DNA from: Candidatus Mediterraneibacter pullistercoris
GTDB lineage: Bacteria > Bacillota > Clostridia > Lachnospirales > Lachnospiraceae
NCBI GenBank assembly: GCA_019116885.1
Contig: DXAU01000058.1
Location: forward strand, 1 to 64,000
Direction of reading: 5' to 3'
DNA: 64,000 bases
Below are positions 1 through 64,000 of this stretch, in pieces; positions within the stretch are counted from its first letter, which is position 1, and every line of letters begins with the position of its first letter. A program made the position numbers and the translations under genes. The notes below the pieces were generated by a model that saw only the letters and a list, made by a program, of their open reading frames with translations, did not search any database and was not told where the DNA came from.

Positions 1-1
1 A

Positions 2-133
2 CATATCGTACTTGCCCACATCAGCGGGAAGCTGAGAATGAATTTTATTAAGATCCTGCCGGGAGATAAGGTGACATTGGAGATGTCCCCGTATGATCTG
101 AGCAAGGGCAGAATCATTTGGAGGGATAAATGA
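2..133 (+). CDS. infA: Translation initiation factor IF-1 (C-terminal part, 5' end outside window)
   Basis: The first 43 codons in this frame end in a TGA stop and read as the C-terminal half of the S1-like OB fold of IF-1, finishing with GRIIWRDK, close to the usual family ending. IF-1 sits in the ribosomal A site during initiation. The gene is cut by the window edge, so its start cannot be judged. It precedes rpmJ, the normal order in Firmicutes, but is separated from it by a repeat element and an internal promoter instead of the usual short gap. Confidence 0.93.
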
Positions 134-243
134 CCGAAAGCAACTTAGTGAAAGCGAGGCAAAGCCGAAGCTTGAACTTAGTGCGAGGTCGTTCCGTGAG
201 ATTGGCGAGGTGTTTTCGAGCCTAGCGAACGGAACTTCCTTGA
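134..243 (+). repeat. Structured intergenic repeat, copy A
   Basis: Begins immediately after the infA stop codon and is clearly related to a second copy at 1349-1472. Both start with CCGAAAGCAACTTA, share GTGCGAGG in the middle and end near CCTTGA. Two stems are supported by compensatory changes between the copies: 191-197 (GTTCCGT) with 229-235 (ACGGAAC), and inside it 205-210 with 221-226. The family is not one I can name. Confidence 0.75.
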
Positions 244-265
244 AAGAAAATTAGTAAATTAGTAG

Positions 266-295
266 TTGACTTTGATATGCATTTGATGCTATACT
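266..295 (+). promoter_or_regulatory. Probable sigma-A promoter inside the ribosomal operon
   Basis: TTGACT at 266-271, an 18-nt spacer and TATACT at 290-295. It lies just after repeat copy A and 80 nt before rpmJ, so rpmJ and the genes after it may be transcribed separately from infA. A short hairpin (ATTGGG/CCCAAT) follows at about 310-328. Confidence 0.6.
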
Positions 296-375
296 GTCAG
301 ATGGTCACTATTGGGGAGGTGTGCCCAATTGACCGGCAAATGTAGGCAGAGCAAAGAAGGGAAGGAGGATTTGAC

Positions 376-489
376 ATGAAGGTTAGATCATCAGTAAAAC
401 CAATTTGTGAAAAATGCAAAATTATTAAAAGAAAAGGAAGCATCAGAGTAATCTGCGAGAATCCGAAGCACAAACAGCGTCAAGGATAA
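376..489 (+). CDS. rpmJ: Ribosomal protein L36 (bL36)
   Basis: A 37-residue basic protein, the usual length for bL36, preceded by a strong GGAGG at 364-368. It holds the zinc-binding form of the protein: Cys11, Cys14, Cys27 and His32 make the C-C-C-H zinc ribbon. bL36 is a small large-subunit protein near the peptidyl transferase region. It sits between infA and rpsM as expected, but almost 500 nt of untranslated, hairpin-rich sequence follows it. Confidence 0.97.
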
Positions 490-978
490 GCGCACGGACG
501 TGCAGCGGATTGATGCACGCTTACCAGTCAATGATACTGGAAAGCAGTAGATTCATCAATCAACGCTGAATTCGGATTTTAATTTAGGCGGCTGACAGCA
601 CGACACACAAGGCGGTGTGTAGAGCTGTTTCATATACAAGTAAGGATACACCGCACCTGTACACAGGTACCGCAGGGCGCGTGTTCTGGCATTTTCATGA
701 CAGCATGTTCAGGCAGATAAGCGAAAATGCGATTGTATATTGCTTCTAATACCCGGCATTTGCATTGGCGGATTTTTGAAAAGGAGATCCGTGCCGGGAA
801 AGGGCGCGGAAGAGAAACGCGCCTGGGCTGGGATATCGGGTGGAAAAGAGTTCAATATATTATTGAAAGAACCCGGTAGGATGCAGACACCAGACACCAG
901 AGAGCAGAGAAGATTCTGCACAGCATCCGCAGCCTCAGTTAAAGACAGTATCAAACAAAGAAAATGGAGGAAAGACAC
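490..978 (+). promoter_or_regulatory. Long hairpin-rich leader upstream of rpsM, no gene
   Basis: No credible coding sequence. At least six local stems can be drawn: 503-515 with 554-568 (CAGCG-GATTGATG against CATCAATC-AA-CGCTG, with CCAGT/ACTGG inside); 595-608 with 615-628 (ACAGC, ACACAC against GTGTGT, GCTGT); 655-659 with 664-668; 752-758 plus 769-773 with 787-798 (CCCGGCA, CGGAT against ATCCG, TGCCGGG); 803-808 with 818-823; and 837-841 plus 851-856 with 862-875. The density suggests a structured RNA, perhaps an autoregulatory leader or decayed repeats. The alpha operon of E. coli is controlled by S4 binding upstream of rpsM, so an analogous role is possible but is inference. Confidence 0.6.
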
Positions 979-1347
979 ATGGCTCGTATTGCAGGTGTAG
1001 ACTTACCAAGAGACAAACGTGTAGAAATCGGTTTGACTTATATTTACGGAATCGGAAGAACAAGCTCAAACCGCATCTTAGCAGAGGCAGGAGTTGACCC
1101 GAATACTCGCGTAAGAGATCTTACAAGTGAGGAAGTAAAGAAGATCAGCGCAGTGATCGATGAGACTCAGGTCGTAGAGGGTGATCTCAGAAGAGAGATC
1201 CAGCTCAATATCAAGAGACTGAAAGAAATCGGTTGCTACCGTGGAATCCGTCACAGAAAAGGACTTCCGGTACGTGGTCAGAAGACAAAGACTAATGCAA
1301 GAACATGCAAAGGTCCGAAGAGAACAGTTGCAAATAAGAAAAAGTAG
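979..1347 (+). CDS. rpsM: Ribosomal protein S13 (uS13)
   Basis: 122 residues, normal for uS13, beginning [20 protein letters not shown] and ending in the basic tail that reaches the P-site tRNA. The start at 979 is chosen because GGAGG lies 8-12 nt upstream; an in-frame ATG at 964 would add five residues that the family lacks. The conserved helix-two-turn-helix segment with [13 protein letters not shown] and the C-terminal [17 protein letters not shown] are both present. It is the first gene of the S13-S11-S4-alpha-L17 group; repeat copy B starts two bases after its stop. Confidence 0.98.
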
Positions 1348-1348
1348 G

Positions 1349-1472
1349 CCGAAAGCAACTTAATGAAAACGAGCTGAAAGCGAAGTTTGAATTTAGTGCG
1401 AGGCCGTTCGCGAATCTTAGCGAATGCAAGCTGACAAGCGAAGCGTGAGCTTAGCTGAGCGAACTACCTTGA
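1349..1472 (+). repeat. Structured intergenic repeat, copy B
   Basis: Second copy of the element at 134-243, again starting at the stop codon of a ribosomal protein gene. The outer stem is 1406-1411 (GTTCGC) with 1459-1464 (GCGAAC) and the inner stem is 1426-1432 with 1448-1455. Both sit at the places where copy A has different but still complementary bases. The insert between the stems differs in length. Confidence 0.75.
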
Positions 1473-1502
1473 TAAAGTATTAAAGAAAGTAGGTTAGTTT
1501 AA

Positions 1503-1898
1503 ATGGCAAAGAAGGTTGCAAAGAAAGTAACAAAAAAGCGTGTCAAGAAAAACGTTGAACGAGGACAGGCACATATCCAGTCATCTTTTAATAATACGAT
1601 CGTAACATTAACAGATACACAGGGAAATGCTCTTTCATGGGCAAGTGCAGGCGGCCTGGGATTCAGAGGTTCAAGGAAATCTACTCCGTACGCAGCGCAG
1701 ATGGCAGCTGAGACAGCAGCTAAGGCAGCACTGGTACACGGACTTAAGTCTGTAGATGTCTTTGTAAAAGGCCCGGGATCAGGACGTGAGGCAGCGATCC
1801 GTGCGCTTCAGGCATGTGGCATTGATGTAGTCAGCATCAAAGATGTGACTCCGGTTCCGCACAACGGATGCCGTCCGCCGAAACGCAGAAGAGTCTAA
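1503..1898 (+). CDS. rpsK: Ribosomal protein S11 (uS11)
   Basis: 131 residues with a lysine-rich N-terminus followed by the conserved core [18 protein letters not shown], the [14 protein letters not shown] segment and the family-typical ending [12 protein letters not shown]. uS11 lies on the platform of the 30S subunit and contacts mRNA near the exit. The ribosome binding site is weak (AGTAGG about 14 nt upstream), unlike the strong sites of its neighbours. This may be because repeat copy B fills most of the gap before it. Confidence 0.98.
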
Positions 1899-1987
1899 TC
1901 TCAGAGTGTATGAATTTGGTATAAACACGAAAGTAACTAAGGCAGCGGGCAGAATCCGCTGGTATGTATAAAATTAGGAGGATAGAC

Positions 1988-2581
1988 ATGGCAGTAAACA
2001 GAGTTCCTGTTCTTAAAAGATGCCGTTCATTAGGCATGGATCCGATTTACCTCGGAATCAATAAGAAATCTAACAGACAGTTAAAGAGATCAAACAGAAA
2101 GATGAGCGAGTATGCTCTTCAGCTTCGCGAGAAACAGAAAGCAAAATTCATCTACGGCGTTCTCGAGAAACCGTTCAGAAATTACTATGCAAAGGCAAAA
2201 CAGATGGAAGGCATGACAGGTGAAAACCTGATGCGTCTTCTTGAATCCAGACTGGACAATGTAATGTTCCGTATGGGATTTGCAAGAACGAGAAAAGAAG
2301 CAAGACAGATCGTAGACCACAAGCACGTACTTGTAAACGGCAAGCAGGTAAACATTCCGTCTTACCTTGTAAAAGCCGGAGATGTGATCTCTATCAAAGA
2401 GAATAAGAAAGGTTCACCGAGATACAAAGAAATTCTCGAAGTGACAGGCGGAAATATGATTCCGGACTGGCTTGAAGTTGATTCAGAGAATCTGACAGGT
2501 ACAGTAAAAGAGCTTCCGGCAAGAGACGCGATAGATGTTCCTGTAGATGAGATGCTGATCGTCGAGCTGTATTCTAAGTAA
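1988..2581 (+). CDS. rpsD: Ribosomal protein S4 (uS4)
   Basis: 197 residues. The start at 1988 follows AGGAGG at 1977-1982; an upstream in-frame ATG at 1964 would add eight residues before this site and is rejected. The N-terminal domain is the cysteine-poor form without a zinc knuckle. The S4 RNA-binding domain is visible at about residues 87-150, with [21 protein letters not shown] and the [11 protein letters not shown] loop. uS4 is a primary 16S rRNA binder and, in several bacteria, represses its own operon. Confidence 0.98.
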
Positions 2582-2640
2582 TATCGGCTGAAACAGCGTA
2601 CCCCTTCAACATTTTAAAACCCATAAGGAGGGTCTGTGTA

Positions 2641-3600
2641 GTGTTTGATTTTAATAAACCCAATATTGAAATTACGGATGTTTCAGATGACAAAAAGTAC
2701 GGAAGATTTGTCGTAGAGCCTCTGGAAAGGGGCTATGGCACGACACTTGGAAACTCTCTGAGGAGGATCATGCTTTCTTCTCTTCCGGGAGCTGCTATCA
2801 GTTCTGTAAAGATCGACGGCGTACTTCATGAGTTCAGCTCCATCCCGGGGGTAAAGGAGGATGTGACAGAGATCATCATGAATCTGAAATCTCTGGCCAT
2901 CAAGAACACCTCCGAGTCTGATGAAGTCAAGACAGCATATATCGAGTTCGAGGGCGAGGGCGTTGTTACAGGCGCTGATATTCAGGCGGATTCCGATATC
3001 GAGATCGTCAATCCGGATCAGGTCATCGCTACATTGAGCGGCGGCAAAGACTGCAAACTGTATATGGAACTTACCATTACAAAAGGCAGAGGTTATGTGA
3101 GCGCAGATAAAAATAAGACTGAGGACATGCCGATTGGTGTGATCCCGATTGATTCCGTCTATACGCCGGTTGACCGTGTGAATCTCACTGTGGAAAATAC
3201 CCGTGTGGGTCAGATCACGGATTACGATAAACTGACACTGGACGTGTGGACAGAGGGAACGATGCTCCCGGACGAGGCTGTCAGCCTTGCCGCGAAAGTT
3301 TTAAGTGAGCATCTGAAACTCTTCGTTGATCTCTCTGAAGTTGCTCAGGCAGCAGAAGTTATGATCGAGAAAGAGGATGACGAGAAAGAGAAAGTCCTTG
3401 AGATGAGTATTGACGAGCTGGAGCTTTCTGTGCGCTCCTACAATTGTCTGAAGAGAGCCGGAATTAATACCGTTGAAGAGCTTACAAACAAGACTCCTGA
3501 GGATATGATGAAAGTTCGTAATCTCGGACGGAAATCACTCGAGGAAGTACTTGCGAAGCTCAAAGAGCTTAATCTGGAGTTAAACCAAGGCGAAGAATAA
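2641..3600 (+). CDS. rpoA: RNA polymerase alpha subunit
   Basis: 319 residues with a GTG start eight nt after AAGGAGGG. The N-terminal assembly domain (about 1-230) has the dimer-forming [18 protein letters not shown] and [15 protein letters not shown] segments. An acidic linker near 240-250 is followed by the C-terminal domain (about 255-312) with the two helix-hairpin-helix-like motifs [14 protein letters not shown] and [12 protein letters not shown] that touch UP elements and activators. It stands between rpsD and rplQ, the standard Firmicutes order. Confidence 0.98.
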
Positions 3601-3818
3601 TTGTAACAGATCAGTTCACAGATGGGTGAACTGATACAGATAAATCTCTGCCGGTAAGCCCGAAGAGCACGGCAGAGGCATTTGATTAATAAGCCCGAAG
3701 ATGCATAACCAAATGTGAGATTCCAGTTCAGCCATGTATCGGCCGGGAACAGAACCCATGCCTGGTTGGTTTTGCGAACGGCGCGTCTGAACGTAAGAGT
3801 ATTAGGAGGAAATTAGAA
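3601..3818 (+). promoter_or_regulatory. Structured gap between rpoA and rplQ
   Basis: 218 nt without a gene. Two clean hairpins occur: 3613-3619 with 3626-3632 (AGTTCAC/GTGAACT) and 3646-3653 with 3670-3677 (CTCTGCCG/CGGCAGAG). Neither is followed by a T-run, so they look like leader or processing structures, not terminators. AGGAGG before rplQ lies at 3804-3809. Confidence 0.5.
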
Positions 3819-4355
3819 ATGGCAAAGTATAGAAAACTCGGCAGGACATCCAGTCAGAGAAAAGCGTTGATCAGAAATCAGGTAACAGCTCTTCTCAACA
3901 ACGGAAAGATCGTTACAACAGAGGCTAAAGCGAAAGAGATCCGCAAAGTTGCAGAGAAGCTCATCGCGATGGCAGTAAAGGAGAAAGACAACTTTGACGA
4001 AGTAACTGTTACAGCCAAGGTTGCCCGCAAGGACAAAGACGGCAAGAGAGTGAAAGAAGTTGTGGATGGAAAGAAAGTAACAATCTACGATGAGACAGAG
4101 AAGAAGATCAAAAAAGACCAGCCGAGCCGTCTCCATGCAAGACGTGAGATGATGAAAGTTCTCTGCCCGGTAACAGAAGTTCCGGAGAAAGCAGCGGGAA
4201 GAAAAGCCGGTACAAAGAAGGTCGATATGGTAGAGAAGCTCTTTACAGAGATCGCACCGAAGTATACGGACCGCAATGGCGGATATACGAGAATTATCAA
4301 GATCGGACAGCGTAAAGGCGACGCTGCTATGGAAGTTCTGATCGAACTTGTATAA
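3819..4355 (+). CDS. rplQ: Ribosomal protein L17 (bL17)
   Basis: 178 residues, longer than the roughly 120-residue E. coli protein. The conserved N-terminus [20 protein letters not shown] and the ending [16 protein letters not shown] flank a lysine-rich insertion (about residues 60-130), a form common in Clostridia. bL17 sits near the polypeptide exit tunnel. It is the last gene of the operon and is followed by a strong terminator. Confidence 0.97.
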
Positions 4356-4406
4356 ATGAATAGATAATGAATCGATAATAAGTTAATTATTTACCGCCGG
4401 GTAAAT

Positions 4407-4467
4407 AAAAGCGTTGAAGCTGTGTCGGCAGGCCATAGGAGACACAGGTTTGGCGCTTTTTCTTTTT
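4407..4467 (+). terminator. Rho-independent terminator of the ribosomal operon
   Basis: Two-part stem: AAAAGCG (4407-4413) with CGCTTTT (4454-4460), enclosing CTGTGTC (4420-4426) with GACACAG (4441-4447), followed by a run of T interrupted by one C. Confidence 0.85.
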
Positions 4468-4470
4468 GCA

Positions 4471-4584
4471 TCAGCGACGAGCCGAAGTCCGGGCTTGCCT
4501 GGGACCTTGGCGACCGCTTAAAATCCCGGAATGTGCCTCTTGGTACTTCCGGTGACTGCGGATGTATGAGAATGATACATAACA
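4471..4584 (+). promoter_or_regulatory. Structured leader upstream of the guanidinium exporter
   Basis: Three local hairpins precede the start codon. The first pairs 4481-4490 (GCCGAAGTCC) with 4502-4511 (GGACCTTGGC) and is closed further by AGCG/CGCT (4473-4476 with 4515-4518) around an internal ACGA. The second pairs CCGGAA...TGCC with GGTA...TTCCGG at about 4526-4551. The third is a short ATGTAT/ATACAT stem at about 4562-4580. Exporters of this family are often under guanidine riboswitches, but I do not see the conserved sequence blocks of guanidine-I or the paired ACGR loops of guanidine-II. Confidence 0.45.
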
Positions 4585-4603
4585 GAAAAGAGAGGAAAAT
4601 AGT

Positions 4604-4924
4604 ATGGAATGGGTATATCTGATGATTGCAGGAGGACTTGAAGTATTCTGGTCCACATGTATGAAATTTTCTAATGGATTTACGGAACTGAAATTTACGA
4701 TACTGACGATCGTTGGTATGATATTCAGCTTTTTGTTTCTGTCCCAGGCGACAAAGAGTCTGCCCCTTGGAACGTCTTATGCGATCTGGACAGGAATCGG
4801 AGCGCTTGGAGCCGTGATCGTGGGTATTGTGCTGTTTAAGGAGCCGGTCACAGCGGCAAGGATATTCTTCGTGTCACTGCTCCTGATCGGGATCGTGGGG
4901 CTGAAAGCAACGTCAGGGCATTGA
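4604..4924 (+). CDS. gdx: Small multidrug resistance family guanidinium exporter (Gdx/SugE type)
   Basis: 106 residues with four membrane helices, the usual size of the SMR family. Glu13 in the first helix is the essential coupling residue. The segment SLPLGTSYAIWTGIGA is diagnostic of the Gdx (formerly SugE) branch, not the EmrE drug pumps, and the ending GIVGLKATSGH also fits. Gdx works as a dual-topology dimer in the cytoplasmic membrane, exchanging guanidinium for protons. It stands alone, with its own ribosome binding site (AGAGAGGA) and a structured leader in front. No partner SMR gene of the paired type is present. Confidence 0.9.
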   Translation: MEWVYLMIAGGLEVFWSTCMKFSNGFTELKFTILTIVGMIFSFLFLSQATKSLPLGTSYAIWTGIGALGAVIVGIVLFKEPVTAARIFFVSLLLIGIVGLKATSGH

Positions 4925-4953
4925 TGGCGGATAATTAAAGCAAGAAAGAAACG

Positions 4954-4996
4954 AAACAGCGGATTACAATTTTACCATTGTTTTTCTGCTGTTTTT
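4954..4996. terminator. Bidirectional terminator between gdx and the XRE regulator
   Basis: AAACAGC (4954-4960) pairs with GCTGTTT (4988-4994) and ACAAT (4966-4970) with ATTGT (4977-4981). T-runs are available on either strand between the two convergent genes. Confidence 0.65.
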
Positions 4997-5283
4997 CATT
5001 TCTGATTTCCAGCATTCTTAGTTGTTGTGATTGTGTAGCGGATGATATCTCCCGGCGTACAATCCAGAATGTAGCATATCCGGGCGAGAATATCAGCGTC
5101 GATCCGTTCCACGTGTCCGCTATACCATTTATCAATCACTTCAAAACGAGCATTAATAGCACGGGCAAGAGCGTTTCTCGTAATCCCCTTTTTATCCATA
5201 TGCTCTTTTAAATGAATCTCTATATATCCGTAATCATTTAAAGTATAAAGTGTATTTTTTATAGATGTCATTTCTTTTTTCAT
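4996..5283 (-). CDS. Small XRE/Cro-type HTH regulator
   Basis: 95 residues. A Cro/C1-type helix-turn-helix is visible at about residues 24-82: HLKEHMDKKGITRNALARAI, then FEVIDKWYSG as recognition region and ILDCTPGDIIRYTI as the last helix. No additional domain. The start at 5283 has no clear Shine-Dalgarno; an ATG at 5271 is an alternative. The gene is divergent from the sortase-anchored surface protein, and a perfect 20-bp palindrome covers the intervening promoter, so control of the surface protein (and of itself) is a natural inference. Identity beyond the HTH family is unknown. Confidence 0.8.
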   Translation of the reverse strand: MKKEMTSIKNTLYTLNDYGYIEIHLKEHMDKKGITRNALARAINARFEVIDKWYSGHVERIDADILARICYILDCTPGDIIRYTITTTKNAGNQK

Positions 5284-5311
5284 ATTTATATACTATCTGA
5301 AAAGAAAATAC

Positions 5312-5352
5312 TTGACGAATCCTATATATATAGTTACTATATATATAGTAAC
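5312..5352 (+). promoter_or_regulatory. Promoter with palindromic operator for the surface protein gene
   Basis: TTGACG (5312-5317), 17-nt spacer, TACTAT (5335-5340). A perfect 20-bp palindrome at 5333-5352 (GTTACTATAT followed by its complement) sits on the -10 box, and a partly matching AT repeat precedes it. The position suits a repressor such as the adjacent XRE protein. Confidence 0.6.
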
Positions 5353-5447
5353 CAACTGCTTTATGGATATTATAATAGTTATGTATTAATAAATAGTGAA
5401 AGATAATAACGAGGCATTACTAAATAGTGAAAAGGAAGGGAAAGGTA

Positions 5448-7160
5448 ATGAGAAGAAAGAGAAAAGCAGCGGCGATAATTTCTGCTATCCTGATTGCTGT
5501 ACTGTTGTGTTCACTGACTGTTACTGCCGCTGAAGCCGATGATAATGCAGTAATGACAGCAAGAAACACATCGGGGCTTACTATTAGCGGAGGCTCAAGT
5601 CCAAGCTCGGGTTCAAACCCATGGAATATATTGCAGAGCGGGGATCAAGTTAATATAACTATTGATGTTAGTAACAATACGTCCGAAGATATCTATCTTT
5701 CAGGAGCCAGTCTCAAGTTTGAGGCGACTAATGATCCATTTAATCTGTTTCCGGAGACAATAGCTCAAAATACGATAGAAGGTATGGTCCCGGCAGATTC
5801 ATATTTAAGCATTCCGGTATCTGCTGTTGTTCCGGATACTACGGGTATTCTGGATGACAGCAAGCCTGTGGACTGGGTAAAAGGCGATTTTATCCTGGTT
5901 GCTTCGGATGGAAATGAAATAGGAAGATTTCCGGTCGATTTTGCAATATGCCGTCCACCTTTAGAACTGATAGTTTCAGTGGAATCAGAAACAGGAGAGG
6001 TATGGGAAGGCGCTGAAAATCCGTTTACCATAAAAGTGACAAACCCGACGGCAGTAGACGCGACAGATGTTACTGTAAGAGCAACCTTACATGCAGCATC
6101 CGAAAACAGGGGGGATACTGTTGGGGAGACTATATATATTGGCCCTGTAGATATTAAGGCTGGAGCGACAGAGGTATTCCCGGCAGAGCTGTATATTGAA
6201 AGAGGAGCTGTAGATGCTATACAGTGGAATGGTGAGGACTTTTCAACAAGTATATTAGCCCATGCAGAAAGTCAAGTAGAGTCCAATGGAATAGCAATTC
6301 CTGTATTTGAGGGGGACGCCAGATATGCGGTTGAATATCACGAAGAGGGAGAGAATACGCATACACATGTCTGGGAGTCGGAGAGGATATATGATGAGAC
6401 TTACTGCTGGAGACCGTGTTCTGTGGCGGGATGTACAGCCCAGGAAGATAAACTGGAACATAATCTGGACCTTGTAATAGATACTGAGTCTACTGAAGAG
6501 CGCGACGGAGAGGGACATTATGAATGTACCTATGGATGCGGTTATAAGAGCGAGAGTTTTACCATAGCATATACAGCATCTACAAAACGTCTTGAAGGCG
6601 GATACGGGGTGACAATGTATATTCCGGAATATGCGCCGGATGGCCTGGAGCTTAAGGTTACTGTCAGCGATGGTTCGGAAGAGAAAGAAGTTATTGGGAA
6701 GCTGATGGATATAGAGGGAGACAGGATAAAGACATTTGACCTGTCGCTTCTTAGAAACGGATATCCATATGAGTATAATGGGCAATTCAGATCCACAGTA
6801 TCGCTGCCTGTTCCAGAAGGCTGGGATATGGACAGACTTGCATTCTATTATCTCGATGAAGCAGCAGGCGAAGCTACATCAGTTGCTTTCGATGTGGATA
6901 AAGAGAATAGAACTATTCTGTTCGAGACAGAGCATTTCAGCCGTTATGCATTGGCGCAAAAGGCGGAGACAACAGCAACGGAACTAACACCACAGGGGAA
7001 TGAACAGGATGAAGGCACTACCACACAGATAAGCGAGGAAGACAATGCTTTCGGAGTGCCCCAAACGGGTGATGAAACAAATCTGTGGTTATATCTTGTG
7101 CTGTTGATCGCTGCAGGAGTTGTGTTAGTCTCTCTATATATAAAGAAAAAGATCAGATAA
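5448..7160 (+). CDS. Sortase-anchored surface protein with VPQTG motif
   Basis: 570 residues from the ATG at 5448, chosen because AAGGAAGGG (about 5432-5440) lies just before it; a GTG at 5427 would place that site inside the coding region. A signal peptide (basic start, hydrophobic 7-24, cleavage near Ala28) is followed by beta-rich CARDB/DUF11-like segments. A cysteine/histidine-rich stretch near residues 305-370 (HTHVW, YCWRPC, YECTYGCGY) resembles zinc-ribbon-like repeats of gut Clostridia surface proteins. The C-terminus has VPQTG (537-541), a variant of the LPXTG sorting signal, then a membrane helix and KKKIR. It is therefore a peptidoglycan-linked surface protein of unknown ligand. 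No sortase gene is nearby. Confidence 0.85.
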   Translation: MRRKRKAAAIISAILIAVLLCSLTVTAAEADDNAVMTARNTSGLTISGGSSPSSGSNPWNILQSGDQVNITIDVSNNTSEDIYLSGASLKFEATNDPFNLFPETIAQNTIEGMVPADSYLSIPVSAVVPDTTGILDDSKPVDWVKGDFILVASDGNEIGRFPVDFAICRPPLELIVSVESETGEVWEGAENPFTIKVTNPTAVDATDVTVRATLHAASENRGDTVGETIYIGPVDIKAGATEVFPAELYIERGAVDAIQWNGEDFSTSILAHAESQVESNGIAIPVFEGDARYAVEYHEEGENTHTHVWESERIYDETYCWRPCSVAGCTAQEDKLEHNLDLVIDTESTEERDGEGHYECTYGCGYKSESFTIAYTASTKRLEGGYGVTMYIPEYAPDGLELKVTVSDGSEEKEVIGKLMDIEGDRIKTFDLSLLRNGYPYEYNGQFRSTVSLPVPEGWDMDRLAFYYLDEAAGEATSVAFDVDKENRTILFETEHFSRYALAQKAETTATELTPQGNEQDEGTTTQISEEDNAFGVPQTGDETNLWLYLVLLIAAGVVLVSLYIKKKIR

Positions 7161-7228
7161 AGAGATGCACAGTCAGATCGCCGGAAATACCAAAAGGCAA
7201 ATTCCAGCCTTGTAAGCAATCATAAATG

Positions 7229-7266
7229 AAACCGTCGTGCCGGATTGACCGGCAGGGCGGTTTATT
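7229..7266 (+). terminator. Terminator-like hairpin after the surface protein gene
   Basis: AAACCG (7229-7234) with CGGTTT (7258-7263) and TGCCGG (7238-7243) with CCGGCA (7249-7254), separated by a 3x3 internal loop. The T-tail is short. Confidence 0.6.
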
Positions 7267-7348
7267 GGCTTATAGGTATTGTTAAAAGAAACATTGTATT
7301 AAATAAAGATAGCAATTATATAAAATGCACAATAAATGTTAAAAAGTA

Positions 7349-7388
7349 ACGTTAATATATTAACAAAAAATTAACGATATCCTATACT
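7349..7388 (+). promoter_or_regulatory. Rex-type operator overlapping the adhE promoter
   Basis: The site at 7349-7366 (ACGTTAATATATTAACAA) matches the Rex consensus TTGTTAA-N4-TTAACAA at all specified positions but the first two. It overlaps the -35 box TTAACA (7360-7365), which is 17 nt from TATACT (7383-7388). Rex is the NADH/NAD+-sensing repressor of adhE in many Clostridia. A second possible promoter is TTGTAT at 7294-7299 with TATATA at 7317-7322. Confidence 0.65.
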
Positions 7389-7440
7389 TAGAATCGTGGT
7401 AGGCAACCAGTAAATTTTAAGTACAGGAGGATTTATCAAA

Positions 7441-8361
7441 ATGGCAGAGAAAGAAAAAGCAGTAGTGCCTGAGATCATCGACAATGTAGAAGCTCTCGAA
7501 GCAAAGATGAAAGCCATGCGCGAGGCGCAGAAGGTGTTCGCATCGTTTATCCAGGAGCAGGTAGACAGGAGCTTCTACAAGGCTGCCATGGCGGCCAACA
7601 AACAGCGAATCCCACTTGCGAAGATGGCAGTCGAGGAGACTAAGAGAGGCGTGATGGAAGAGAAGGTTATCAAAAACCATTACGCTGCTGAGTATATCTA
7701 TAATGCGTATAAAGATACGAAGACATGCGGCGTAATCTAGGAAGACGCAGCATACGGTATAAAAAAGTAGCGGAGCCGATCGGATTTGTTTCTGCCGTTA
7801 TTCCGATGAGGAACCCTACTTCCACGGCGATCTTTAAGACGCTGATATGTCTGAAAACAAGAAATGCCATCATTATCAGTTCTCATCCGAGTGCAAAAGC
7901 ATGCGCGATAGCGGCTGCAAAGGTTGTTCTGGATGCAGCGGTAGAAGCCAGGAGCTCCGAAGGGGATCATCGGCTGGATTGACATGCCGTCGCTGGAACT
8001 CACAAATACGGTCATGAGAGAGTCCGATATCATCCTGGCGACAGGCGGGCCGGGCATGGTAAAAGTGGCATACTCTTCAGGTAAGCCGGCCCTCGGCGTG
8101 GGCGTGGGAAACGCGGTGATCCTGACGGCGGTCATGAGATACAATGCAGCGGAAGTCCCGACAAAGATGGGAATACTCTCTCAGTACCAGTATCCGCATG
8201 CGCTCGCAAGATACGCGGAGCTTGGACGTTTCGCGGGCTGCGCGGGGCAGACGGACGAAGAAGTATTCGAGAATTTCATCGCAAAGCTGGAGGATCTGAA
8301 AGAGAAGATCGATATTAAGAAGACGATCAAAGATTACGGGATCGATGTGATTGACTACTAG
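7441..8361 (+). pseudogene. adhE: Degraded bifunctional acetaldehyde/alcohol dehydrogenase AdhE
   Basis: A good ribosome binding site (AGGAGG) and the normal AdhE N-terminus are present, but the reading frame is broken repeatedly. A TAG at 7738-7740 replaces a Glu codon expected within CGVIEEDAAYG. One A is missing from the A-run near 7761-7766, shifting the frame at GIKKVAEP. An extra base near 7952 shifts it back before GIIGWIDMPSLEL. At about 8110-8130 the aldehyde dehydrogenase part (GKPALGVGVGN) jumps directly to the end of the alcohol dehydrogenase domain (AAEVPTKMGILSQYQYPHALARYAE), a loss of several hundred residues including the iron-binding site. The C-terminus is also cut. The intact family is about 870 residues; barely 300 remain. 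No function is expected. Confidence 0.93.
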
Positions 8362-8425
8362 TAAGATGAATATTCCGCGATTTCCGGTGAGATTTTTCCC
8401 ATTGGATGGATGTTGGTCAAAGTTA

Positions 8426-8521
8426 AAATCCGTGATACAGCGGTGATCAATAAAATGAATATGTCTGAGCGTATGCGAGTTTATTCATTTTATTGATCGT
8501 CTTTAGCTGTATCACGGATTT
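8426..8521. repeat. 96-nt long inverted repeat (33 paired bases)
   Basis: AAATCCGTGATACAGC (8426-8441) is the exact complement of 8506-8521, and the 17 bases at 8445-8461 are the exact complement of 8482-8498. They are separated by a 3-nt/7-nt internal loop and a 20-nt apical loop. It lies between the adhE remnant and the convergent SleB-like gene. It could terminate both, but it is far longer than normal terminators and has no T-run; a miniature mobile element remnant or small RNA is possible. Confidence 0.8.
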
Positions 8522-8594
8522 GTTATTTTATCTTACGTCCTGCAACCGGAGCTGAAATCATTCTCCGTCCATATATGAATACGTTATCAATTCT

Positions 8595-9752
8595 CTACCA
8601 CGACTGGAAGAATACGTTATCACCGATGACTACGCCTTCCCTGCCGGAACCGTGTGCATATAGGAAATAGTAACAGTCAGAAACGGCTGAAAGTCTGGCG
8701 CCGTTGATTGCGTCCTGCGCTACCCTCATAGAGAGACTTGTGGGTCCGCTCTGGAGTACGGAATCCAGACGGCCTGTCCATACCGGCTCGAACTGGCCGC
8801 TGGCATAGACAACGCCCCTGATCGAATTCGGAAAACGAGGACTCTCCACGCGGTTCATGATGACTGTTGCAACCGCAAGCAGCGCATCATATGTCTGGTA
8901 CGCTTCGCATTGTATGATAGCAGCCAGAAGGGTAACATCATCAGCAGAAGCGTTCGTCTCGCCGCTGTTTATGACGGAGTTATCATAACCGCTGCCAGAA
9001 TTATTGGAACTGCCGGAAGAACTGCCCCCGGAGCTGCCTGACGAACCGCCTGATGCCGAAGCAGAGGCCTCCTGTGCGGCTTCCTGCTGTGCAGCGCGGC
9101 GCGCGGCTTCTTCTGCGGCGATCCTCTCCGCTTCTTCAGCTCTGGCTTGTTCAAGTCTTGCCTGAACGTCGGCAAGATTTGTGGAGGTTTCTGAAGCCTT
9201 GGCCTGGAGTTCCGTCTGCTGGGATTCCAACTGAGCCTGAAGCGCTGTCAGAGATGACTGCTGGGTCTTAAGTGTGTTCTGCTGCTCCTCAATCTCTGCA
9301 TGTATGGCTTTGAGCTCGTTAAGAGAATTGCGGTCATATTCACTCAGATTTTCAATAAAGTCAGCCTTGTTCAGAAAATCTGCCATACTCTCGGCAGAGA
9401 AAAGCATTTCAAGCAGTGATGCATTGCCGTGTTCGTACATATATTTAATACGAGTCTTCATAGCCTCGTACTGCTGCGCTTCATTTTCTACTGCTACAGC
9501 CAGTTCATCGGACGTACGGGCAATCTCACCATTGAGCATTTCCACCTGCATCTCAGTGGTAGAAATCTCATCACTTAATGCGAGGATGTCTTCGTTTATT
9601 CCCTGAAGTTCACTCTCCAGGGCTGAAGACTGGCTTTCCAGGCTGTTAATCTCCTCATTATCTGCGGATACAGGGAAAACCGAGAGTACAATTGCGAAAG
9701 AACATATCAGGGCTATGCCTGACTGTATCCATCGTTTTTTACTGATATTCAT
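8595..9752 (-). CDS. Secreted coiled-coil cell-wall hydrolase, SleB-type
   Basis: 385 residues. A signal peptide (about 1-30) precedes a long coiled coil (about 33-222, heptads rich in Glu, Gln and Ala) like the regulatory half of PcsB/EnvC-type proteins. Then comes a Ser/Gly linker (about 226-262) and a C-terminal cell-wall hydrolase_2 (SleB/CwlJ) domain (about 265-385). In that domain AIIQCEAYQTYDALLAVATV supplies the conserved Glu, followed by NRVESPRFPNSIRGVVYASGQFEPV. SleB-type domains are lytic transglycosylases acting on spore cortex or vegetative wall. The coiled-coil fusion suggests a growth or division role instead of a germination role. It is a single-gene unit with its own promoter. 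Confidence 0.88.
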   Translation of the reverse strand: MNISKKRWIQSGIALICSFAIVLSVFPVSADNEEINSLESQSSALESELQGINEDILALSDEISTTEMQVEMLNGEIARTSDELAVAVENEAQQYEAMKTRIKYMYEHGNASLLEMLFSAESMADFLNKADFIENLSEYDRNSLNELKAIHAEIEEQQNTLKTQQSSLTALQAQLESQQTELQAKASETSTNLADVQARLEQARAEEAERIAAEEAARRAAQQEAAQEASASASGGSSGSSGGSSSGSSNNSGSGYDNSVINSGETNASADDVTLLAAIIQCEAYQTYDALLAVATVIMNRVESPRFPNSIRGVVYASGQFEPVWTGRLDSVLQSGPTSLSMRVAQDAINGARLSAVSDCYYFLYAHGSGREGVVIGDNVFFQSW

Positions 9753-9809
9753 TATTTATATAGTCCTTTCTCCGTGACTGAATTACCTATGAGTGATCAT
9801 CGGGTAATC

Positions 9810-9838
9810 ATTATACTACAAATTGCGCTATTTGGCAA
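9810..9838 (-). promoter_or_regulatory. Promoter of the SleB-type hydrolase gene
   Basis: Read on the minus strand: TTGCCA (9838-9833), 17-nt spacer, TATAAT (9815-9810). A short inverted repeat ATTACC/GGTAAT (9782-9787 and 9803-9808) lies in the untranslated leader. Confidence 0.7.
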
Positions 9839-9959
9839 ACTCTGATAGAATAAAAATGTCTAAATTTTGAGCCTGGATGCTGGCTGCCGCTCCAATGCGC
9901 GGCGCGGACTGCAATATGGGCAAAAAGACAAAAAGATATCTGATCGGAGAAGATAGATT

Positions 9960-10808
9960 ATGGAATACAGGATAAAAATGATAGGAGTGGATCTGGACGG
10001 TACTCTTTTAAATGAAAAAAAGGAGATCACGCCACGGACCAAGAATGTTCTGGAAAAGGCTATTGCAGAGGGGATTGTCGTCCTGACTGCAACGGGACGC
10101 CCCTGGATGGGGATACCTGAGGAACTCAGAGACTTTCCTGGAATGAAGTACGCTTTGACGTCTAATGGGGCGCGGATTATCGATACACGGACAGGACAGG
10201 TGCTTGAGGAACATCTCCTCTCGTGCGATCTGGCTAAAAAAGCATTGGAAATATGTGGGAAATATGATACTCTACTAGAGGTGTATTTTGATGGGCAGGG
10301 ATATGCGGATGAGGAAAAGATGGCTTTGGTTGAAAAGTATCATAAAAATCCGAACATGCGCGAATACATGCGAAAGACCCGGATTCCTGTGAGAGACGTT
10401 TCGGAACTGGTGCAGAAAGAAAACAGAGGTCTGGATAAAGTGCAGGTTCTGTTTGCAGATATGCAGGAACGCTCCCGGGCATGGCAGGAACTTGAAGAAG
10501 AAAATGCTCTGGAACTCGTAAGCTCCCTTGGATATAATATTGAGATCAATGCGGCGGGAGTGGATAAGGGAAACGGGCTCATCAGCCTTGGCAGGATGCT
10601 CGGCATCCGGCCGGAGGAGATCATGGCATGCGGTGACGGGGACAATGACATCAACATGCTCCGGAACACAGGATTTGGTGTTGCCATGGCAAATGCAGAA
10701 CAAGAGGTAAAAGACGCGGCAGATTATATTACACTGTCCAATGAAGAGGACGGCGCTGCGGCGGCAATCGAAAAGTTTGCTCTGAGAGGAGGAAAAGATT
10801 TATGTTAG
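9960..10808 (+). CDS. Cof-type HAD-superfamily phosphatase
   Basis: 282 residues. Motif I GVDLDGTLL (nucleophile Asp near residue 10), motif II in LTATGRP, and motif IV ACGDGDNDINML near residue 222 identify a haloacid dehalogenase phosphatase with a type IIB cap, the Cof/YidA group. Such enzymes remove phosphate from sugar phosphates, FMN or other small metabolites; the substrate cannot be told here. The end overlaps uppP by seven bases, so the two are translated from one message. Confidence 0.9.
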   Translation: MEYRIKMIGVDLDGTLLNEKKEITPRTKNVLEKAIAEGIVVLTATGRPWMGIPEELRDFPGMKYALTSNGARIIDTRTGQVLEEHLLSCDLAKKALEICGKYDTLLEVYFDGQGYADEEKMALVEKYHKNPNMREYMRKTRIPVRDVSELVQKENRGLDKVQVLFADMQERSRAWQELEEENALELVSSLGYNIEINAAGVDKGNGLISLGRMLGIRPEEIMACGDGDNDINMLRNTGFGVAMANAEQEVKDAADYITLSNEEDGAAAAIEKFALRGGKDLC

Positions 10809-11626
10809 ATATTTTTAAAGCGATCTTGTTCGGTATTGTGGAGGGGATTACAGAATGGCTCCCCGTCAGCAGTACCGGACATATTATCATCCTGGACCAG
10901 CTGATCAAAATGGGACAGGGTGAGGACTTTATGGAGATGTTTGAAGTGGTGATCCAGCTCGGGGCGATCATGGCTGTTATAGTAATCTATTTCCACAGGC
11001 TGAATCCATTCTCTCCGACGAAGACGCAGAAGCAGAAGATGCTGACATGGCAGACATGGATCAAAGTGCTCATAGGCTGCGTTCCGGCAGGAATTGTAGG
11101 CTTCCTGTTTAACGACTGGATCGATAAGCACCTGTTCAAATGGCAGGTAGTAGCGGCAACGCTCATTCTCTATGGAATCCTCTTTATAATCGTTGAGAAT
11201 TATCAGAAGGGGAAAACTCCCAAAGTGACGAATATGTCACAGCTCACCCTGCGGATGATGCTGATCATCGGCGTTTTTCAGATGCTTTCCATGATACCCG
11301 GGACTTCACGGTCAGGAGCAACCATTGTAGGAGCCCTCATGCTGGGAGTGTCAAGGAGCCTTGCAGCAGAATACACGTTCTTTCTCGCTATTCCGACCAT
11401 GTTCGGCGCGAGTGCGCTTAAACTGTACAAATTCGGGATGAATTTTACAGGGACGCAGGTGGCTGTTCTTTTGGTAGGGATGGCCGTATCATTCGCTGTG
11501 TCGATTGTGGCCATTAAGTTCCTGCTTAAATACATACAGAATAACGATTTCAAAGTGTTTGGATATTACAGGATTATCCTTGGCGTGATCGTGATACTGT
11601 TCTTTGGAATCCAATCTATGCTGTGA
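10802..11626 (+). CDS. uppP: Undecaprenyl-diphosphatase (BacA/UppP)
   Basis: 274 residues, a polytopic membrane protein. The two family signatures are present: EGITEWLPVSSTGHIIIL near the N-terminus, carrying catalytic Glu and the SSTGH loop, and PGTSRSGATI in the second half. It recycles the C55 lipid carrier of peptidoglycan synthesis by removing one phosphate from undecaprenyl pyrophosphate, and overexpression gives bacitracin resistance in other species. GGAGG in the end of the preceding HAD gene serves as ribosome binding site. Confidence 0.96.
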   Translation: MLDIFKAILFGIVEGITEWLPVSSTGHIIILDQLIKMGQGEDFMEMFEVVIQLGAIMAVIVIYFHRLNPFSPTKTQKQKMLTWQTWIKVLIGCVPAGIVGFLFNDWIDKHLFKWQVVAATLILYGILFIIVENYQKGKTPKVTNMSQLTLRMMLIIGVFQMLSMIPGTSRSGATIVGALMLGVSRSLAAEYTFFLAIPTMFGASALKLYKFGMNFTGTQVAVLLVGMAVSFAVSIVAIKFLLKYIQNNDFKVFGYYRIILGVIVILFFGIQSML

Positions 11627-11648
11627 CAGTGAATGCTTGGCTTGCATA

Positions 11649-11672
11649 GGGCGGTGTCTGCGGCAGCCGCCC
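11649..11672 (+). terminator. GC-rich hairpin after uppP
   Basis: GGGCGG (11649-11654) with CCGCCC (11667-11672). No T-run follows, so termination is uncertain. Confidence 0.35.
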
Positions 11673-11725
11673 GCACAGATGTATAAAAAGCTGCATAAAT
11701 TTACAAAATAGGGCTTGCAATTTGT

Positions 11726-11754
11726 TTGAAACATGCTAAACTTATAAAGATAAT
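11726..11754 (+). promoter_or_regulatory. Promoter of the amino-acid transporter operon
   Basis: TTGAAA (11726-11731), 17-nt spacer, GATAAT (11749-11754), 45 nt upstream of the binding-protein start. Confidence 0.65.
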
Positions 11755-11798
11755 GTGTATGATTATGCAAACAGAGGATCAAATGGAGGGATGTAAAG

Positions 11799-12638
11799 AT
11801 GAAAAAGTTACTGGCAGCAGTTTTAACAGCTGTACTCACTGTCGGACTGCTCGCAGGATGCGGAAGCACCAAGACGGCGGAAGTTATTGAGGTGGATCTT
11901 ACAAGTGAGGAATATGCGTTTGGTGTTGATAAGTCGCAGCCGGAACTTCTTGAGCAGGTAAATGCATTTATCGCCAAGATTCAGGAGGACGGAACGCTGG
12001 ATGAGATTTTCGACAAATATTTTGGCGGCGGAGAGCCGACACCGGTGGAGTCCGCGGCGCTTGATGAGTCCAAAGATCAGCTTGTGGTGGCAACGAATGC
12101 GGCGTTTGAGCCTTTCGAGTATATGGAAGGGGAGAACTATGTCGGTATTGATATGGAGATTGCGGCTCTGCTGGCAGAGGAACTCGATCAGGAGCTTGTA
12201 ATCCAGAACATGGATTTCGATGCGGTATGCCTGTCAGTCGGACAGCAGAAATGCGACATTGCGATGGCTGGTCTTACAGTCAGCGAGGAGAGAAGAGAAT
12301 ACGTAACGTTTTCAGACACATACTATCAGGCGTCCCAGCGCCTGATTGTCCCGAGCGATGATACAACGTTCGATGATATGACAGATGCGGATTCCATTGC
12401 AGCAGCGCTTGCAGAACTGGATTCGTCTGTCAAGATCGGTGTACAGCAGGGAACAACAGGAAACAGCTATGTTGAGGGAAGTGAAGACCTCGGATTCCCG
12501 GGCCTTGAGGCTGCATGCCAGACCTATAAGAGCGGCTCTCTTGCGGTGCAGGATATGCTGAACGGGAACATTGATTATGTGATTATCGATGCGGCCCCGG
12601 CGGCAGCGATTACAGAAGCGATCAACGAGATGCAGTAA
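11799..12638 (+). CDS. Amino-acid ABC transporter binding lipoprotein, circularly permuted
   Basis: 279 residues with a lipobox LLAGC (Cys21), so it is a membrane-anchored lipoprotein of the family 3 (polar amino acid) solute-binding proteins. Residues 33-80 (DLTSEEYAFGVDKSQPELLE through FDKYFGG) correspond to the segment that normally closes the C-terminus of this family. The normal start (DQLVVATNAAFEPFEYMEGE) comes only at about residue 93, and the protein ends at AAPAAAITEAINEMQ, where the missing tail would begin. The domain order is thus a circular permutation, not a truncation. Ligand is probably a polar amino acid, not predictable further. Permease and ATPase genes follow. Confidence 0.9.
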   Translation: MKKLLAAVLTAVLTVGLLAGCGSTKTAEVIEVDLTSEEYAFGVDKSQPELLEQVNAFIAKIQEDGTLDEIFDKYFGGGEPTPVESAALDESKDQLVVATNAAFEPFEYMEGENYVGIDMEIAALLAEELDQELVIQNMDFDAVCLSVGQQKCDIAMAGLTVSEERREYVTFSDTYYQASQRLIVPSDDTTFDDMTDADSIAAALAELDSSVKIGVQQGTTGNSYVEGSEDLGFPGLEAACQTYKSGSLAVQDMLNGNIDYVIIDAAPAAAITEAINEMQ

Positions 12639-12689
12639 ACAGGATGCTGCAGCGCAGACTATAACAGAGTGAACAGGACTTGATTCAGG

Positions 12690-12756
12690 AAGGAAAATAC
12701 AGGCATCAGCGGAGACTGTCAGAGTTCATCACAGATGCAGGCATTTTCCTTCTTTT
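12690..12756 (+). terminator. Intercistronic hairpin between binding protein and permease
   Basis: AAGGAAAAT (12690-12698) pairs with ATTTTCCTT (12743-12751) and GCATC (12703-12707) with GATGC (12734-12738); CTTTT follows. Partial termination or 3' protection here would give more binding protein than permease, as is usual for such operons. Confidence 0.7.
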
Positions 12757-12770
12757 GAGAAGGGACGGAA

Positions 12771-13481
12771 ATGGGTAATTTTAGTCAGAAGATAGATAAG
12801 TTCATAGAGATATTTATAGATCAGAACGGCTATGTGAGAGTGGTGGAAGGACTGCAGAATACACTTCTCATCGCAGTGTGCGGCCTGATCATCGGTATCC
12901 TGATCGGTACAGTCATCGCGACTGTCAGGGTACTGCCGAAATACAAGATGCTCCCGAGAGTATTAAACGGGATCTGCAGTTTTTATGTGGCTCTGTTCCG
13001 TGGTACGCCCATGGTAGTGCAGCTCCTTGTATTTTACTATGTACTCCTGCCGGTCATCGGCTGGAATATCAATGGAGTGCAGGTGTCCATGCTTGTGTTC
13101 GGACTCAACAGCGGAGCCTACATATCCGAGATCATGAGGAGCGGTATCCAGTCTGTCGATTCCGGACAGATGGAGGCCGGACGTGCAGTAGGATTAAGCT
13201 TTGGGGCAAGCATGACGAAGATCGTGATCCCGCAGGCGGTGAAGAACATCCTTCCCACGCTGGGAAATGAATTCATCTCTCTGATCAAAGAGACGTCTGT
13301 CGTGAGCTTTGTCGGAGCGGCGGATCTCTACGTGGCGTTTAATTACATCGGAACAAACAATTATGAGTTCATGGTACCGTATCTGGTAATGGCCCTGATC
13401 TACATTGCCCTTGTCCTGGTGATCACCCTGCTCATAAAAATACTGGAAAGGAGCCTGAAGAAGAGTGATAGACGTAATTAA
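12771..13481 (+). CDS. Amino-acid ABC transporter permease (HisM/GlnP type)
   Basis: 236 residues with about five membrane helices. The EAA loop that docks to the ATPase is visible as [29 protein letters not shown], and [15 protein letters not shown] is the family's N-terminal signature. It belongs to the His/Glu/Gln/Arg permease family and probably forms a homodimer, since only one permease gene is present. The start follows AAGGGACGG; its end overlaps the ATPase gene by 17 bases, implying translational coupling. Confidence 0.94.
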
Positions 13482-14289
13482 TCTTAGGAAAAGCTTTGGT
13501 GATCTTGAGATTTTAAAAGGAATCAATATCACCATCAACAAAGGAGATATCGTCGCAGTGCTCGGCCCGTCAGGTTCCGGGAAGAGTACGTTCCTGCGCT
13601 GCCTCAACTGTATGGAAGATCCGACCTCCGGAAGCATTGTCTTCAAAGGCGTTGATATTGCTGATATGAAAGTGGACATCAATGTGCACCGCCGTCATAT
13701 GGGAATGGTATTCCAGCATTTTAATCTGTTTAACAATAAGACCGTGCTTCAGAATGTAATGATGGCTCCGGCCTATTTGAGATGCAAGGATCTGAAGAAA
13801 GCAAAACGCAAAAACCGGATGATCCGTTTCAAAAATACATTCCGCAGTAATAAGGAAGAACTGATTCCGATCACTACGACGAAAGACCAGATCAAAAGTG
13901 AGGAAAAACAGCAGGCCCTTGATCTTCTCAAACGCATCGGGCTTGATGACAAGGCGGACGCTTATCCGTCCACGCTGTCCGGCGGACAGAAACAGAGAGT
14001 GGCGATCATCCGCTCACTGGCGATGAACCCGGATGTCATCCTCTTTGATGAGCCTACGTCGGCTCTGGATCCGGAGATGGTCGGAGAGGTGCTCGACCTG
14101 ATGAAGAAACTGGCGAAAGACGGGATGACAATGGTCGTCGTCACACACGAGATGGGATTTGCCAGAGAAGTGGCGTCAAGGGTGATCTTCATGGACGACG
14201 GACAGATCCGGGAGGAAGCCCCGCCGGAAGAGTTCTTCGCACATCCGAAAGATGAGAGGCTGAAAGAATTTCTTTCAAAAATATTATAG
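13465..14289 (+). CDS. Amino-acid ABC transporter ATPase (GlnQ type) with basic insertion
   Basis: 274 residues with a GTG start. Walker [10 protein letters not shown] (34-42), Q-loop FQHFNLF, signature LSGGQKQR (171-178), Walker [10 protein letters not shown] (191-199) and the switch His in VVVTHEMGF are all intact, so it should hydrolyse ATP. Between the Q-loop and the signature there is an insertion of about 33 residues (roughly 112-146, rich in Lys and Arg) that GlnQ-type ATPases lack, explaining the length above the usual 240. It forms the transporter with the preceding permease and permuted binding protein. Confidence 0.93.
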
Positions 14290-14302
14290 TGACTGAGAAA
14301 AG

Positions 14303-14424
14303 CTCTGCTTTATGGCAGGGCAGAACGCCGGAATCATGACTGTATCGCGGTGGTAGTGGAAGCATAGTCTGCTTTCACTGTCTTCTGCGGCGTGGTTCCG
14401 GCGTGATCTTGTTATAAAGCAGAG
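14303..14424. repeat. 122-nt nested inverted repeat, candidate structured RNA or miniature element
   Basis: Three nested perfect or near-perfect stems: CTCTGCTTTAT (14303-14313) with ATAAAGCAGAG (14414-14424); ACGCCGGAA (14325-14333) with TTCCGGCGT (14396-14404); AGTGGAAGCA (14355-14364) with TGCTTTCACT (14370-14379, one G-T pair). No coding sequence. It occupies almost the whole gap between the ABC transporter and sfsA-mutY. Confidence 0.75.
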
Positions 14425-14464
14425 AGGGCAGCCGAAAAGTAAAAGACATCGGGAGAGATAAGCT

Positions 14465-16228
14465 ATGAAATATGAACGCATTACGGCGGCGGAATTTATC
14501 GAACGGCCGAACCGTTTTATCGCGTATGCCAGTCTGAACGGGAAAAAAGAGATAATCCATGTAAAGAACACAGGCCGATGTGCCGAGCTTCTGATCCCGG
14601 GAGCAGAGATCTATCTTCAGGAGAACGAGAAGCCCGGGCGGAAAACAAAATGGGATCTCATTGCTGTGCGTAAAGAAAAAAGGCTCATCAACATGGATTC
14701 CCAGATACCGAACAAAGCAGTACAGGAGTGGATCGAGGAGGGACATCTTTTTGAAGGAGTCCGTCTTGTACGTCCGGAGACAACATACGGAAGTTCCCGT
14801 TTCGACCTGTACGTGGAGGCCGGAGAGCAAAAGATATTTATTGAGGTCAAGGGAGTGACGCTGGAGGAGAATGGAGTGTGCCGTTTTCCCGATGCGCCGA
14901 GCGATCGCGCGGTGAAACATCTAGAAGAACTCATCCGGGCGAAAAAAGAAGGTTACGAAGCGTATGTATTTTTTGTCATTCAGATGAAAGGAGTAAGGTA
15001 TTTTACACCGAATACAGACACGCATCCGGCATTTGCAGAGGCTTTGAAAAAAGCTGCGGAAGCAGGGGTAAAGATCCTGGCATATGACTGTGAAGTGACT
15101 CCGGAGAGTATCAGCATCCGAAAAGCGGTAGATGTGATTCTCACGAGTCCGAGACTGAAAGAAACAGTGCAGCCTCTTGTGGAGTGGTTCCGGGAGAATA
15201 AGAGAGATCTGCCGTGGCGTCAGAAGATGAACGCCTACCGGGTATGGATTTCCGAGATCATGCTCCAGCAGACGAGGGTGGAGGCGGTAAAGCCATACTA
15301 TGAACGGTTCCTCAGGGAACTGCCGGATGTAAAGGCGCTCTCGGAAGTACCGGAAGACCGTCTTCTGAAATTGTGGGAAGGGCTCGGATACTATAACCGG
15401 GCGCGTAATCTGAAATGTGCCGCCTGTCAGATTATGGAAAAATACGACGGGAAATTCCCCGATACGTACGAGAATATACGATCCTTAAAGGGCATAGGAA
15501 ACTATACGGCGGGAGCTATAAGTTCTTTTGTATATGGAATCCCAAAACCTGCCGTGGACGGCAATGTGCTGCGTGTTGTGACGCGCATTACGACGGACAG
15601 CGGAGACGTTGCAAGAGCTGCGGTGAAAACAAGGATCGAAGAAGAACTCGGGGAAGTGATCCCTGCGGAAGAGGCGGGAGATTTCAATCAGAGTCTTATA
15701 GAGCTGGGAGCCATCGTCTGCCTTCCAAACGGTGATCCAAAGTGTGGAAAGTGCCCGGTACAGTCGCTCTGCCTGGCGCACATCCAGGGACGGGAAAAAG
15801 AGTTTCCGGTAAAGAGCAGAGCAAAGGCAAGGAAGAAAGAGAAGAGAACCGTGTTCATATTCAGGGATCAGGAGAAGACTGCGGTCAGGAAGCGGCCTGA
15901 CAGAGGACTCCTTGCCGGTATGTATGAATTTCCAAATGTAACAGGCCGCATGAGCAGGGAAGAGGCAGTCAGATACAGCAGGGAACTTGGTCTGGCTCCG
16001 ATACGCATAAAGCCTCTTGGCTCGGCAAAACATATCTTTAGCCATGTGGAATGGCATATGACAGGATATGAGATACTTGTCGATGAGCTGGAGAAGAATC
16101 TGAAAGTTCCGCAGACGGCGGAACAGGGCAGAATTATCTTTGCCGATATCAGGGAACTTCGGGAGAACTATGCGGTTCCGTCTGCTTTTGAAGCATATAT
16201 GCCCCGGAGTGCAGATGAAAGCAGGTAG
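14465..16228 (+). CDS. SfsA-MutY fusion: DNA/RNA nuclease plus A/G-specific adenine glycosylase
   Basis: 587 residues. Residues 1-226 are a full SfsA protein: an OB-like start (RPNRFIAYASLNGKKEIIHV, NTGRCAELL) and a PD-(D/E)XK-type core with Asp114, Glu127 and Lys129 (RFDLY and IFIEVKG). Residues 230-587 are a full MutY: catalytic Glu264 in WISEIMLQQT, helix-hairpin-helix LKGIGNYTAG (341-350), catalytic Asp365 in VDGNVLRV, an iron-sulfur cluster at Cys419, 427, 430 and 436 (first spacing seven, one more than E. coli), and a Nudix-like C-terminal domain with FSHVEWH. MutY removes adenine opposite 8-oxoguanine. SfsA is a nucleic-acid-binding protein related to nucleases. No stop or frame change separates the halves, so a single polypeptide is expected. 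Confidence 0.92.
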   Translation: MKYERITAAEFIERPNRFIAYASLNGKKEIIHVKNTGRCAELLIPGAEIYLQENEKPGRKTKWDLIAVRKEKRLINMDSQIPNKAVQEWIEEGHLFEGVRLVRPETTYGSSRFDLYVEAGEQKIFIEVKGVTLEENGVCRFPDAPSDRAVKHLEELIRAKKEGYEAYVFFVIQMKGVRYFTPNTDTHPAFAEALKKAAEAGVKILAYDCEVTPESISIRKAVDVILTSPRLKETVQPLVEWFRENKRDLPWRQKMNAYRVWISEIMLQQTRVEAVKPYYERFLRELPDVKALSEVPEDRLLKLWEGLGYYNRARNLKCAACQIMEKYDGKFPDTYENIRSLKGIGNYTAGAISSFVYGIPKPAVDGNVLRVVTRITTDSGDVARAAVKTRIEEELGEVIPAEEAGDFNQSLIELGAIVCLPNGDPKCGKCPVQSLCLAHIQGREKEFPVKSRAKARKKEKRTVFIFRDQEKTAVRKRPDRGLLAGMYEFPNVTGRMSREEAVRYSRELGLAPIRIKPLGSAKHIFSHVEWHMTGYEILVDELEKNLKVPQTAEQGRIIFADIRELRENYAVPSAFEAYMPRSADESR

Positions 16229-16231
16229 ATT

Positions 16232-16250
16232 ACAGAGCAGACTCTGTTTT
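16232..16250 (+). terminator. Short terminator after sfsA-mutY
   Basis: ACAGAG (16232-16237) with CTCTGT (16242-16247), then TTT. Weak stem, directly before the next promoter. Confidence 0.4.
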
Positions 16251-16251
16251 C

Positions 16252-16280
16252 TTGAAAGTATAAGCAGCGTATGGTATAAT
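16252..16280 (+). promoter_or_regulatory. Promoter of the TetR regulator gene
   Basis: TTGAAA (16252-16257), 17-nt spacer, consensus TATAAT (16275-16280). Confidence 0.8.
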
Positions 16281-16367
16281 TAACATATATTGTCGATGCA
16301 GCCTGCTTTTCGGTGCGCTCCGTTTTGCAGACGACACATATATAAAATACAGGAGAGTAGCGTAAAA

Positions 16368-16982
16368 ATGAGTGAAAAAGCACCAATTTCCAGACAGCAG
16401 CAGAAATCACAGGAGACGCGTGAGAGGATATTCCAGGCGGCGAAGCGTATCCTGCAGAAGAAAGGGTATGAAGAACTGTCAATCAAGAATATATGTGAAG
16501 AGGCAGGCGTTTCCAACGGGAGCTTTTATCATCATTTCAAGACAAAGGACGATCTGCTTTCTTACTATATAGAAGACCAGCCGAAGGTTGATCCTGACCT
16601 GCTGGAGCTGCCGGACAGTGTGGCGGGAGTCAAAGAGGGGATCATACAGGTGTATCTTAATTATGTGAAATATTGCCGCGAGCTTGGAGTTGAATTCATG
16701 GCGGAGTACTATGATACGAAGAATCAGGCGCTTAATGCGGCAATCCGTATGGAGCGTCCCTATCCTATCGTGACAGTGCAGACCTATGTGGAGAAAGCCA
16801 TGAAAGAGGGAATTGTGAAACTCAATGTCAGAATAGACGAATTTACTACTGACATTAGAATGATTGTTATCGGAAATGTATTTGAATGGTGCGTGAAGCA
16901 CGGAGACGCAGATTTTGAGGGAAATATGAGCCGTTCACTCGGAAAATATCTTGACGCTGCGCTCGTCAGCGTGGATGGCTGA
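16368..16982 (+). CDS. TetR/AcrR family transcriptional regulator
   Basis: 204 residues from the ATG at 16368, which follows AGGAGAG by 10 nt; longer in-frame starts lack such a site. The N-terminal helix-turn-helix (about 14-62) reads RERIFQAAKRILQKKGYEEL, then ICEEAGVSNGSFYHHFKTKDDLL, typical of TetR. The C-terminal ligand and dimer domain (65-204) is not recognisable further. It is followed closely by a lipid kinase and a PAP2 phosphatase, so it may control lipid-related genes, but this is only context. Confidence 0.92.
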   Translation: MSEKAPISRQQQKSQETRERIFQAAKRILQKKGYEELSIKNICEEAGVSNGSFYHHFKTKDDLLSYYIEDQPKVDPDLLELPDSVAGVKEGIIQVYLNYVKYCRELGVEFMAEYYDTKNQALNAAIRMERPYPIVTVQTYVEKAMKEGIVKLNVRIDEFTTDIRMIVIGNVFEWCVKHGDADFEGNMSRSLGKYLDAALVSVDG

Positions 16983-17055
16983 CTATCTGTGGAGGCGGAG
17001 CAGAGTACGTGAGATGAAAGCATGGGCAAAGGTACCGGCTGAGAGGGGGAAGGAA

Positions 17056-17994
17056 ATGCACAGAGAAACAGGAGGGAAAGAATATCATTTTATAGTAAAT
17101 CCTGCAGCTCGTTCCGGACTGGGCGGCATGATCTGGAAGCATCTCGAGCCGGAACTGAAGAAAAGCCGGATGTCGTATCACTGTTATTTTACGAAACAGC
17201 GGCGGCATGCAGTGAAAATAGCTGAGAACATAACAGCAGATGGAGAGGAATATACATTGGTAGTGCTCGGCGGGGATGGTACCTTGAACGAAGTGATAAA
17301 TGGCATCAGAGACCTGGAGAAAGTGACCCTTGGATATATACCGATCGGCTCCAGCAATGATTTTGCCCGGGGATTAAATCTTCCGGCAGATCCCGGGCAG
17401 GCGCTGGATAATATCCTGCATCCGGGAAAAACCCTGCTCCTGGACGTTGGCGTGCTGACCAGGCGGGAGAAGAGCAGGCGTTTTATTGTGAGCGCCGGGG
17501 CAGGTTTTGATGCGGCGGTGTGCCATGAAGTGTGTGTTTCCCGGTGGAAAGTATTTTTAAACCGCATTGGTCTTGGCAAACTAAGCTATGCGGCGGTCGC
17601 GCTTGACCGCCTGAAAAAGGACCGCCCGGTACGGTTGGAGATGACGTTTCCCGGCGGCGCGAAAAAGGTATTTGAGCATACATATTTCGCGGCTTTTATG
17701 AATCTGCCGTATGAGGGAGGCGGTTTTCGGTTTTGTCCGGCGGCTTCGGCAGACGATGGTCTGCTTGATATTATCGTGATGTATGGTGTTTCAATGCCTA
17801 AGAGAATCTTTCTGCTGTTACTGGCGCTTTTTGGAAAACATGCTGCCTTTAAAGGGGCCGAGATACACAGATGCAGGGAAGTGAGTGTTAGTATGGACAG
17901 GCCGCTGCCTTTGCATATGGACGGAGAACCGGGCTTTCTGCAAAGAGATATCAGAGTGAGTGTTATGGAGAAAAGGCTTAAGATTATCGCATGA
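17056..17994 (+). CDS. Diacylglycerol kinase family lipid kinase (DagK/YegS type)
   Basis: 312 residues from the ATG at 17056 after GAGGGGGAAGGA. The N-terminal domain has FIVNPAARSG and the nucleotide-binding VVLGGDGTLNEVINGI, followed by GYIPIGSSNDFARGL, the signature of the DagK catalytic domain. The C-terminal half has the two-layer beta domain ending near LHMDGEP. Soluble enzymes of this family phosphorylate diacylglycerol or related lipids at the membrane face with ATP. The PAP2 phosphatase next door may act in the opposite direction on a similar lipid. Confidence 0.92.
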   Translation: MHRETGGKEYHFIVNPAARSGLGGMIWKHLEPELKKSRMSYHCYFTKQRRHAVKIAENITADGEEYTLVVLGGDGTLNEVINGIRDLEKVTLGYIPIGSSNDFARGLNLPADPGQALDNILHPGKTLLLDVGVLTRREKSRRFIVSAGAGFDAAVCHEVCVSRWKVFLNRIGLGKLSYAAVALDRLKKDRPVRLEMTFPGGAKKVFEHTYFAAFMNLPYEGGGFRFCPAASADDGLLDIIVMYGVSMPKRIFLLLLALFGKHAAFKGAEIHRCREVSVSMDRPLPLHMDGEPGFLQRDIRVSVMEKRLKIIA

Positions 17995-18045
17995 CGCGGT
18001 CAGGATCATAATTCAAAAGAATTAATAAATGTTTTATTAAGACGG

Positions 18046-18074
18046 TTGTTGTCTATTTTAAATCATGCTATAAT
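18046..18074 (+). promoter_or_regulatory. Promoter upstream of the PAP2 gene and trpS
   Basis: TTGTTG (18046-18051), 17-nt spacer, TATAAT (18069-18074). Confidence 0.7.
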
Positions 18075-18148
18075 CGATGCGGATTACAATCTTACGAAAC
18101 AACGCACATAACAAAAAAGACAGAACAGTGTTCAAAGGGGCATTATTT

Positions 18149-18826
18149 ATGAAGCTGAAGAGTAGATTTAAAGAGCTGGCCGTAAAATATAAACATGCGT
18201 GGGTGTTCTTGTATATTTTTATCTACATGCCGTGGTTTATGTTCCTTGAGAAACATGTAACTACGGGTTATCATGTGATTCAGATCAGACTGGATGAGCA
18301 GATACCGTTTATAGAATATTTTATTATCCCGTATCTTCTTTGGTTTGTTTTCATCGCAGCAGTATTTCTGTACTTTTTCTTTACGGATGTTCCGGGATTT
18401 TATAAGATGGCAAAATTTATGTTTACAGGAATGACCATATTTCTCATCATATCAACCCTGTTTCCCAACGGACAGAACCTGAGACCTGTTGTGTTCGAGA
18501 GGGATAATATCTTTGTGGACATGGTAAGAACACTGTACCGCGCGGATACATGCACAAATGTGTTCCCGAGCCTGCATGTTTTTAATTCGCTGAGTGCATG
18601 CATTGCAATCAGTGAGAGCAGTACGATCAGGAAACATAAGGCCGTGTGTATAGGAGCCTATGTTCTTGCAGGGCTCATCATACTTGCCACTGTGTTTCTG
18701 AAACAGCACTCTGTACTTGACATGCTGGGCGCAGGAGTGATGGCGTGGGCGCTGTATCAGTTTGTATATGCGCCCCATAAGGGAAGCGTACCCAAATATG
18801 AACGGCAGAAACGTCCAGTGTTGTAG
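18149..18826 (+). CDS. PAP2-type membrane phosphatase
   Basis: 225 residues from the ATG at 18149, which has AAAGGGG in front; an upstream in-frame start at 18077 lies too close to the promoter. Five or six membrane helices. The PAP2 catalytic motifs are seen as FPSLHVFNS (with the acid-base His) and LKQHSVLDMLGA (nucleophile His and assisting Asp). The first motif, normally KX6RP, is reduced to a less typical NLRP near PNGQNLRPV. Substrates of the family are phosphatidic acid, inositol lipids or polyprenyl phosphates. Only 30 bases separate it from trpS. Confidence 0.87.
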   Translation: MKLKSRFKELAVKYKHAWVFLYIFIYMPWFMFLEKHVTTGYHVIQIRLDEQIPFIEYFIIPYLLWFVFIAAVFLYFFFTDVPGFYKMAKFMFTGMTIFLIISTLFPNGQNLRPVVFERDNIFVDMVRTLYRADTCTNVFPSLHVFNSLSACIAISESSTIRKHKAVCIGAYVLAGLIILATVFLKQHSVLDMLGAGVMAWALYQFVYAPHKGSVPKYERQKRPVL

Positions 18827-18856
18827 AATAAATGATGAGAATCAGGAGGGAAAAGA

Positions 18857-19945
18857 ATGAAGAAGATTATGCTTACCGGAGACCGCCCTACGGGGAAACT
18901 CCACGTCGGACATTACGTGGGATCCTTGAGGCGCCGGGTGGAGCTTCAGAATACAGGAGATTTTGACGATATTTTTATCATGATAGCAGATGCCCAGGCT
19001 CTGACTGACAATGCGGATGATCCGGAAAAAGTGCGCCAGAATATTATTGAGGTAGCGTTGGACTATCTTGCATGCGGACTTGACCCGGAGAAATCTACTC
19101 TTCTGATTCAGTCACAGATTCCGGAGTTGTGCGAACTGTCATTTTATTATATGAATCTGGTTACGGTGTCCCGGCTGCAGCGCAATCCTACTGTGAAATC
19201 CGAGATACAGATGCGTAATTTTGAAGCGAGCATCCCGGTGGGATTTTTCACTTATCCGATCAGTCAGGCGGCAGATATCACTGCGTTTAAAGCAACAGTC
19301 GTTCCTGTAGGTGAGGATCAGATGCCTATGCTTGAGCAGACAAAGGAGATCGTGCACAAATTCAACTCTGTCTATGGAGAGACTCTCGTGGAACCCAAGA
19401 TCCTGCTGCCGGATAATGAGGCATGCATGCGGCTTCCAGGGACTGATGGAAAGGCAAAGATGAGCAAGTCGCTGAACAACTGTATCTATCTTTCGGAGGA
19501 GCCGGACGAAATTAAGAAAAAAGTGTTCAGTATGTTTACTGATCCAACGCATATCCGCATCGAAGATCCGGGAAAGCTGGAAGGGAATACAGTGTTTACC
19601 TATCTGGATGCGTTTTGCAGACCGGAGTACTTCCCGGAGTTCCTGCCGGAGTATGAGAATCTCGACGAACTCAAAGCGCACTATAAGAGAGGCGGCCTTG
19701 GAGATATGAAGGTAAAACGTTTCCTGAATAATGTGCTTCAGGCTGAGCTTGAGCCGATACGAAAACGCAGGAAAGAATGGCAGAAAGATATCCCGTCCGT
19801 CTATGAAATTCTCAGAAAAGGCACGGAAAAGGCTGAAAAGGCCGCGGCTGCTACTCTAAGTGAAGTGAAAGCCGCGATGAAGATCAATTATTTTGACGAT
19901 GAAGAACTGATCAAGATGCAGACGGCGAAATACACAGAAAACTAA
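18857..19945 (+). CDS. trpS: Tryptophanyl-tRNA synthetase
   Basis: 362 residues, slightly longer than the usual 330. Class I signatures are present: the HIGH-like GKLHVGHYVGS at 13-23 and KMSKS within GKAKMSKSLNN. It also has the GEDQMPMLEQT segment of the tryptophan pocket. It charges tRNA-Trp with tryptophan. There is no T-box leader in the 30 bases before it, so it is probably read from the promoter of the PAP2 gene. A strong terminator follows. Confidence 0.96.
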   Translation: MKKIMLTGDRPTGKLHVGHYVGSLRRRVELQNTGDFDDIFIMIADAQALTDNADDPEKVRQNIIEVALDYLACGLDPEKSTLLIQSQIPELCELSFYYMNLVTVSRLQRNPTVKSEIQMRNFEASIPVGFFTYPISQAADITAFKATVVPVGEDQMPMLEQTKEIVHKFNSVYGETLVEPKILLPDNEACMRLPGTDGKAKMSKSLNNCIYLSEEPDEIKKKVFSMFTDPTHIRIEDPGKLEGNTVFTYLDAFCRPEYFPEFLPEYENLDELKAHYKRGGLGDMKVKRFLNNVLQAELEPIRKRRKEWQKDIPSVYEILRKGTEKAEKAAAATLSEVKAAMKINYFDDEELIKMQTAKYTEN

Positions 19946-19964
19946 GCTGAGAACATATGCATGA

Positions 19965-20010
19965 AAAGCCCCTGCCGGACAGAAGCAAGTCCGGCAGGGG
20001 CTTTCCTTTT
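19965..20010. terminator. Strong bidirectional terminator after trpS
   Basis: A perfect 16-bp stem, AAAGCCCCTGCCGGAC (19965-19980) with 19989-20004, an 8-nt loop and T-rich flank. It separates trpS from the convergent PTS operon. Confidence 0.93.
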
Positions 20011-20028
20011 GCTGTTTGATATGGGGCT

Positions 20029-20355
20029 TTACACGCTGCTTTTTTCTTTTAAAGTGCGGTACAGATATACAATTTCTTTTGCGAGATCACGGAACATCAT
20101 GCCTGTCATAAGATGATCCTGCCCATGTACCATCAGAAGAGATACCTCTACAGAATTTCCGTTTGCCTCTTGGGTCAGCATCTCTGTCTGAGAGTGATGC
20201 GCTTCCAGCAGAGACTGATCTGCAGCTTTGAGTTTTTCTTCCGCCAGTTCAAAATCTCCCTTTTTAGCCGCCTGAATCGCTTCCATTGCTGAGCTGCGTC
20301 CATCGCCGCCGTAGATGATCAGGTTCATGATGCTCTGTATGTTCTTCTCATCCAT
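20029..20355 (-). CDS. PTS lactose/cellobiose-family IIA component
   Basis: 108 residues, normal for the helical trimeric IIA of the Lac family. The phosphorylated His is His77 in LLMVHGQDHLMT, and Asp80 in the same motif matches the metal-binding Asp of IIA-Lac. It passes phosphate from HPr to the IIB protein encoded immediately upstream. Last gene of the operon. Confidence 0.94.
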   Translation of the reverse strand: MDEKNIQSIMNLIIYGGDGRSSAMEAIQAAKKGDFELAEEKLKAADQSLLEAHHSQTEMLTQEANGNSVEVSLLMVHGQDHLMTGMMFRDLAKEIVYLYRTLKEKSSV

Positions 20356-20364
20356 TTTTCTAAA

Positions 20365-20685
20365 TTATCCTTTCATTAGGTCAGATGCAAAAGCAAGAAC
20401 TTTTGCTCCGTTCATCATTCCATAGTCCGCCATTGGCACAACTCCCACCGGTACACCTTTGGGTTCCATCTTCTGTCTGAAATCAGCTTCCATGAATCTC
20501 ACCTGAGGTCCTAAGAGAAGCACGTCGATGTGGTTGTTGGCTGCATAATCGTCGGCTTCAGAAACAGGGACGGTAAGAATATCTGCGTCGATCCCCTGTT
20601 CCTCTGCAGCTTTCTGCATTTTTGATACAAGAAGGCTTGTGCTCATTCCTGCGGCGCATGCGAGCAGGATTGTTTTCTTTTCCAT
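20365..20685 (-). CDS. PTS lactose/cellobiose-family IIB component
   Basis: 106 residues. The phosphocysteine is Cys10 in ILLACAAGMSTSLL, the P-loop-like start typical of IIB-cellobiose/chitobiose. It carries phosphate from IIA to the sugar bound by the IIC membrane protein. The short gaps to the neighbours (9 and 22 nt) show one operon. The three separate proteins IIC, IIB and IIA correspond to a cellobiose-type system. Confidence 0.94.
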   Translation of the reverse strand: MEKKTILLACAAGMSTSLLVSKMQKAAEEQGIDADILTVPVSEADDYAANNHIDVLLLGPQVRFMEADFRQKMEPKGVPVGVVPMADYGMMNGAKVLAFASDLMKG

Positions 20686-20707
20686 AATATCTGGTCTCCT
20701 TTCCTGA

Positions 20708-21604
20708 CTAACGATTCACAGATCTTGCGATGACAGATACTGTATGCCGGACTCCGCGTACCGCCTTGCTTATGGCAAGGATGTTTTCTACCGGAGCCAC
20801 TCCGCCGTATCCGGCGTCTCCGATATGCTGGATGTCAACGCCGCAGATTTTATTGCGTATCGCAATATCTTTGATGGTATCTGTGTCCGAACTCTCCTGG
20901 CTTGTGCCGATAGCAGAGAGAACCAGACCGCCTGCTCTGTGAACTTCTTTTACGACTTCTTTTAAGTCTGCTTCATCGAATCCAGGCACGGTTCCTACGG
21001 CTGGGACAAGGATTATGTCTGCGCCGGCTTCTACAAATTTTCGTGCGGTATTGATGTCTGCGACGGGTTCGTCAGATCCTGCCGCGTGCATCTTTCCGGC
21101 AATGACCAGTCCGGAGAAGAGTTCTTTTGTCAGCCTGACTGCCGCTTCAATCTGTTCGTTTGTTACTCCTGTTCCGGGATTGCCGGTCAGACATACAAAG
21201 TCAAAACCAAGCTCATCCAGACGTTTGGCGGTTTCGGTGTTTAACTGACGTCCGACTGGTATGTCCAGGCGGTCTTCAAGCATTTGTGCTTCTGTGTCCA
21301 CAGGCTCAAGATTGACTCCGATAGGACGGCCTGTAAGGCGGTGAAGTTCGGAGACAAAGTTGTCTCTGTCGTGCTCCAGTCCAAATATTTCCGGATTAAG
21401 TACGTCCACACAATTGAGGAGAATCATGTCTGCTCCGAATGCTCTTGCAATCTCTGCATTGGTAATATCTCCGATAAAGGATTCCCTTGGAGCTACATTT
21501 TCCGAGAGGATGACCCGTCCTTCGCTGGCTTTTATGCTCTGCTTGAGTTCTGCAGCGTTCATGGCAAGAATCTCAGAGGTGTTTGCACTGATTAAACGTT
21601 TCAT
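20708..21604 (-). CDS. TIM-barrel protein of unknown function linked to PTS operons
   Basis: 298 residues. The N-terminus (MKRLISANTSEILAMNAAEL) and internal segments (AFGADMILLNCVDVLNP, RPIGVNLEPVD, FVCLTGNPGTGVTN) match a family often found beside cellobiose-type PTS genes and variously labelled phosphonomutase-like or DUF7916. The glycine-rich strand ends fit a TIM barrel, with AGKMHAAG and CGVDIQHIGDAGYGG as probable phosphate- or ligand-binding loops. There is no sign of a HAD fold, despite some database labels. Placed between IIC and IIB, it most likely acts on the imported sugar phosphate, but the reaction is not known to me. Confidence 0.72.
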   Translation of the reverse strand: MKRLISANTSEILAMNAAELKQSIKASEGRVILSENVAPRESFIGDITNAEIARAFGADMILLNCVDVLNPEIFGLEHDRDNFVSELHRLTGRPIGVNLEPVDTEAQMLEDRLDIPVGRQLNTETAKRLDELGFDFVCLTGNPGTGVTNEQIEAAVRLTKELFSGLVIAGKMHAAGSDEPVADINTARKFVEAGADIILVPAVGTVPGFDEADLKEVVKEVHRAGGLVLSAIGTSQESSDTDTIKDIAIRNKICGVDIQHIGDAGYGGVAPVENILAISKAVRGVRHTVSVIARSVNR

Positions 21605-21628
21605 ATGATAGATCCCTTTCTGTAATAT

Positions 21629-22903
21629 TTAGTCTTCTTTCCCCTCTTCCGCCCGGAAGCGTTTTTCCACATTTGCGATGAAAGGCAGATACAGAAGCAC
21701 GTCCAGAATGATCAGTATAAGCTGCAGGATTGACGCAGATATACTTCCTGTGGCCAGGAAGCCGCTGATGATGGGCGGGGTTGTCCATCCCGGAGCAGTG
21801 TACGTCATGGGTACGATGCCTGTAGCCATTGCTGCATAGGCAACTACCAGATTTACAATCGGGGCAAGTACGAAAGGAACAAGCACAAGGATATTCAGTA
21901 CAACAGGCAGACCAAACATTGTGGGTTCGTTGATATTGAAAAATCCTGGGACAAGTGTAAGCGGCGCCAGCGTCTTTGTCTGTTTGCTTGCCTTTTTGCG
22001 GCGGGCAAACCAGGCGAGTGCAATGACAAGGCCAATGGTTGCTCCAGCTCCGCCGATATATACGAAATTATCCATAAACGGCGTTGTAAAGATGTGCTCT
22101 AAAGGCTCGCCTGCCTTGAAAGCTTCTGTGTTCTCGCCGAGGTTTGCAAGCCAGATCGGTTCCATGATCTTGTTGACGATATTTCCACCGTGGAGACCGA
22201 CAAACCACAGACAGCTGCAGCAAAGAACAAGAACGATTACTCCTGCGAGATTATTTCCAAGCAGTCCGAGAGGAGTCCCGAGCACTGTTTTAGCGACGAG
22301 ATGAAGGTTGGGAAGTTTGAAAGCGTCAAGAATACCGTATACAATCAGCCAGAAAATAATCAGGGCTGCTCCCGGCAGAATTGCGCTGAAGCTTTTGGAT
22401 ACAGCAGGCGGCACGCTGTCGGGCATCTTAATCTGAATATTGTGGTTGATGAACCACTGATATACGTAACCATTGATCAGTCCCAGAATGATAGCGACAA
22501 ACAGTCCCTGCGCCGCCATGTATGTAGTCGGCATACCGCTTCCGGCTTCTCCTGTGACGAATGGTGTCACAAGAATAAAAGTGGAAAGCGAAACAATGCC
22601 TGACGGAACACCGTCTACACCGTACTGTTTGGTCATGCTGTGAGCAATTCCAAAGCTTGCTACAAGGCCGATCAGACCAAAACTGCTGTCAGAACCTTTC
22701 CACAGATACGTGGAGATTCCCGCTTCTCCGAGCCAGGCTTCCAGAGATGGGATGGCGAAACCAGTTGCAATTATCATCAGAAGCGAGCCGATAATGATAA
22801 GCGGCATGGCCAGCGTGATGCCGTCACGTATGGCGATCATTCCTTTGTTGCTGCCGATTTTGGCGGCAACCGGCATAAGTTTTTCGTTTAGAAATTTGTT
22901 CAT
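21629..22903 (-). CDS. PTS lactose/cellobiose-family IIC permease
   Basis: 424 residues with about ten membrane helices, the usual size for separate IIC of the Lac/Cel family. Recognisable segments are MNKFLNEKLMPVAAKIGSNKGMIAIRDGI at the start (interrupted here only by its natural helix break) and the substrate-region motif FFNINEPTMFGLPVVLN, where the Glu contacts sugar. First gene of the operon; AAGGAG lies eight bases before its ATG. Sugar is probably a beta-linked disaccharide or a chitobiose-like compound; the regulator next door does not settle it. Confidence 0.94.
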   Translation of the reverse strand: MNKFLNEKLMPVAAKIGSNKGMIAIRDGITLAMPLIIIGSLLMIIATGFAIPSLEAWLGEAGISTYLWKGSDSSFGLIGLVASFGIAHSMTKQYGVDGVPSGIVSLSTFILVTPFVTGEAGSGMPTTYMAAQGLFVAIILGLINGYVYQWFINHNIQIKMPDSVPPAVSKSFSAILPGAALIIFWLIVYGILDAFKLPNLHLVAKTVLGTPLGLLGNNLAGVIVLVLCCSCLWFVGLHGGNIVNKIMEPIWLANLGENTEAFKAGEPLEHIFTTPFMDNFVYIGGAGATIGLVIALAWFARRKKASKQTKTLAPLTLVPGFFNINEPTMFGLPVVLNILVLVPFVLAPIVNLVVAYAAMATGIVPMTYTAPGWTTPPIISGFLATGSISASILQLILIILDVLLYLPFIANVEKRFRAEEGKED

Positions 22904-23264
22904 ATTTTTTCTCCTTTTTAATTTGCATAAAAGCGTGTTTGCTTCGGAAAGAATGTCGGTGGTACGGTAATCCCTCCTTTCCCCAATTGCACTTTCCTCT
23001 TATTCCTTTTTTGCTACTTACTTATAAATTATATATAATTAATCAATAAAAGTATATAATTATTTTTAGTTTATAATTTATTTTGTAGATTTGTATAATT
23101 TGAAGGTTTAAATTTTGTGCATAACAACGAATAAATAATTATAAAATATAATTAATAAAATATCGGGCACGGTCTTTTCTTTATTGTTTTCAAATATGGC
23201 GCATGGTATAATGCATTTGAAGTAATATTTTGTATAAAACTTAGAAACCGGAGTATAAAAGGAT
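22904..23264. promoter_or_regulatory. Divergent AT-rich control region between PTS operon and ROK gene
   Basis: 361 nt without a gene. The part from 23020 to 23160 is extremely A+T-rich. The ROK promoter is TTGTTT (23184-23189), 17-nt spacer, TATAAT (23207-23212). A matching PTS promoter on the minus strand is likely within 23015-23075 but could not be fixed because of the low complexity. ROK operators were not identified. Confidence 0.55.
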
Positions 23265-24467
23265 ATGAAACAGACCAGAAAGCAGCAGTTGCTATATTCG
23301 ACAATTCTGCATAAAATATATACAAAGTGTGCGATTTCACGGACAGATATCGCAAAAAGCACTGGTATTACGACGGCAACAGTAAGCTTAATCAGCGCGG
23401 AAATGCTTTCGGACGGTGTGATCCAGGAAGTTGGGGAAGATGAATCTGATTCCGAAAAGGTCGGCAGAAAGAAAATCCTTTTGTCTGTGCGCCCTCAATA
23501 CAGCTATTATATAGGCGCGGAAGTTTCGGAAAAGTTTTTTTCATTTGTTCTTACGGACAATACTGGAATTATTATAGAAAAGAAATGCATTTATCATAGT
23601 GACAAAAAAGTGGTCAGTGAGGAAGAGTTTCTCCAGGCGCTGACAGAGTTTGCCGATAATGCAGGGCAGAAAGTGCCGAAGATTGAGGCTGTAGGAATCG
23701 CCCTTCCGGGGCACTATTCAGATACAGGCAGCAGTCGTATCATAACGAATAATGAATACTGGAAAGAATTTGATCTGGATAAGATAAGCAGAAAAACAGA
23801 CATTCCGGTATTTTTCTCAAACAACGTCCACTGTATGGCAAGAGCTGAATCGCTGTTCTATGCAGAACCATCGGAAGATAACAGCGGCAGCTTTATGTTC
23901 TTTCATTTCGGGAGAGGGATTCACTGCGCGCAGATGTATCATGACGCTCTCTACAGCAGAGGGAATCTGAACATCGGTGAGATCGGCCATATTATATACC
24001 AGCCTGGCGGGGAGCTGTGCGAATGTGGGAAGCGGGGATGCCTGCAGACGTTTGCAAGCGAAGCGTGGCTGACGCGTAAAGCGCGTATTCTCTATAGAGC
24101 ATCAGGAAGAACAGCCCTTAAGTATTTTGCGGACAGTGAAGAGGAGATCGGTCTTTTGGCGCTTCTGAGCGCATATGAGCTTGGGGATAAAGCGGTTGTA
24201 AGTCTGATTGACCAGGCGGTGGAAAGCATCCGCATTACAATTGAGAATCTGAATATGATTATTGATGCGTCAAGAGTGTTTGTGCACGGAGAGATTTTTA
24301 ACAACAAAAGTGTGTCTTCTCTTTTGAAAAGCGGGATAGAATTAAAAAAAGAGCTGTTTGAGACCCCGCAGCCCAGGAAGCTGATTATAAAGCCATATAC
24401 ACCTTATACGGGAGCTGTTGGGGCGGCCGCCCTGTGTGTATACCGGTCTCTGCTGGGAAAAGAATAA
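23265..24467 (+). CDS. ROK family (NagC/XylR-type) transcriptional regulator
   Basis: 400 residues. The N-terminal winged helix (about 5-62) shows SRTDIAKSTGITTATVSLISAEML. The ROK sugar-kinase-like domain follows, with the zinc motif GHIIYQPGGELCECGKRGCLQTFAS (His plus the CXCGKXGC cysteines). Kinase activity is unlikely: the glycine-rich ATP loop is replaced by IGAEVSEKFFSFVLTD. It is divergent from the PTS operon and is therefore its probable regulator, responding to the sugar or its phosphate. Confidence 0.92.
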   Translation: MKQTRKQQLLYSTILHKIYTKCAISRTDIAKSTGITTATVSLISAEMLSDGVIQEVGEDESDSEKVGRKKILLSVRPQYSYYIGAEVSEKFFSFVLTDNTGIIIEKKCIYHSDKKVVSEEEFLQALTEFADNAGQKVPKIEAVGIALPGHYSDTGSSRIITNNEYWKEFDLDKISRKTDIPVFFSNNVHCMARAESLFYAEPSEDNSGSFMFFHFGRGIHCAQMYHDALYSRGNLNIGEIGHIIYQPGGELCECGKRGCLQTFASEAWLTRKARILYRASGRTALKYFADSEEEIGLLALLSAYELGDKAVVSLIDQAVESIRITIENLNMIIDASRVFVHGEIFNNKSVSSLLKSGIELKKELFETPQPRKLIIKPYTPYTGAVGAAALCVYRSLLGKE

Positions 24468-24474
24468 AGAAGCT

Positions 24475-24552
24475 GCCGGCCATTGGAATGGCCGGAACTG
24501 CAAAATAAAAGAACTGCCGCAATGAATCATCCATACGGCAGTTCTTTTATTT
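24475..24552. terminator. Double terminator between the ROK gene and tRNA-Arg
   Basis: The first hairpin is GCCGGCCAT with ATGGCCGG (about 24475-24495). The second is AAATAAAAGAACTGCCG (24503-24519) with CGGCAGTTCTTTTATTT (24536-24552), perfect over 17 bp and T-rich on both strands. Confidence 0.85.
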
Positions 24553-24553
24553 A

Positions 24554-24627
24554 CGTGCGATAGAAGATTCGAACTCCCGACCTTCTGGTCCGTAGCCAGA
24601 CGCTCTATCCAGCTGAGCTAATCGCAC
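24554..24627 (-). tRNA. tRNA-Arg (anticodon ACG)
   Basis: On the minus strand the acceptor arm GTGCGAT pairs with ATCGCAC, the D arm is GCTCAGCTGGATAGAGC, the anticodon loop CTACGGA carries ACG on a TCTGG/CCAGA stem, and the T arm has GTTCGAATC. The discriminator is G and CCA is not encoded. The first anticodon base is expected to be deaminated to inosine, reading CGU, CGC and CGA. Confidence 0.97.
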
Positions 24628-24717
24628 ATATGTTATTCGCTGTTTCGTTCACAGCAATGAATATTATAGTATATCTTGCGAAGGGTGTCAATGATTTTTT
24701 CAAAATATGTTGACAAA

Positions 24718-25635
24718 TCAAACCTGATAAGGGCGTCCGTGATCCTGGGTGTAAAGTATACGGCTCATATCTTCGGGAAGCGGCGCGGTAAAACTCATCT
24801 TTTCACCTGTCATGGGATGGGAGAAAGAGAGGTGGAAAGAATGTAACGCCTGACGGCTGATAAACTCTGTATCAGGATTGTACAGATAATCTCCGATCAG
24901 AGGATGGCCAATATATTTCATATGAACACGAATCTGATGGGTACGTCCTGTCTCCAGGATAAGGGAGACGAGGCTGTGACTGTTTTTTTCTTCTATGACG
25001 CGGTAGTGGGTGACTGCCGTTTCTCCGTTTTCAAAATCGATCCTGCGCTCGATGAGAGAACTTCCGGTTCTGCCGATGGGGGCATTTATCGTTCCTTCGG
25101 AAGGTGAGATTCTGCCGCGGACAAGGGCGAGATATTCCCGTGTGATCTCATGACGCATGGTCAGGCTGGAGAGAATAGCGGAGCTTACCATATGTTTTGC
25201 GATCACAGTCAGTCCGGAAGTGTCGCGGTCAAGACGGTTTGTACACCGGAAGATAAAAGGTTTTCCCTGCTCCTGATAGTAATACATAAGGGCGTTGGCC
25301 AGAGAGTTCCGGTAATTGTTAAGAGAAGGATGGACAGGCATGCCGGCGGCCTTGTTTGCTACAAGGATATCCTCGTCCTCATAGACGATATCAAGGGGCA
25401 GCTTTACTGCGGGAATATGTGGGGAGGACTCTGTTTCCTGAATGTGGACGGAAAGGATATCGCCGCTTTTGAGCGGCGTGCGCATATAAGACCAGACACC
25501 GTTTATGAGGATGCTTTCCGGCATCTTTTTCAGATGAGTCAGGCTCTGGGCTGAATAGCCGCGGCGGCGCAGATACTGCTCGATGCGCAGACCGCCGGAA
25601 TCCTCATCGATGTTGTAAGTAATCATCCGTTCCAT
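24718..25635 (-). CDS. RluA-family pseudouridine synthase
   Basis: 305 residues from the ATG at 25635, chosen because AGGAG lies seven bases upstream; a longer in-frame start at 25842 would overlap the tex gene. An N-terminal S4-like RNA-binding segment (about 15-70, IEQYLRRRGYSAQSLTHLKK) precedes the synthase domain with catalytic Asp in NRLDRDTSGLTVIAK and the late GRTHQIRVHM motif. It isomerises uridine in rRNA or tRNA; the exact site cannot be told from sequence alone. Confidence 0.92.
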   Translation of the reverse strand: MERMITYNIDEDSGGLRIEQYLRRRGYSAQSLTHLKKMPESILINGVWSYMRTPLKSGDILSVHIQETESSPHIPAVKLPLDIVYEDEDILVANKAAGMPVHPSLNNYRNSLANALMYYYQEQGKPFIFRCTNRLDRDTSGLTVIAKHMVSSAILSSLTMRHEITREYLALVRGRISPSEGTINAPIGRTGSSLIERRIDFENGETAVTHYRVIEEKNSHSLVSLILETGRTHQIRVHMKYIGHPLIGDYLYNPDTEFISRQALHSFHLSFSHPMTGEKMSFTAPLPEDMSRILYTQDHGRPYQV

Positions 25636-25840
25636 TGTGATAGCTCCTGTCTGTTGAAATGCGGCAGAGGTTCCTGTGGGTAATACTACGGATATTTTGC
25701 AGAATCCATGAAAGGATGTCAAGAAAAATATGCAGATGCCGGAAAAGTTCCAGACATTGGGCAGATACCGAAAATTTGTAGATTCTTCCGTCGATTTTAT
25801 GATAGAATAAGGGGAAAATGACAGAGAGGACAACTTGTAC

Positions 25841-27994
25841 ATGGATATTAATCAGAAACTGACAGAAGAATTGGCTGTAAAGCGCTGGCAGATCGATGCT
25901 GCCGTGAAGCTGATCGATGAGGGGAACACCATACCCTTTATCTCCAGATACAGAAAAGAGGCCACAGGCTCATTAAATGACGAACAGCTCAGAAAGCTCC
26001 ATGAGCGGCTGGGTTATCTGCGCAGTCTTGAGGAGAAGAAAGAACAGGTCATCTCCAGTATCGAAGAGCAGGGGAAGATGACAGAAGAGCTTAAAAGTCA
26101 GATCCTGGCGGCGGAGACGCTGGTGACAGTGGAAGATCTGTATCGCCCGTACCGTCCGAAAAGGCGGACGCGCGCTGCCATTGCCAAAGAGAAAGGGCTG
26201 GAGCCTCTGGCTGCTTTTATTATGCTGCAGAATACAGAGGAACCGCTGGAAGAGACTGCACGTCAGTATATTTCCGGGGAAAAAGAGGTAAAGAGCGCGG
26301 CGGAAGCCATTGCAGGAGCAAAAGACATCATTGCGGAGACGATTTCCGATCACGCAGATTACCGGAGCTGGATACGGAAGACCACGATGAAAAAAGGAAA
26401 AGTCACTTCCGTGGCAAAAGATCCTGATGCCGAGTCCGTGTATGAGACGTATTACGAATTTGAGGAGCCTGCCGCCAAACTGGCGGGACATAGGATCCTT
26501 GCTCTGAACCGCGGTGAGAAAGAAAAGTTTTTGACGGTAAAAGTGGCGGCGCCGGAGGAGGAGATCCTGCGCTATCTGGAGAAGAAGACGGTACACAGGG
26601 AAAATCCGTATACATCTCCGGTGCTCAAAGAGACGGTGGAGGACAGCTACCGCCGTCTGATCGCTCCGGCAATTGAGCGCGAGATCCGAAATGAACTGAC
26701 AGAGAGGGCGGAGGACGGCGCTATTGAAGTGTTCGGGAAGAACCTGCATCAGCTTCTGATGCAGCCGCCGATTTCCGGGAAAGTCGTGCTCGGATGGGAC
26801 CCGGCATTCCGGACAGGCTGCAAACTGGCCGTAGCAGACCCGACGGGCAAAGTGATCGGTACGACTGTAATCTATCCGACAGCGCCTACGACGCCGCAGA
26901 AAATCAAAGCGAGCAAAGACCTGCTGAAAAAGATTATACCGAAATACCATATTTCTCTGATTTCGCTTGGAAACGGGACTGCCTCGAGAGAGTCAGAACA
27001 GTTCATCGTTGAACTGCTCAAAGAGATTCCCGAAGAGAACGTTCAGTATGTGATCGTAAACGAGGCAGGCGCATCCGTCTATTCTGCGAGTAAGCTGGCC
27101 AGCGAAGAATTCCCCAATTTTGATGTGGGGCAGAGGAGCGCTGCATCCATCGCACGGCGCCTTCAGGATCCGCTTGCCGAACTGGTGAAAATAGATCCAA
27201 AATCTATCGGTGTAGGCCAGTATCAGCATGATATGAACCAGAAGAAGCTGGGCGAGTCATTAAACGGTGTAGTGGAGGACTGCGTGAACAAAGTGGGGGT
27301 GGATCTGAACACCGCCTCCGCCCCGCTGCTCTCTTACGTTTCGGGAATCAGCAGCACGATTGCGAAAAATATCGTGGCTTACCGGGAGGAGAACGGAAGA
27401 TTCACAAACAGGAGAGAGCTTCTGAAAGTGGCAAAATTAGGGCCGAAAGCATACGAACAGTGCGCCGGATTTATGAGGATTCAGGGCGGGGAGAACCCGC
27501 TTGACGCCACCGGGGTGCATCCGGAGTCCTATGAAGCGGCAGAGAAGCTGCTCAGGAAACAGGGGTTTACCCCGGCGGATATTGCCGGAGGCCGTCTGGC
27601 CGGTCTGCCGCTCACCATTAAAGATTATGGAAAACTTGCAGAAGAGCTGGGGATCGGGGAAATTACCCTGAGAGATATTGTAAAGGAACTGGAGAAACCT
27701 GCACGGGATCCCCGTGACGAGATGCCCAAACCAATCCTGCGCACAGATGTCCTGGAGATGAAAGACCTGAAAGAGGGTATGGTTCTTAAAGGAACAGTGA
27801 GGAATGTGATCGATTTCGGCGTGTTCGTGGATATCGGTGTTCATCAGGACGGGCTCGTACATATTTCACAGATCACGGACCGTTATATCAAACATCCGCT
27901 GGAAGTTGTGAGCGTGGGCGACATTGTGGAGGTCAAAGTTATGAGCGTGGATCTCAAAAAGAAGCGCATCCAGCTCACAATGCGCGGAATCTGA
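25841..27994 (+). CDS. tex: Tex-family S1 RNA-binding protein
   Basis: 717 residues from ATG 25841 (TTG at 25835 is also possible but closer to the AGAGAGGA site than usual). Domains in order: N-terminal helical Tex domain, YqgF/RuvC-like domain with GWDPAFRTGCKLAVAD near residue 325, helix-hairpin-helix region (LNTASAPLLSYVSGIS), and a C-terminal S1 domain (about 645-715) with GMVLKGTVRNVIDFGVFVDIG. Tex binds structured nucleic acid and influences transcription and RNA turnover in several bacteria; in Firmicutes its precise job is unsettled. Confidence 0.95.
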   Translation: MDINQKLTEELAVKRWQIDAAVKLIDEGNTIPFISRYRKEATGSLNDEQLRKLHERLGYLRSLEEKKEQVISSIEEQGKMTEELKSQILAAETLVTVEDLYRPYRPKRRTRAAIAKEKGLEPLAAFIMLQNTEEPLEETARQYISGEKEVKSAAEAIAGAKDIIAETISDHADYRSWIRKTTMKKGKVTSVAKDPDAESVYETYYEFEEPAAKLAGHRILALNRGEKEKFLTVKVAAPEEEILRYLEKKTVHRENPYTSPVLKETVEDSYRRLIAPAIEREIRNELTERAEDGAIEVFGKNLHQLLMQPPISGKVVLGWDPAFRTGCKLAVADPTGKVIGTTVIYPTAPTTPQKIKASKDLLKKIIPKYHISLISLGNGTASRESEQFIVELLKEIPEENVQYVIVNEAGASVYSASKLASEEFPNFDVGQRSAASIARRLQDPLAELVKIDPKSIGVGQYQHDMNQKKLGESLNGVVEDCVNKVGVDLNTASAPLLSYVSGISSTIAKNIVAYREENGRFTNRRELLKVAKLGPKAYEQCAGFMRIQGGENPLDATGVHPESYEAAEKLLRKQGFTPADIAGGRLAGLPLTIKDYGKLAEELGIGEITLRDIVKELEKPARDPRDEMPKPILRTDVLEMKDLKEGMVLKGTVRNVIDFGVFVDIGVHQDGLVHISQITDRYIKHPLEVVSVGDIVEVKVMSVDLKKKRIQLTMRGI

Positions 27995-28020
27995 AAAAGG
28001 CAGAGACAGCGGTATCCGGG

Positions 28021-28650
28021 TCAGTTGTCCTGGAGCAGCAGTCTGCCCAGTTCTTCGGGAGTCCCGGGATGATAATCTGCCGGGGCTTCTTTTTCGTGTG
28101 TTCCCCAGACTGCGAGGGCAGAGGCTGTGCCTGCGGCAGAGGCGCAGGAGATATCGTGCAGCGTATCCCCTACATAAAGGATACGGCTTTTATCCGCTCC
28201 GGTCATTTCCATATATTTCAGAAGCGGATCGGGGGCCGGCTTTGGGCTGGCGACATCGTCAGAACATATGATAGTTGTAAAATACTGGCAGAGAGGGAGG
28301 ACGTCGAAGATAAGTTCCAGTTCCTCGTGAGTCCTTGAAGTGATAATCCCCAGATGGCAGCCGGATTTTCTGAGCTGTACGAGCAGTTCCTTTATTCCGT
28401 CAAAGATATAGAACATATCCGTGTATTTTTTCTCGTTTTCAATCCAGACGGCAAGGGTGGCGTCTGGATCTTCTACTTTCAGCCGGTCAAGTGTAACGAC
28501 GGACGGGCAGGCGAGCGAAAAAGTAAGATCGCTGATCTCGTATGACAGTCCGTCCGTGGTCATCAGAGCATCTTTCAGCGCTGTAAGGATGTTCCTGGCA
28601 GTATTTATAAGGGTTCCGTCTACATCAAAGACAATATGATTATACTTCAT
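28021..28650 (-). CDS. HAD hydrolase, phosphoglycolate-phosphatase-like
   Basis: 209 residues from the ATG at 28650, with AGGAG ahead; the upstream in-frame ATG is rejected for lack of a site. Motif I FDVDGTLINTARNIL has the nucleophile and acid Asp. Motif II is IITSRTHEELE, motif III the Lys of SPKPAPDPLL, and motif IV VGDTLHDISCA. A helical cap of subtype IA lies between motif I and II. The substrate may be phosphoglycolate or another phosphoester. It converges on tex with 26 bases between the stops. Confidence 0.9.
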   Translation of the reverse strand: MKYNHIVFDVDGTLINTARNILTALKDALMTTDGLSYEISDLTFSLACPSVVTLDRLKVEDPDATLAVWIENEKKYTDMFYIFDGIKELLVQLRKSGCHLGIITSRTHEELELIFDVLPLCQYFTTIICSDDVASPKPAPDPLLKYMEMTGADKSRILYVGDTLHDISCASAAGTASALAVWGTHEKEAPADYHPGTPEELGRLLLQDN

Positions 28651-28776
28651 GAAAATTCTCCTGTCCGCCGCCCTTTGGAATACTGTCTGCAGAGCAGCTC
28701 TGTTTCTTTTTGTATTTGGCAAAGCTATTATAACAGGGCCTGGCGTCAGTGTACAAGAGCATATCCATTTCATCCC

Positions 28777-28816
28777 TTGACATTGTTGAAAATAGTTGTT
28801 ATATTACAAATATAAC
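28777..28816 (+). promoter_or_regulatory. Promoter with inverted repeat for the DnaJ-like gene
   Basis: Consensus TTGACA (28777-28782), 17-nt spacer, TATATT (28800-28805). An inverted repeat, GTTATATT (28798-28805) and AATATAAC (28809-28816) around ACA, covers the -10 box and may be an operator. It is not a CIRCE element. Confidence 0.75.
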
Positions 28817-28892
28817 AGTATGTTATGAAAGTATGTCCGCGCGGCGGATATTCTGAGAATAGAAACTATGATAAAGCAGGAGGGCGGACGAA

Positions 28893-29834
28893 ATGGCAGG
28901 AAAAAGAGATTATTATGAAGTGCTGGGAATTGGCAGAGATGCTGATGATGCACAGATAAAAAAAGCATACCGGAGACTTGCAAAGAAGTATCATCCAGAT
29001 ACAAATTCGGGTAATGAGGCAGAGCAGAAATTCAAAGAAGTCACGGAGGCATATCACGTCCTGAGTGATAAAGAGAAACGGAAAATGTACGATCAGTTCG
29101 GGCATGCCGCCTTTGACCAGAGCGGTGAAGACTCTCCTGGCGGAGGCGGATACTGGAAGTCCTATGGCGGCCCTCAGAGAGGGTATCAGGAGTATCATTT
29201 TGAGAGCGGAAATATGGACGATATGTTCGGAGATATTTTTGGGGATATTTTCGGCGGCTTCCGCGGCAGAAGTTCCCGGAAGAGGGGTTCTGATCTCCAT
29301 GCGGAAGTAACGGTCGGTTTCGACGAGGCGGTATTCGGGTGCGACAAGGTGATACGTCTGCAGAATCCTTCTGATCCAAACGGCGGTGTGCAGTCGCTCC
29401 AGGTACACATTCCTGCGGGCATTGACACAGGGAAATCCATCCGGCTCAAAGGTAGGGGGATGCCCGGGGCAAACGGCGGTGAGTCCGGCGACATGCTTCT
29501 GAGAGTGACTGTGGCAGAGAAACCGGGCTATGAGAGGAAGGGCCTGGATGTGTACACGACAGTGTTTGTCCCGTTTACAACAGCAGTGTTCGGGGGAGAA
29601 GCAGTGGTAGACACATTGTACGGCAGCGTCCTCTGCAAGATCAGAGAAGGGACTCAGTCGGGAACTAAGATTCGTTTAAGAGGCAAAGGCATTGTTTCCA
29701 TGAAAGATTCATCTGTACACGGAGACCAGTATGTGACAGTTCAAATCGAAGTGCCGGGGCATCTGGACGAGACGGCGAAACAGAAACTGAGAGAATTTGA
29801 AGCAGCTTATGGCGGAAGAGCACGGACAGCGTAA
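28893..29834 (+). CDS. DnaJ-like co-chaperone without zinc finger (CbpA type)
   Basis: 313 residues. The J domain (4-70) has the HPD triad in [10 protein letters not shown] needed to stimulate DnaK ATPase. A Gly/Phe-rich linker (about 75-125, [13 protein letters not shown]) leads into the two beta-barrel client-binding domains and C-terminal dimer helix (about 135-310). The four-CXXCXGXG zinc domain of true DnaJ is absent, so this is a type II Hsp40 such as CbpA. It is not beside dnaK or grpE here, and it has its own strong promoter. Confidence 0.93.
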
Positions 29835-29858
29835 AGAAGGACTACTTTCTACCTTTTA

Positions 29859-29887
29859 TTGCGTTCGGACTGTGAATTTGTTATGAT
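29859..29887 (+). promoter_or_regulatory. Promoter of rpiB
   Basis: TTGCGT (29859-29864), 17-nt spacer, TATGAT (29882-29887), about 80 nt before rpiB. Confidence 0.6.
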
Positions 29888-29967
29888 AGTATGGTAGGAT
29901 AAAAAGAGAGAACATAATAAAGCAGTCATAGCGCGCTGGGACTGCGGTAAGAAAGAGGGATACAGGT

Positions 29968-30408
29968 ATGAAGATAGGCATCGGAAACGATCATTCCGCT
30001 CTGGAACTCAAGGCAGAGATCATAGAGTTTCTGAAAGAAAAGGGACACGAAATCATTGATTACGGAACAAACTCTTCTCAGAGCTGTGACTACCCGGTTT
30101 ATGGCGAGATTGTGGCGAGAGCGGTGGCGTCGGGAGAAGTGGAGCAGGGAATCCTGATCTGCGGAACCGGCCTTGGAATTTCTCTTGCGGCGAATAAGGT
30201 AAAAGGCATCCGGGCAGCAGTGTGCAGCGAGCCGTTTACAGCAAAGATGGCCAGAGCGCACAACAACTGCAACATCCTGGCATTTGGCGCCAGGGTCGTA
30301 GGCGGAGAACTGGCTAAGATGATGGTGGATACATGGCTTAATACGGAGTTTGAAGGCGGACGTCATCAGAGGAGAGTGGATATGATTATGGCAGTCGAGG
30401 AGAAGTGA
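29968..30408 (+). CDS. rpiB: Ribose-5-phosphate isomerase B (RpiB/LacAB family)
   Basis: 146 residues, usual length for the family. The start IGIGNDHSALELK corresponds to the IGSDHAG motif, and GILICGTGLGISLAANKVKGIRAA contains the base Cys and phosphate loop. RpiB interconverts ribose 5-phosphate and ribulose 5-phosphate in the non-oxidative pentose phosphate pathway; some members act on allose or galactose 6-phosphate. The TGA overlaps the ATG of the next gene. Confidence 0.93.
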   Translation: MKIGIGNDHSALELKAEIIEFLKEKGHEIIDYGTNSSQSCDYPVYGEIVARAVASGEVEQGILICGTGLGISLAANKVKGIRAAVCSEPFTAKMARAHNNCNILAFGARVVGGELAKMMVDTWLNTEFEGGRHQRRVDMIMAVEEK

Positions 30409-31442
30409 TGCATATTTATCATCTGACACAGTGGCTGATGTTCTTTTTCATTTACAGTTTTATCGGCTGGGTCTGGGAGAGCTGCTACGTATCGGTGAGA
30501 AAACATCGTTGGGTGAACCGGGGATTTCTCCACGGACCAATGCTTCCGATCTATGGTTCAGGCGCACTTGCAATTCTCATCAGTACCATTGGATTCAGAG
30601 ATGATCTGCGGTTTATTTTCTTTTTCGGAATGATTGCTGCCACAGCGCTCGAGTATATCACGGGCGTAGTGATGGAGCGCCTTTTTCATGTCAGATACTG
30701 GGATTACAGCAATCAGAAACTGAATCTGAACGGATATATCTGCGTGAGTTCTTCCATCTGCTGGGGTGTGTTTTCCATATTGCTTGTGCGCGTGATCCAT
30801 GTGCCCATCGAAGAGGCGGTTCTGGATATCCCGCTGGTTATCACAGATGCTGTGGCGCTGGTGCTGACAGCAGCCGCATCTGTGGATCTGACCCAGTCTT
30901 TCAATGAGGCTATGGATCTCAAGCATGTGCTTATGCAGCTTGAGGCGAGTAAAGAGCAGATAAAGAAGATGCAGGAGAAGCTAAAGGCTGTCTCCGAAGA
31001 AATGCTGACAGATTACAGACAGCGCTCGGAAGAACTCCGGAGAGATTACAGAAGACGTTCGGATAAGCTCATAGAGGACTACCGGTTGCATGCGGCCGAA
31101 CTGGCGGAGAAAAACCGTTTTCGCAAAAAAGCATATCTGGAATGGATTGACTTGAAGCGCGAGCAGAAGCGCCTCCAGCTTGAAGAACTCAGGGAACACG
31201 CAGAATCTCTTATGAAGGAAAAGATCCCTTCCAGAATGGATGCGCTGACAGGAAAAGAGTGGCGTGATGAACTGGCTGCGCTGAAGAAAAATATTGCAGG
31301 AGAATTCAGCCGGATGAGCTCGAGGACGGATAAGAGCTATCTTCATATTGCAAGCCAGCTTAGGAGAAATCCGACTGCGGCGTCTAAAAAGTTTACAAAA
31401 GCTCTTGAGGAACTAAAAAGTTCACTGGATAATATAAAGTAA
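30408..31442 (+). CDS. CmpB-like membrane protein with C-terminal coiled coil
   Basis: 344 residues from the ATG at 30408 (a GTG at 30405 is possible). The first 170 residues hold four or five membrane helices and the conserved features of the putative ABC-permease family PF06541: FFIYSFIGWVWESCYVS, NRGFLHGPMLPIYG, and MERLFHVRYWDYS. Residues about 180-300 form a charged coiled coil (repeated YRQRSEELRRDYRRRSDKL). The family name implies transport, but no ATPase is nearby and the function is unproven. It is translationally coupled to rpiB. Confidence 0.8.
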   Translation: MHIYHLTQWLMFFFIYSFIGWVWESCYVSVRKHRWVNRGFLHGPMLPIYGSGALAILISTIGFRDDLRFIFFFGMIAATALEYITGVVMERLFHVRYWDYSNQKLNLNGYICVSSSICWGVFSILLVRVIHVPIEEAVLDIPLVITDAVALVLTAAASVDLTQSFNEAMDLKHVLMQLEASKEQIKKMQEKLKAVSEEMLTDYRQRSEELRRDYRRRSDKLIEDYRLHAAELAEKNRFRKKAYLEWIDLKREQKRLQLEELREHAESLMKEKIPSRMDALTGKEWRDELAALKKNIAGEFSRMSSRTDKSYLHIASQLRRNPTAASKKFTKALEELKSSLDNIK

Positions 31443-31481
31443 TCGATACGCGGCAGGAACAAAGAGAAAGGAACGGGACAA

Positions 31482-32120
31482 ATGACAAAGAAGCAGCGTG
31501 CTTTGGAAGTGATTGAACGATTGAAAAAGGAATATCCGGACGCGGGATGTACGCTGGATTACGATCAGGCGTGGAAACTTTTGGTCAGTGTACGCCTTGC
31601 GGCCCAGTGTACGGACGCCCGTGTAAATGTGGTGGTGGAGGGGCTGTATGAGAAATATCCCGATATCAGCGCTCTGGCGGATGCGGATGTGAACGACATT
31701 GAAGAGATTGTGCGTCCCTGTGGTCTTGGAAAGAGCAAAGCACGGGATATCAGCGCCTGTATGAAGATGATCCGGGACGAATATGGCGGAAAAGTGCCGG
31801 ATGATTTTGACGCTCTCCTTAAGCTTCCCGGGGTTGGGAGAAAGAGTGCGAATCTGATTATGGGCGATGTGTTCGGGAAACCGGCGATTGTAACGGATAC
31901 TCACTGCATCCGTCTCGTCAACCGCATCGGCCTGGTGGATGGCATAAAAGAACCGAAGAAAGTAGAGATGGCTCTCTGGAAGATCGTACCGCCTGAGGAG
32001 GGAAGTGATTTCTGCCACAGGCTCGTCTATCATGGGCGGGATGTCTGTACTGCGCGGACGAAGCCGTACTGTGACAGATGCTGCCTTGCAGATATCTGTA
32101 AGAAAGCCGGCGTATCATAG
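31482..32120 (+). CDS. nth: Endonuclease III
   Basis: 212 residues. The helix-hairpin-helix LPGVGRKSANLIM contains the catalytic Lys, the Asp is in VTDTHCIRLVNRIG, and the iron-sulfur cluster ligands are seen as C-X6-C-X2-C-X5-C at the C-terminus (CTARTKPYCDRCCLADIC). It removes oxidised pyrimidines and nicks the abasic site. A second enzyme of the same superfamily, the MutY half of the fusion at 14465, is encoded elsewhere in the window. Confidence 0.96.
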   Translation: MTKKQRALEVIERLKKEYPDAGCTLDYDQAWKLLVSVRLAAQCTDARVNVVVEGLYEKYPDISALADADVNDIEEIVRPCGLGKSKARDISACMKMIRDEYGGKVPDDFDALLKLPGVGRKSANLIMGDVFGKPAIVTDTHCIRLVNRIGLVDGIKEPKKVEMALWKIVPPEEGSDFCHRLVYHGRDVCTARTKPYCDRCCLADICKKAGVS

Positions 32121-32225
32121 ATACCAGGCGCAGAGCCGGGGCGTATGGATTCTAAATTCTGGCAGGAGAGCGAATAGAAACAGAGAAATATATTTAAAAT
32201 AAAAAAGAAAGATGAGGAGACAGAG

Positions 32226-34760
32226 ATGAAAAGTATCAGACTCAGAGACAATTTTTACTGGACAGGCATCATTGACGATCAGCTTAGAGTATTCGACATC
32301 ATTATGTATACAGAGTTTGGGACAACCTATAACTCTTATGTGATGAGAGCCGGAGACAAGACGGTCCTCTTTGAGACGGCGAAGGCAAAATTTTTTGACG
32401 AGTATATCGAGAAGCTCGGCGAGGTGATCGATGTACGCAAGATCGACTATCTCGTCGTGAGCCATACAGAACCGGATCACGCCGGAAGTGTGGAGAGGCT
32501 TCTCGACTACAGTCCGCAGATGAAGGTTATCGCAACAGGCTGCGCGCTCGGCTTCCTGAAAGAGATTGTGAACCGGGATTTTGTCGGTATCCCTGCAAGG
32601 GACGAGGAGAAGATGACAATCGGAAACCGGACGCTTAAGTTTATGTTTGTGCCGAATCTGCACTGGCCGGATACGATGTATACATTCATCGAGGAGGAGC
32701 AGATTCTGGTTACGTGTGATTCGTTCGGTTCACACTACTGTCTGCCGGAAGTGATATCTTCAGAGATTAAAAATGAAGAGGATTATCAGAAAGCGCTGAA
32801 ATATTATTATGACTGCATTATCGGTCCGTACAAGCCGTTTATGTTAAAGGCCCTTGACCGTGTTGAAAATATGGACATTTCCATGATATGTACAGGGCAC
32901 GGACCAGTACTTGTGGGAGACCGTATCAAGGCAGTGATGAAACAGTACAGAGAGTGGTCGACAGTTGTAAACCCGAATCCGAAGAAGACGGTCATCATCC
33001 CGTATGTGAGCGCTTACGGATATACGAAATCCCTGGCGGAAAAAATCGCCGAAGGTGTGCGCGACAGCGGTGATATTGATGTGCGTTCCTATGATATGGT
33101 GGAAGCGGATGCTGCGAAAGTAAATGAAGAACTGCTCTTTGCGGACGGTATTCTGTTCGGTACTCCGACCATCGTGGGCGAGGCGTTAAAGCCGATCTGG
33201 GATCTGACGCTTGGCATGTTCCCTGCGACTCACGGAGGAAAATACGCCGGCGCTTTCGGAAGCTACGGCTGGAGCGGCGAGGGTGTTCCGAATATTACAG
33301 AGAGACTCAGACAGCTCAAAATGAAAGTGTCAGAAGGTTTCCGCGTGAGGTTCAAACCGTCGGAGGCCGATCTTGTAAGCGCTTATGAGTATGGATATCA
33401 GTTCGGGTGCGTTGTACAGAACAAAGAACCTGTGAAACCGAAGAAAAAAGGTACGAGAAGTCTTGTGAAATGTCTTGTGTGCGGAGAAATTTTTGATTCA
33501 TCACTGGAGATATGCCCGGTGTGCGGCGTCGGGAAAGAGAACTTCGTCTCTGTAGAAGTAGAAGAAACTGGTTACGAGAACAATACGCAAGAGTATTATG
33601 TAATTCTTGGAAACGGCGCAGCGGGATTTAATGCGGCGAAAGCCATCCGGGAACGCGACAATACAGGCTCTATCGTGATGATCTCAAACGAGCCTCATCC
33701 GTCATACAACCGTCCGATGCTGACAAAATCAATCGTAGCAGGTCTGAGTGCAGAACAGATTGCCATAGAAAGTCCCGGATGGTATGAGGAGAACCGGGTA
33801 TATCAGATGCTTGGCAAGCAGGTGGATTCTGTTGATATGGAAGCAAAGGAAGTTCTCCTGGACAGCGGAGAAAAAGTACAGTTTACGCGGCTTATCTATG
33901 CGCTGGGAAGCGAGTGCTTTATCCCGCCGATGGAGGGGCACGGACTGCCGGAGGTTGTGGCGATCCGCAGGCTCAGCGATGTGGAGAAAGTGGAGAGCCT
34001 TATGGAGAAATCAGAGCATGCAGTTGTGATAGGCGGCGGTGTGCTGGGGCTTGAGGCGGCCTGGGAATTAAAGAAAGCGGGCCTGTCCGTGACTGTGCTC
34101 GAGGTGGCACCTGTTCTTATGGGACGCCAGCTCGACAACGGATCTGCGGAGATATTAAAAGAGATCGCGGCAAAACATGATATCACGATCTGTACCGGCG
34201 TCTCGGTGGCTGCGATTGAAGGCGAAGAACACGTGAGCGGAGTGCGTCTGGCTGGCGGTGAGACTATACCGGCTGAACTGGTAGTTGTATCTGCGGGCAT
34301 CCGGGCGAAGACAGAACTGGCAGGTGAGATGGGGCTTGAAATCGGACGCGCGGTCAAAGTGGACAGCCATATGGAAACAAACATACCGGGAGTCTATGCA
34401 TGCGGCGACTGTGCAGAGTACGAGGGCGTCAACTATGCCATCTGGCCTGAGGCGGTAGAACAGGGCCGGATTGCCGGGGCGAACGCTGTGGGTGAGGAGA
34501 CAGAGTATGAGCCGGTAGAGGCGGCGCTTACTTTCCACGGAATGAACACAGCGCTCTTTGCTGCCGGAGACAATGGAAAGAATCCGAATCTCCTTTACAA
34601 AACAGTTGAGTACCGTGATATGGGCAAGGGACAATACAGAAAATATTATTTCCTCAACAACAGGCTGTCCGGAGTGATCATGATCGGTGATCTCAGCGAG
34701 ATGGCGAAGATGACAGAAGCGCTGAAGAAACACGCTTCCTATAAAGAGGTAATAAAGTAA
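32226..34760 (+). CDS. Flavodiiron protein fused to rubredoxin-like domain and NAD(P)H:rubredoxin oxidoreductase
   Basis: 844 residues. About 1-250: metallo-beta-lactamase-like diiron domain with SHTEPDHAGS (H-X-E-X-D-H ligands), NLHWPDTMYTF, CDSFGSHY and CTGHGPV. About 255-400: flavodoxin-like FMN domain (VSAYGYTKSLAEKIAEGV). Cys416, 419, 430 and 433: a short rubredoxin domain with ten residues between the pairs, closer to that of rubrerythrin than to free rubredoxin. About 450-844: FAD/NAD(P)H oxidoreductase with ILGNGAAGFNAAKAI and a second GGGVLGLEAAW. The chain thus contains the whole path from NAD(P)H to the diiron site. It should reduce oxygen or nitric oxide in the cytoplasm of this anaerobe. 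Confidence 0.95.
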   Translation: MKSIRLRDNFYWTGIIDDQLRVFDIIMYTEFGTTYNSYVMRAGDKTVLFETAKAKFFDEYIEKLGEVIDVRKIDYLVVSHTEPDHAGSVERLLDYSPQMKVIATGCALGFLKEIVNRDFVGIPARDEEKMTIGNRTLKFMFVPNLHWPDTMYTFIEEEQILVTCDSFGSHYCLPEVISSEIKNEEDYQKALKYYYDCIIGPYKPFMLKALDRVENMDISMICTGHGPVLVGDRIKAVMKQYREWSTVVNPNPKKTVIIPYVSAYGYTKSLAEKIAEGVRDSGDIDVRSYDMVEADAAKVNEELLFADGILFGTPTIVGEALKPIWDLTLGMFPATHGGKYAGAFGSYGWSGEGVPNITERLRQLKMKVSEGFRVRFKPSEADLVSAYEYGYQFGCVVQNKEPVKPKKKGTRSLVKCLVCGEIFDSSLEICPVCGVGKENFVSVEVEETGYENNTQEYYVILGNGAAGFNAAKAIRERDNTGSIVMISNEPHPSYNRPMLTKSIVAGLSAEQIAIESPGWYEENRVYQMLGKQVDSVDMEAKEVLLDSGEKVQFTRLIYALGSECFIPPMEGHGLPEVVAIRRLSDVEKVESLMEKSEHAVVIGGGVLGLEAAWELKKAGLSVTVLEVAPVLMGRQLDNGSAEILKEIAAKHDITICTGVSVAAIEGEEHVSGVRLAGGETIPAELVVVSAGIRAKTELAGEMGLEIGRAVKVDSHMETNIPGVYACGDCAEYEGVNYAIWPEAVEQGRIAGANAVGEETEYEPVEAALTFHGMNTALFAAGDNGKNPNLLYKTVEYRDMGKGQYRKYYFLNNRLSGVIMIGDLSEMAKMTEALKKHASYKEVIK

Positions 34761-34773
34761 ACGGTCATACAGC

Positions 34774-34804
34774 AGACCCGGCAGATGTTTTTACTGCCGG
34801 GTCT
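34774..34804. terminator. Terminator shared with the end of a convergent gene
   Basis: AGACCCGGCAG (34774-34784) with CTGCCGGGTCT (34794-34804), a perfect 11-bp stem. The right arm is also the last codons of the minus-strand gene starting at 35036. Confidence 0.8.
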
Positions 34805-35036
34805 GATTAAATTCCTGCAGAGCCTGGAGAAACTCAAGATCCTCTCTGGTCAGCTGCAGGTTCGTGACATAGTTTCTGCCATCGGGGGATGTGGCTTTGA
34901 TTTCAATGACCGTGCCTTCTGTCATGGCGTTTTTATATACGGCATTGCAGAAACTTCCAAGCTTTGGATGGTTCTTCTGGAAGGCTGCAAGATGCTTTTT
35001 TAATGTCTGGATACGTGCGAGCTGTGATAAATTCAT
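34791..35036 (-). CDS. Small conserved-looking protein of unknown function
   Basis: 81 residues from the ATG at 35036, selected because AAGGAG stands before it; a longer in-frame start at 35084 has none. The protein is soluble: a helical start (LSQLARIQTLKKHLAAFQKN), a strand-rich middle (EGTVIEIKATSPDGRNYVTNLQLT) and a terminal helix. I recognise no named domain, though similar short proteins occur in Lachnospiraceae. Its last codons (Asn-Gln-Thr-Arg-Gln-stop) form one arm of the terminator for the flavodiiron gene. Confidence 0.7.
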   Translation of the reverse strand: MNLSQLARIQTLKKHLAAFQKNHPKLGSFCNAVYKNAMTEGTVIEIKATSPDGRNYVTNLQLTREDLEFLQALQEFNQTRQ

Positions 35037-35128
35037 GCCATAAATCTCCTTGTCTGTAATTTTTCGATAAAATAGTTCTTGCATTTATACAACATATGTG
35101 ATATGATATCAATCGTGTCAGAGATGAT

Positions 35129-35199
35129 GCGGGTGTAGTTCAATGGTAGAACACCAGCCTTCCAAGCTGGATACGTGAGTTCGATTCTCATCACCCGCT
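35129..35199 (+). tRNA. tRNA-Gly (anticodon TCC)
   Basis: 71 nt. Acceptor GCGGGTG pairs with CACCCGC, the D arm is GTTCAATGGTAGAAC, the anticodon loop CTTCCAA carries TCC on a CCAGC/GCTGG stem, and the T arm has GTTCGATTC. Discriminator T, no encoded CCA. A seven-T run just after it probably ends transcription. Confidence 0.97.
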
Positions 35200-35224
35200 C
35201 TATTTTTTTGTCATTTATAAGAGC

Positions 35225-35250
35225 CCGGACAGTGTGAAACAGCTGTCCGG
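35225..35250. terminator. Hairpin between tRNA-Gly and glycerate kinase
   Basis: CCGGACAG (35225-35232) with CTGTCCGG (35243-35250). Likely terminator for the minus-strand glycerate kinase gene, which ends at 35262. Confidence 0.55.
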
Positions 35251-35261
35251 TGATTTTATGC

Positions 35262-36410
35262 CTATGGAGTTTCCTGCAGACGCATCCCCGCGCGCAGCAG
35301 ACGGAACATGCGCCTGGCTGCACTCAGGTACAATTCATCGGCTCTCATGAGCGCTTCGTCAAGGGACATAACGCCATTTACAGTGGTGATGATGGAATCA
35401 ATGCCGCAGTTAAAGATATCTTCAGCGCCTTTCCCCATATTCCCGACGATCGCTGCGGCCGGGATTCCGCGCTTTTTACAGCGCATACCGATCCCGTGCA
35501 TGACTTTGCCGGATACGGACTGCCAGTCGGCAGTTCCTTCGCCTGTCACTACGAGGGAAACACCGTCAAGCATCTGGTCAAACTTGACCAGATCAAGCAC
35601 AGTTTCTATACCGGATTTCAGCTTTCCGCCAAGAAATACCATCAAGGCTGCGCCGAGCCCGCCGGCTGCGCCGGAACCTGGAATCTCATCCGCATTGATA
35701 CCGAACTGGCTGTTCAGGATATCTCTGTAATTCTGCATACCGGCTTCCAGTTGTTCCAGGATCTCAGGAGTTCCGCCTTTTTGCTTCCCGAATGTATGCG
35801 TAGCGCCGTTTTTGCCGCACAGTGGGTTTGTGACATCACACATCACAGTGAAAGCGGCTTCCCTTGCAAGAGGATTGATGCCGTCTGTGTCAACCGCTTT
35901 CACTCGGATGAGATCCTGGCCGCATCCGCTGAGTTCTTTCCCGTCTTCATCCAGAAATCTCACGCCGAGCGCGCGCATACATCCCATACCGCCGTCGTTG
36001 GTAGCAGAACCGCCGACAGCGATGGAGATGTCCCGGAGCCCTCTCTTAAGTGCGTCAGCAATCATTTCACCAGTACCATAAGTGGAAGTCAGCCGGGGAT
36101 CTTTCTGCGCGTCGGAAACAAGGGGAAGACCGGATGCCGCAGCCATCTCCATGACGGCACGCTGGCTGTCCAGAAGGCCATAGGAGCACCTGGTTATATG
36201 ACCGAGAGGACCGTGCACAGACAGGGAGACTTTTGTTCCGCCGGCTGCTGCAAGGACCGCATCGGTTGTGCCCTCGCCGCCGTCAGCGACCATTGTCTGT
36301 ACGTACTCACATCCAGGAAAGATCTCTCTGGCGGCCTGTGCCAGGAGAACTCCTGTGTTCTGGGAGGAAAGCGTACCTTTAAAAGAATCTGAGGCAAATA
36401 AAAATTTCAT
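35262..36410 (-). CDS. Glycerate kinase (GarK/GlxK family)
   Basis: 382 residues, typical for the family. The start FLFASDSFKGTLSS, the segment VADGGEGTTDAVLAA and the glycine-rich AVGGSATNDGGMGCMRALGVRF are its signatures. It phosphorylates glycerate with ATP to 2- or 3-phosphoglycerate, feeding glycolysis from sugar-acid or serine breakdown. It is a single gene on the minus strand with GGAG eight bases before the ATG; no partner genes of glycerate metabolism adjoin it. Confidence 0.94.
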   Translation of the reverse strand: MKFLFASDSFKGTLSSQNTGVLLAQAAREIFPGCEYVQTMVADGGEGTTDAVLAAAGGTKVSLSVHGPLGHITRCSYGLLDSQRAVMEMAAASGLPLVSDAQKDPRLTSTYGTGEMIADALKRGLRDISIAVGGSATNDGGMGCMRALGVRFLDEDGKELSGCGQDLIRVKAVDTDGINPLAREAAFTVMCDVTNPLCGKNGATHTFGKQKGGTPEILEQLEAGMQNYRDILNSQFGINADEIPGSGAAGGLGAALMVFLGGKLKSGIETVLDLVKFDQMLDGVSLVVTGEGTADWQSVSGKVMHGIGMRCKKRGIPAAAIVGNMGKGAEDIFNCGIDSIITTVNGVMSLDEALMRADELYLSAARRMFRLLRAGMRLQETP

Positions 36411-36527
36411 ATGGTTACTCCATTTCCGACTGTTTTTACATCCTTATGCACATACCCTGCCAGGCGGGCACCGGATCTGTTATTCTGATTATAGGACAGG
36501 GAAGAAAAGATATCAATCATCTTCGCA

Positions 36528-36556
36528 TTGTATCATCTTTTTTCATGTGCTATACT
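36528..36556 (+). promoter_or_regulatory. Promoter of the DUF624-xpt operon
   Basis: TTGTAT (36528-36533), 17-nt spacer, TATACT (36551-36556). Transcription should begin near 36563, which makes an ATG at 36571 nearly leaderless and favours the ATG at 36592. Confidence 0.7.
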
Positions 36557-36591
36557 GAAAGAAATCAATTATGGAGAGCAGGTTACATAAT

Positions 36592-37248
36592 ATGAGATTC
36601 AATATTACTGATAATGTTATTGTCCGGGCGCTTAATAAGATATGCGATATGATCTGCCTTAATATTCTGTGGCTGGTCTGCTGTATACCAATCATTACTA
36701 TAGGAGCTTCTACGACAGCATTATATACGGTCATGCTGAAGATCGTGAAGAATGAAGAGGGTTATATTTTCAGAGGATTCTTCAAGGCGTTCAAATCGAA
36801 TTTCAAACAGAGCACGATTATGTGGGTTATTCTGGTCGTCCTGGGAATTATCTGCTGGACAGATTACAGAGTGGCGGGTGTGATGCCGGGTACAGTCGGG
36901 CTTGTAATGAGAAGTATTTTTCTGCTGATGGGATTTGTCCTGTTGTCTGTTATGATCTATGTGTTCCCTCTTACAGCACGTTATGAGAACAGTATACGCG
37001 CCACATTCCGCAATGCGCTGATTCTTACAGTCGGGAAATTTCCATACTCCCTCCTGATGGTAGTGGTTCTGGTGGGATCGGTCATAATATCCCTGTGGAA
37101 TACGGCGACGCTGATGTTTGCGATTCCGCTCTGGTTCCTGATCGGCAGTTCGCTCATTGCATGGATTAATTCATATATACTGAGAAGAATATTCATGGTA
37201 TTTGAGGAAGATGACGCAGTGGAAAAAAGTACAGAAGAAGAGGAATAA
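36592..37248 (+). CDS. DUF624 (YesL-like) membrane protein
   Basis: 218 residues from ATG 36592; GAGAGCAGG lies 9-17 bases upstream, whereas the ATG at 36571 is only about eight bases from the predicted transcript start. Five membrane helices and the family opening FNITDNVIVRALNKICDMICLNILWLVCCIPIITIGASTTALY. YesL-type proteins often adjoin carbohydrate transporters, but this one sits before xpt with a three-base gap. Function unknown. Confidence 0.85.
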   Translation: MRFNITDNVIVRALNKICDMICLNILWLVCCIPIITIGASTTALYTVMLKIVKNEEGYIFRGFFKAFKSNFKQSTIMWVILVVLGIICWTDYRVAGVMPGTVGLVMRSIFLLMGFVLLSVMIYVFPLTARYENSIRATFRNALILTVGKFPYSLLMVVVLVGSVIISLWNTATLMFAIPLWFLIGSSLIAWINSYILRRIFMVFEEDDAVEKSTEEEE

Positions 37249-37251
37249 TAT

Positions 37252-37899
37252 ATGAATTTTTTAGAAGAACGTATCGTAAAAGACGGTGTGGTAAAAGAAG
37301 GAAACGTGCTCAAAGTAGATAGTTTTCTGAATCATCAGATGGATATCAGACTATTTGACCAGATGGGTGCAGAGTTCAAGAGAAGATTTGCGGACAAGCC
37401 GATCAACAAGATACTCACAATCGAAGCTTCTGGGATAGGAATCGCATGTGTGGCGGCCCAGCACTTTAATGTCCCGGTGGTTTTTGCAAAGAAGTCCCAG
37501 AGCATCAATCTGGATGGGGATATGTACGTTGCCGAGGTGGAGTCATTTACTCATAAGTGCATCAATCATGTGATCGTGGCACAGAAATTTCTTACATCAG
37601 AGGATCATGTGCTCATCATTGATGATTTTCTGGCAAACGGCTGCGCGCTTCAGGGACTTATCCAGATTGTGCAGTCTGCTGGCGCCACAGTGGAGGGAGT
37701 AGGAATCGCGATAGAAAAAGGATTTCAGTCCGGCGGCCGGATCATCCGCAATCTTGGGTTTCAGCTTGAGTCGCTGGCGATCGTAGACGGAATGAATGCC
37801 CGGACCGGCGAGATACAGTTCCGGGATCAGGAGAAGATGGACGCAGAGAATGAGGAAAGCGCCGGCGGGGAGATATGCAGGAGTTCCACCTTGGACTGA
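37252..37899 (+). CDS. xpt: Xanthine phosphoribosyltransferase
   Basis: 215 residues. The start [31 protein letters not shown] (spanning the first two strands) and the PRPP-binding loop [17 protein letters not shown] identify Xpt of the B. subtilis type, including EASGIGIA. It salvages xanthine to XMP. The last 20 residues are an extra acidic tail ([14 protein letters not shown]). No purine riboswitch was seen before the operon, although xpt is often under one. A strong terminator follows. Confidence 0.95.
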
Positions 37900-37956
37900 A
37901 TCTGCTCCTGCCGGGCAGGACGTCTGTTCCGAACTGGCCGGGTATGGCAATTATAT

Positions 37957-38017
37957 AAGACCTGAGATACTGCTCTGGCCATTTGGCCTTAGCCGTATCT
38001 CAGGTCTTGGCTTTTTT
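37957..38017 (+). terminator. Strong terminator after xpt
   Basis: AAGACCTGAGATAC (37957-37970) with GTATCTCAGGTCTT (37995-38008), 14 bp perfect, an inner GGCC/GGCC stem, then a six-T run. Confidence 0.93.
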
Positions 38018-38062
38018 CGGGAGATCTGATCCGCAATCCGGCGGACAAATGCCAAGTTGACT

Positions 38063-38091
38063 TTGCAACCCTAGGCATATTGTGTTATCCT
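38063..38091 (+). promoter_or_regulatory. Promoter upstream of murE
   Basis: TTGCAA (38063-38068), 17-nt spacer, TATCCT (38086-38091). TTGACT at 38057-38062 just before it is an alternative -35 box with a longer spacer. Confidence 0.5.
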
Positions 38092-38156
38092 ATAGAGTGT
38101 TAAAATATCATCTTTGCGATATATATTAATTAGAGATGAGCAGGAGGGATCACATA

Positions 38157-39626
38157 TTGAGATTAGATAAATTGCTGGAGCGGCTTAAGTACGAGGTCGT
38201 TCAGGGGAGCAGCGGGATTCAGGTCACAACGCTTGTCAATGATTCAAGAAAAGTAGAAGAGGGATCTGTGTTCGTATGTATCAGCGGCTCTGTGGCCGAC
38301 GGACACAGGTTCATTTCTGACGTGACGGAAAAAGGGGCCTCTGCTATTGTTGTAGAGAGAGATGTCGAGGCTCCGGAGAACGTGACCGTCATCCGTGTGG
38401 AAGACACGAGATATGCGCTTGCTCTTATGTCAGCGGCTTATTTCGGATATCCGGCGGAAAAACTGAAGATCATCGGTATAACAGGGACAAAGGGAAAAAC
38501 AACAACGACTTATATGATCCGGTCCATTCTGGAAAGTGTCGGCCACAAGGTAGGACTGATCGGAACAATAGAGACACTCATTGGAGAAGAGAGGATACCT
38601 GCGGCGAATACGACGCCGGAATCTTTTACGATACAGCAGTATTTTGCACAGATGGCAGAAGCGGGATGCGACTGTGTTGTGATGGAAGTGTCATCCCAGG
38701 GCCTCATGCTCCACCGCACTGCGGGGATTCCTTTTGAGATCGGTATATTCACCAATCTGGGAAAAGATCATATCGGACCGAACGAGCACAAGGACTTTGA
38801 CGATTACAAGCGCTGCAAAGGACTTCTGTTCAAACAGTGCCGTCTCGGCATCGGAAATGTGGATGATAAATATTTTGCCGATGTTTTTCAGGGGGCGGCA
38901 TGCCGCGTGGAGACTTTCGGTTTTTCTGAAAAAGCTGACCTGAGAGCACAGGATGTAAAGCTGGTATCCAGACCGGGGTATCTGGGAGTGGCATATCATG
39001 TATCGGGGCTTATGGACTTTGACGTGGAGATCGACATTCCGGGTACGTTCAGCGTGTACAATTCACTGACGGCCATCGCGGTGTGCCGTCATTTTAATGT
39101 GCCTGTGGAGAAGATCAAAGAAGCTCTGAAGAAGGCGACGGTTAAGGGGCGCATCGAGATGATAAAGGTGTCAGATGAATTTACACTGATGATTGATTAC
39201 GCCCACAATGCCATGAGCCTGGAAAGCCTGCTTACGACCCTGAAAGAGTATCACCCGAAGCGGCTTGTCTGTCTGTTCGGATGCGGCGGCAACCGTTCAA
39301 AGGACCGCCGTTATGAGATGGGAGAAGTGTCGGGAAAGCTGGCAGACCTTACGATTATCACGTCAGACAATCCAAGGTTCGAGGAGCCGCAGGCGATCAT
39401 TGATGATATCAAGACAGGCATTGGCAGGACGAGTGGGAAGTACGTGGAGATCTGCGACAGGAAAGAAGCGATAAAGTATGCGATCGAGCATGGACAGCCG
39501 GGGGATGTGATTGTTCTTGCCGGAAAAGGACATGAAGATTATCAGGAGATCAAAGGCGTGAAGCATCCGATGGACGAGAGGGTTTTGATCGCGGAAATAC
39601 TGGAAGAATTAAAAGAAGGAAAGTGA
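38157..39626 (+). CDS. murE: UDP-MurNAc-L-Ala-D-Glu:meso-diaminopimelate ligase
   Basis: 489 residues with a TTG start at 38157, eight bases after AGGAGGG. An ATG at 38136 exists but would place this site inside the coding region. The ATP loop GITGTKGKTTTTYMIRS, NTTPESFTIQQYFAQM and the DNPR motif in TSDNPRFEEPQ are visible; DNPR is the signature of enzymes adding meso-diaminopimelate, not lysine. The cell wall is therefore inferred to be DAP-type. The gene opens a long run of plus-strand genes. Confidence 0.94.
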   Translation: MRLDKLLERLKYEVVQGSSGIQVTTLVNDSRKVEEGSVFVCISGSVADGHRFISDVTEKGASAIVVERDVEAPENVTVIRVEDTRYALALMSAAYFGYPAEKLKIIGITGTKGKTTTTYMIRSILESVGHKVGLIGTIETLIGEERIPAANTTPESFTIQQYFAQMAEAGCDCVVMEVSSQGLMLHRTAGIPFEIGIFTNLGKDHIGPNEHKDFDDYKRCKGLLFKQCRLGIGNVDDKYFADVFQGAACRVETFGFSEKADLRAQDVKLVSRPGYLGVAYHVSGLMDFDVEIDIPGTFSVYNSLTAIAVCRHFNVPVEKIKEALKKATVKGRIEMIKVSDEFTLMIDYAHNAMSLESLLTTLKEYHPKRLVCLFGCGGNRSKDRRYEMGEVSGKLADLTIITSDNPRFEEPQAIIDDIKTGIGRTSGKYVEICDRKEAIKYAIEHGQPGDVIVLAGKGHEDYQEIKGVKHPMDERVLIAEILEELKEGK

Positions 39627-39630
39627 CCGC

Positions 39631-41859
39631 GTGTTTGCAGATGTGATCATAGATATACAGCATGAAAAACTGGATAAAATATTTCAGTACCGCATCCCGG
39701 AAGAGATCGAAGATAAGCTGTCTCCAGGCATGGAAGTTGTAGTGCCCTTTGGCAATGGGAATCGGGAAATCAAAGGGTATGTGACGGGGATCAGCGAGAC
39801 ATGCGGATATGATCTGTCTAAAGTAAAAGAGATCATATCTATTTCTGAACAGGGTGTTGAGATCGAAGCCAGACTGATTGCTCTTGCGGCATGGATGAAA
39901 GAAAACTACGGCGGTACCATGATCCAGGCGCTGAAGACCGTCCTTCCGATCAAACAGAAAGAGAAAGCAAAGATAAAAAAAAGACTCCGGCTGCTCCTGG
40001 ATCAGGAGACAGGGGAGCGCCAGCTCCACTTCTATCTTGAGAAAAACCAGAAAGCAAGGGCAAGGCTTATGGCTGCTCTTTTGGACGATCCGGTGCTGGA
40101 ATACGAGCTCGTAACGAAGAAGCTGAATATCACGATGCCGGTCATCCGCGCCCTTGAGGAACAGGGTGTGCTGGAGATGGAGAGCGAGCAGGTGTTCCGT
40201 GATCCTGTGAAAAAGTCAGAGCAAAAGGAAGAGAAGATCACATTCACTCCGGAGCAGCGTTATATCATAGAAGAGTTCCGGAAAGATTATCTGACAGGTC
40301 TTCGCAAAACTTATCTGATACATGGCGTGACGGGCAGCGGGAAGACGGAAGTGTATATGGAGATGATACACACGGTAGTGGAACAGGGAAAGCAGGCGAT
40401 CGTACTCATACCGGAGATCGCTCTGACCTATCAGACAGTGATGCGCTTTTACCGGAAATTCGGGAGCCGGGTGTCCATCATGAATTCCCGGCTGTCTGCC
40501 GGCGAGCGCTACGACCAGATGATGCGGGCAAGAGCAGGAAAGATTGACGTGATGATAGGGCCGCGGTCGGCTCTGTTCACACCGTTCCCGGATCTTGGAC
40601 TTATCGTAATCGATGAAGAACATGAGAGCACCTATAAGAGTGAGCAGACGCCCCGCTATCATGCGAGAGAAACTGCGATCCGCCGTGCGCAGATGGAAGG
40701 GGCGGGAGTCGTTCTCGGGAGCGCCACCCCGTCCCTGGAAGCTATGTACCGGGCAAGGCTCGGGGAATATGTGCTGTTCGAGATGAAGAACCGTTCCCGG
40801 ATGCAGCAGATGGCAGAAGTATACACTGTGGATATGCGGGAAGAATTAAAGAGTGGGAACCGCTCCATCTTAAGCCGGAAGCTCCAGGAGCTGATTCAGG
40901 ACCGGCTGGAAAGGGGCGGACAGATCATGCTCTTTCTGAACCGCCGGGGCTATTCAGGGTTTATCTCCTGCAGAGAGTGCGGCCATGTAATAAAATGTCC
41001 GCACTGTGATGTGTCGCTTTCCGTCCACAGAGACGGCAGGATGAGATGCCATTACTGCGGATATGAACAGCCCAGGATTACAGTGTGTCCCGAGTGCGGA
41101 TCGCACTATATCGGGGAGTTCCGGGCAGGCACCCAGCAGATCGAGGACATCGTAAAAGAGCAGTTTCCGGGAGTGCGGGTACTGAGGATGGATATGGATA
41201 CCACGCGCAGCAAAGACGCGCATGAAAAGATTCTTTCTGCATTTGCGAATGAAGAGGCAGATGTTCTTGTAGGGACACAGATGATCGTCAAAGGTCATGA
41301 TTTCCCGAATGTGACACTCGTGGGCGTCCTTGCAGCAGACATGTCCCTTTATACGGGCGATTACCGTTCTGGTGAGCGGGCGTTCCAGCTTCTTGCACAG
41401 GCGGTGGGGAGAGCAGGGCGCGGAAAGCAGCCGGGGGAGGCTGTGATACAGACATACGATCCCGGACATTATGCCATAGAGACTGCTGCGGCGCAGGACT
41501 ACGAGGCGTTTTATGAGGAAGAGATACGCTACCGGGAACTGATGGGATATCCGCCGGCAGAAGAGCTCCTCGCAGTCCTGATATCCGGGGAGGACGAAGC
41601 GCTGCTGGAAAAGGGATGCCACTATCTGAAAGAGTATATCTTACGGCTGACGCCGCGTACAGAAGCGCGGACGGTCCGTGTGATCGGCCCGGCAAGTCCG
41701 GGGATCGATAAGATAAAGGATATATACCGGAGAGTGATCTATATCAAGACAGAACAATATGGGACACTTGTTGGGATCAAAGACAGGATCGAGAGATATA
41801 TTGAGATCAATCCGGGATTTGACAGGATGAGGATACAGTTTGATTTTAATCCGATGTAA
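39631..41859 (+). CDS. priA: Primosomal replication-restart helicase PriA
   Basis: 742 residues with a GTG start four bases after the murE stop. An N-terminal 3'-DNA-binding domain is followed by a winged-helix region, then the helicase lobes with Walker A GVTGSGKTEVY and DEEH in VIDEEHESTY. In the second lobe paired zinc clusters CRECGHVIKCPHCD and CHYCGYEQ...CPECGSHYIG supply eight cysteines. PriA reloads the replisome at stalled forks. The order priA-def-fmt is the standard Firmicutes arrangement. Confidence 0.97.
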   Translation: MFADVIIDIQHEKLDKIFQYRIPEEIEDKLSPGMEVVVPFGNGNREIKGYVTGISETCGYDLSKVKEIISISEQGVEIEARLIALAAWMKENYGGTMIQALKTVLPIKQKEKAKIKKRLRLLLDQETGERQLHFYLEKNQKARARLMAALLDDPVLEYELVTKKLNITMPVIRALEEQGVLEMESEQVFRDPVKKSEQKEEKITFTPEQRYIIEEFRKDYLTGLRKTYLIHGVTGSGKTEVYMEMIHTVVEQGKQAIVLIPEIALTYQTVMRFYRKFGSRVSIMNSRLSAGERYDQMMRARAGKIDVMIGPRSALFTPFPDLGLIVIDEEHESTYKSEQTPRYHARETAIRRAQMEGAGVVLGSATPSLEAMYRARLGEYVLFEMKNRSRMQQMAEVYTVDMREELKSGNRSILSRKLQELIQDRLERGGQIMLFLNRRGYSGFISCRECGHVIKCPHCDVSLSVHRDGRMRCHYCGYEQPRITVCPECGSHYIGEFRAGTQQIEDIVKEQFPGVRVLRMDMDTTRSKDAHEKILSAFANEEADVLVGTQMIVKGHDFPNVTLVGVLAADMSLYTGDYRSGERAFQLLAQAVGRAGRGKQPGEAVIQTYDPGHYAIETAAAQDYEAFYEEEIRYRELMGYPPAEELLAVLISGEDEALLEKGCHYLKEYILRLTPRTEARTVRVIGPASPGIDKIKDIYRRVIYIKTEQYGTLVGIKDRIERYIEINPGFDRMRIQFDFNPM

Positions 41860-41911
41860 AGCACATGATAAGGGACAGAGACAGTCTGTCAGGCAAAAAT
41901 AGGAGGAAATT

Positions 41912-42406
41912 ATGGCGATCAGACAGGTGAGAGAGATAGGCGATGATATATTGACAAAGCAGTGCAAAGAAGTGCCGAAGATGACTCTGCGCACGAAGCT
42001 GCTCATAGGGGATATGCTGGAGACAATGTACGAGTACCGCGGAGTCGGTCTTGCGGCTCCACAGGTGGGCGTCCTGAAAAGGATCGTGGTGATCGATGTC
42101 GGGGAGGGGCCTATCGTGCTCATCAACCCCGAGATCATCGAGACTTCCGGAGAGCAGAGAGGGGAAGAAGGGTGCCTGAGCGTGCCTGGCAAGTGGGGAT
42201 ATGTGACACGGCCCGATCATGTGAAAGTGCGTGCGCTCGACCAGGAGATGAACCCGGTGGAACTGGAAGGAGAGGGCCTGCTGGCAAGAGCGATCTGTCA
42301 TGAGATAGATCATCTGTCAGGCGAACTTTATGTAGATAAGACAGAGGATGGTCTCCACGATGTGACTTACGACAGTGAAGAGGATGAAGAAGAAACGGAG
42401 GAGTAG
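41912..42406 (+). CDS. def: Peptide deformylase
   Basis: 164 residues. The three family motifs are complete: GVGLAAPQVG, EGCLSVPG and the metal-binding HEIDHL. It removes the formyl group from the N-terminal Met of new proteins, using Fe2+. AGGAGG lies seven bases before the start. The C-terminus is short and acidic (EEDEEETEE). Followed after three bases by fmt, which adds the same formyl group to initiator tRNA. Confidence 0.97.
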   Translation: MAIRQVREIGDDILTKQCKEVPKMTLRTKLLIGDMLETMYEYRGVGLAAPQVGVLKRIVVIDVGEGPIVLINPEIIETSGEQRGEEGCLSVPGKWGYVTRPDHVKVRALDQEMNPVELEGEGLLARAICHEIDHLSGELYVDKTEDGLHDVTYDSEEDEEETEE

Positions 42407-42409
42407 CAC

Positions 42410-43357
42410 ATGAGAGTGATTTTTATGGGGACTCCGGACTTTTCAGTTGAAACGCTGGAAGCCCTTATAGCCGCAGAACATGACGTGTGTCTTGCGGTGA
42501 CGCAGCCGGACAGGCCGAAAGGCCGGGGGAAAGAGACGCAGGCTTCCCCGGTGAAAGAGAAAGCGTTGTTCCACGGGATACCGGTCTATCAGCCCAGGCG
42601 GGTGCGAGATCCCGAGTGTGTGGAGGAACTAAGGAAATACCATGCGGATGTTATTGTTGTTGTGGCGTTTGGGCAGATCCTGCCGGCTTCTGTCCTCGAA
42701 CTGACTCCATACGGATGCGTCAATGTCCATGCATCCCTGCTTCCGAAGTACCGGGGCGCGGCTCCTATTCAGTGGGCTATCATTGAGGGAGAGACTGTGA
42801 CAGGAGTCACTACCATGCAGATGGATGAGGGACTGGACACGGGAGATATGATTATGAAAACGGAAGTTCCGGTCAGTGAAGACGAGACAGGGGAGACGCT
42901 GCATGAAAAACTTTCGGCAGCAGGAGCGGCACTCTGTGTAGAGACCCTAAGAGCACTCGAGGACGGAACTGCTGTTTTTGAAAAACAGGGAGAGAGTCCC
43001 ACTGCATATGCCAGGATGCTGACAAAGGAGCTGGGCAATATCGACTGGACAGAACCGGCAGTGCGCATAGAGCGGCTGGTCCGCGGACTGAATTCTTGGC
43101 CCAGCGCGTATACGTACTGGAATGGAAAATTGATGAAGATCTGGCGGGCAGAAGTTTTACAGACACAGCCGGAAGATGCGGGAGATATACGGCCAGGGAC
43201 AATCGCCGCTGTGGGAAGAGACAGTTTCACAGTACGGACAGGGGACGGTGATCTCCGGATCCTCGAGGTTCAGATGCCCGGAAAAAAAAGGATGGAGACA
43301 GGCGCTTTTCTGAGGGGGAATACGATGGAAACAGGCGATGTCCTGTCGAGAAAATAA
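42410..43357 (+). CDS. fmt: Methionyl-tRNA formyltransferase
   Basis: 315 residues. The N-terminal domain starts RVIFMGTPDFSVETLEAL and contains the folate-binding and catalytic SLLPKYRGAAPIQWAI with the following TGVTTMQMDEGLDTGD. The C-terminal OB fold begins near residue 205. It transfers formyl from 10-formyltetrahydrofolate to Met-tRNA. The ribosome binding site GGAGG is inside the end of def. Confidence 0.97.
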   Translation: MRVIFMGTPDFSVETLEALIAAEHDVCLAVTQPDRPKGRGKETQASPVKEKALFHGIPVYQPRRVRDPECVEELRKYHADVIVVVAFGQILPASVLELTPYGCVNVHASLLPKYRGAAPIQWAIIEGETVTGVTTMQMDEGLDTGDMIMKTEVPVSEDETGETLHEKLSAAGAALCVETLRALEDGTAVFEKQGESPTAYARMLTKELGNIDWTEPAVRIERLVRGLNSWPSAYTYWNGKLMKIWRAEVLQTQPEDAGDIRPGTIAAVGRDSFTVRTGDGDLRILEVQMPGKKRMETGAFLRGNTMETGDVLSRK

Positions 43358-43424
43358 AGGCTGACCGCAGCGGAAAAAAGCGGCAGGATCACAGAAAGTC
43401 ATCGGGATTCAGGAGGTTGGTATC

Positions 43425-44126
43425 ATGCTTTACTATTATTATGACTGGACATATATTCTTGTACTCATCGGGGCGGCGATCTGCATAGCGGCGTCGGCCA
43501 GAGTGAACAGCGTGTTCTCAAAATACTCCAGAGTCAGGAGCCATTCGGGACTGACAGGGCGCGAGGCGGCAGAGCAGATTCTGCACAGAAACGGCATATA
43601 TGACGTGCAGGTTATCCATATCGCGGGAAATCTGACGGATCACTACAATCCGGGAAAGAAGACTCTTGGACTGTCGGATACCGTATATAATTCGTCGTCC
43701 GTGGCAGCTGTCGGTGTGGCTGCGCATGAGTGCGGCCATGCGGTACAGCACGCCGCAGGTTATGCGCCGCTGTCTGTCAGAGGGGCTCTTGTGCCGGTGG
43801 CAAATATCGGTTCTGCGGCGGCGTGGCCTCTGATTATAATCGGGCTTTTTATGAATGGGCAGACGGCCATGCTGTTTATCAACCTTGGGATACTGCTCTT
43901 CTCTGCGGCAGTGCTCTTCCAGCTTGTCACTCTCCCGGTAGAATTCAACGCTTCCAGAAGAGCGGTAAAAGTCCTTGAGACGTCGGGGATGCTCTATCCG
44001 GAAGAAGTGTCCTCTGTGCAAAAAGTGCTGGGCGCGGCAGCGCTCACTTATGTGGCGGGCGCTGCATCCATGATCCTGCAGCTTCTGCGTCTCATCATCA
44101 TAGGAGGAAGAAAAAGGAATGGATAA
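43425..44126 (+). CDS. Membrane zinc metallopeptidase (YugP family)
   Basis: 233 residues. After an N-terminal membrane helix, the zinc-binding HECGHAVQHAAGY (HEXXH-type) is found at about residues 102-114, with further membrane helices to the C-terminus. This matches the YugP/DUF-type neutral zinc metallopeptidases commonly encoded between fmt and rsmB in Firmicutes. The natural substrate is unknown. The end overlaps rsmB by eight bases. Confidence 0.93.
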   Translation: MLYYYYDWTYILVLIGAAICIAASARVNSVFSKYSRVRSHSGLTGREAAEQILHRNGIYDVQVIHIAGNLTDHYNPGKKTLGLSDTVYNSSSVAAVGVAAHECGHAVQHAAGYAPLSVRGALVPVANIGSAAAWPLIIIGLFMNGQTAMLFINLGILLFSAAVLFQLVTLPVEFNASRRAVKVLETSGMLYPEEVSSVQKVLGAAALTYVAGAASMILQLLRLIIIGGRKRNG

Positions 44127-45492
44127 ACCGGTAAATGAGAGGGAGATCGCGCTTGCTGTTCTTCTGGAGGTAACGGAGAATGGCAAGTACAGTCATATCA
44201 TGCTCCGGGATGTGCTCTCGAAATATCAGTATCTGGAGAAAAGGGAACGGGCGTTTATTACCCGTGTGGTCGAGGGGACGCTGGAACATATGATTGAGAT
44301 CGACTATATTCTGGATCAGTTCTCAAAAGTGAAAGTAAAAAAGATGAAGCCTGTGATCCGCGGCATTTTAAGGAGCGCGGTATATCAGATGAAATACATG
44401 GACAGTGTGCCCGACCGTGCTGTTTGCAGCGAGTCAGTGAAACTTGCGGTACGAAAAGGGTTTTCCGGGCTCAAAGGGTATGTGAACGGAGTGCTGAGAA
44501 GTATTGCAAGAGGAGTTGACAGCGTACAATATCCGTCGGAAAAGATGGCGGAACTGTCTGTGAGATATTCCTGTCCGGAATGGATCATAAGAATGTGGGG
44601 CAGATCCTATGACAGGAAAGTGATTGAGACAATGCTTCAGGAGTTCCAGTGTGAGAAGAGGACTCCGATCCGCTGCTGTCTGCACAGAAACGAACCGGAT
44701 ATACTGAAAAAGAGACTGGAGCGCGAAGGCGTGAAAGTATATCCACATCCGTATCTGCCGTATGCATTTGAGATATCCGGGTATGACCACCTGGAAGAGC
44801 TGGAGGCTTTTCAGGACGGTTCATTTACCGTACAGGATGTAAGCTCGATGCTTGTCGGGGAGATTGCAGATCCTCCCCAGGGGGCACGGGTGATCGATGT
44901 CTGTGCGGCGCCCGGCGGCAAAGCTCTCCATGCAGCGGAAAAGCTGCTCCTTAAAGGCGGCGGCTGCGGACATGTGGAAGCGCGGGATCTGACAGAGCAG
45001 AAAGCAGAGCTTATACGTGAGAATATCCGTCGGATCGGCCTTCCCAATATATCTGTGTTATGCCGGGACGCATCTGTGCCCGACGAGGCGTCGGGAGAAA
45101 CTGCAGACGTGGTGATAGCAGATCTCCCCTGTTCGGGCCTTGGAGTCATGGGAAAGAAAGCGGATCTTAGATACCGTGCATCGCAGGAGGGAATAGAGGA
45201 GCTGGCACGCCTGCAGCGAAAGATTCTGAGCTGTGTCCAGGCGTTTGTGAAGCCCGGCGGAGTGCTGCTCTACAGCACATGTACAGTAAGTCCGGTGGAG
45301 AATATGGAGAATGTTCAATGGTTCCTGGAAGAGTACCCGGAGTTTGCGCTGGATGATATTGCAGACCGCCTGTGCCCGCAGCTCAGAGAGTATGTGGCAG
45401 AGAAAGGATGCCTTCAGCTTCTGCCGGGAGTACATAAGAGCGATGGTTTTTTTATTGCCCGGCTGGTAAGAGGAAGGGGACATGAGAGATGA
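44119..45492 (+). CDS. rsmB: 16S rRNA (cytosine-967-C5)-methyltransferase
   Basis: 457 residues. The first 130 residues are the NusB-like RNA-binding domain (NEREIALAVLLEVTENGKYS). The methyltransferase domain has the SAM loop VIDVCAAPGGKALHAAE and two cysteine motifs, DLPCSGLGVMGKKADLRY and YSTCTVSPVENMENV, of the RNA m5C class. AGGAGG sits in the end of the metallopeptidase gene. Its TGA overlaps the ATG of rlmN. Confidence 0.95.
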   Translation: MDKPVNEREIALAVLLEVTENGKYSHIMLRDVLSKYQYLEKRERAFITRVVEGTLEHMIEIDYILDQFSKVKVKKMKPVIRGILRSAVYQMKYMDSVPDRAVCSESVKLAVRKGFSGLKGYVNGVLRSIARGVDSVQYPSEKMAELSVRYSCPEWIIRMWGRSYDRKVIETMLQEFQCEKRTPIRCCLHRNEPDILKKRLEREGVKVYPHPYLPYAFEISGYDHLEELEAFQDGSFTVQDVSSMLVGEIADPPQGARVIDVCAAPGGKALHAAEKLLLKGGGCGHVEARDLTEQKAELIRENIRRIGLPNISVLCRDASVPDEASGETADVVIADLPCSGLGVMGKKADLRYRASQEGIEELARLQRKILSCVQAFVKPGGVLLYSTCTVSPVENMENVQWFLEEYPEFALDDIADRLCPQLREYVAEKGCLQLLPGVHKSDGFFIARLVRGRGHER

Positions 45493-46541
45493 AAAAGGAC
45501 ATACGCTCGTATGGATATGAGGAACTGCAGACGGAACTTGAACATCTGGGCGAAAAGAAATTCCGTTCCAGGCAGATATATGAGTGGCTGCATGTGAAGC
45601 TGGCTGATACGTTTGACGACATGACGAACCTCTCTCTGAAACTCCGGGAGCGGCTCAAAGAAGAGTATGAGATATATCCGGTAGAGATGGCGCAGCGGCA
45701 GATATCAGCTCTTGACGGGACGAATAAATTCCTGTTCCGGCTTGGCGACGGCAATATGGTGGAGAGTGTGCTTATGAAATACAGGCACGGTATCTCTGTG
45801 TGCATCTCCTCCCAGGCCGGCTGCCGCATGGGATGCGTGTTCTGCGCTTCGACGATCGGCGGATTAACCAGAAACCTGACTGCATCAGAGATGCTCGGAC
45901 AGATATACCGGATACAGAAGATCGCGGGAGAGAGGGTGTCAAATGTAGTTGTCATGGGAACCGGGGAACCTCTGGACAATTATGATAATTTCATAAAGTT
46001 TATCCGCATTTTGACAGATGAACATGGGCTTAACATCAGCCAGAGGAATGTGACTGTGTCCACCTGCGGCATTGCCCCGCGAATCCTGGATTTGGCGGAG
46101 GAAGATCTGCATATCACTCTAGCCCTTTCCCTTCACGGCCCGACTCAGGAAAAGCGGCGCAGGCTCATGCCTATAGCCGGGAAATATGAGCTCCCGGAAG
46201 TGCTTGCTGCCTGCGATGCATACTTTGAAAAGACCGGACGCAGGGTGACATTTGAGTACAGTCTGGTACATGGCGTCAATGACAATGATGAAGATGCGGA
46301 AGAACTCGCCGCGATATTAAAACCGCGGAACTGCCATCTGAATCTGATTCCGGTTAATCCGGTAAGAGAACGCGATTTTGTGCGTCCAAGCAGGGAAAAT
46401 GCCTTGAATTTCAAAAATAAACTTGAAAAAAGCGGAATAAATGTTACTATAAGAAGAGAAATGGGCTCTGACATAGACGGAGCCTGTGGTCAGCTCAGAC
46501 GCCGTCATGCGGAAAACGAGATGACAACTGAGGAGATATAA
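45489..46541 (+). CDS. rlmN: Dual-specificity 23S rRNA/tRNA adenine-C2 methyltransferase
   Basis: 350 residues, a radical SAM enzyme. The cluster motif C-X3-C-X2-C is in AGCRMGCVFCAST, and the late CGIAPRI and conserved Cys near the C-terminus (GACGQLRR) fit RlmN, where it forms the methylene-cysteine adduct. It methylates A2503 of 23S rRNA and A37 of certain tRNAs. Cfr-type resistance enzymes are related, but the length and context favour RlmN. Confidence 0.96.
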   Translation: MKKDIRSYGYEELQTELEHLGEKKFRSRQIYEWLHVKLADTFDDMTNLSLKLRERLKEEYEIYPVEMAQRQISALDGTNKFLFRLGDGNMVESVLMKYRHGISVCISSQAGCRMGCVFCASTIGGLTRNLTASEMLGQIYRIQKIAGERVSNVVVMGTGEPLDNYDNFIKFIRILTDEHGLNISQRNVTVSTCGIAPRILDLAEEDLHITLALSLHGPTQEKRRRLMPIAGKYELPEVLAACDAYFEKTGRRVTFEYSLVHGVNDNDEDAEELAAILKPRNCHLNLIPVNPVRERDFVRPSRENALNFKNKLEKSGINVTIRREMGSDIDGACGQLRRRHAENEMTTEEI

Positions 46542-46551
46542 GGAGACGGAT

Positions 46552-47295
46552 ATGAGGACATTTTCAATTACCGACGTGGGAATGGTGCGACAAGTGAATC
46601 AGGATTATGTCTATACGACAGATAAGCCTCTCGGTATCCTTCAGAATCTCTTCATAGTCGCAGACGGGATGGGAGGACATCAGGCGGGAGATTATGCCTC
46701 GAAATATACCGTCGAAGTCCTGAAGCGGGAGCTGAAAAGAAGCGAGGGCGAGGATGTGGAGAAATGCCTCATAAACGCCATCAAGACAGCGAACCGTGAG
46801 ATCCTCAAAGAAGCGGCGCGTGATGAGCATCTCAAAGGGATGGGGACAACAGTAGTCGCCGCGACGATCATGAACCAGATGATGTATTTTGCCAATGTGG
46901 GCGACAGCCGTCTGTATTTGATCAATCAGGGGATTCAGCAGCTCACCAAAGACCACTCTCTTGTGGAAGAAATGGTAAGGCTCGGCGGCATTAAGCCTGA
47001 AGAGGCAAAGCATCATCCGGATAAAAATATAATAACAAGAGCGATCGGCGCAAAGGCAGATGTGGATGTGGATTTTTACGAGCACCGTCTGAAACGGGGA
47101 GACATCATACTGATGTGTACAGACGGACTAAGCAATATGGTCGAAGATGAGGAACTCTTCCATATTGTTCAGGGCGGCAGGGACATCGTAGAATCCGGGC
47201 AGGCTCTTATAGAGTCTGCAAAAGAAAATGGCGGTACGGACAATATAGGGGTTGTCCTGGTAGAACCGTTTGCAGATGAGGTGAGTGTATTATGA
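46552..47295 (+). CDS. stp: PP2C-type serine/threonine phosphatase
   Basis: 247 residues. The metal-binding motifs VADGMGGHQAGDYAS, GMGTTVVAA, NVGDSRLYLI and CTDGLSN are all intact. It removes phosphate from targets of the PrkC kinase, encoded next with a 4-base ATGA overlap. Cytosolic, without signal or membrane segment. Confidence 0.96.
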   Translation: MRTFSITDVGMVRQVNQDYVYTTDKPLGILQNLFIVADGMGGHQAGDYASKYTVEVLKRELKRSEGEDVEKCLINAIKTANREILKEAARDEHLKGMGTTVVAATIMNQMMYFANVGDSRLYLINQGIQQLTKDHSLVEEMVRLGGIKPEEAKHHPDKNIITRAIGAKADVDVDFYEHRLKRGDIILMCTDGLSNMVEDEELFHIVQGGRDIVESGQALIESAKENGGTDNIGVVLVEPFADEVSVL

Positions 47296-49349
47296 TCAAA
47301 GAAGGAGTTATTTTAGGAAAAAGATATGAAATACTGGGCCGCATTGGAAGCGGCGGCATGGCGGACGTCTACAAGGGCAGGGATCTGAAGCTGAACCGGT
47401 ATGTAGCGATCAAAGTGCTAAAGAGCGACTACCGTTCAGACGAAGTTTTTATTAAAAAGTTCTTGAGTGAAGCCCAGGCAGCAGCAGGACTGATGCATCC
47501 GAATGTGGTAAATGTTTACGACGTCGGTCAGGATCGCGGGCTTTATTATATGGTTATGGAGCTGGTCGAGGGAATCACATTAAAGGACTATATTGAGAAA
47601 AAGGGCAGGATATCCCCGAAAGAAACCATAAGTATCTCAATACAGATGGTTACAGGACTCCAGGCAGCCCATAACCAGCATATCATTCATCGTGATATCA
47701 AGCCTCAGAATATTATCATCTCTAAAGACGGCAAAGTAAAAGTGACAGATTTCGGCATCGCCCGTGCGACGACATCTACGCAGACGATCAGCACGAGTGT
47801 TATGGGTTCTGTGCACTATACGTCCCCGGAACAAGCCAGGGGAGGAGTCGTTGACCAGAAGAGTGACATCTATTCCATTGGTATTACCATGTACGAGATG
47901 GTGACAGGACATGTGCCGTTTGACGGAGACTCTACTGTCACGGTGGCGCTCAAGCATCTTCAGGAAGAGATTATAGCTCCGGGGGAAGAAGTATCTGATC
48001 TTCCGTACAGCCTGGAATGTATCATTATGAAATGTACACAGAAAAACCCGGCACTCCGTTATCACGACTGCGCGTCGCTCTTGACAGATCTTAAGCGCTC
48101 GCTCGTTGATCCCGACGGAGATTTTGTCGTTCTTGGAATGGGTGTAAGCTCAGATACTGACCGTACGGTCGTCATGTCCACGGAAGAACTGGAACGGGTG
48201 CAGCAGCATGGATATGACGACGATGATGATGAGGACGATGACGACAGATATCAGGACAGAAGAAGGAAAAAGCAGAACGTAAATCCGGATACAAGGCGTA
48301 TCATGAAAGTGCTCATGATTGTTGCCGGAGTAGTGGTTGCTCTCCTGATACTGTTCCTCGTGGCAAATGCAGCCGGATTCTTCAGCGGCCCGTCGGGACT
48401 CACTCAGAACGAGGGAGAGGAAGAGACTGTAAAAGTGCCGGACTTAAGAGGCATGACAGAAGAGGAGGCAAGAAAAGCAATCGAGGATCTGGAACTTGGT
48501 CTTGATGTTGCCGGTGAACGGCAGCCGTCCAATCAGTATGCAGAGGGTGAGATCATGAACCAGAACCCTGCGCCGGACGACGAGGTGGCTCCGTTTTCAA
48601 CGATCGAAGTTGTTATAAGCAGCGGCGAAGAGGCGAAAATGGTACAGGTGCCGAATGTGGTCGGCAGATCGGAATCCGACGCCGAGAATACACTTCGGGC
48701 AGCGAACCTTACAGTGGTATACGGAGAGGCTGCGTTCAGTAATGAGATTGCGGAGGGGGATGTCATCTCCAGCAATCCTTCGGCAGGAACAGAGGTTGAA
48801 GAGGGGACAGAAGTAACGATCATTGTAAGTCTCGGAGAAGAGCCTGCCACCGTGCCGAATCTGGTCAATAAATCAGCGTCGGCGGCAGAATCGGCGCTCT
48901 CAGATGCCGGGCTGAATGGAAGCTCCAGTGAGGAATACAGCGATGATGTGCCGGAGGGAAGGGTTATCCGACAGAGCATTGATGCGGGAACGGAAGTAGA
49001 TCCGGGAACAACCGTAGAATATGTGGTCAGTCTGGGACCGGAGACTACCTATGTTACAGTGCCGGGACTCGGCGGCTACACGGAGAATCAGGCGATAAGA
49101 CGGCTTGAGGAAAAGGGACTCAGCGTCGGGACGATAGACTACGCTTACAGCGATACGGTCGGAGCGGGTTATGTCATCAGCCAGACAGCAAGTCCTGGAA
49201 GCTCTGTTGAAGAAGGCACGACAGTCGGTTTCACAGTCAGCCAGGGGCCGGAGCCTCAGCAGCCTCAGCAGCCGGAGACGCCCGACGAGGATACGAACGG
49301 CGGGGATTCGGAAGAAGTGAGTGAAGGCTCAGAAGGCCAGACGGAGTGA
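47292..49349 (+). CDS. prkC: PASTA-domain serine/threonine kinase
   Basis: 685 residues. The kinase domain (about 9-270) has the glycine loop GRIGSGGMADVYKG, Lys in VAIKVLKS, catalytic HRDIKPQNI, DFGIARA and an activation loop rich in Thr and Ser. An acidic stretch (YDDDDDEDDDD) precedes one membrane helix (about 338-360). Outside are four PASTA repeats (about 380-650), each with a VP-start and a terminal SxG, and a Pro/Glu/Gly tail. PASTA domains sense muropeptides or lipid II, so the kinase links wall state to growth. Confidence 0.96.
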   Translation: MIKEGVILGKRYEILGRIGSGGMADVYKGRDLKLNRYVAIKVLKSDYRSDEVFIKKFLSEAQAAAGLMHPNVVNVYDVGQDRGLYYMVMELVEGITLKDYIEKKGRISPKETISISIQMVTGLQAAHNQHIIHRDIKPQNIIISKDGKVKVTDFGIARATTSTQTISTSVMGSVHYTSPEQARGGVVDQKSDIYSIGITMYEMVTGHVPFDGDSTVTVALKHLQEEIIAPGEEVSDLPYSLECIIMKCTQKNPALRYHDCASLLTDLKRSLVDPDGDFVVLGMGVSSDTDRTVVMSTEELERVQQHGYDDDDDEDDDDRYQDRRRKKQNVNPDTRRIMKVLMIVAGVVVALLILFLVANAAGFFSGPSGLTQNEGEEETVKVPDLRGMTEEEARKAIEDLELGLDVAGERQPSNQYAEGEIMNQNPAPDDEVAPFSTIEVVISSGEEAKMVQVPNVVGRSESDAENTLRAANLTVVYGEAAFSNEIAEGDVISSNPSAGTEVEEGTEVTIIVSLGEEPATVPNLVNKSASAAESALSDAGLNGSSSEEYSDDVPEGRVIRQSIDAGTEVDPGTTVEYVVSLGPETTYVTVPGLGGYTENQAIRRLEEKGLSVGTIDYAYSDTVGAGYVISQTASPGSSVEEGTTVGFTVSQGPEPQQPQQPETPDEDTNGGDSEEVSEGSEGQTE

Positions 49350-49370
49350 CCGCAGGAAAGTTATTAATAT

Positions 49371-50249
49371 ATGCAGGGAAAAATCGTAAAAGGAATTGCC
49401 GGATTCTACTACGTTCACGTAGCAGGATCCGGTGTTTATGAGTGTAAGGCAAAAGGGATCTTCCGAAAAGACGGGATAAAGCCTCTTGTGGGAGATGACG
49501 TCAGGATAGAGATCCTTGACGAGAAAGATATGGAAGGAAATATCATGGATATCCTTCCCCGGAAAAATGAACTGGTGCGTCCGGCGGTAGCGAATATCGA
49601 TCAGGCGCTGGTTGTATTTGCGGTGGCAAAGCCGAAACCGCATCTCAATCTGCTGGACCGGTTCCTTGTCATGATGGAAAGCAAGGGCATACCTGTTGTC
49701 CTCTGCTTTAATAAGACAGATATAGGGAATGATCCGGAGATCGCAGAATTGAGCAGTATCTATGCCGGATGCGGATATCCTCTTATCTTTACAAGCGCAG
49801 AGCAGGAGATCAATATTGCGGAACTCAAAACGCTGCTGAAGGGAAAGACGACCGCGATCGCGGGTCCGTCAGGTGTCGGAAAATCTTCGCTCATTAACCT
49901 TCTCCAATCGGAAGTGCGAATGGAGACTGGGAACATCAGCCGGAAGATCGACAGGGGAAAGCATACAACGAGACATTCGGAGCTGATCGTTGCCGGAGAG
50001 GACTCCTATATCATGGATACGCCGGGGTTCAGCTCCCTCTATCTCAGTGAGATAGAGGCGGAGTCTCTTAAGCACTGTTTTCCCGAATTTGCAGAGTATG
50101 AGGGGGCATGCAGGTTTGGAGGCTGCGATCATGTTCATGAGCCTGACTGCGCAGTGAAACAGGCGGTAGAGTCAGGCAGGATACACAGGAAAAGATATGA
50201 AGATTATCTTGCGATTTATCAGGAAATCAGAGAAAGGAAGAGGTATTAG
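49371..50249 (+). CDS. rsgA: Ribosome small-subunit-dependent GTPase A
   Basis: 292 residues. An OB fold (1-65) is followed by a circularly permuted GTPase with G4 CFNKTDIG before G1 GPSGVGKSSLINLL and G3 DTPGFSS, then the C-terminal zinc knuckle CRFGGCDHVHEPDC. It acts in late 30S assembly. Placed after prkC, as in most Firmicutes. Confidence 0.96.
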   Translation: MQGKIVKGIAGFYYVHVAGSGVYECKAKGIFRKDGIKPLVGDDVRIEILDEKDMEGNIMDILPRKNELVRPAVANIDQALVVFAVAKPKPHLNLLDRFLVMMESKGIPVVLCFNKTDIGNDPEIAELSSIYAGCGYPLIFTSAEQEINIAELKTLLKGKTTAIAGPSGVGKSSLINLLQSEVRMETGNISRKIDRGKHTTRHSELIVAGEDSYIMDTPGFSSLYLSEIEAESLKHCFPEFAEYEGACRFGGCDHVHEPDCAVKQAVESGRIHRKRYEDYLAIYQEIRERKRY

Positions 50250-50912
50250 ATGAAGAATATTCTGGCGCCATCCATATTATCGGCTGACTTCAGAACGCTC
50301 GGAGAGCAGATCAAAATGACAGAAAAAGCAGGAGCGCAGTATGTCCATTTCGATGTGATGGACGGGATATTTGTGCCGAGCATTTCTTTCGGGATGCCGG
50401 TGCTCTCTTCTATCAAAGGATTGACAGGGCAGACGCTGGACGTTCATCTGATGGTGACTGAGCCGGCCCGCTATGTGGCAGAGTTTGCAAAGTGCGGAGC
50501 AGATATCATCACCGTCCATCTTGAGGCGTGTAAGGATCTGAAGAAAACACTGGAAGAGATTCACAGATGCGGGGTGCGCGCAGGAATATCGATAAGGCCG
50601 GGCACGCCGGTGAAAAGCCTCATGCCATATCTGGAAGATGCAGAAATGTTCCTTATCATGAGTGTGGAGCCAGGATTCGGCGGACAGGAATTCATCCCTG
50701 AGTCGCTGGAGCGAATCAGGACGCTCCGCGCTGCGCTGGAGAAAGATGGCATGGAAAAAGATATCGAAGTGGACGGCGGCATCTACCACAGTAATGTGGC
50801 GGAGGTGTTAAAAGCCGGAGCGAATGTCATCGTATCCGGATCCGGCGTATATAAGGGCGATGTTTTCAGGAACACAGCGGAGTTTATGGAGATATTGAAA
50901 GATTATGAATAA
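50250..50912 (+). CDS. rpe: Ribulose-phosphate 3-epimerase
   Basis: 220 residues, starting directly after the rsgA stop. A TIM barrel with APSILSADF, VHFDVMDGIFVPSISFG (metal-binding His and Asp), VDVHL-like LDVHLMV and the phosphate loop DGGIYHSN. It interconverts ribulose and xylulose 5-phosphate. The tail overlaps thiN by eight bases. Confidence 0.96.
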   Translation: MKNILAPSILSADFRTLGEQIKMTEKAGAQYVHFDVMDGIFVPSISFGMPVLSSIKGLTGQTLDVHLMVTEPARYVAEFAKCGADIITVHLEACKDLKKTLEEIHRCGVRAGISIRPGTPVKSLMPYLEDAEMFLIMSVEPGFGGQEFIPESLERIRTLRAALEKDGMEKDIEVDGGIYHSNVAEVLKAGANVIVSGSGVYKGDVFRNTAEFMEILKDYE

Positions 50913-51558
50913 AAGGACTGTGATCGTGAGCGGCGGGCTGCTCGAAGACGAGTTTGCCCTCCCGATATTGAGAAGTGAAGAAACAGAATTTGTGATCGGA
51001 GTGGATAAGGGACTTGAGTTCCTCCACCGCCATGAGATAAAACCGGATTACATTGTAGGCGATTTTGACAGTGTCTCAAAAGAGCTGGTCAATTATTACA
51101 GGGAGAAGGTCAATGTGCCGATCCGGGAATTTAATCCGGTGAAAGACGCATCTGACACAGAACTTGCACTAAGGCTCTGCATCGGACTGAACCGGAAAGA
51201 GATATGGATACTCGGAGGGACGGGAAACCGGATTGACCACCTCTGGGCAAACGTTCAGTGCCTGCAGATTGCTCTGGAGGCCGGCGCAGATGCAAGGATT
51301 GTGGACAGACACAATCAGATACGCCTGATCGACAGGGAGATCACACTGAAAAAGAAAGAAGCGTTCGGGCCGTATTTCTCTCTTTTTCCGCTGGAGATGC
51401 CGGTGGATGAGCTGACTATTCGCGGAGCGAAATACCCCCTCAAAAACCATTTCCTCAAACCGACGGACAGTCTGTGCGTCAGCAATGAATTTGAAGAAGA
51501 GGAAGTGACGATCTCGTTTGTCTATGGGAAAGTCATCCTGATGGAGACGAGAGACTGA
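50905..51558 (+). CDS. thiN: Thiamine pyrophosphokinase
   Basis: 217 residues. GVDKGLEFL, the metal-binding IVGDFDSVSKE and GGTGNRIDHLWANV are characteristic of the family. It makes thiamine diphosphate from thiamine and ATP, the cofactor needed by the PFOR encoded at 54772. End of the priA-to-thiN block. Confidence 0.95.
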   Translation: MNKRTVIVSGGLLEDEFALPILRSEETEFVIGVDKGLEFLHRHEIKPDYIVGDFDSVSKELVNYYREKVNVPIREFNPVKDASDTELALRLCIGLNRKEIWILGGTGNRIDHLWANVQCLQIALEAGADARIVDRHNQIRLIDREITLKKKEAFGPYFSLFPLEMPVDELTIRGAKYPLKNHFLKPTDSLCVSNEFEEEEVTISFVYGKVILMETRD

Positions 51559-51602
51559 ATAACAGAAAAGACGCAAAGATTCGATAAGGAGATAAAAAGA
51601 AT

Positions 51603-52700
51603 ATGAAGTTAGGTATTGTGGGGCTTCCCAACGTAGGAAAAAGTACATTGTTCAATTCACTGACAAAGGCAGGCGCAGAGTCGGCGAACTATCCGTTCTG
51701 CACCATTGATCCGAATGTGGGAGTAGTGACAGTGCCGGATGAGAGACTGAATGTCCTGGGAGAGATGTATCACACAAAAAAGATCATTCCGGCGGCCATA
51801 GAGTTTGTGGATATCGCGGGACTCGTAAAAGGCGCGTCCAAGGGAGAGGGACTTGGAAACCAGTTCCTTGCGAATATCCGTGAGGTGGACGCTATCGTCC
51901 ACGTTGTACGCTGCTTTGAAAATACAAATATCGTCCATGTGGATGGAAGTATTGATCCGCTCCGGGACATCGAGACGATTAACCTGGAACTGATATTCTC
52001 TGACCTTGAGGTGCTGGAGAGAAGGATTGCCAAGACAGTCAAGCTCTCGCGTAACGACAAATCTGCGGCGAAAGAGCTGGAACTGCTAAAGCGCCTGAAG
52101 GCTCATCTGGAAGAAAATAAACTTGCAAAGAGTTTTGCTGCCGGAGATGAGGACGAGCAGGAATGGCTCGCGGGATATAATCTCCTCACAGCGAAACCGG
52201 TGATTTTCGCAGCAAATGTCTCAGAAGAAGACCTGGCGGACGACGGGGCTTCCAATGCCGGAGTCCGGGCAGTTCGAGAGTACGCTCAGAGAGAGGCGTG
52301 CGAGGTGTTTGTAGTATGTGCGGAGATCGAAGAGGAGATCTCGCAGCTTGATGACGATGAAAAAGAGATGTTTCTTGAAGATCTGGGATTAAAAGAGTCC
52401 GGACTTGAGAAACTGATAAGAGCAAGTTATCATCTCCTGGGACTCATCAGCTACCTGACAGCCGGAGAACCGGAAGTGCGCGCATGGACGATCACAAAAG
52501 GGACAAAAGCTCCTCAGGCGGCGGGCAAGATCCATTCTGACTTTGAGCGCGGGTTCATCCGTGCAGAGGTTGTGAGCTATGACGATCTTATGGCATGCGG
52601 CTCCCATGCGGCGGCAAAAGAAAAAGGTCTCATCCGCCTTGAAGGGAAAGACTATGTAGTACAGGACGGCGATATCATACTGTTCCGGTTTAATGTATAG
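51603..52700 (+). CDS. ychF: Redox-regulated ATPase YchF
   Basis: 365 residues, exactly family-like. The P-loop is [14 protein letters not shown], with switch [20 protein letters not shown], the variant NVSEED in place of NKXD (hence ATP preference), a coiled-coil insert (about 130-190), and a C-terminal TGS domain (from about 280: [27 protein letters not shown], an unbroken family hallmark here shortened to key blocks). It binds ribosomes and has been linked to stress responses. Confidence 0.96.
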
Positions 52701-52756
52701 CATCAGTTCAGCCGGACTCATGGCTGAACCGGGGCGCTGAAGAAAGGGGTATTGAT

Positions 52757-53716
52757 ATGCATTACGACATTGCTTTCCCAAATCTGGGCATATATCTGGA
52801 CCATGTAGGGAAGAATATCGATATTTTCGGCTTTACGATCGCATATTATGGTATCATCATCGGGTGCGCGATACTGATCGGTTTCCTGATCGCCATGGCT
52901 GAGGCAAAGCGGACCAGGCAGAATCCGGAAGATTACCTGGATATGGGGATCATAGGTGTAATCATCGGCATAGCCGGAGCCAGGATATATTATGTAGTCT
53001 TTTCGTGGGATATGTATAAAGACAATCTTCTGGAGATCTTTAATCTCCGGGAAGGCGGACTCGCTATCTACGGCGGCGTGATCGGCGCGGTGCTCGCTGT
53101 GTTCATATTGGCGAGAGTGAAACATCTGTCGCCTTTTCAGATACTGGATACAGTGGCTATGCCGATACTGAACGGACAGATGCTCGGGAGATGGGGGAAT
53201 TTTTTCAACCGTGAAGCCTTTGGAGAATATACGGACGGGCTCTTCGCCATGCGCCTTCCGATGGATGCTGTGAGGCCGGGAGATATTACAGAACAGATGC
53301 GGGCAAACATGGAGACGATAGGCGGGGTGGAATACATCCAGGTGAGTCCGACTTTTCTCTATGAGTCAGTGTGGTGCGCGGTTCTTTTGATCCTGCTGGT
53401 GCTGTACCGGAAGCACAAGAAATATGAGGGAGAACTGTTTCTTCTGTATATTTTCGGATATGCTCTCGGGAGAGTCTGGATCGAGGGTCTTCGGACAGAC
53501 CAGCTTCTGATACCGGGGATTGGGTTTCCGGTGTCGCAGGCGCTTGCAGGCTGCGTAGTCCTGTTTGCCGGAGCGGCGCTTCTCTATCTCAGGAAAAACC
53601 ATAAACGTATGCCGCTCTTAAAGAGTGAGAAAGTATATGAACCTATGCCGGATAAGATTGAGGGGGTAAAGCCGCCCAGAAAGAAAGACAGAATATTTAA
53701 GTTTAAAGACAGATAG
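52757..53716 (+). CDS. lgt: Prolipoprotein diacylglyceryl transferase
   Basis: 319 residues with about seven membrane helices. REGGLAIYGGVIGA and RWGNFFNREAFGEYT are the Lgt signatures, and a late GLRTDQLLIPGI contains the conserved Arg. It attaches diacylglycerol to the lipobox Cys of prolipoproteins, including the transporter lipoprotein at 11799. The C-terminal 40 residues are a basic, Lys-rich extension absent from shorter homologues. Confidence 0.96.
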   Translation: MHYDIAFPNLGIYLDHVGKNIDIFGFTIAYYGIIIGCAILIGFLIAMAEAKRTRQNPEDYLDMGIIGVIIGIAGARIYYVVFSWDMYKDNLLEIFNLREGGLAIYGGVIGAVLAVFILARVKHLSPFQILDTVAMPILNGQMLGRWGNFFNREAFGEYTDGLFAMRLPMDAVRPGDITEQMRANMETIGGVEYIQVSPTFLYESVWCAVLLILLVLYRKHKKYEGELFLLYIFGYALGRVWIEGLRTDQLLIPGIGFPVSQALAGCVVLFAGAALLYLRKNHKRMPLLKSEKVYEPMPDKIEGVKPPRKKDRIFKFKDR

Positions 53717-53842
53717 ACGGCAGTTCCTGCTATTGATTCTTTCCGGATTATCAGATATGTAGGGCGCATCGCTCTTGCAGCATAAGAACTATATGATAAA
53801 GCCATAGTGTGGAATCAGAGGAAAGGGGAGGAGTAAAGAACT

Positions 53843-54613
53843 ATGGGTGTCAGTCATTACAAAAAGAATGGATCGAAAAATGGGAAAGATACAGCTATAA
53901 CAGCAGCAGCCGTTATTTTAGGGCTTGTGCTGGCTGCGGCAGCCGCAGCTACAGTATTGCTGCTGGTACTGCCGGCTGGTCAGGGAAAGCCGTCTTCTGA
54001 CAGCGGGGCGGAAAGAGTTACGGCAGAGGATCTCAGAACAGATCCGGGAAATGCTCAGGACGTGCAGTCTCAGATAAAGAATGAGATCACTGTGACGGGT
54101 ACCGGGGGAGAGGCCGAAGTGCCGGCAGAGGAAACCGGAAGCGGTCAAGACGCAGAACCGGTCAAGATTGATTTTAATGTATCAGCGACTTCAACCCTTG
54201 AGGCATCGGGATACAGCTATGAACCGTCTAATCTGACGGATCTTGACGCATCGACCTGCTGGGCGGACGGGGATTCCGGTGACGGCACAGGCGAGAGCAT
54301 CACGTTTACGAGCAGTCAGCCCCAGACTGTGAGAGGGCTTGCAGTACTGCCCGGATACTGTAAGAGCAGTGACCTGTATGCTAAGAATGGAGCGCCCAGT
54401 GCGCTGCGGATAGAATATGAAGGAAAGACTGTGGAGTACCCGATCGACGAGGCGGAGCTTGTATATGACAGCAGCAATCCTCTCGGCGGCACGATATACA
54501 TTGATTTTGAAGAGGAAGTACAGATCAGCGAATGCAAAGTGACAATAACAGACGTCAGAGGCGGAAACAAATATGATGACTGCTGCATCACGGAGATGTA
54601 TCTGTACGGTTAA
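53843..54613 (+). CDS. Membrane-anchored protein with NADase-type/discoidin-like glycan-binding domain
   Basis: 256 residues. A basic N-terminus and one membrane helix (about 15-46, Ala/Leu-rich) anchor an extracellular part. A low-complexity acidic linker (50-105) leads to a beta-sandwich domain (about 110-256) with SGYSYEPSNLTDLDASTCWADG, then LAVLPGYCKSSDLYAKNGAPSALRIEY and a Cys-Cys near the end (DDCCITEMYLYG). This resembles the discoidin-like domain named NADase-type glycan-binding. It probably binds a cell-surface carbohydrate; there is no catalytic domain. Confidence 0.78.
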   Translation: MGVSHYKKNGSKNGKDTAITAAAVILGLVLAAAAAATVLLLVLPAGQGKPSSDSGAERVTAEDLRTDPGNAQDVQSQIKNEITVTGTGGEAEVPAEETGSGQDAEPVKIDFNVSATSTLEASGYSYEPSNLTDLDASTCWADGDSGDGTGESITFTSSQPQTVRGLAVLPGYCKSSDLYAKNGAPSALRIEYEGKTVEYPIDEAELVYDSSNPLGGTIYIDFEEEVQISECKVTITDVRGGNKYDDCCITEMYLYG

Positions 54614-54709
54614 ATGTGAGGCAAAAAATGTGCGGAAGAATGTCCGGACTGCACATCAAAAGATACAAAAAACCGATTGCCCTCTATAGACTTTTGTCAT
54701 TTTTGGCGA

Positions 54710-54715
54710 TATAAT
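54710..54715 (+). promoter_or_regulatory. -10 box of the nifJ promoter
   Basis: TATAAT at 54710-54715; the -35 region about 17-18 nt upstream is weak (ATAGAC), so the promoter may need an activator. Confidence 0.45.
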
Positions 54716-54771
54716 AAAACCACATGTGAATAAAACTTTTTTCAATGTAATTCTTAAGGAGGAACAAGAAA

Positions 54772-57700
54772 ATGGCAAGAAAAATGAAGACCATGGACGG
54801 TAACCAGGCTGCTGCTCACGTGTCATATGCTTACACAGAAGTTGCAGCGATCTATCCGATCACACCGTCATCCGTTATGCCGGAGCATGTTGACGAATGG
54901 GCAACAGAAGGCAGAGAAAATATCTTCGGACAGACAGTTAATGTCGTAGAGATGCAGTCCGAGGCAGGTGCGGCAGGTGCTGTACACGGATCTCTGTCAG
55001 CAGGCGCTCTGACGACAACATTCACAGCATCCCAGGGACTTCTGCTTATGATCCCGAACTTATATAAAGTTGCCGGCGAGCAGCTTCCGGGTGTATTCAA
55101 CGTATCTGCCCGTGCGCTTGCAAGCCACGCACTTTCCATCTTTGGTGATCACTCAGACGTTTACGCCTGTCGTCAGACTGGTGCGGCTATGCTGTGTGAG
55201 TCAAGCGTACAGGAGGTTATGGATCTGACACCGGTTGCTCACTGTGCCGCACTGGAAGGAAAACTTCCTTTCATCAACTTCTTCGACGGATTCCGTACAT
55301 CTCACGAGATCCAGAAGATAGAGACATGGGACTATGAAGATCTGAAAGATCTGGTAAATATGGACGCGATCGACGCTTTCCGTGCTCATGCACTGAACCC
55401 GAACCATCCGTGCCAGAGAGGTTCTGCACAGAACCCGGATATCTTCTTCCAGGCAAGAGAGGCATGTAACCCGTATTACGATGCTCTTCCGGGAATCGTT
55501 CAGAACTATATGGACAAAGTAAACGCTAAGATCGGAACAGATTACAAACTGTTCAACTACTACGGAGCAGAGGACGCAGAGCACGTGATCGTTGCCATGG
55601 GTTCTGTCTGCGATACAATTGAAGAGACGATCGACTACCTGACGAAAGCCGGAGAGAAAGTCGGCGTTGTAAAGGTACGTCTGTACAGACCGTTCTGTGC
55701 ACAGGCGCTGATCGATGCAATTCCGGGGACTGTTAAGAAGATTTCTGTTCTTGACAGAACAAAAGAGCCGGGAGCTATTGGCGAACCGCTGTATCTGGAT
55801 GTTGTTGCAGCTCTCAAAGGTTCCAAATTTGACGCTGTACCGATCTACACAGGACGTTACGGACTTGGCTCCAAAGACACGACTCCTGCCCAGATCGTTG
55901 CTGTATATCATAACGATGAAAAGAAAGTATTTACACTCGGTATCGAGGACGATGTGACACACCTGTCACTGAAAGCTGACGAGCCGCTCGTCACAACACC
56001 GGAAGGAACAATCAACTGTAAGTTCTGGGGACTTGGCGCTGACGGTACAGTCGGAGCAAACAAGAACTCTATCAAGATCATCGGTGACAACACCGACATG
56101 TACGCACAGGCTTACTTTGACTATGATTCCAAGAAATCCGGCGGTGTAACAATGTCTCACCTCCGTTTCGGTAAACTGCCGATCAAATCTACATACCTGA
56201 TCCGTCAGGCGAACTTTGTGGCATGCCACAATCCGTCTTATGTGGACAAGTACAACATGGTACAGGAACTTGTGGACGGCGGTACATTCCTTCTGAACTG
56301 TCCGTGGGATATGGAAGGGCTTGAGAAACATCTTCCGGGACAGGTAAAAGCATACATTGCAAACCACAACATCAAGTTCTACACGATCGACGGTATCAAG
56401 ATCGGTAAAGAGATCGGACTTGGCGGACGTATCAACACAGTGCTCCAGTCTGCATTCTTCAAACTTGCTGCCATCATTCCGGAAGAAGAGGCAATTGACC
56501 TGATGAAGGCTGCTGCAAAGGCTACATACGGAAGAAAAGGCGACAAGATCGTGCAGATGAACTACGATGCGATCGACGCAGGCGCAAAACAGGTTGTTGA
56601 AGTAACAGTTCCGGAGAGCTGGAAAGACGCGGCTGACGAAGGACTCGCAGCTCCGAAGGCAGACGAGAACGGAAGAAAAGACGTTGTCGATTTCGTTAAG
56701 AATATTCAGGCGAAAGTAAATGCACAGGAAGGAAATACACTTCCGGTATCTGCGTTTAACGATTATGTAGACGGCTCCACACCGTCAGGTTCCTCTGCAT
56801 ATGAGAAACGGGGAATCGCAGTTGATATGCCGATATGGAAACCGGAGAACTGTATCCAGTGTAACCGCTGTGCATATGTATGTCCGCACGCAGTTATCCG
56901 TCCGGTAGCCCTCACAGAGGACGAGCTTGCGAAAGCTCCGGAAGGAATGGAAGCGATCGATATGATCGGTATGCCGGGAATGAAATTCTCCATCACTGTA
57001 TCTGCTTATGACTGTACAGGATGTGGTTCCTGTGCGAACGTCTGCCCGGGCAAGAAGGGCGAGAAAGCGCTCGTTATGGAGAACATGGAAATGAACGCCG
57101 GAAGACAGGACTTCTTCGATTACGGAAGAGAGATCCCGGTAAAACCGGAAGTTGTCGCAAAATTCAAAGAGACAACTGTAAAGGGCAGCCAGTTCAAACA
57201 GCCGCTCTTAGAGTTCTCGGGCGCATGTGCAGGATGCGGCGAGACACCGTACGCGAAGCTGATCACACAGCTTTACGGCGACAGAATGTATATTGCAAAC
57301 GCAACAGGATGTTCTTCTATCTGGGGCAACTCCTCACCGTCCACGCCTTACACGGTAACTCCGGAAGGCAAAGGACCGGCTTGGTGTAACTCTCTGTTCG
57401 AGGACAACGCAGAGTTCGGATATGGTATGCTGCTGGCTCAGAATACAATCAGAGACAGGATGAAAGGCTATGCGGCTAAACTGGCTGAAGATGCAGAAGA
57501 TGCAGACGTTAAGGCGGCAGCTCAGGAGTACATTGATACATTTGCATGCGGCGCAACAAACGGAACAGCTACAGACAATCTTGTGGCAGCTCTGGAGAAA
57601 TGCGGATGCGACCGTCCGGAGAAAACAGAGCTTCTGAAGAACAAAGACTTCCTTGCCAAGAAATCCCAGTGGGTATTCGGTGGTGACGGATGGGCTTATG

Positions 57701-58320
57701 ATATCGGATTCGGCGGTGTTGATCACGTACTTGCAAGCGGCAAGGACATCAATATCCTGGTATTTGATACAGAGGTTTACTCCAATACAGGCGGACAGGC
57801 GTCAAAGGCAACTATGACAGGCGCTACGGCACAGTTCGCAGCAGGCGGAAAAGAGACGAAGAAGAAAGATCTTGCAGGAATGGCAATGAGCTACGGATAT
57901 GTATACGTCGCACAGATCGCCATGGGTGCAGACTTTAACCAGACAGTCAAAGCGATCACAGAGGCTGAGGCTTATCCGGGACCGTCACTCATCATCGCTT
58001 ACGCTCCGTGTATCAACCACGGTATCAAGAAAGGTATGAGCAAGGCGCAGACAGAGGAGCAGCTTGCAGTAGAGTGCGGATACTGGAACAACTTCCGGTT
58101 CAATCCGGCTGCTGAGGGCAACAAGTTCTTCCTTGACAGCAAAGAGCCGAAGAAAGAGAATTATCAGGAATTCCTCGACGGCGAGGTTCGCTACAATGCA
58201 CTGAAGAGAGCGAATCCGGAGAAGGCTGCGAAGCTGTTCGCAATCAACGAGCAGGAAGCAATGGAGAAGTATGCATACCTGAAGAAACTGGTAGATGTAT
58301 ACGCTGCAGATGCTGAGTAA
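54772..58320 (+). CDS. nifJ: Pyruvate:ferredoxin (flavodoxin) oxidoreductase
   Basis: 1182 residues, the single-chain homodimeric form. Domain order: pyruvate-binding N-terminus (SYAYTEVAAIYPITPSS), the transketolase-like second domain, a gamma domain (about 410-620), a ferredoxin domain with two 4Fe-4S motifs near 699 and 755 (CIQCNRCAYVCPHA and CTGCGSCANVCPG), and the C-terminal TPP-binding domain with CAGCGETPY, GDGWAYDIGFGG and a third cluster Cys. It oxidises pyruvate to acetyl-CoA and CO2, reducing ferredoxin, the central fermentation step in Clostridia. It stands alone with a good AAGGAGG site. Confidence 0.97.
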   Translation: MARKMKTMDGNQAAAHVSYAYTEVAAIYPITPSSVMPEHVDEWATEGRENIFGQTVNVVEMQSEAGAAGAVHGSLSAGALTTTFTASQGLLLMIPNLYKVAGEQLPGVFNVSARALASHALSIFGDHSDVYACRQTGAAMLCESSVQEVMDLTPVAHCAALEGKLPFINFFDGFRTSHEIQKIETWDYEDLKDLVNMDAIDAFRAHALNPNHPCQRGSAQNPDIFFQAREACNPYYDALPGIVQNYMDKVNAKIGTDYKLFNYYGAEDAEHVIVAMGSVCDTIEETIDYLTKAGEKVGVVKVRLYRPFCAQALIDAIPGTVKKISVLDRTKEPGAIGEPLYLDVVAALKGSKFDAVPIYTGRYGLGSKDTTPAQIVAVYHNDEKKVFTLGIEDDVTHLSLKADEPLVTTPEGTINCKFWGLGADGTVGANKNSIKIIGDNTDMYAQAYFDYDSKKSGGVTMSHLRFGKLPIKSTYLIRQANFVACHNPSYVDKYNMVQELVDGGTFLLNCPWDMEGLEKHLPGQVKAYIANHNIKFYTIDGIKIGKEIGLGGRINTVLQSAFFKLAAIIPEEEAIDLMKAAAKATYGRKGDKIVQMNYDAIDAGAKQVVEVTVPESWKDAADEGLAAPKADENGRKDVVDFVKNIQAKVNAQEGNTLPVSAFNDYVDGSTPSGSSAYEKRGIAVDMPIWKPENCIQCNRCAYVCPHAVIRPVALTEDELAKAPEGMEAIDMIGMPGMKFSITVSAYDCTGCGSCANVCPGKKGEKALVMENMEMNAGRQDFFDYGREIPVKPEVVAKFKETTVKGSQFKQPLLEFSGACAGCGETPYAKLITQLYGDRMYIANATGCSSIWGNSSPSTPYTVTPEGKGPAWCNSLFEDNAEFGYGMLLAQNTIRDRMKGYAAKLAEDAEDADVKAAAQEYIDTFACGATNGTATDNLVAALEKCGCDRPEKTELLKNKDFLAKKSQWVFGGDGWAYDIGFGGVDHVLASGKDINILVFDTEVYSNTGGQASKATMTGATAQFAAGGKETKKKDLAGMAMSYGYVYVAQIAMGADFNQTVKAITEAEAYPGPSLIIAYAPCINHGIKKGMSKAQTEEQLAVECGYWNNFRFNPAAEGNKFFLDSKEPKKENYQEFLDGEVRYNALKRANPEKAAKLFAINEQEAMEKYAYLKKLVDVYAADAE

Positions 58321-58340
58321 CAGATGATACAGAATACAGC

Positions 58341-58372
58341 AAAAGCCGGGAGTCATAAGACTTCCGGCTTTT
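58341..58372. terminator. Bidirectional terminator after nifJ
   Basis: AAAAGCCGGGAGT (58341-58353) with ACTTCCGGCTTTT (58360-58372), one G-T pair, between convergent nifJ and the GntR gene. Confidence 0.85.
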
Positions 58373-58385
58373 GTGATAAGCAAAA

Positions 58386-59084
58386 TTATTTTTGGATGTT
58401 CAACTCTTTTTCGGAGTTTGCAAAAAACTTTTTCAGCGCGTCTTTCAGGACTTCTTTATCATCCTGCAAAAGAGCTGTTAATATCTTGCAGCGGTACAGC
58501 ACTGCGCTTTCCCGTGAAGGCGAAAGACTCAGGATGTTGATGGAAAGCTCTTTGCGCAGTGCCAATGTTGTCTGCAGGAGTTTGTTCATGATACTGTTTC
58601 CGCAGAACTTTCCTATGTTCAGATCTATGTCGCTCAGAATATGTTCCATTTCTTCACCGGACATGATGTCCGTGTTCAGGTTCAGGAGCTTTTCCCTTGC
58701 GCTGAGTACATAGCTTCGGATTTCCTCATTCATCTGGTCAAAACATTCAAGGTATACCTCTGTCTCGATCAATTCCCTTGCAGTGTAGATCTCGTCGAAT
58801 TTATTTAAATTCTGATGGTACATCCACAGTACGGGTTCTTCGGGAAGATGGGAATTGTTATCTGCCACATATGTACCGCCGCCCGGACGTATATCTACCA
58901 TTCCGATCAGCGCGAGAGCGCGGATTGCCTCTCTCACACAGCTTCTTGTTACTTTGAATTTTTCAGCAAAAGCACGCTCAGTGAGTATTTTTTCCCCTGG
59001 TTTTACCTCCCCGGAGACGATCATCTGGGCGATGTTTTCGATCACTTTATCTGAGGCAGTTACTCTGCCGGTATCATTGCTCAT
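58386..59084 (-). CDS. GntR-family regulator, FadR (FCD) subfamily
   Basis: 232 residues from the ATG at 59084. The winged helix (about 10-75) reads KVIENIAQMIVSGEVKPGEK, then LTERAFAEKFKVTRSCVREAIRAL and the wing GMVDIRPGGGTYV. The all-helical FCD effector domain (about 95-228) follows, the type that binds small organic acids. It is the first gene of the catabolic cluster on its minus-strand side. The two TTGGT-type palindromes in the 60137-60366 control region are the expected binding-site class for this subfamily, so it probably represses both divergent promoters until the pathway substrate appears. Confidence 0.93.
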   Translation of the reverse strand: MSNDTGRVTASDKVIENIAQMIVSGEVKPGEKILTERAFAEKFKVTRSCVREAIRALALIGMVDIRPGGGTYVADNNSHLPEEPVLWMYHQNLNKFDEIYTARELIETEVYLECFDQMNEEIRSYVLSAREKLLNLNTDIMSGEEMEHILSDIDLNIGKFCGNSIMNKLLQTTLALRKELSINILSLSPSRESAVLYRCKILTALLQDDKEVLKDALKKFFANSEKELNIQK

Positions 59085-59236
59085 ATAGATGGATTCCCCC
59101 CTGATGTTATTGTGGCGATGCTTCAAGGACAACACATATAACTCTAAAACAGTATAATTATTTTAACGCATAATAATATCTGTAATCAATAAATATCTGA
59201 TAAAAATTTTAGCATCTATACGAACAATTACATAAA

Positions 59237-60136
59237 TCAGTTATTATAGATCAGTTTGTCCTTTATGACATTATCCAAAAGAGATCTGGACGTCTCATCC
59301 AGAGGCAGAAGCGGCTTCCGCACAGTGCCAGCCTGTATTCCCTGATGAGACAGGATGTATTTGATAGAGGCGGGAAGCCCGGTTTTGAGCAGAGTCTGCA
59401 AAATATCTGTAGAATCTGAAATGATCTTATAGATCTTATTTTTCTCCGGCGAGTTATACAGCTTGATGATCCGGTTGTACTGAGGAAACATAAAATTAAA
59501 AGTACTTCCGATGAATCCGTCGCAGTGATAGTTCAGCATAGGAACCATTTTGCTCTCAAATCCGCCCAGAACCTTGATGTCAGGATTAACAGCCTTTATA
59601 TATTTCATGCGGTAGGACTGGAGATTGGTATGTTTGATGGCGTCTATGGCTCCGGATTTCAGGAGCGCCCGGATCTCCGCATCATCCGTATTCAGATCGG
59701 CATGCGTGCTGGAAGGGATATCGTAGTAGAGCACAGGGCTTCCAGCAGCCTCTGCCAGATCGTAAAAGTAATGTGCAAGTTCTTTTGTCGTGAATGAAAA
59801 ATAGAACGGCGGCGTAGAAGCTATCTTGCGGATGCCGCAGCCAAGGGCTGCTTTTGCCATCATGATGGAGTGGTCTGTGCTGATGGAACCAACATGTGCA
59901 TACACATCCATTCCTTTTAGTTCATCTCCCGCCAGCTCAAACATGTGAATCCGTTCATCGGTTGACAGCAGAAAACATTCTCCTGCGCTTCCGCCGATAA
60001 AGAAACCATCTACTCCTTCGGAAATATTCTTTCTCCATAACTTTTTCATTTCTGTATCATTGATGCTGCCATCGCCGCTAAAAATCGTGACAGAAGCGGC
60101 GATCATCTTTTTTCTTTCCACGGTATGTCTTATCAT
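59237..60136 (-). CDS. DapA-family aldolase/lyase (N-acetylneuraminate lyase superfamily)
   Basis: 299 residues from the ATG at 60136, which has AGAAGG before it; longer in-frame starts run back through the promoter. A TIM barrel with the Schiff-base Lys168 in DAIKHTN, the catalytic Tyr138 in YYDIPSST and the carboxylate loop GGSAGE (48-53). The family forms or splits bonds next to a 2-oxo acid, often releasing pyruvate. True dihydrodipicolinate synthase is unlikely: the Tyr-Asn-Val-Pro loop is altered and the gene lies with CoA-transferases instead of lysine genes. Substrate unknown. Probably expressed with, and opposed to, the 60367 operon. Confidence 0.9.
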   Translation of the reverse strand: MIRHTVERKKMIAASVTIFSGDGSINDTEMKKLWRKNISEGVDGFFIGGSAGECFLLSTDERIHMFELAGDELKGMDVYAHVGSISTDHSIMMAKAALGCGIRKIASTPPFYFSFTTKELAHYFYDLAEAAGSPVLYYDIPSSTHADLNTDDAEIRALLKSGAIDAIKHTNLQSYRMKYIKAVNPDIKVLGGFESKMVPMLNYHCDGFIGSTFNFMFPQYNRIIKLYNSPEKNKIYKIISDSTDILQTLLKTGLPASIKYILSHQGIQAGTVRKPLLPLDETSRSLLDNVIKDKLIYNN

Positions 60137-60182
60137 ATGAGCTACCTTCTCCCTATTTGGTTTGTGCAAGTGAAAAATACAT

Positions 60183-60201
60183 AAATTGGTATATCCAATT
60201 T
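60183..60201 (-). promoter_or_regulatory. Palindromic operator upstream of the DapA-family gene
   Basis: AAATTGG-TATAT-CCAATTT. Read on the minus strand its core TTGGATATACCAA differs at one position from TTGGT-N3-ACCAA. It lies about ten bases downstream of the predicted start of the minus-strand transcript. Confidence 0.6.
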
Positions 60202-60215
60202 CATAACTTATCTTT

Positions 60216-60244
60216 AGTATATTTCTTGGTAGAATAGAATTCAA
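60216..60244 (-). promoter_or_regulatory. Promoter of the DapA-family gene
   Basis: On the minus strand TTGAAT (60244-60239), 17-nt spacer, TATACT (60221-60216). Confidence 0.65.
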
Positions 60245-60294
60245 TAGTTGAAATTGCACATAAATAGAAATAAAAAATTGTATATTTGTGCTTA

Positions 60295-60341
60295 TTGACA
60301 CAATATAGATGTCATAGCATAATTAAAATTGGTACTACCAA
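60295..60341 (+). promoter_or_regulatory. Promoter and FadR-type operator of the CoA-transferase operon
   Basis: Consensus TTGACA (60295-60300), 17-nt spacer, CATAAT (60318-60323). The palindrome TTGGT-ACT-ACCAA (60329-60341) matches the FadR-subfamily operator form exactly and covers the expected transcript start. Confidence 0.75.
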
Positions 60342-60366
60342 AAAAGAATTGCAAATGGAGGAGACT

Positions 60367-61515
60367 ATGGAGAAAAAAGTGTTGAGAGGAATCACATGGG
60401 GACATAGCAGGGGCTTCACCTCGATCATGGCAGTGTCTCAGAGGTTTATGGAGCTGCACGAAAATGTTGAAATTTCCTGGGAGAAGAGATCCCTTCAGGA
60501 GTTTGCGGATGCTCCAATCGGACAGCTTGCAAAGAAATATGATCTGCTGGTTATCGATCATCCGTGGGCAGGTTTTGCGGCAAAGCATGGTATCCTCCTC
60601 CCGCTCCAGGAATATCTGCCTGAGGATTATCTGGAAGACCAGGAAGATAACTCTGTAGGAGAGTCCTATATGAGTTATATGTTCGGCGGTGTTTTGAGCG
60701 CGCTGCCTGTCGATGCCGCAGCGCCTGTGGCAGTCTACAGACCGGATTACTTTGAAGCGGCAGGCAAAAAAGCGCCGGAGAATTTTGACGAGGTGCTGGA
60801 GCTGGCCAGGCAGAAGAGAGTGATCTACGCGGGGATACCGATTAATCTTTTGATGGACTTTTATATGTTCTGTGTAACAGCAGGCGGTGAATTGTTTTCG
60901 GAAGAAAGAGTTGTAAGAACAGAGACCGGAGAAGAAGCGCTTGAAGAGATGAGAAATCTTGCGGCCCTATGCCCGAAAGAGATCTTTCAGTGGGATCCGA
61001 TCGCCGTGCATGAAAACCTGGCTTCTGATACAGGATATATGTATTGTCCGTTTGCCTATGGCTACAGCAATTATTCAAAAGAAGGGTATGCAAAACATCT
61101 TCTGAAGGCGTCTGACGTGGTGAATTACAAAGGCCGGCGCTTTCGCACGGTGCTCGGCGGAACGGGCCTGGCTGTCTCATCTGCGTGCAGAGAGAAAGAA
61201 ACTGCAGTCCGGTTTGCAGAGTATGCGGCATCCCCGCTCATTCAGCGTACACTGTTCTTTGAGGCGGGCGGACAGCCGGGACATCGCGCGGCCTGGACAG
61301 ATGAGGAATGTAACAGACGGAGCATGGATTTCTTCAGAGATACATTGAATACGCTTGATGAGGCGTATCTTCGTCCACGGTACAGTGGTTACCTGTATTT
61401 CCAGGACAGGGCAGGGGAATATATCAGAGAATATCTGATGAACGGCGGAAGCGCTGCGGATACGCTGAAAAAACTGAACAGCCTGTACAGAAAATCTATG
61501 GAGGTAGACCGATGA
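60367..61515 (+). CDS. Family 1 solute-binding-like protein lacking a signal peptide
   Basis: 382 residues from the ATG at 60367 (GGAGG five bases before). The fold is that of family 1 extracellular solute-binding proteins: KKVLRGITWGHSRGFTSIMAV, YDLLVIDHPWAG, VYRPDYFEAAGKKAPENFDEVLELA and the late RFAEYAASPLIQ. Yet the N-terminus MEKKVLRGITWG has no signal peptide or lipobox, and no permease or ATPase gene adjoins. It is thus predicted to be cytoplasmic and may bind a pathway ligand or act as a chaperone or sensor. It is translationally coupled (four-base overlap) to the CoA-transferase gene. Confidence 0.8.
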   Translation: MEKKVLRGITWGHSRGFTSIMAVSQRFMELHENVEISWEKRSLQEFADAPIGQLAKKYDLLVIDHPWAGFAAKHGILLPLQEYLPEDYLEDQEDNSVGESYMSYMFGGVLSALPVDAAAPVAVYRPDYFEAAGKKAPENFDEVLELARQKRVIYAGIPINLLMDFYMFCVTAGGELFSEERVVRTETGEEALEEMRNLAALCPKEIFQWDPIAVHENLASDTGYMYCPFAYGYSNYSKEGYAKHLLKASDVVNYKGRRFRTVLGGTGLAVSSACREKETAVRFAEYAASPLIQRTLFFEAGGQPGHRAAWTDEECNRRSMDFFRDTLNTLDEAYLRPRYSGYLYFQDRAGEYIREYLMNGGSAADTLKKLNSLYRKSMEVDR

Positions 61516-62669
61516 AATTGCTGGAAGATATTGTTGTATTGGACTTCAGCCAGTATCTGGCGGGCCCGTCGTGTTCCCTCCGGCTTTCGGATCTCGGAGC
61601 AAGAGTGATCAAGATTGAACGCCCGGGCAGTGGAGACGGCAGCCGTAAAATGTCTCTGAAAAACCTTATGGATGGCGACAACAGTATATTGTTTCATACG
61701 ATCAACAGAAACAAAGAGAGCTTTTGCGCAAATCTGAAAGACCCGGAAGATCTGGAACTGATAAAAGAATTGATAAAAAAAGTGGATGTGCTCATTGAGA
61801 ATTTCCGGCCGGGAGTCATGAAAAAAAACCAGTTGGACTATGAGTCTGTCAGACAGATCAATCCGGGGCTCATATACGGTTCCATAACCGGGTATGGAAC
61901 AAAAGGACCGTGGGTAAAAAAACCGGGACAGGATCTTCTGGTGCAGGCAATGTCCGGCCTTACATGGCTCAATGGCAATGGCGGAAAGCCGCCGGCGCCG
62001 TTCTGCCTGTCTGTTGTGGATTCCTATGCAGGAGTTCATCTGACAGAGGGGATACTGGCAGCGTTCTTCCGCCGCATACGCACAGGAGAGGGAGCTCTGG
62101 TAGAGGTCAGCCTGATGGAGTCGGCGATCGACATGCAGTTTGAAGGGATAACAGACTTTCTGAACAGCGGCGGAAGACTTCCTGTGAGATCGGATTATAA
62201 TAATGCACACCCATATCTTGGGGCTCCGTATGGCGTCTACAGGACCGCGGACAGCTTCATTGCTCTTTCCAGGGGGAGTCTGAAAGACCTGGCCGGATAT
62301 CTGGATCTTCCGGCTCTCGCAGAGTTTAACGATCTGGAAGATGCATTTGAAAAGAGAGATCTTATCAAGCGTATGATCGGAGAACGGCTGGCCGAGAAAA
62401 AGACGGCTGATTGGATCGATGTGCTTGAAAAAGAAGGTTACTGGTGTTCAGAGGTCTATACATGGGAGACGCTGCTGAACACAGAAGGGTTTCAAAAGCT
62501 GGAATTCCTGCAGGAGCTGGACGCTGGAAAGGGCCGTAAGATATGCACTTCCAGATGCCCTGTAAAGGTAAACGGCGAAGCGTATTATTCGGCGAAAAGA
62601 GGTCCTGAACTGGGAGAAGATAATGAAAAAATCAAACACGAATTTGGATTGGGAAAGGAGGGGAGATGA
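61512..62669 (+). CDS. Family III CoA-transferase (CaiB/BaiF), first copy
   Basis: 385 residues. [30 protein letters not shown], the nucleotide-end signature NRNKESFCANLK and the active-site Asp170 in LSVVDSYAGVHLTEGILAA are as in formyl-CoA transferase and CaiB, so it should be active. Such enzymes move CoA between acids, or act as racemase-like paralogs. It overlaps both neighbours by four bases. About half-identical by eye to the next gene, so tandem duplication is likely; the acids are unknown. Confidence 0.92.
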   Translation: MKLLEDIVVLDFSQYLAGPSCSLRLSDLGARVIKIERPGSGDGSRKMSLKNLMDGDNSILFHTINRNKESFCANLKDPEDLELIKELIKKVDVLIENFRPGVMKKNQLDYESVRQINPGLIYGSITGYGTKGPWVKKPGQDLLVQAMSGLTWLNGNGGKPPAPFCLSVVDSYAGVHLTEGILAAFFRRIRTGEGALVEVSLMESAIDMQFEGITDFLNSGGRLPVRSDYNNAHPYLGAPYGVYRTADSFIALSRGSLKDLAGYLDLPALAEFNDLEDAFEKRDLIKRMIGERLAEKKTADWIDVLEKEGYWCSEVYTWETLLNTEGFQKLEFLQELDAGKGRKICTSRCPVKVNGEAYYSAKRGPELGEDNEKIKHEFGLGKEGR

Positions 62670-63808
62670 TGAGACCGCTGGAAGGTATTAAAGTCCTGGA
62701 TTTCAGTCAGTATCTGGCGGGACCGTCTGCCACACTGCGCCTTGCAGATCTTGGAGCCAGTGTGATAAAGATCGAACGTCCCGGGAAAGGGGACGGATGC
62801 CGTAATCTGCGCGTGCCTGGCTGTGAGATAGAAGGAGAAAGCCCCCTGTTCTGCGCAGTAAACCGGAACAAGGACGGCATTACGCTGGATCTGAAAGCAC
62901 CGGAAAATAAAGCTGTCATCAAAAAGCTGATTGAAGAGGCAGACGTGGCGGTATTTAGCTTCCGGCCGGGGACTGCAGAAAAACTCGGACTTTCCTATGA
63001 GCAGGTGAAAGAGATCAATCCAGGGATCATCTATGGAGAGGTGAGCGGCTATGGAAATAAAGGGCCGTGGAGCAGCAGGCCGGGACAGGATCTGCTGGCA
63101 CAATGTATCTCGGGCCTTCCATACCTCAATGGGGATAAAGAAGACGCTCCTGCGCCGCTGGGTCTGTCTCTCGCTGATATGTTTGCCGGACAGCATCTGG
63201 TCCAGGGGATACTGGCAGCGCTGATCTATCGTGAAAAGAGCAAGAAAGGGAGTTATATCCAGGTGAATCTTCTGGAGTCGATTCTGGATATCCAGTTTGA
63301 AGTGTTTACTACATTTTTAAATGACGGTCATGCGGCGCCGGTACGGAGCGCGGTCAATAATGCCAATGCCTATATATCTGCCCCGTATGGAATATATGAG
63401 ACAAAAGACGGATACATGGCGCTCGCCATGAGCTCCATTGTGAAACTGGGAGAACTTCTGGGATGCGATGATCTGCTGCGCTATGAGGATGAGAAAGAGT
63501 GGTCGACAAAACGGGATGAGATCAAACAGATCCTTAAAGAGCATCTGTTGAAAGACACGGCCGGCCACTGGCTTTCAATTCTCGAGGAAGCGGATATATG
63601 GTGTGCGAAAGTGTTGAACTGGAGAGAACTTTTTGAAACTGAAGGATTCCGCCAGATGGAAATGCTGCAGGATATATACAGGAATGGGAAGAAGGTGTTT
63701 CGCACGACAAGATGTCCGATCAGAATTGACGGAGAGAAATACTGTAGTGAAAAGCCTGTACCGTTTATGGGGCAGGATAATGAAAAATATTTAAAGGAGG
63801 TACAGTGA
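62669..63808 (+). CDS. Family III CoA-transferase (CaiB/BaiF), second copy
   Basis: 379 residues from the ATG at 62669 (an ATG at 62666 is possible but closer to GGAGG). The same family blocks are present: [33 protein letters not shown], and the active-site Asp near residue 170 in [19 protein letters not shown]. Together with the previous gene it may form a heteromer, or the two may act in sequence on different acids; paired family III transferases are known in bile-acid and mesaconate pathways. A MaoC gene follows. Confidence 0.92.
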
Positions 63809-63809
63809 G

Positions 63810-64000
63810 TTGGAACAGGTGATTTATTACGAGGATTATGAGGTCGGGGCAGTAAGAGAGACGACCGGGCGGACGATCACGGAAACGGATATCGTCCTCC
63901 ATGCAGGACAGACCGGAGATTTTTTTCCGCACCATATGGATGCGGAGTGGTGCAGGACGACGGAGTTTGGGCAGAGGATCGCGCATGGGACGCTGACGTT
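63810..64000 (+). CDS. MaoC-like (R)-specific enoyl-CoA hydratase, 5' part
   Basis: 63 codons before the window ends. The TTG at 63810 lies nine bases after AAGGAGG and is taken as start. The sequence [20 protein letters not shown], then [18 protein letters not shown] and [12 protein letters not shown], is the hot-dog fold of MaoC hydratases, including the conserved Asp-X4-His dyad (DFFPHH). It probably hydrates or dehydrates the CoA ester made by the CoA-transferases before it. The rest of the gene and operon lies outside. Confidence 0.85.

Follow-up and report, generated by a model that had tools for sequence, protein, structure and literature searches.

A gene cluster at the end of the window analysed here, a stretch of 64,000 nucleotides from Candidatus Mediterraneibacter pullistercoris (contig DXAU01000058.1), belongs to a module that is widespread in bacteria and apparently undescribed and that, judged by its gene content, probably degrades deoxy-sugar acids via coenzyme A esters. 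A literature search returned no description of such a module. We see an even chance that this cluster serves as the core for dehydration via CoA esters in a non-phosphorylating pathway for deoxy-sugars of the L-rhamnose/L-fucose type.

Organization of the gene cluster

The cluster consists of two divergent arms. On the minus strand lie the genes for a GntR-family regulator (open frame 58386..59135, likely start ATG at 59084; Pfam GntR, 8e-17) and for an aldolase of the DapA/N-acetylneuraminate-lyase family (59237..60136; DHDPS, 2.2e-53), the latter with a likely ATG at 60136 and a frame that is open up to 60301. The plus strand encodes SBP1, a leaderless solute-binding-protein homologue of 382 aa (60367..61515; SBP_bac_1, 9.5e-16), followed by the family III (CaiB/BaiF) CoA-transferases A (61512..62669; CoA_transf_3, 3.7e-94) and B (62666..63808; CoA_transf_3, 1.6e-97), which represent paralogous clades, and by the 5' part of a gene for a MaoC-family hydratase/dehydratase (63810..64000), which crosses the window end. 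SBP1 and CoA-transferase A share 4 bp of their reading frames and are in the same operon. An earlier note on this DNA had named the regulator, the lyase, the two CoA-transferases and MaoC, all of which were found where it had placed them. It had missed SBP1, which is the first gene of the CoA-transferase operon and the signature of the module. The note had also proposed to look beyond position 64000; there the MaoC gene ends at contig position 64286, outside the window (MaoC_dehydratas, 2.2e-26 on the extended contig), and a gene for a DcuC-like carrier follows.

The arms are separated by a divergent control region, read from the sequence (60137..60366). It contains a promoter-like site on the plus strand, TTGACA-17-CATAAT (60295..60323), which is a consensus match only (11/12 positions), and a palindrome predicted to be a GntR operator, TTGGTACTACCAA (60329..60341), which is the sole match within the window with 0.04 expected. 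Promoter-like sites numbered 7 in the 2.7 kb scanned versus 5.3 expected, a count near chance and meaningless by itself. Among the loci described below, an operator-type site was present 5' of SBP1 in 8 of the 13 that bear this GntR versus 2 of the 76 that do not, the background being 0.004 per 360 bp. Across the whole window genome the operator pattern was not enriched (2 sites; reversed control, 2). Together, the promoter-like site, the predicted operator and the locus counts support the earlier proposal of control from one divergent region. The best NCBIfam model for the regulator was PdhR, under its cut-off; a 70% identical orthologue occupies the same place in another genome, G026, which also encodes a 67% orthologue of the lyase. 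The lyase carries the motifs YDIPSST and IDAIKHTN, which we take to hold the catalytic Tyr and the Schiff-base Lys, and matches the 2-oxo-3-deoxy-acid aldolase of the L-fucose/L-rhamnose pathway at the level of the DapA family only.

Occurrence and gene content of related loci

Relatives were found with an alignment-based scan of genome contigs; a single-sequence scan gave no match. One such scan returned at least 554 relatives of SBP1. We studied 89 loci, i.e. 79 of the 80 best among these at least 554 relatives plus L003, L011-L014 and L016-L020; taxa among the 80 are sampled unevenly and are not independent of each other. L021 was left out as a duplicate of the G026 region (L011), and L015 (genome G103) was rejected as a member of the module, having a 24% SBP match amid ABC genes, and enters no count. 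Gene families were counted across loci by tblastn, since clusters of open reading frames included wrong-strand frames.

A CoA-transferase is present in 85/89 loci and lies within 100 bp of SBP1 in 68 of these 85. A dehydratase was detected in 81/89 loci, which is of the MaoC type only in 62, a crotonase only in 16 and both in 3; five of the 8 loci with neither are cut by contig ends. By this distribution, MaoC-type and crotonase proteins substitute for each other. The neighbourhood survey suggested in the earlier note returned a conserved catabolic module. DapA is nearby in only 9/89 loci. Because genes for acyl-CoA ligase (3/89) and thiolase (1/89) are rare at the loci, CoA is probably recycled. 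Many relatives adjoin genes for deoxy-sugar transport, oxidation, lactonase, rhamnosidase, fucosidase or lactaldehyde reductase. Alpha-L-rhamnosidases GH106 and GH78 occur together in 11/89 loci, and alpha-L-fucosidase in 3/89.

Deoxy-sugar cassettes and the missing dehydratase

Five loci from Anaerostipes, a Clostridia MAG and Enterobacterales, namely L022 (Anaerostipes hominis), L023, L024, L025 and L026, are complete cassettes. Each comprises a RhaT-like symporter, a RhaM mutarotase, a Gfo/Idh dehydrogenase, a lactonase, DapA, SBP1, two CoA-transferases and MaoC, as assigned by Pfam for the L022 proteins and by similarity for the other four loci. A FucO-type lactaldehyde reductase is encoded within 10 kb in L023, L025 and L026; the two that were scanned scored 641 and 664 bits, above the curated threshold of 537. 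NCBIfam scores of L022 stay below cut-off for L-rhamnose mutarotase (45.9 vs 99.6), RhaT (338 vs 369) and L-fuconolactonase (113 vs 400), so that assignment to an exact sugar is tentative. The L-fucose route, as outlined in a published account, employs a mutarotase, a dehydrogenase, a lactonase, the dehydratase FucC and the aldolase FucH (PMC11199699).

Thirteen loci combine a lactonase with DapA or FAH, and 12 of them lack an enolase-type or IlvD gene in the neighbourhood. A search for UxaA was positive in L051 only, which is outside these 13. When all 33 lactonase loci are considered, 27 are without an ordinary dehydratase gene nearby and 6 have an enolase-type gene nearby. Most likely, as far as gene content tells, SBP1, the CoA-transferases and MaoC take the place of the missing sugar-acid dehydratase step. 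A competing explanation, which we regard as unlikely, has the module act after or beside sugar cleavage on a small hydroxy acid that either originates from the deoxysugar or is attached to the glycan and that the CoA-transferase and MaoC would dehydrate or hydrate, and leaves the sugar acid to an unlinked ordinary dehydratase. Short-chain acids are common substrates of family III enzymes and MaoC, and enolase-superfamily proteins are encoded elsewhere in 11/12 genomes tested, so an unlinked dehydratase would be possible there. However, a partner of the sugar-binding type points to a sugar-like ligand, ordinary dehydratases are lacking near 12 of the 13 loci just mentioned, and the window genome, which encodes one IlvD, has no match to MR_MLE_C or PF04295.

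In the window genome, which is 92.4% complete, neither Gfo nor the lactonase of Anaerostipes (L022) found a match and RhaM was absent, non-homologous enzymes being possible; the closest FucO-like protein shares 34% identity. In view of these results the substrate of this bacterium may differ, and, as close relatives of the upstream dehydrogenase, lactonase and mutarotase are lacking, it may take up the acid itself.

SBP1 as a leaderless sugar-binding-type protein

The AlphaFold2 model of SBP1 has a pLDDT of 95.0. Its best Foldseek matches are sugar-binding proteins, including MalE3 (6dtq; E 1.2e-20, TM 0.83), and all 50 matches listed are transport-type binding proteins. A hydrophobic N-terminus was found in 1/87 SBP1 proteins versus 9/10 ABC receptors from the same loci, which served as control, and a loose lipobox pattern in 4/87; among the 87 proteins checked, the family thus lacks the export signal or lipobox of an ABC solute-binding protein. 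It seems that a sugar-binding protein was relocated from outside the cell to the cytosol. Conservation is high (63% mean column identity, 55 sequences), and the invariant charged residues include H13, R15, D64, H65, R336 and R338. The order of elements in the model suggests that the invariant residues occupy loop positions lining the cleft in this fold.

This conservation, the charged residues at the presumed cleft and the missing leader would also suit an SBP-fold enzyme, for which chorismate dehydratase MqnA provides a precedent. SBP1 would then perform one chemical step itself and leave the remainder to the CoA-transferases and MaoC. We give this idea little credence: the 50 listed structural matches are of the transport type, and the CoA-transferase accompanying SBP1 in 85/89 loci favours the role of a partner.

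CoA-transferases and MaoC

Both CoA-transferases possess the CoA_transf_3 domain and the active-site Asp of family III. Asp170 of CoA-transferase A aligns with the Asp of solved relatives and is presumably the catalytic residue; of the 146 CoA-transferases in the cluster, 139 have normal length and all of these keep the active-site Asp. A and B fall into separate clades of the tree and are fused in four relatives; a long frame in L020 was rejected as a fusion and attributed to chance extension. MaoC of the window carries GDFFPHH, which contains the Asp-x4-His dyad, the motif of the MaoC (R)-hydratase family. GD[FY][FY]P[HQ]H is present in 47/68 length-filtered frames of the MaoC cluster; the remaining 21 comprise 10 of a second MaoC type and 11 that are read as wrong-strand shadow frames.

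A family III CoA-transferase together with MaoC also occurs in routes of the mesaconate, citramalate or itaconate type, to which the earlier note had in parts likened the cluster, and the DcuC-like carrier downstream (22.8 bits vs cut-off 23.1) would suit such a dicarboxylate or branched-acid route. This resemblance did not hold up, and we judge such a route very improbable. Mesaconate CoA-transferase scores of the two CoA-transferases were 188.1 and 180.8 versus a cut-off of 700 (NCBIfam), RipB of the itaconate route scored 65.4 vs 340 and PF19315 21.6 vs 26.5, no Pfam match to a CitE/HpcH-type citramalyl/malyl-CoA lyase was found among the operon genes scanned, and many relatives lie amid deoxy-sugar genes. 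Moreover, the carrier and the adjoining HydA form a unit that also occurs without the module and were therefore rejected as pathway parts: HydA relatives exist in 20/146 genomes, the window's counted, with a carrier of the same family beside HydA in 20/20 loci returned (23 matches, 3 without a locus; comparison based on the in-frame G026 carrier), and the SBP1 contig bears both in just two genomes, that of the window and G026. The identity of an L-carnitine CoA-transferase was likewise rejected (77.8 and 98.9 vs 413 bits, NCBIfam), and carnitine or bile acid metabolism, named in the earlier note as the assignment that would speak against its proposal, did not appear.

That SBP1 is an ordinary ABC receptor placed in the operon by chance, as its fold, its Pfam family and ABC permease genes within about 10 kb in 18/89 loci, window contig included, might suggest, is hardly credible given the leader frequencies above and the 71/89 loci in which no permease of the query type was found, 45 of them having a symporter or MFS carrier instead.

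Proposed pathway

What the sequence shows is a set of genes with its order and conservation, conserved active-site motifs, an SBP fold without a leader, an operator-like site and no ordinary dehydratase gene in the neighbourhood. Each reaction, its substrate, the cycling of CoA, the part played by SBP1 and the action of GntR as a repressor we infer. In the CoA-ester dehydration pathway proposed here, a deoxy-aldonate would be bound with the aid of cytosolic SBP1, and CoA would be moved onto it from an acyl-CoA donor by the family III CoA-transferase, in which A and B probably form a heteromer. MaoC would take off the 3-hydroxyl group to yield a 2-hydroxy-enoyl-CoA, the enol form of a 2-oxo-3-deoxyacyl-CoA, and CoA would be handed to the next aldonate. 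The freed 2-oxo-3-deoxy acid could be split by the DapA-family lyase into pyruvate and an aldehyde, which would be lactaldehyde in case of a 6-deoxyhexose. GntR, acting at the divergent region, would keep both arms repressed until it binds an intermediate. The logic of the earlier note, i.e. CoA activation, (de)hydration by MaoC and cleavage of a 2-oxo acid by a DapA-family enzyme, fits the comparative evidence. On chemical grounds, CoA esters of sugar acids are expected to lactonise easily, which counts against a CoA-ester pathway.

A broader proposal is offered tentatively, as we hold it to be possible rather than probable. The former periplasmic sugar receptor would be a cytosolic, substrate-presenting subunit of the CoA-transferase, in a general CoA-cycling dehydration of sugar acids found in many phyla, which would include 6-deoxy-aldonates (MaoC type) as well as the opening of 3,6-anhydro-sugar acids by beta-elimination in marine polysaccharide degraders (crotonase plus aldehyde dehydrogenase type). 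If the CoA-ester pathway is right, deoxy-sugar and perhaps anhydro-sugar acids would be degraded via CoA esters across gut Firmicutes, enterobacteria, Chloroflexi, Paenibacillus, rhizobia and marine and soil Bacteroidota, and a transport receptor would have been recruited to metabolism as an enzyme partner. Such a pathway would be masked by its annotation, as the plasmid records consulted label these genes solute-binding or ABC transporter substrate-binding proteins, CaiB/BaiF CoA-transferases and MaoC proteins. The core proteins can each be assayed on defined aldonates.

Comparison with known systems

With the L-fucose/L-rhamnose pathways (FucM-A-B-C-H; LRA) the module shares the 2-oxo-3-deoxy acid logic and, in some relatives, the mutarotase, dehydrogenase, lactonase, DapA-family aldolase and lactaldehyde reductase. 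It differs in that FucC is not alongside and SBP1, CoA-transferases and MaoC or crotonase are found instead, and in that the window genome is without close relatives of the mutarotase, dehydrogenase and lactonase. In carnitine dehydration by CaiB/CaiD, a family III CoA-transferase acts together with an acyl-CoA dehydratase. The module resembles this pair in its enzyme types, in the scarcity of ligase genes and in the probable cycling of CoA, but is surrounded by sugar genes, has a solute-binding-protein partner and more commonly employs MaoC than crotonase. SmtAB is a heteromeric family III CoA-transferase. Like such enzymes, among them benzylsuccinate CoA-transferase (PDB 9fn0), the module has two paralogous subunits, here in tandem, whereas both keep the active-site Asp, an additional SBP gene is present and the neighbours are others. 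Finally, SBP1 has the fold of SBP_bac_1 sugar-binding proteins such as 6dtq (MalE3) and 5iai, yet unlike these it is without a leader, linked in an operon to a CoA-transferase and highly conserved.

Organization and control of the cluster

In the cluster, a GntR regulator and a DapA/NanA-like lyase are encoded on the minus strand, and the plus strand encodes SBP1, a leaderless SBP_bac_1 homologue (60367-61515), two family III CoA-transferases designated A and B, and a MaoC protein. The SBP1 and CoA-transferase A genes overlap by 4 bp, as do those of A and B. All genes listed in an earlier note on this DNA are present, but SBP1 had been omitted from that list. Extension past the window end, which the note had proposed, revealed that the operon continues beyond position 64000 on a contig of 90,281 bases (G000:C48). 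Located 3' of MaoC, at about 64279-68487 of this contig (L003:8280-12488 in the locus numbering), are genes for a DcuC-like carrier, a 717 aa HydA-like protein (hydantoinase/oxoprolinase A) and a protein of 212 aa that matches no Pfam family. As the carrier flanks HydA in 20/20 HydA loci returned, this region probably represents a separate unit. It is followed at about 68492-75341 by AraC, L-fucose isomerase, FGGY kinase, LacI and a sugar ABC transporter including a permease, a neighborhood possibly linked to deoxysugars.

A predicted operator (TTGGTACTACCAA) lies at 60329-60341, just 3' of a promoter-like site. Sites of the TGGTAnTACCA type are present upstream of SBP1 in 8/13 loci possessing this GntR (3 more with one mismatch), and the remaining 260,355 bp of these loci contain 3 such sites; among loci without this GntR, the figure is 2/76. 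Good, albeit not final, evidence favors 60329-60341 as putative operator of this GntR. A longer operator pattern is little enriched genome-wide: matches versus reversed control amounted to 2 versus 2 in the window genome, 3 versus 1 in the relative genome G026 carrying the same cluster, and 5 versus 3 and 3 versus 0 in two others.

The module is conserved and widespread, yet patchy

SBP1 relatives are encoded in at least 554 stretches of the named genome collection and matched in 156 plasmid records; a CoA-transferase adjoins SBP1 in 5/5 plasmid records opened. Among 146 related genomes, six including the window's own possess a relative, although the one in G103 is weak (24%) and of ABC type. 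An even draw of 391 genomes from the class contributed none besides that of the window genome. Relatives occur, among others, in Clostridia, Enterobacterales, Paenibacillus, Chloroflexi, Bacteroidota and rhizobia. Closest to the window cluster among the matches listed are G026 (six genes in the same order, 67-84% identity) and Anaerostipes hominis (SBP1 68%).

The gene-neighborhood survey suggested by the earlier note was carried out on 89 loci, unevenly sampled across taxa, by tblastn within about 10 kb of SBP1. It detected CoA-transferase in 85, MaoC in 65 and crotonase in 19 loci; MaoC alone occurred in 62, crotonase alone in 16, both in 3 and neither in 8. Further neighbors are a Gfo/Idh oxidoreductase (62/89), a second solute-binding protein, SBP2 (39/89), an amidohydrolase, i.e. 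lactonase (33/89), RhaM mutarotase (17/89), MR/MLE and FAH (7/89 each) and FucO (3/89).

Some loci deviate in composition. On Sinorhizobium meliloti pSymB (L018:8835-11122), the one record opened of 90 Sinorhizobium plasmid records with SBP1 relatives, a CoA-transferase/SBP1 pair stands alone without MaoC or crotonase within 10 kb. In Paenibacillus (L039, L043, L054), the module is preceded by three conserved genes, whose products measure about 235, 417 and 451 aa and whose families recur in L097; the 451 aa family presumably resembles four-carbon sugar-acid kinases. A second MaoC type with an MHPYVAD-like instead of the GDFxPHH motif is found in L019, L029, L031, L034, L040, L042, L046, L051, L053 and L099, several of which have one CoA-transferase.

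SBP1 and the CoA-transferases

A hydrophobic N-terminus was detected in 1/87 SBP1 proteins versus 9/10 ABC receptors from the same loci, and a loose lipobox pattern matched 4/87. From its sequence, SBP1 thus seems to have moved out of the envelope. No ABC permease resembling the queries was found in 71/89 loci; in 45/89, the carrier encoded is a symporter or of the MFS type, and all 45 lack a query-like ABC permease. SBP1 is highly conserved (mean column identity 63% over 55 sequences). SBP2 (e.g. L076:13504-14730 and 38 further loci) is likewise leaderless (hydrophobic N-terminus 0/34, 6 loose lipobox matches), but forms a distinct similarity cluster and is located 3' of CoA-transferase B in many Bacteroidota loci. 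AlphaFold2 models of SBP1 and SBP2 (pLDDT 95.0 and 92.9) both had the sugar-binding protein MalE3 (6dtq) as top Foldseek match.

In alignments with solved members of the family, both CoA-transferases of the window match at the active-site Asp, the catalytic residue of family III, which is kept in 139/139 relatives of normal length. The sequences separate into two groups according to gene position: a clade with support 0.86 comprises 66/67 first-position copies and 1/60 second-position copies. Where length filtering leaves a single enzyme (16 loci), it is of the A type in 14. Fusion of A and B into a single open frame is seen in four loci (L045:5138-7639, L084:11321-13699, L092:11259-13715, L096:11275-13656), three from Hymenobacter and one from a Bifidobacteriaceae MAG, and suggests that the two act jointly.

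A candidate substitute for the aldonate dehydratase

Five loci, from Anaerostipes (L022), Klebsiella spallanzanii (L023), Biostraticola (L024), Clostridia (L025) and Enterobacterales (L026), contain a nearly complete deoxysugar pathway with RhaT-like symporter, RhaM, Gfo/Idh dehydrogenase, lactonase and DapA. Three also encode a lactaldehyde reductase; two of these proteins were scanned and score above the curated cut-off, and the remaining one, in L026, shares 65% identity with its L023 counterpart. Sugar-specific NCBIfam models stayed below cut-off in L022 (lactonase 113 vs. 400, mutarotase 45.9 vs. 99.6, RhaT 338 vs. 369). The L-fucose route, as published, proceeds through mutarotase, dehydrogenase, lactonase, dehydratase and aldolase (PMC11199699), and a similar route was reported for L-rhamnose (PMC3870299). 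Compared to this L-fucose route, the cassettes lack solely the dehydratase. Of the 13 loci that combine a lactonase with an aldolase or FAH, 12 have neither MR/MLE nor IlvD genes in the vicinity, UxaA was found nearby only in L051, outside these 13, and 6/33 lactonase loci have an enolase-type gene nearby. SBP1, CoA-transferase and MaoC or crotonase stand where the dehydratase would be expected, and we consider it an even chance that SBP1, the CoA-transferases and MaoC replace this enzyme in a non-phosphorylating deoxysugar pathway. Counting against this, enolase-superfamily genes exist elsewhere in 11/12 genomes, and DapA is near only 9/89 loci.

Substrates

Alpha-L-rhamnosidases of GH106 and GH78 co-occur in the same 11/89 loci (Pedobacter, Hymenobacter) and alpha-L-fucosidase (GH29) is present in 3/89, which points to a substrate that varies with the host, either L-rhamnose or L-fucose. 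Stereochemically, the proposed MaoC step fits loosely: MaoC enzymes act on (R)-3-hydroxyacyl-CoA, and a corresponding geometry is expected at C3 in both L-rhamnonate and L-fuconate. Aldehyde dehydrogenase, found in 13/89 loci, accompanies 13/19 crotonase-type loci (L056, L057, L060-L062, L065, L068, L069, L071, L072, L074, L083, L094). The crotonase type also accounts for 8 of the 10 loci with a GH2 protein family and for 4 of the 5 in which a family bearing an agarase-like domain occurs; several of the loci with aldehyde dehydrogenase are among those near such genes. The crotonase type may therefore serve a different sugar acid, perhaps 3,6-anhydro-L-galactonate.

For the window itself, the deoxysugar reading is weakest in that close relatives of the upstream enzymes are missing. 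In the window genome, no close Gfo, lactonase, RhaM, MR_MLE_C or PF04295 match was found, and IlvD is single-copy; G026 has two RhaM matches, and neither lactonase nor close Gfo. Either the acid itself is taken up by these organisms, or it is made by other enzymes.

Comparison with known systems

No description of the module was found in the open-access literature; most subscription papers lie outside this coverage. The evidence also allows a bolder reading, in which sugar acids would generally be processed via CoA with an SBP as subunit. Since acyl-CoA ligase is present in 3/89 loci and thiolase in 1/89, CoA is probably cycled. Such cycling would resemble carnitine dehydration, in which CoA is cycled as well.
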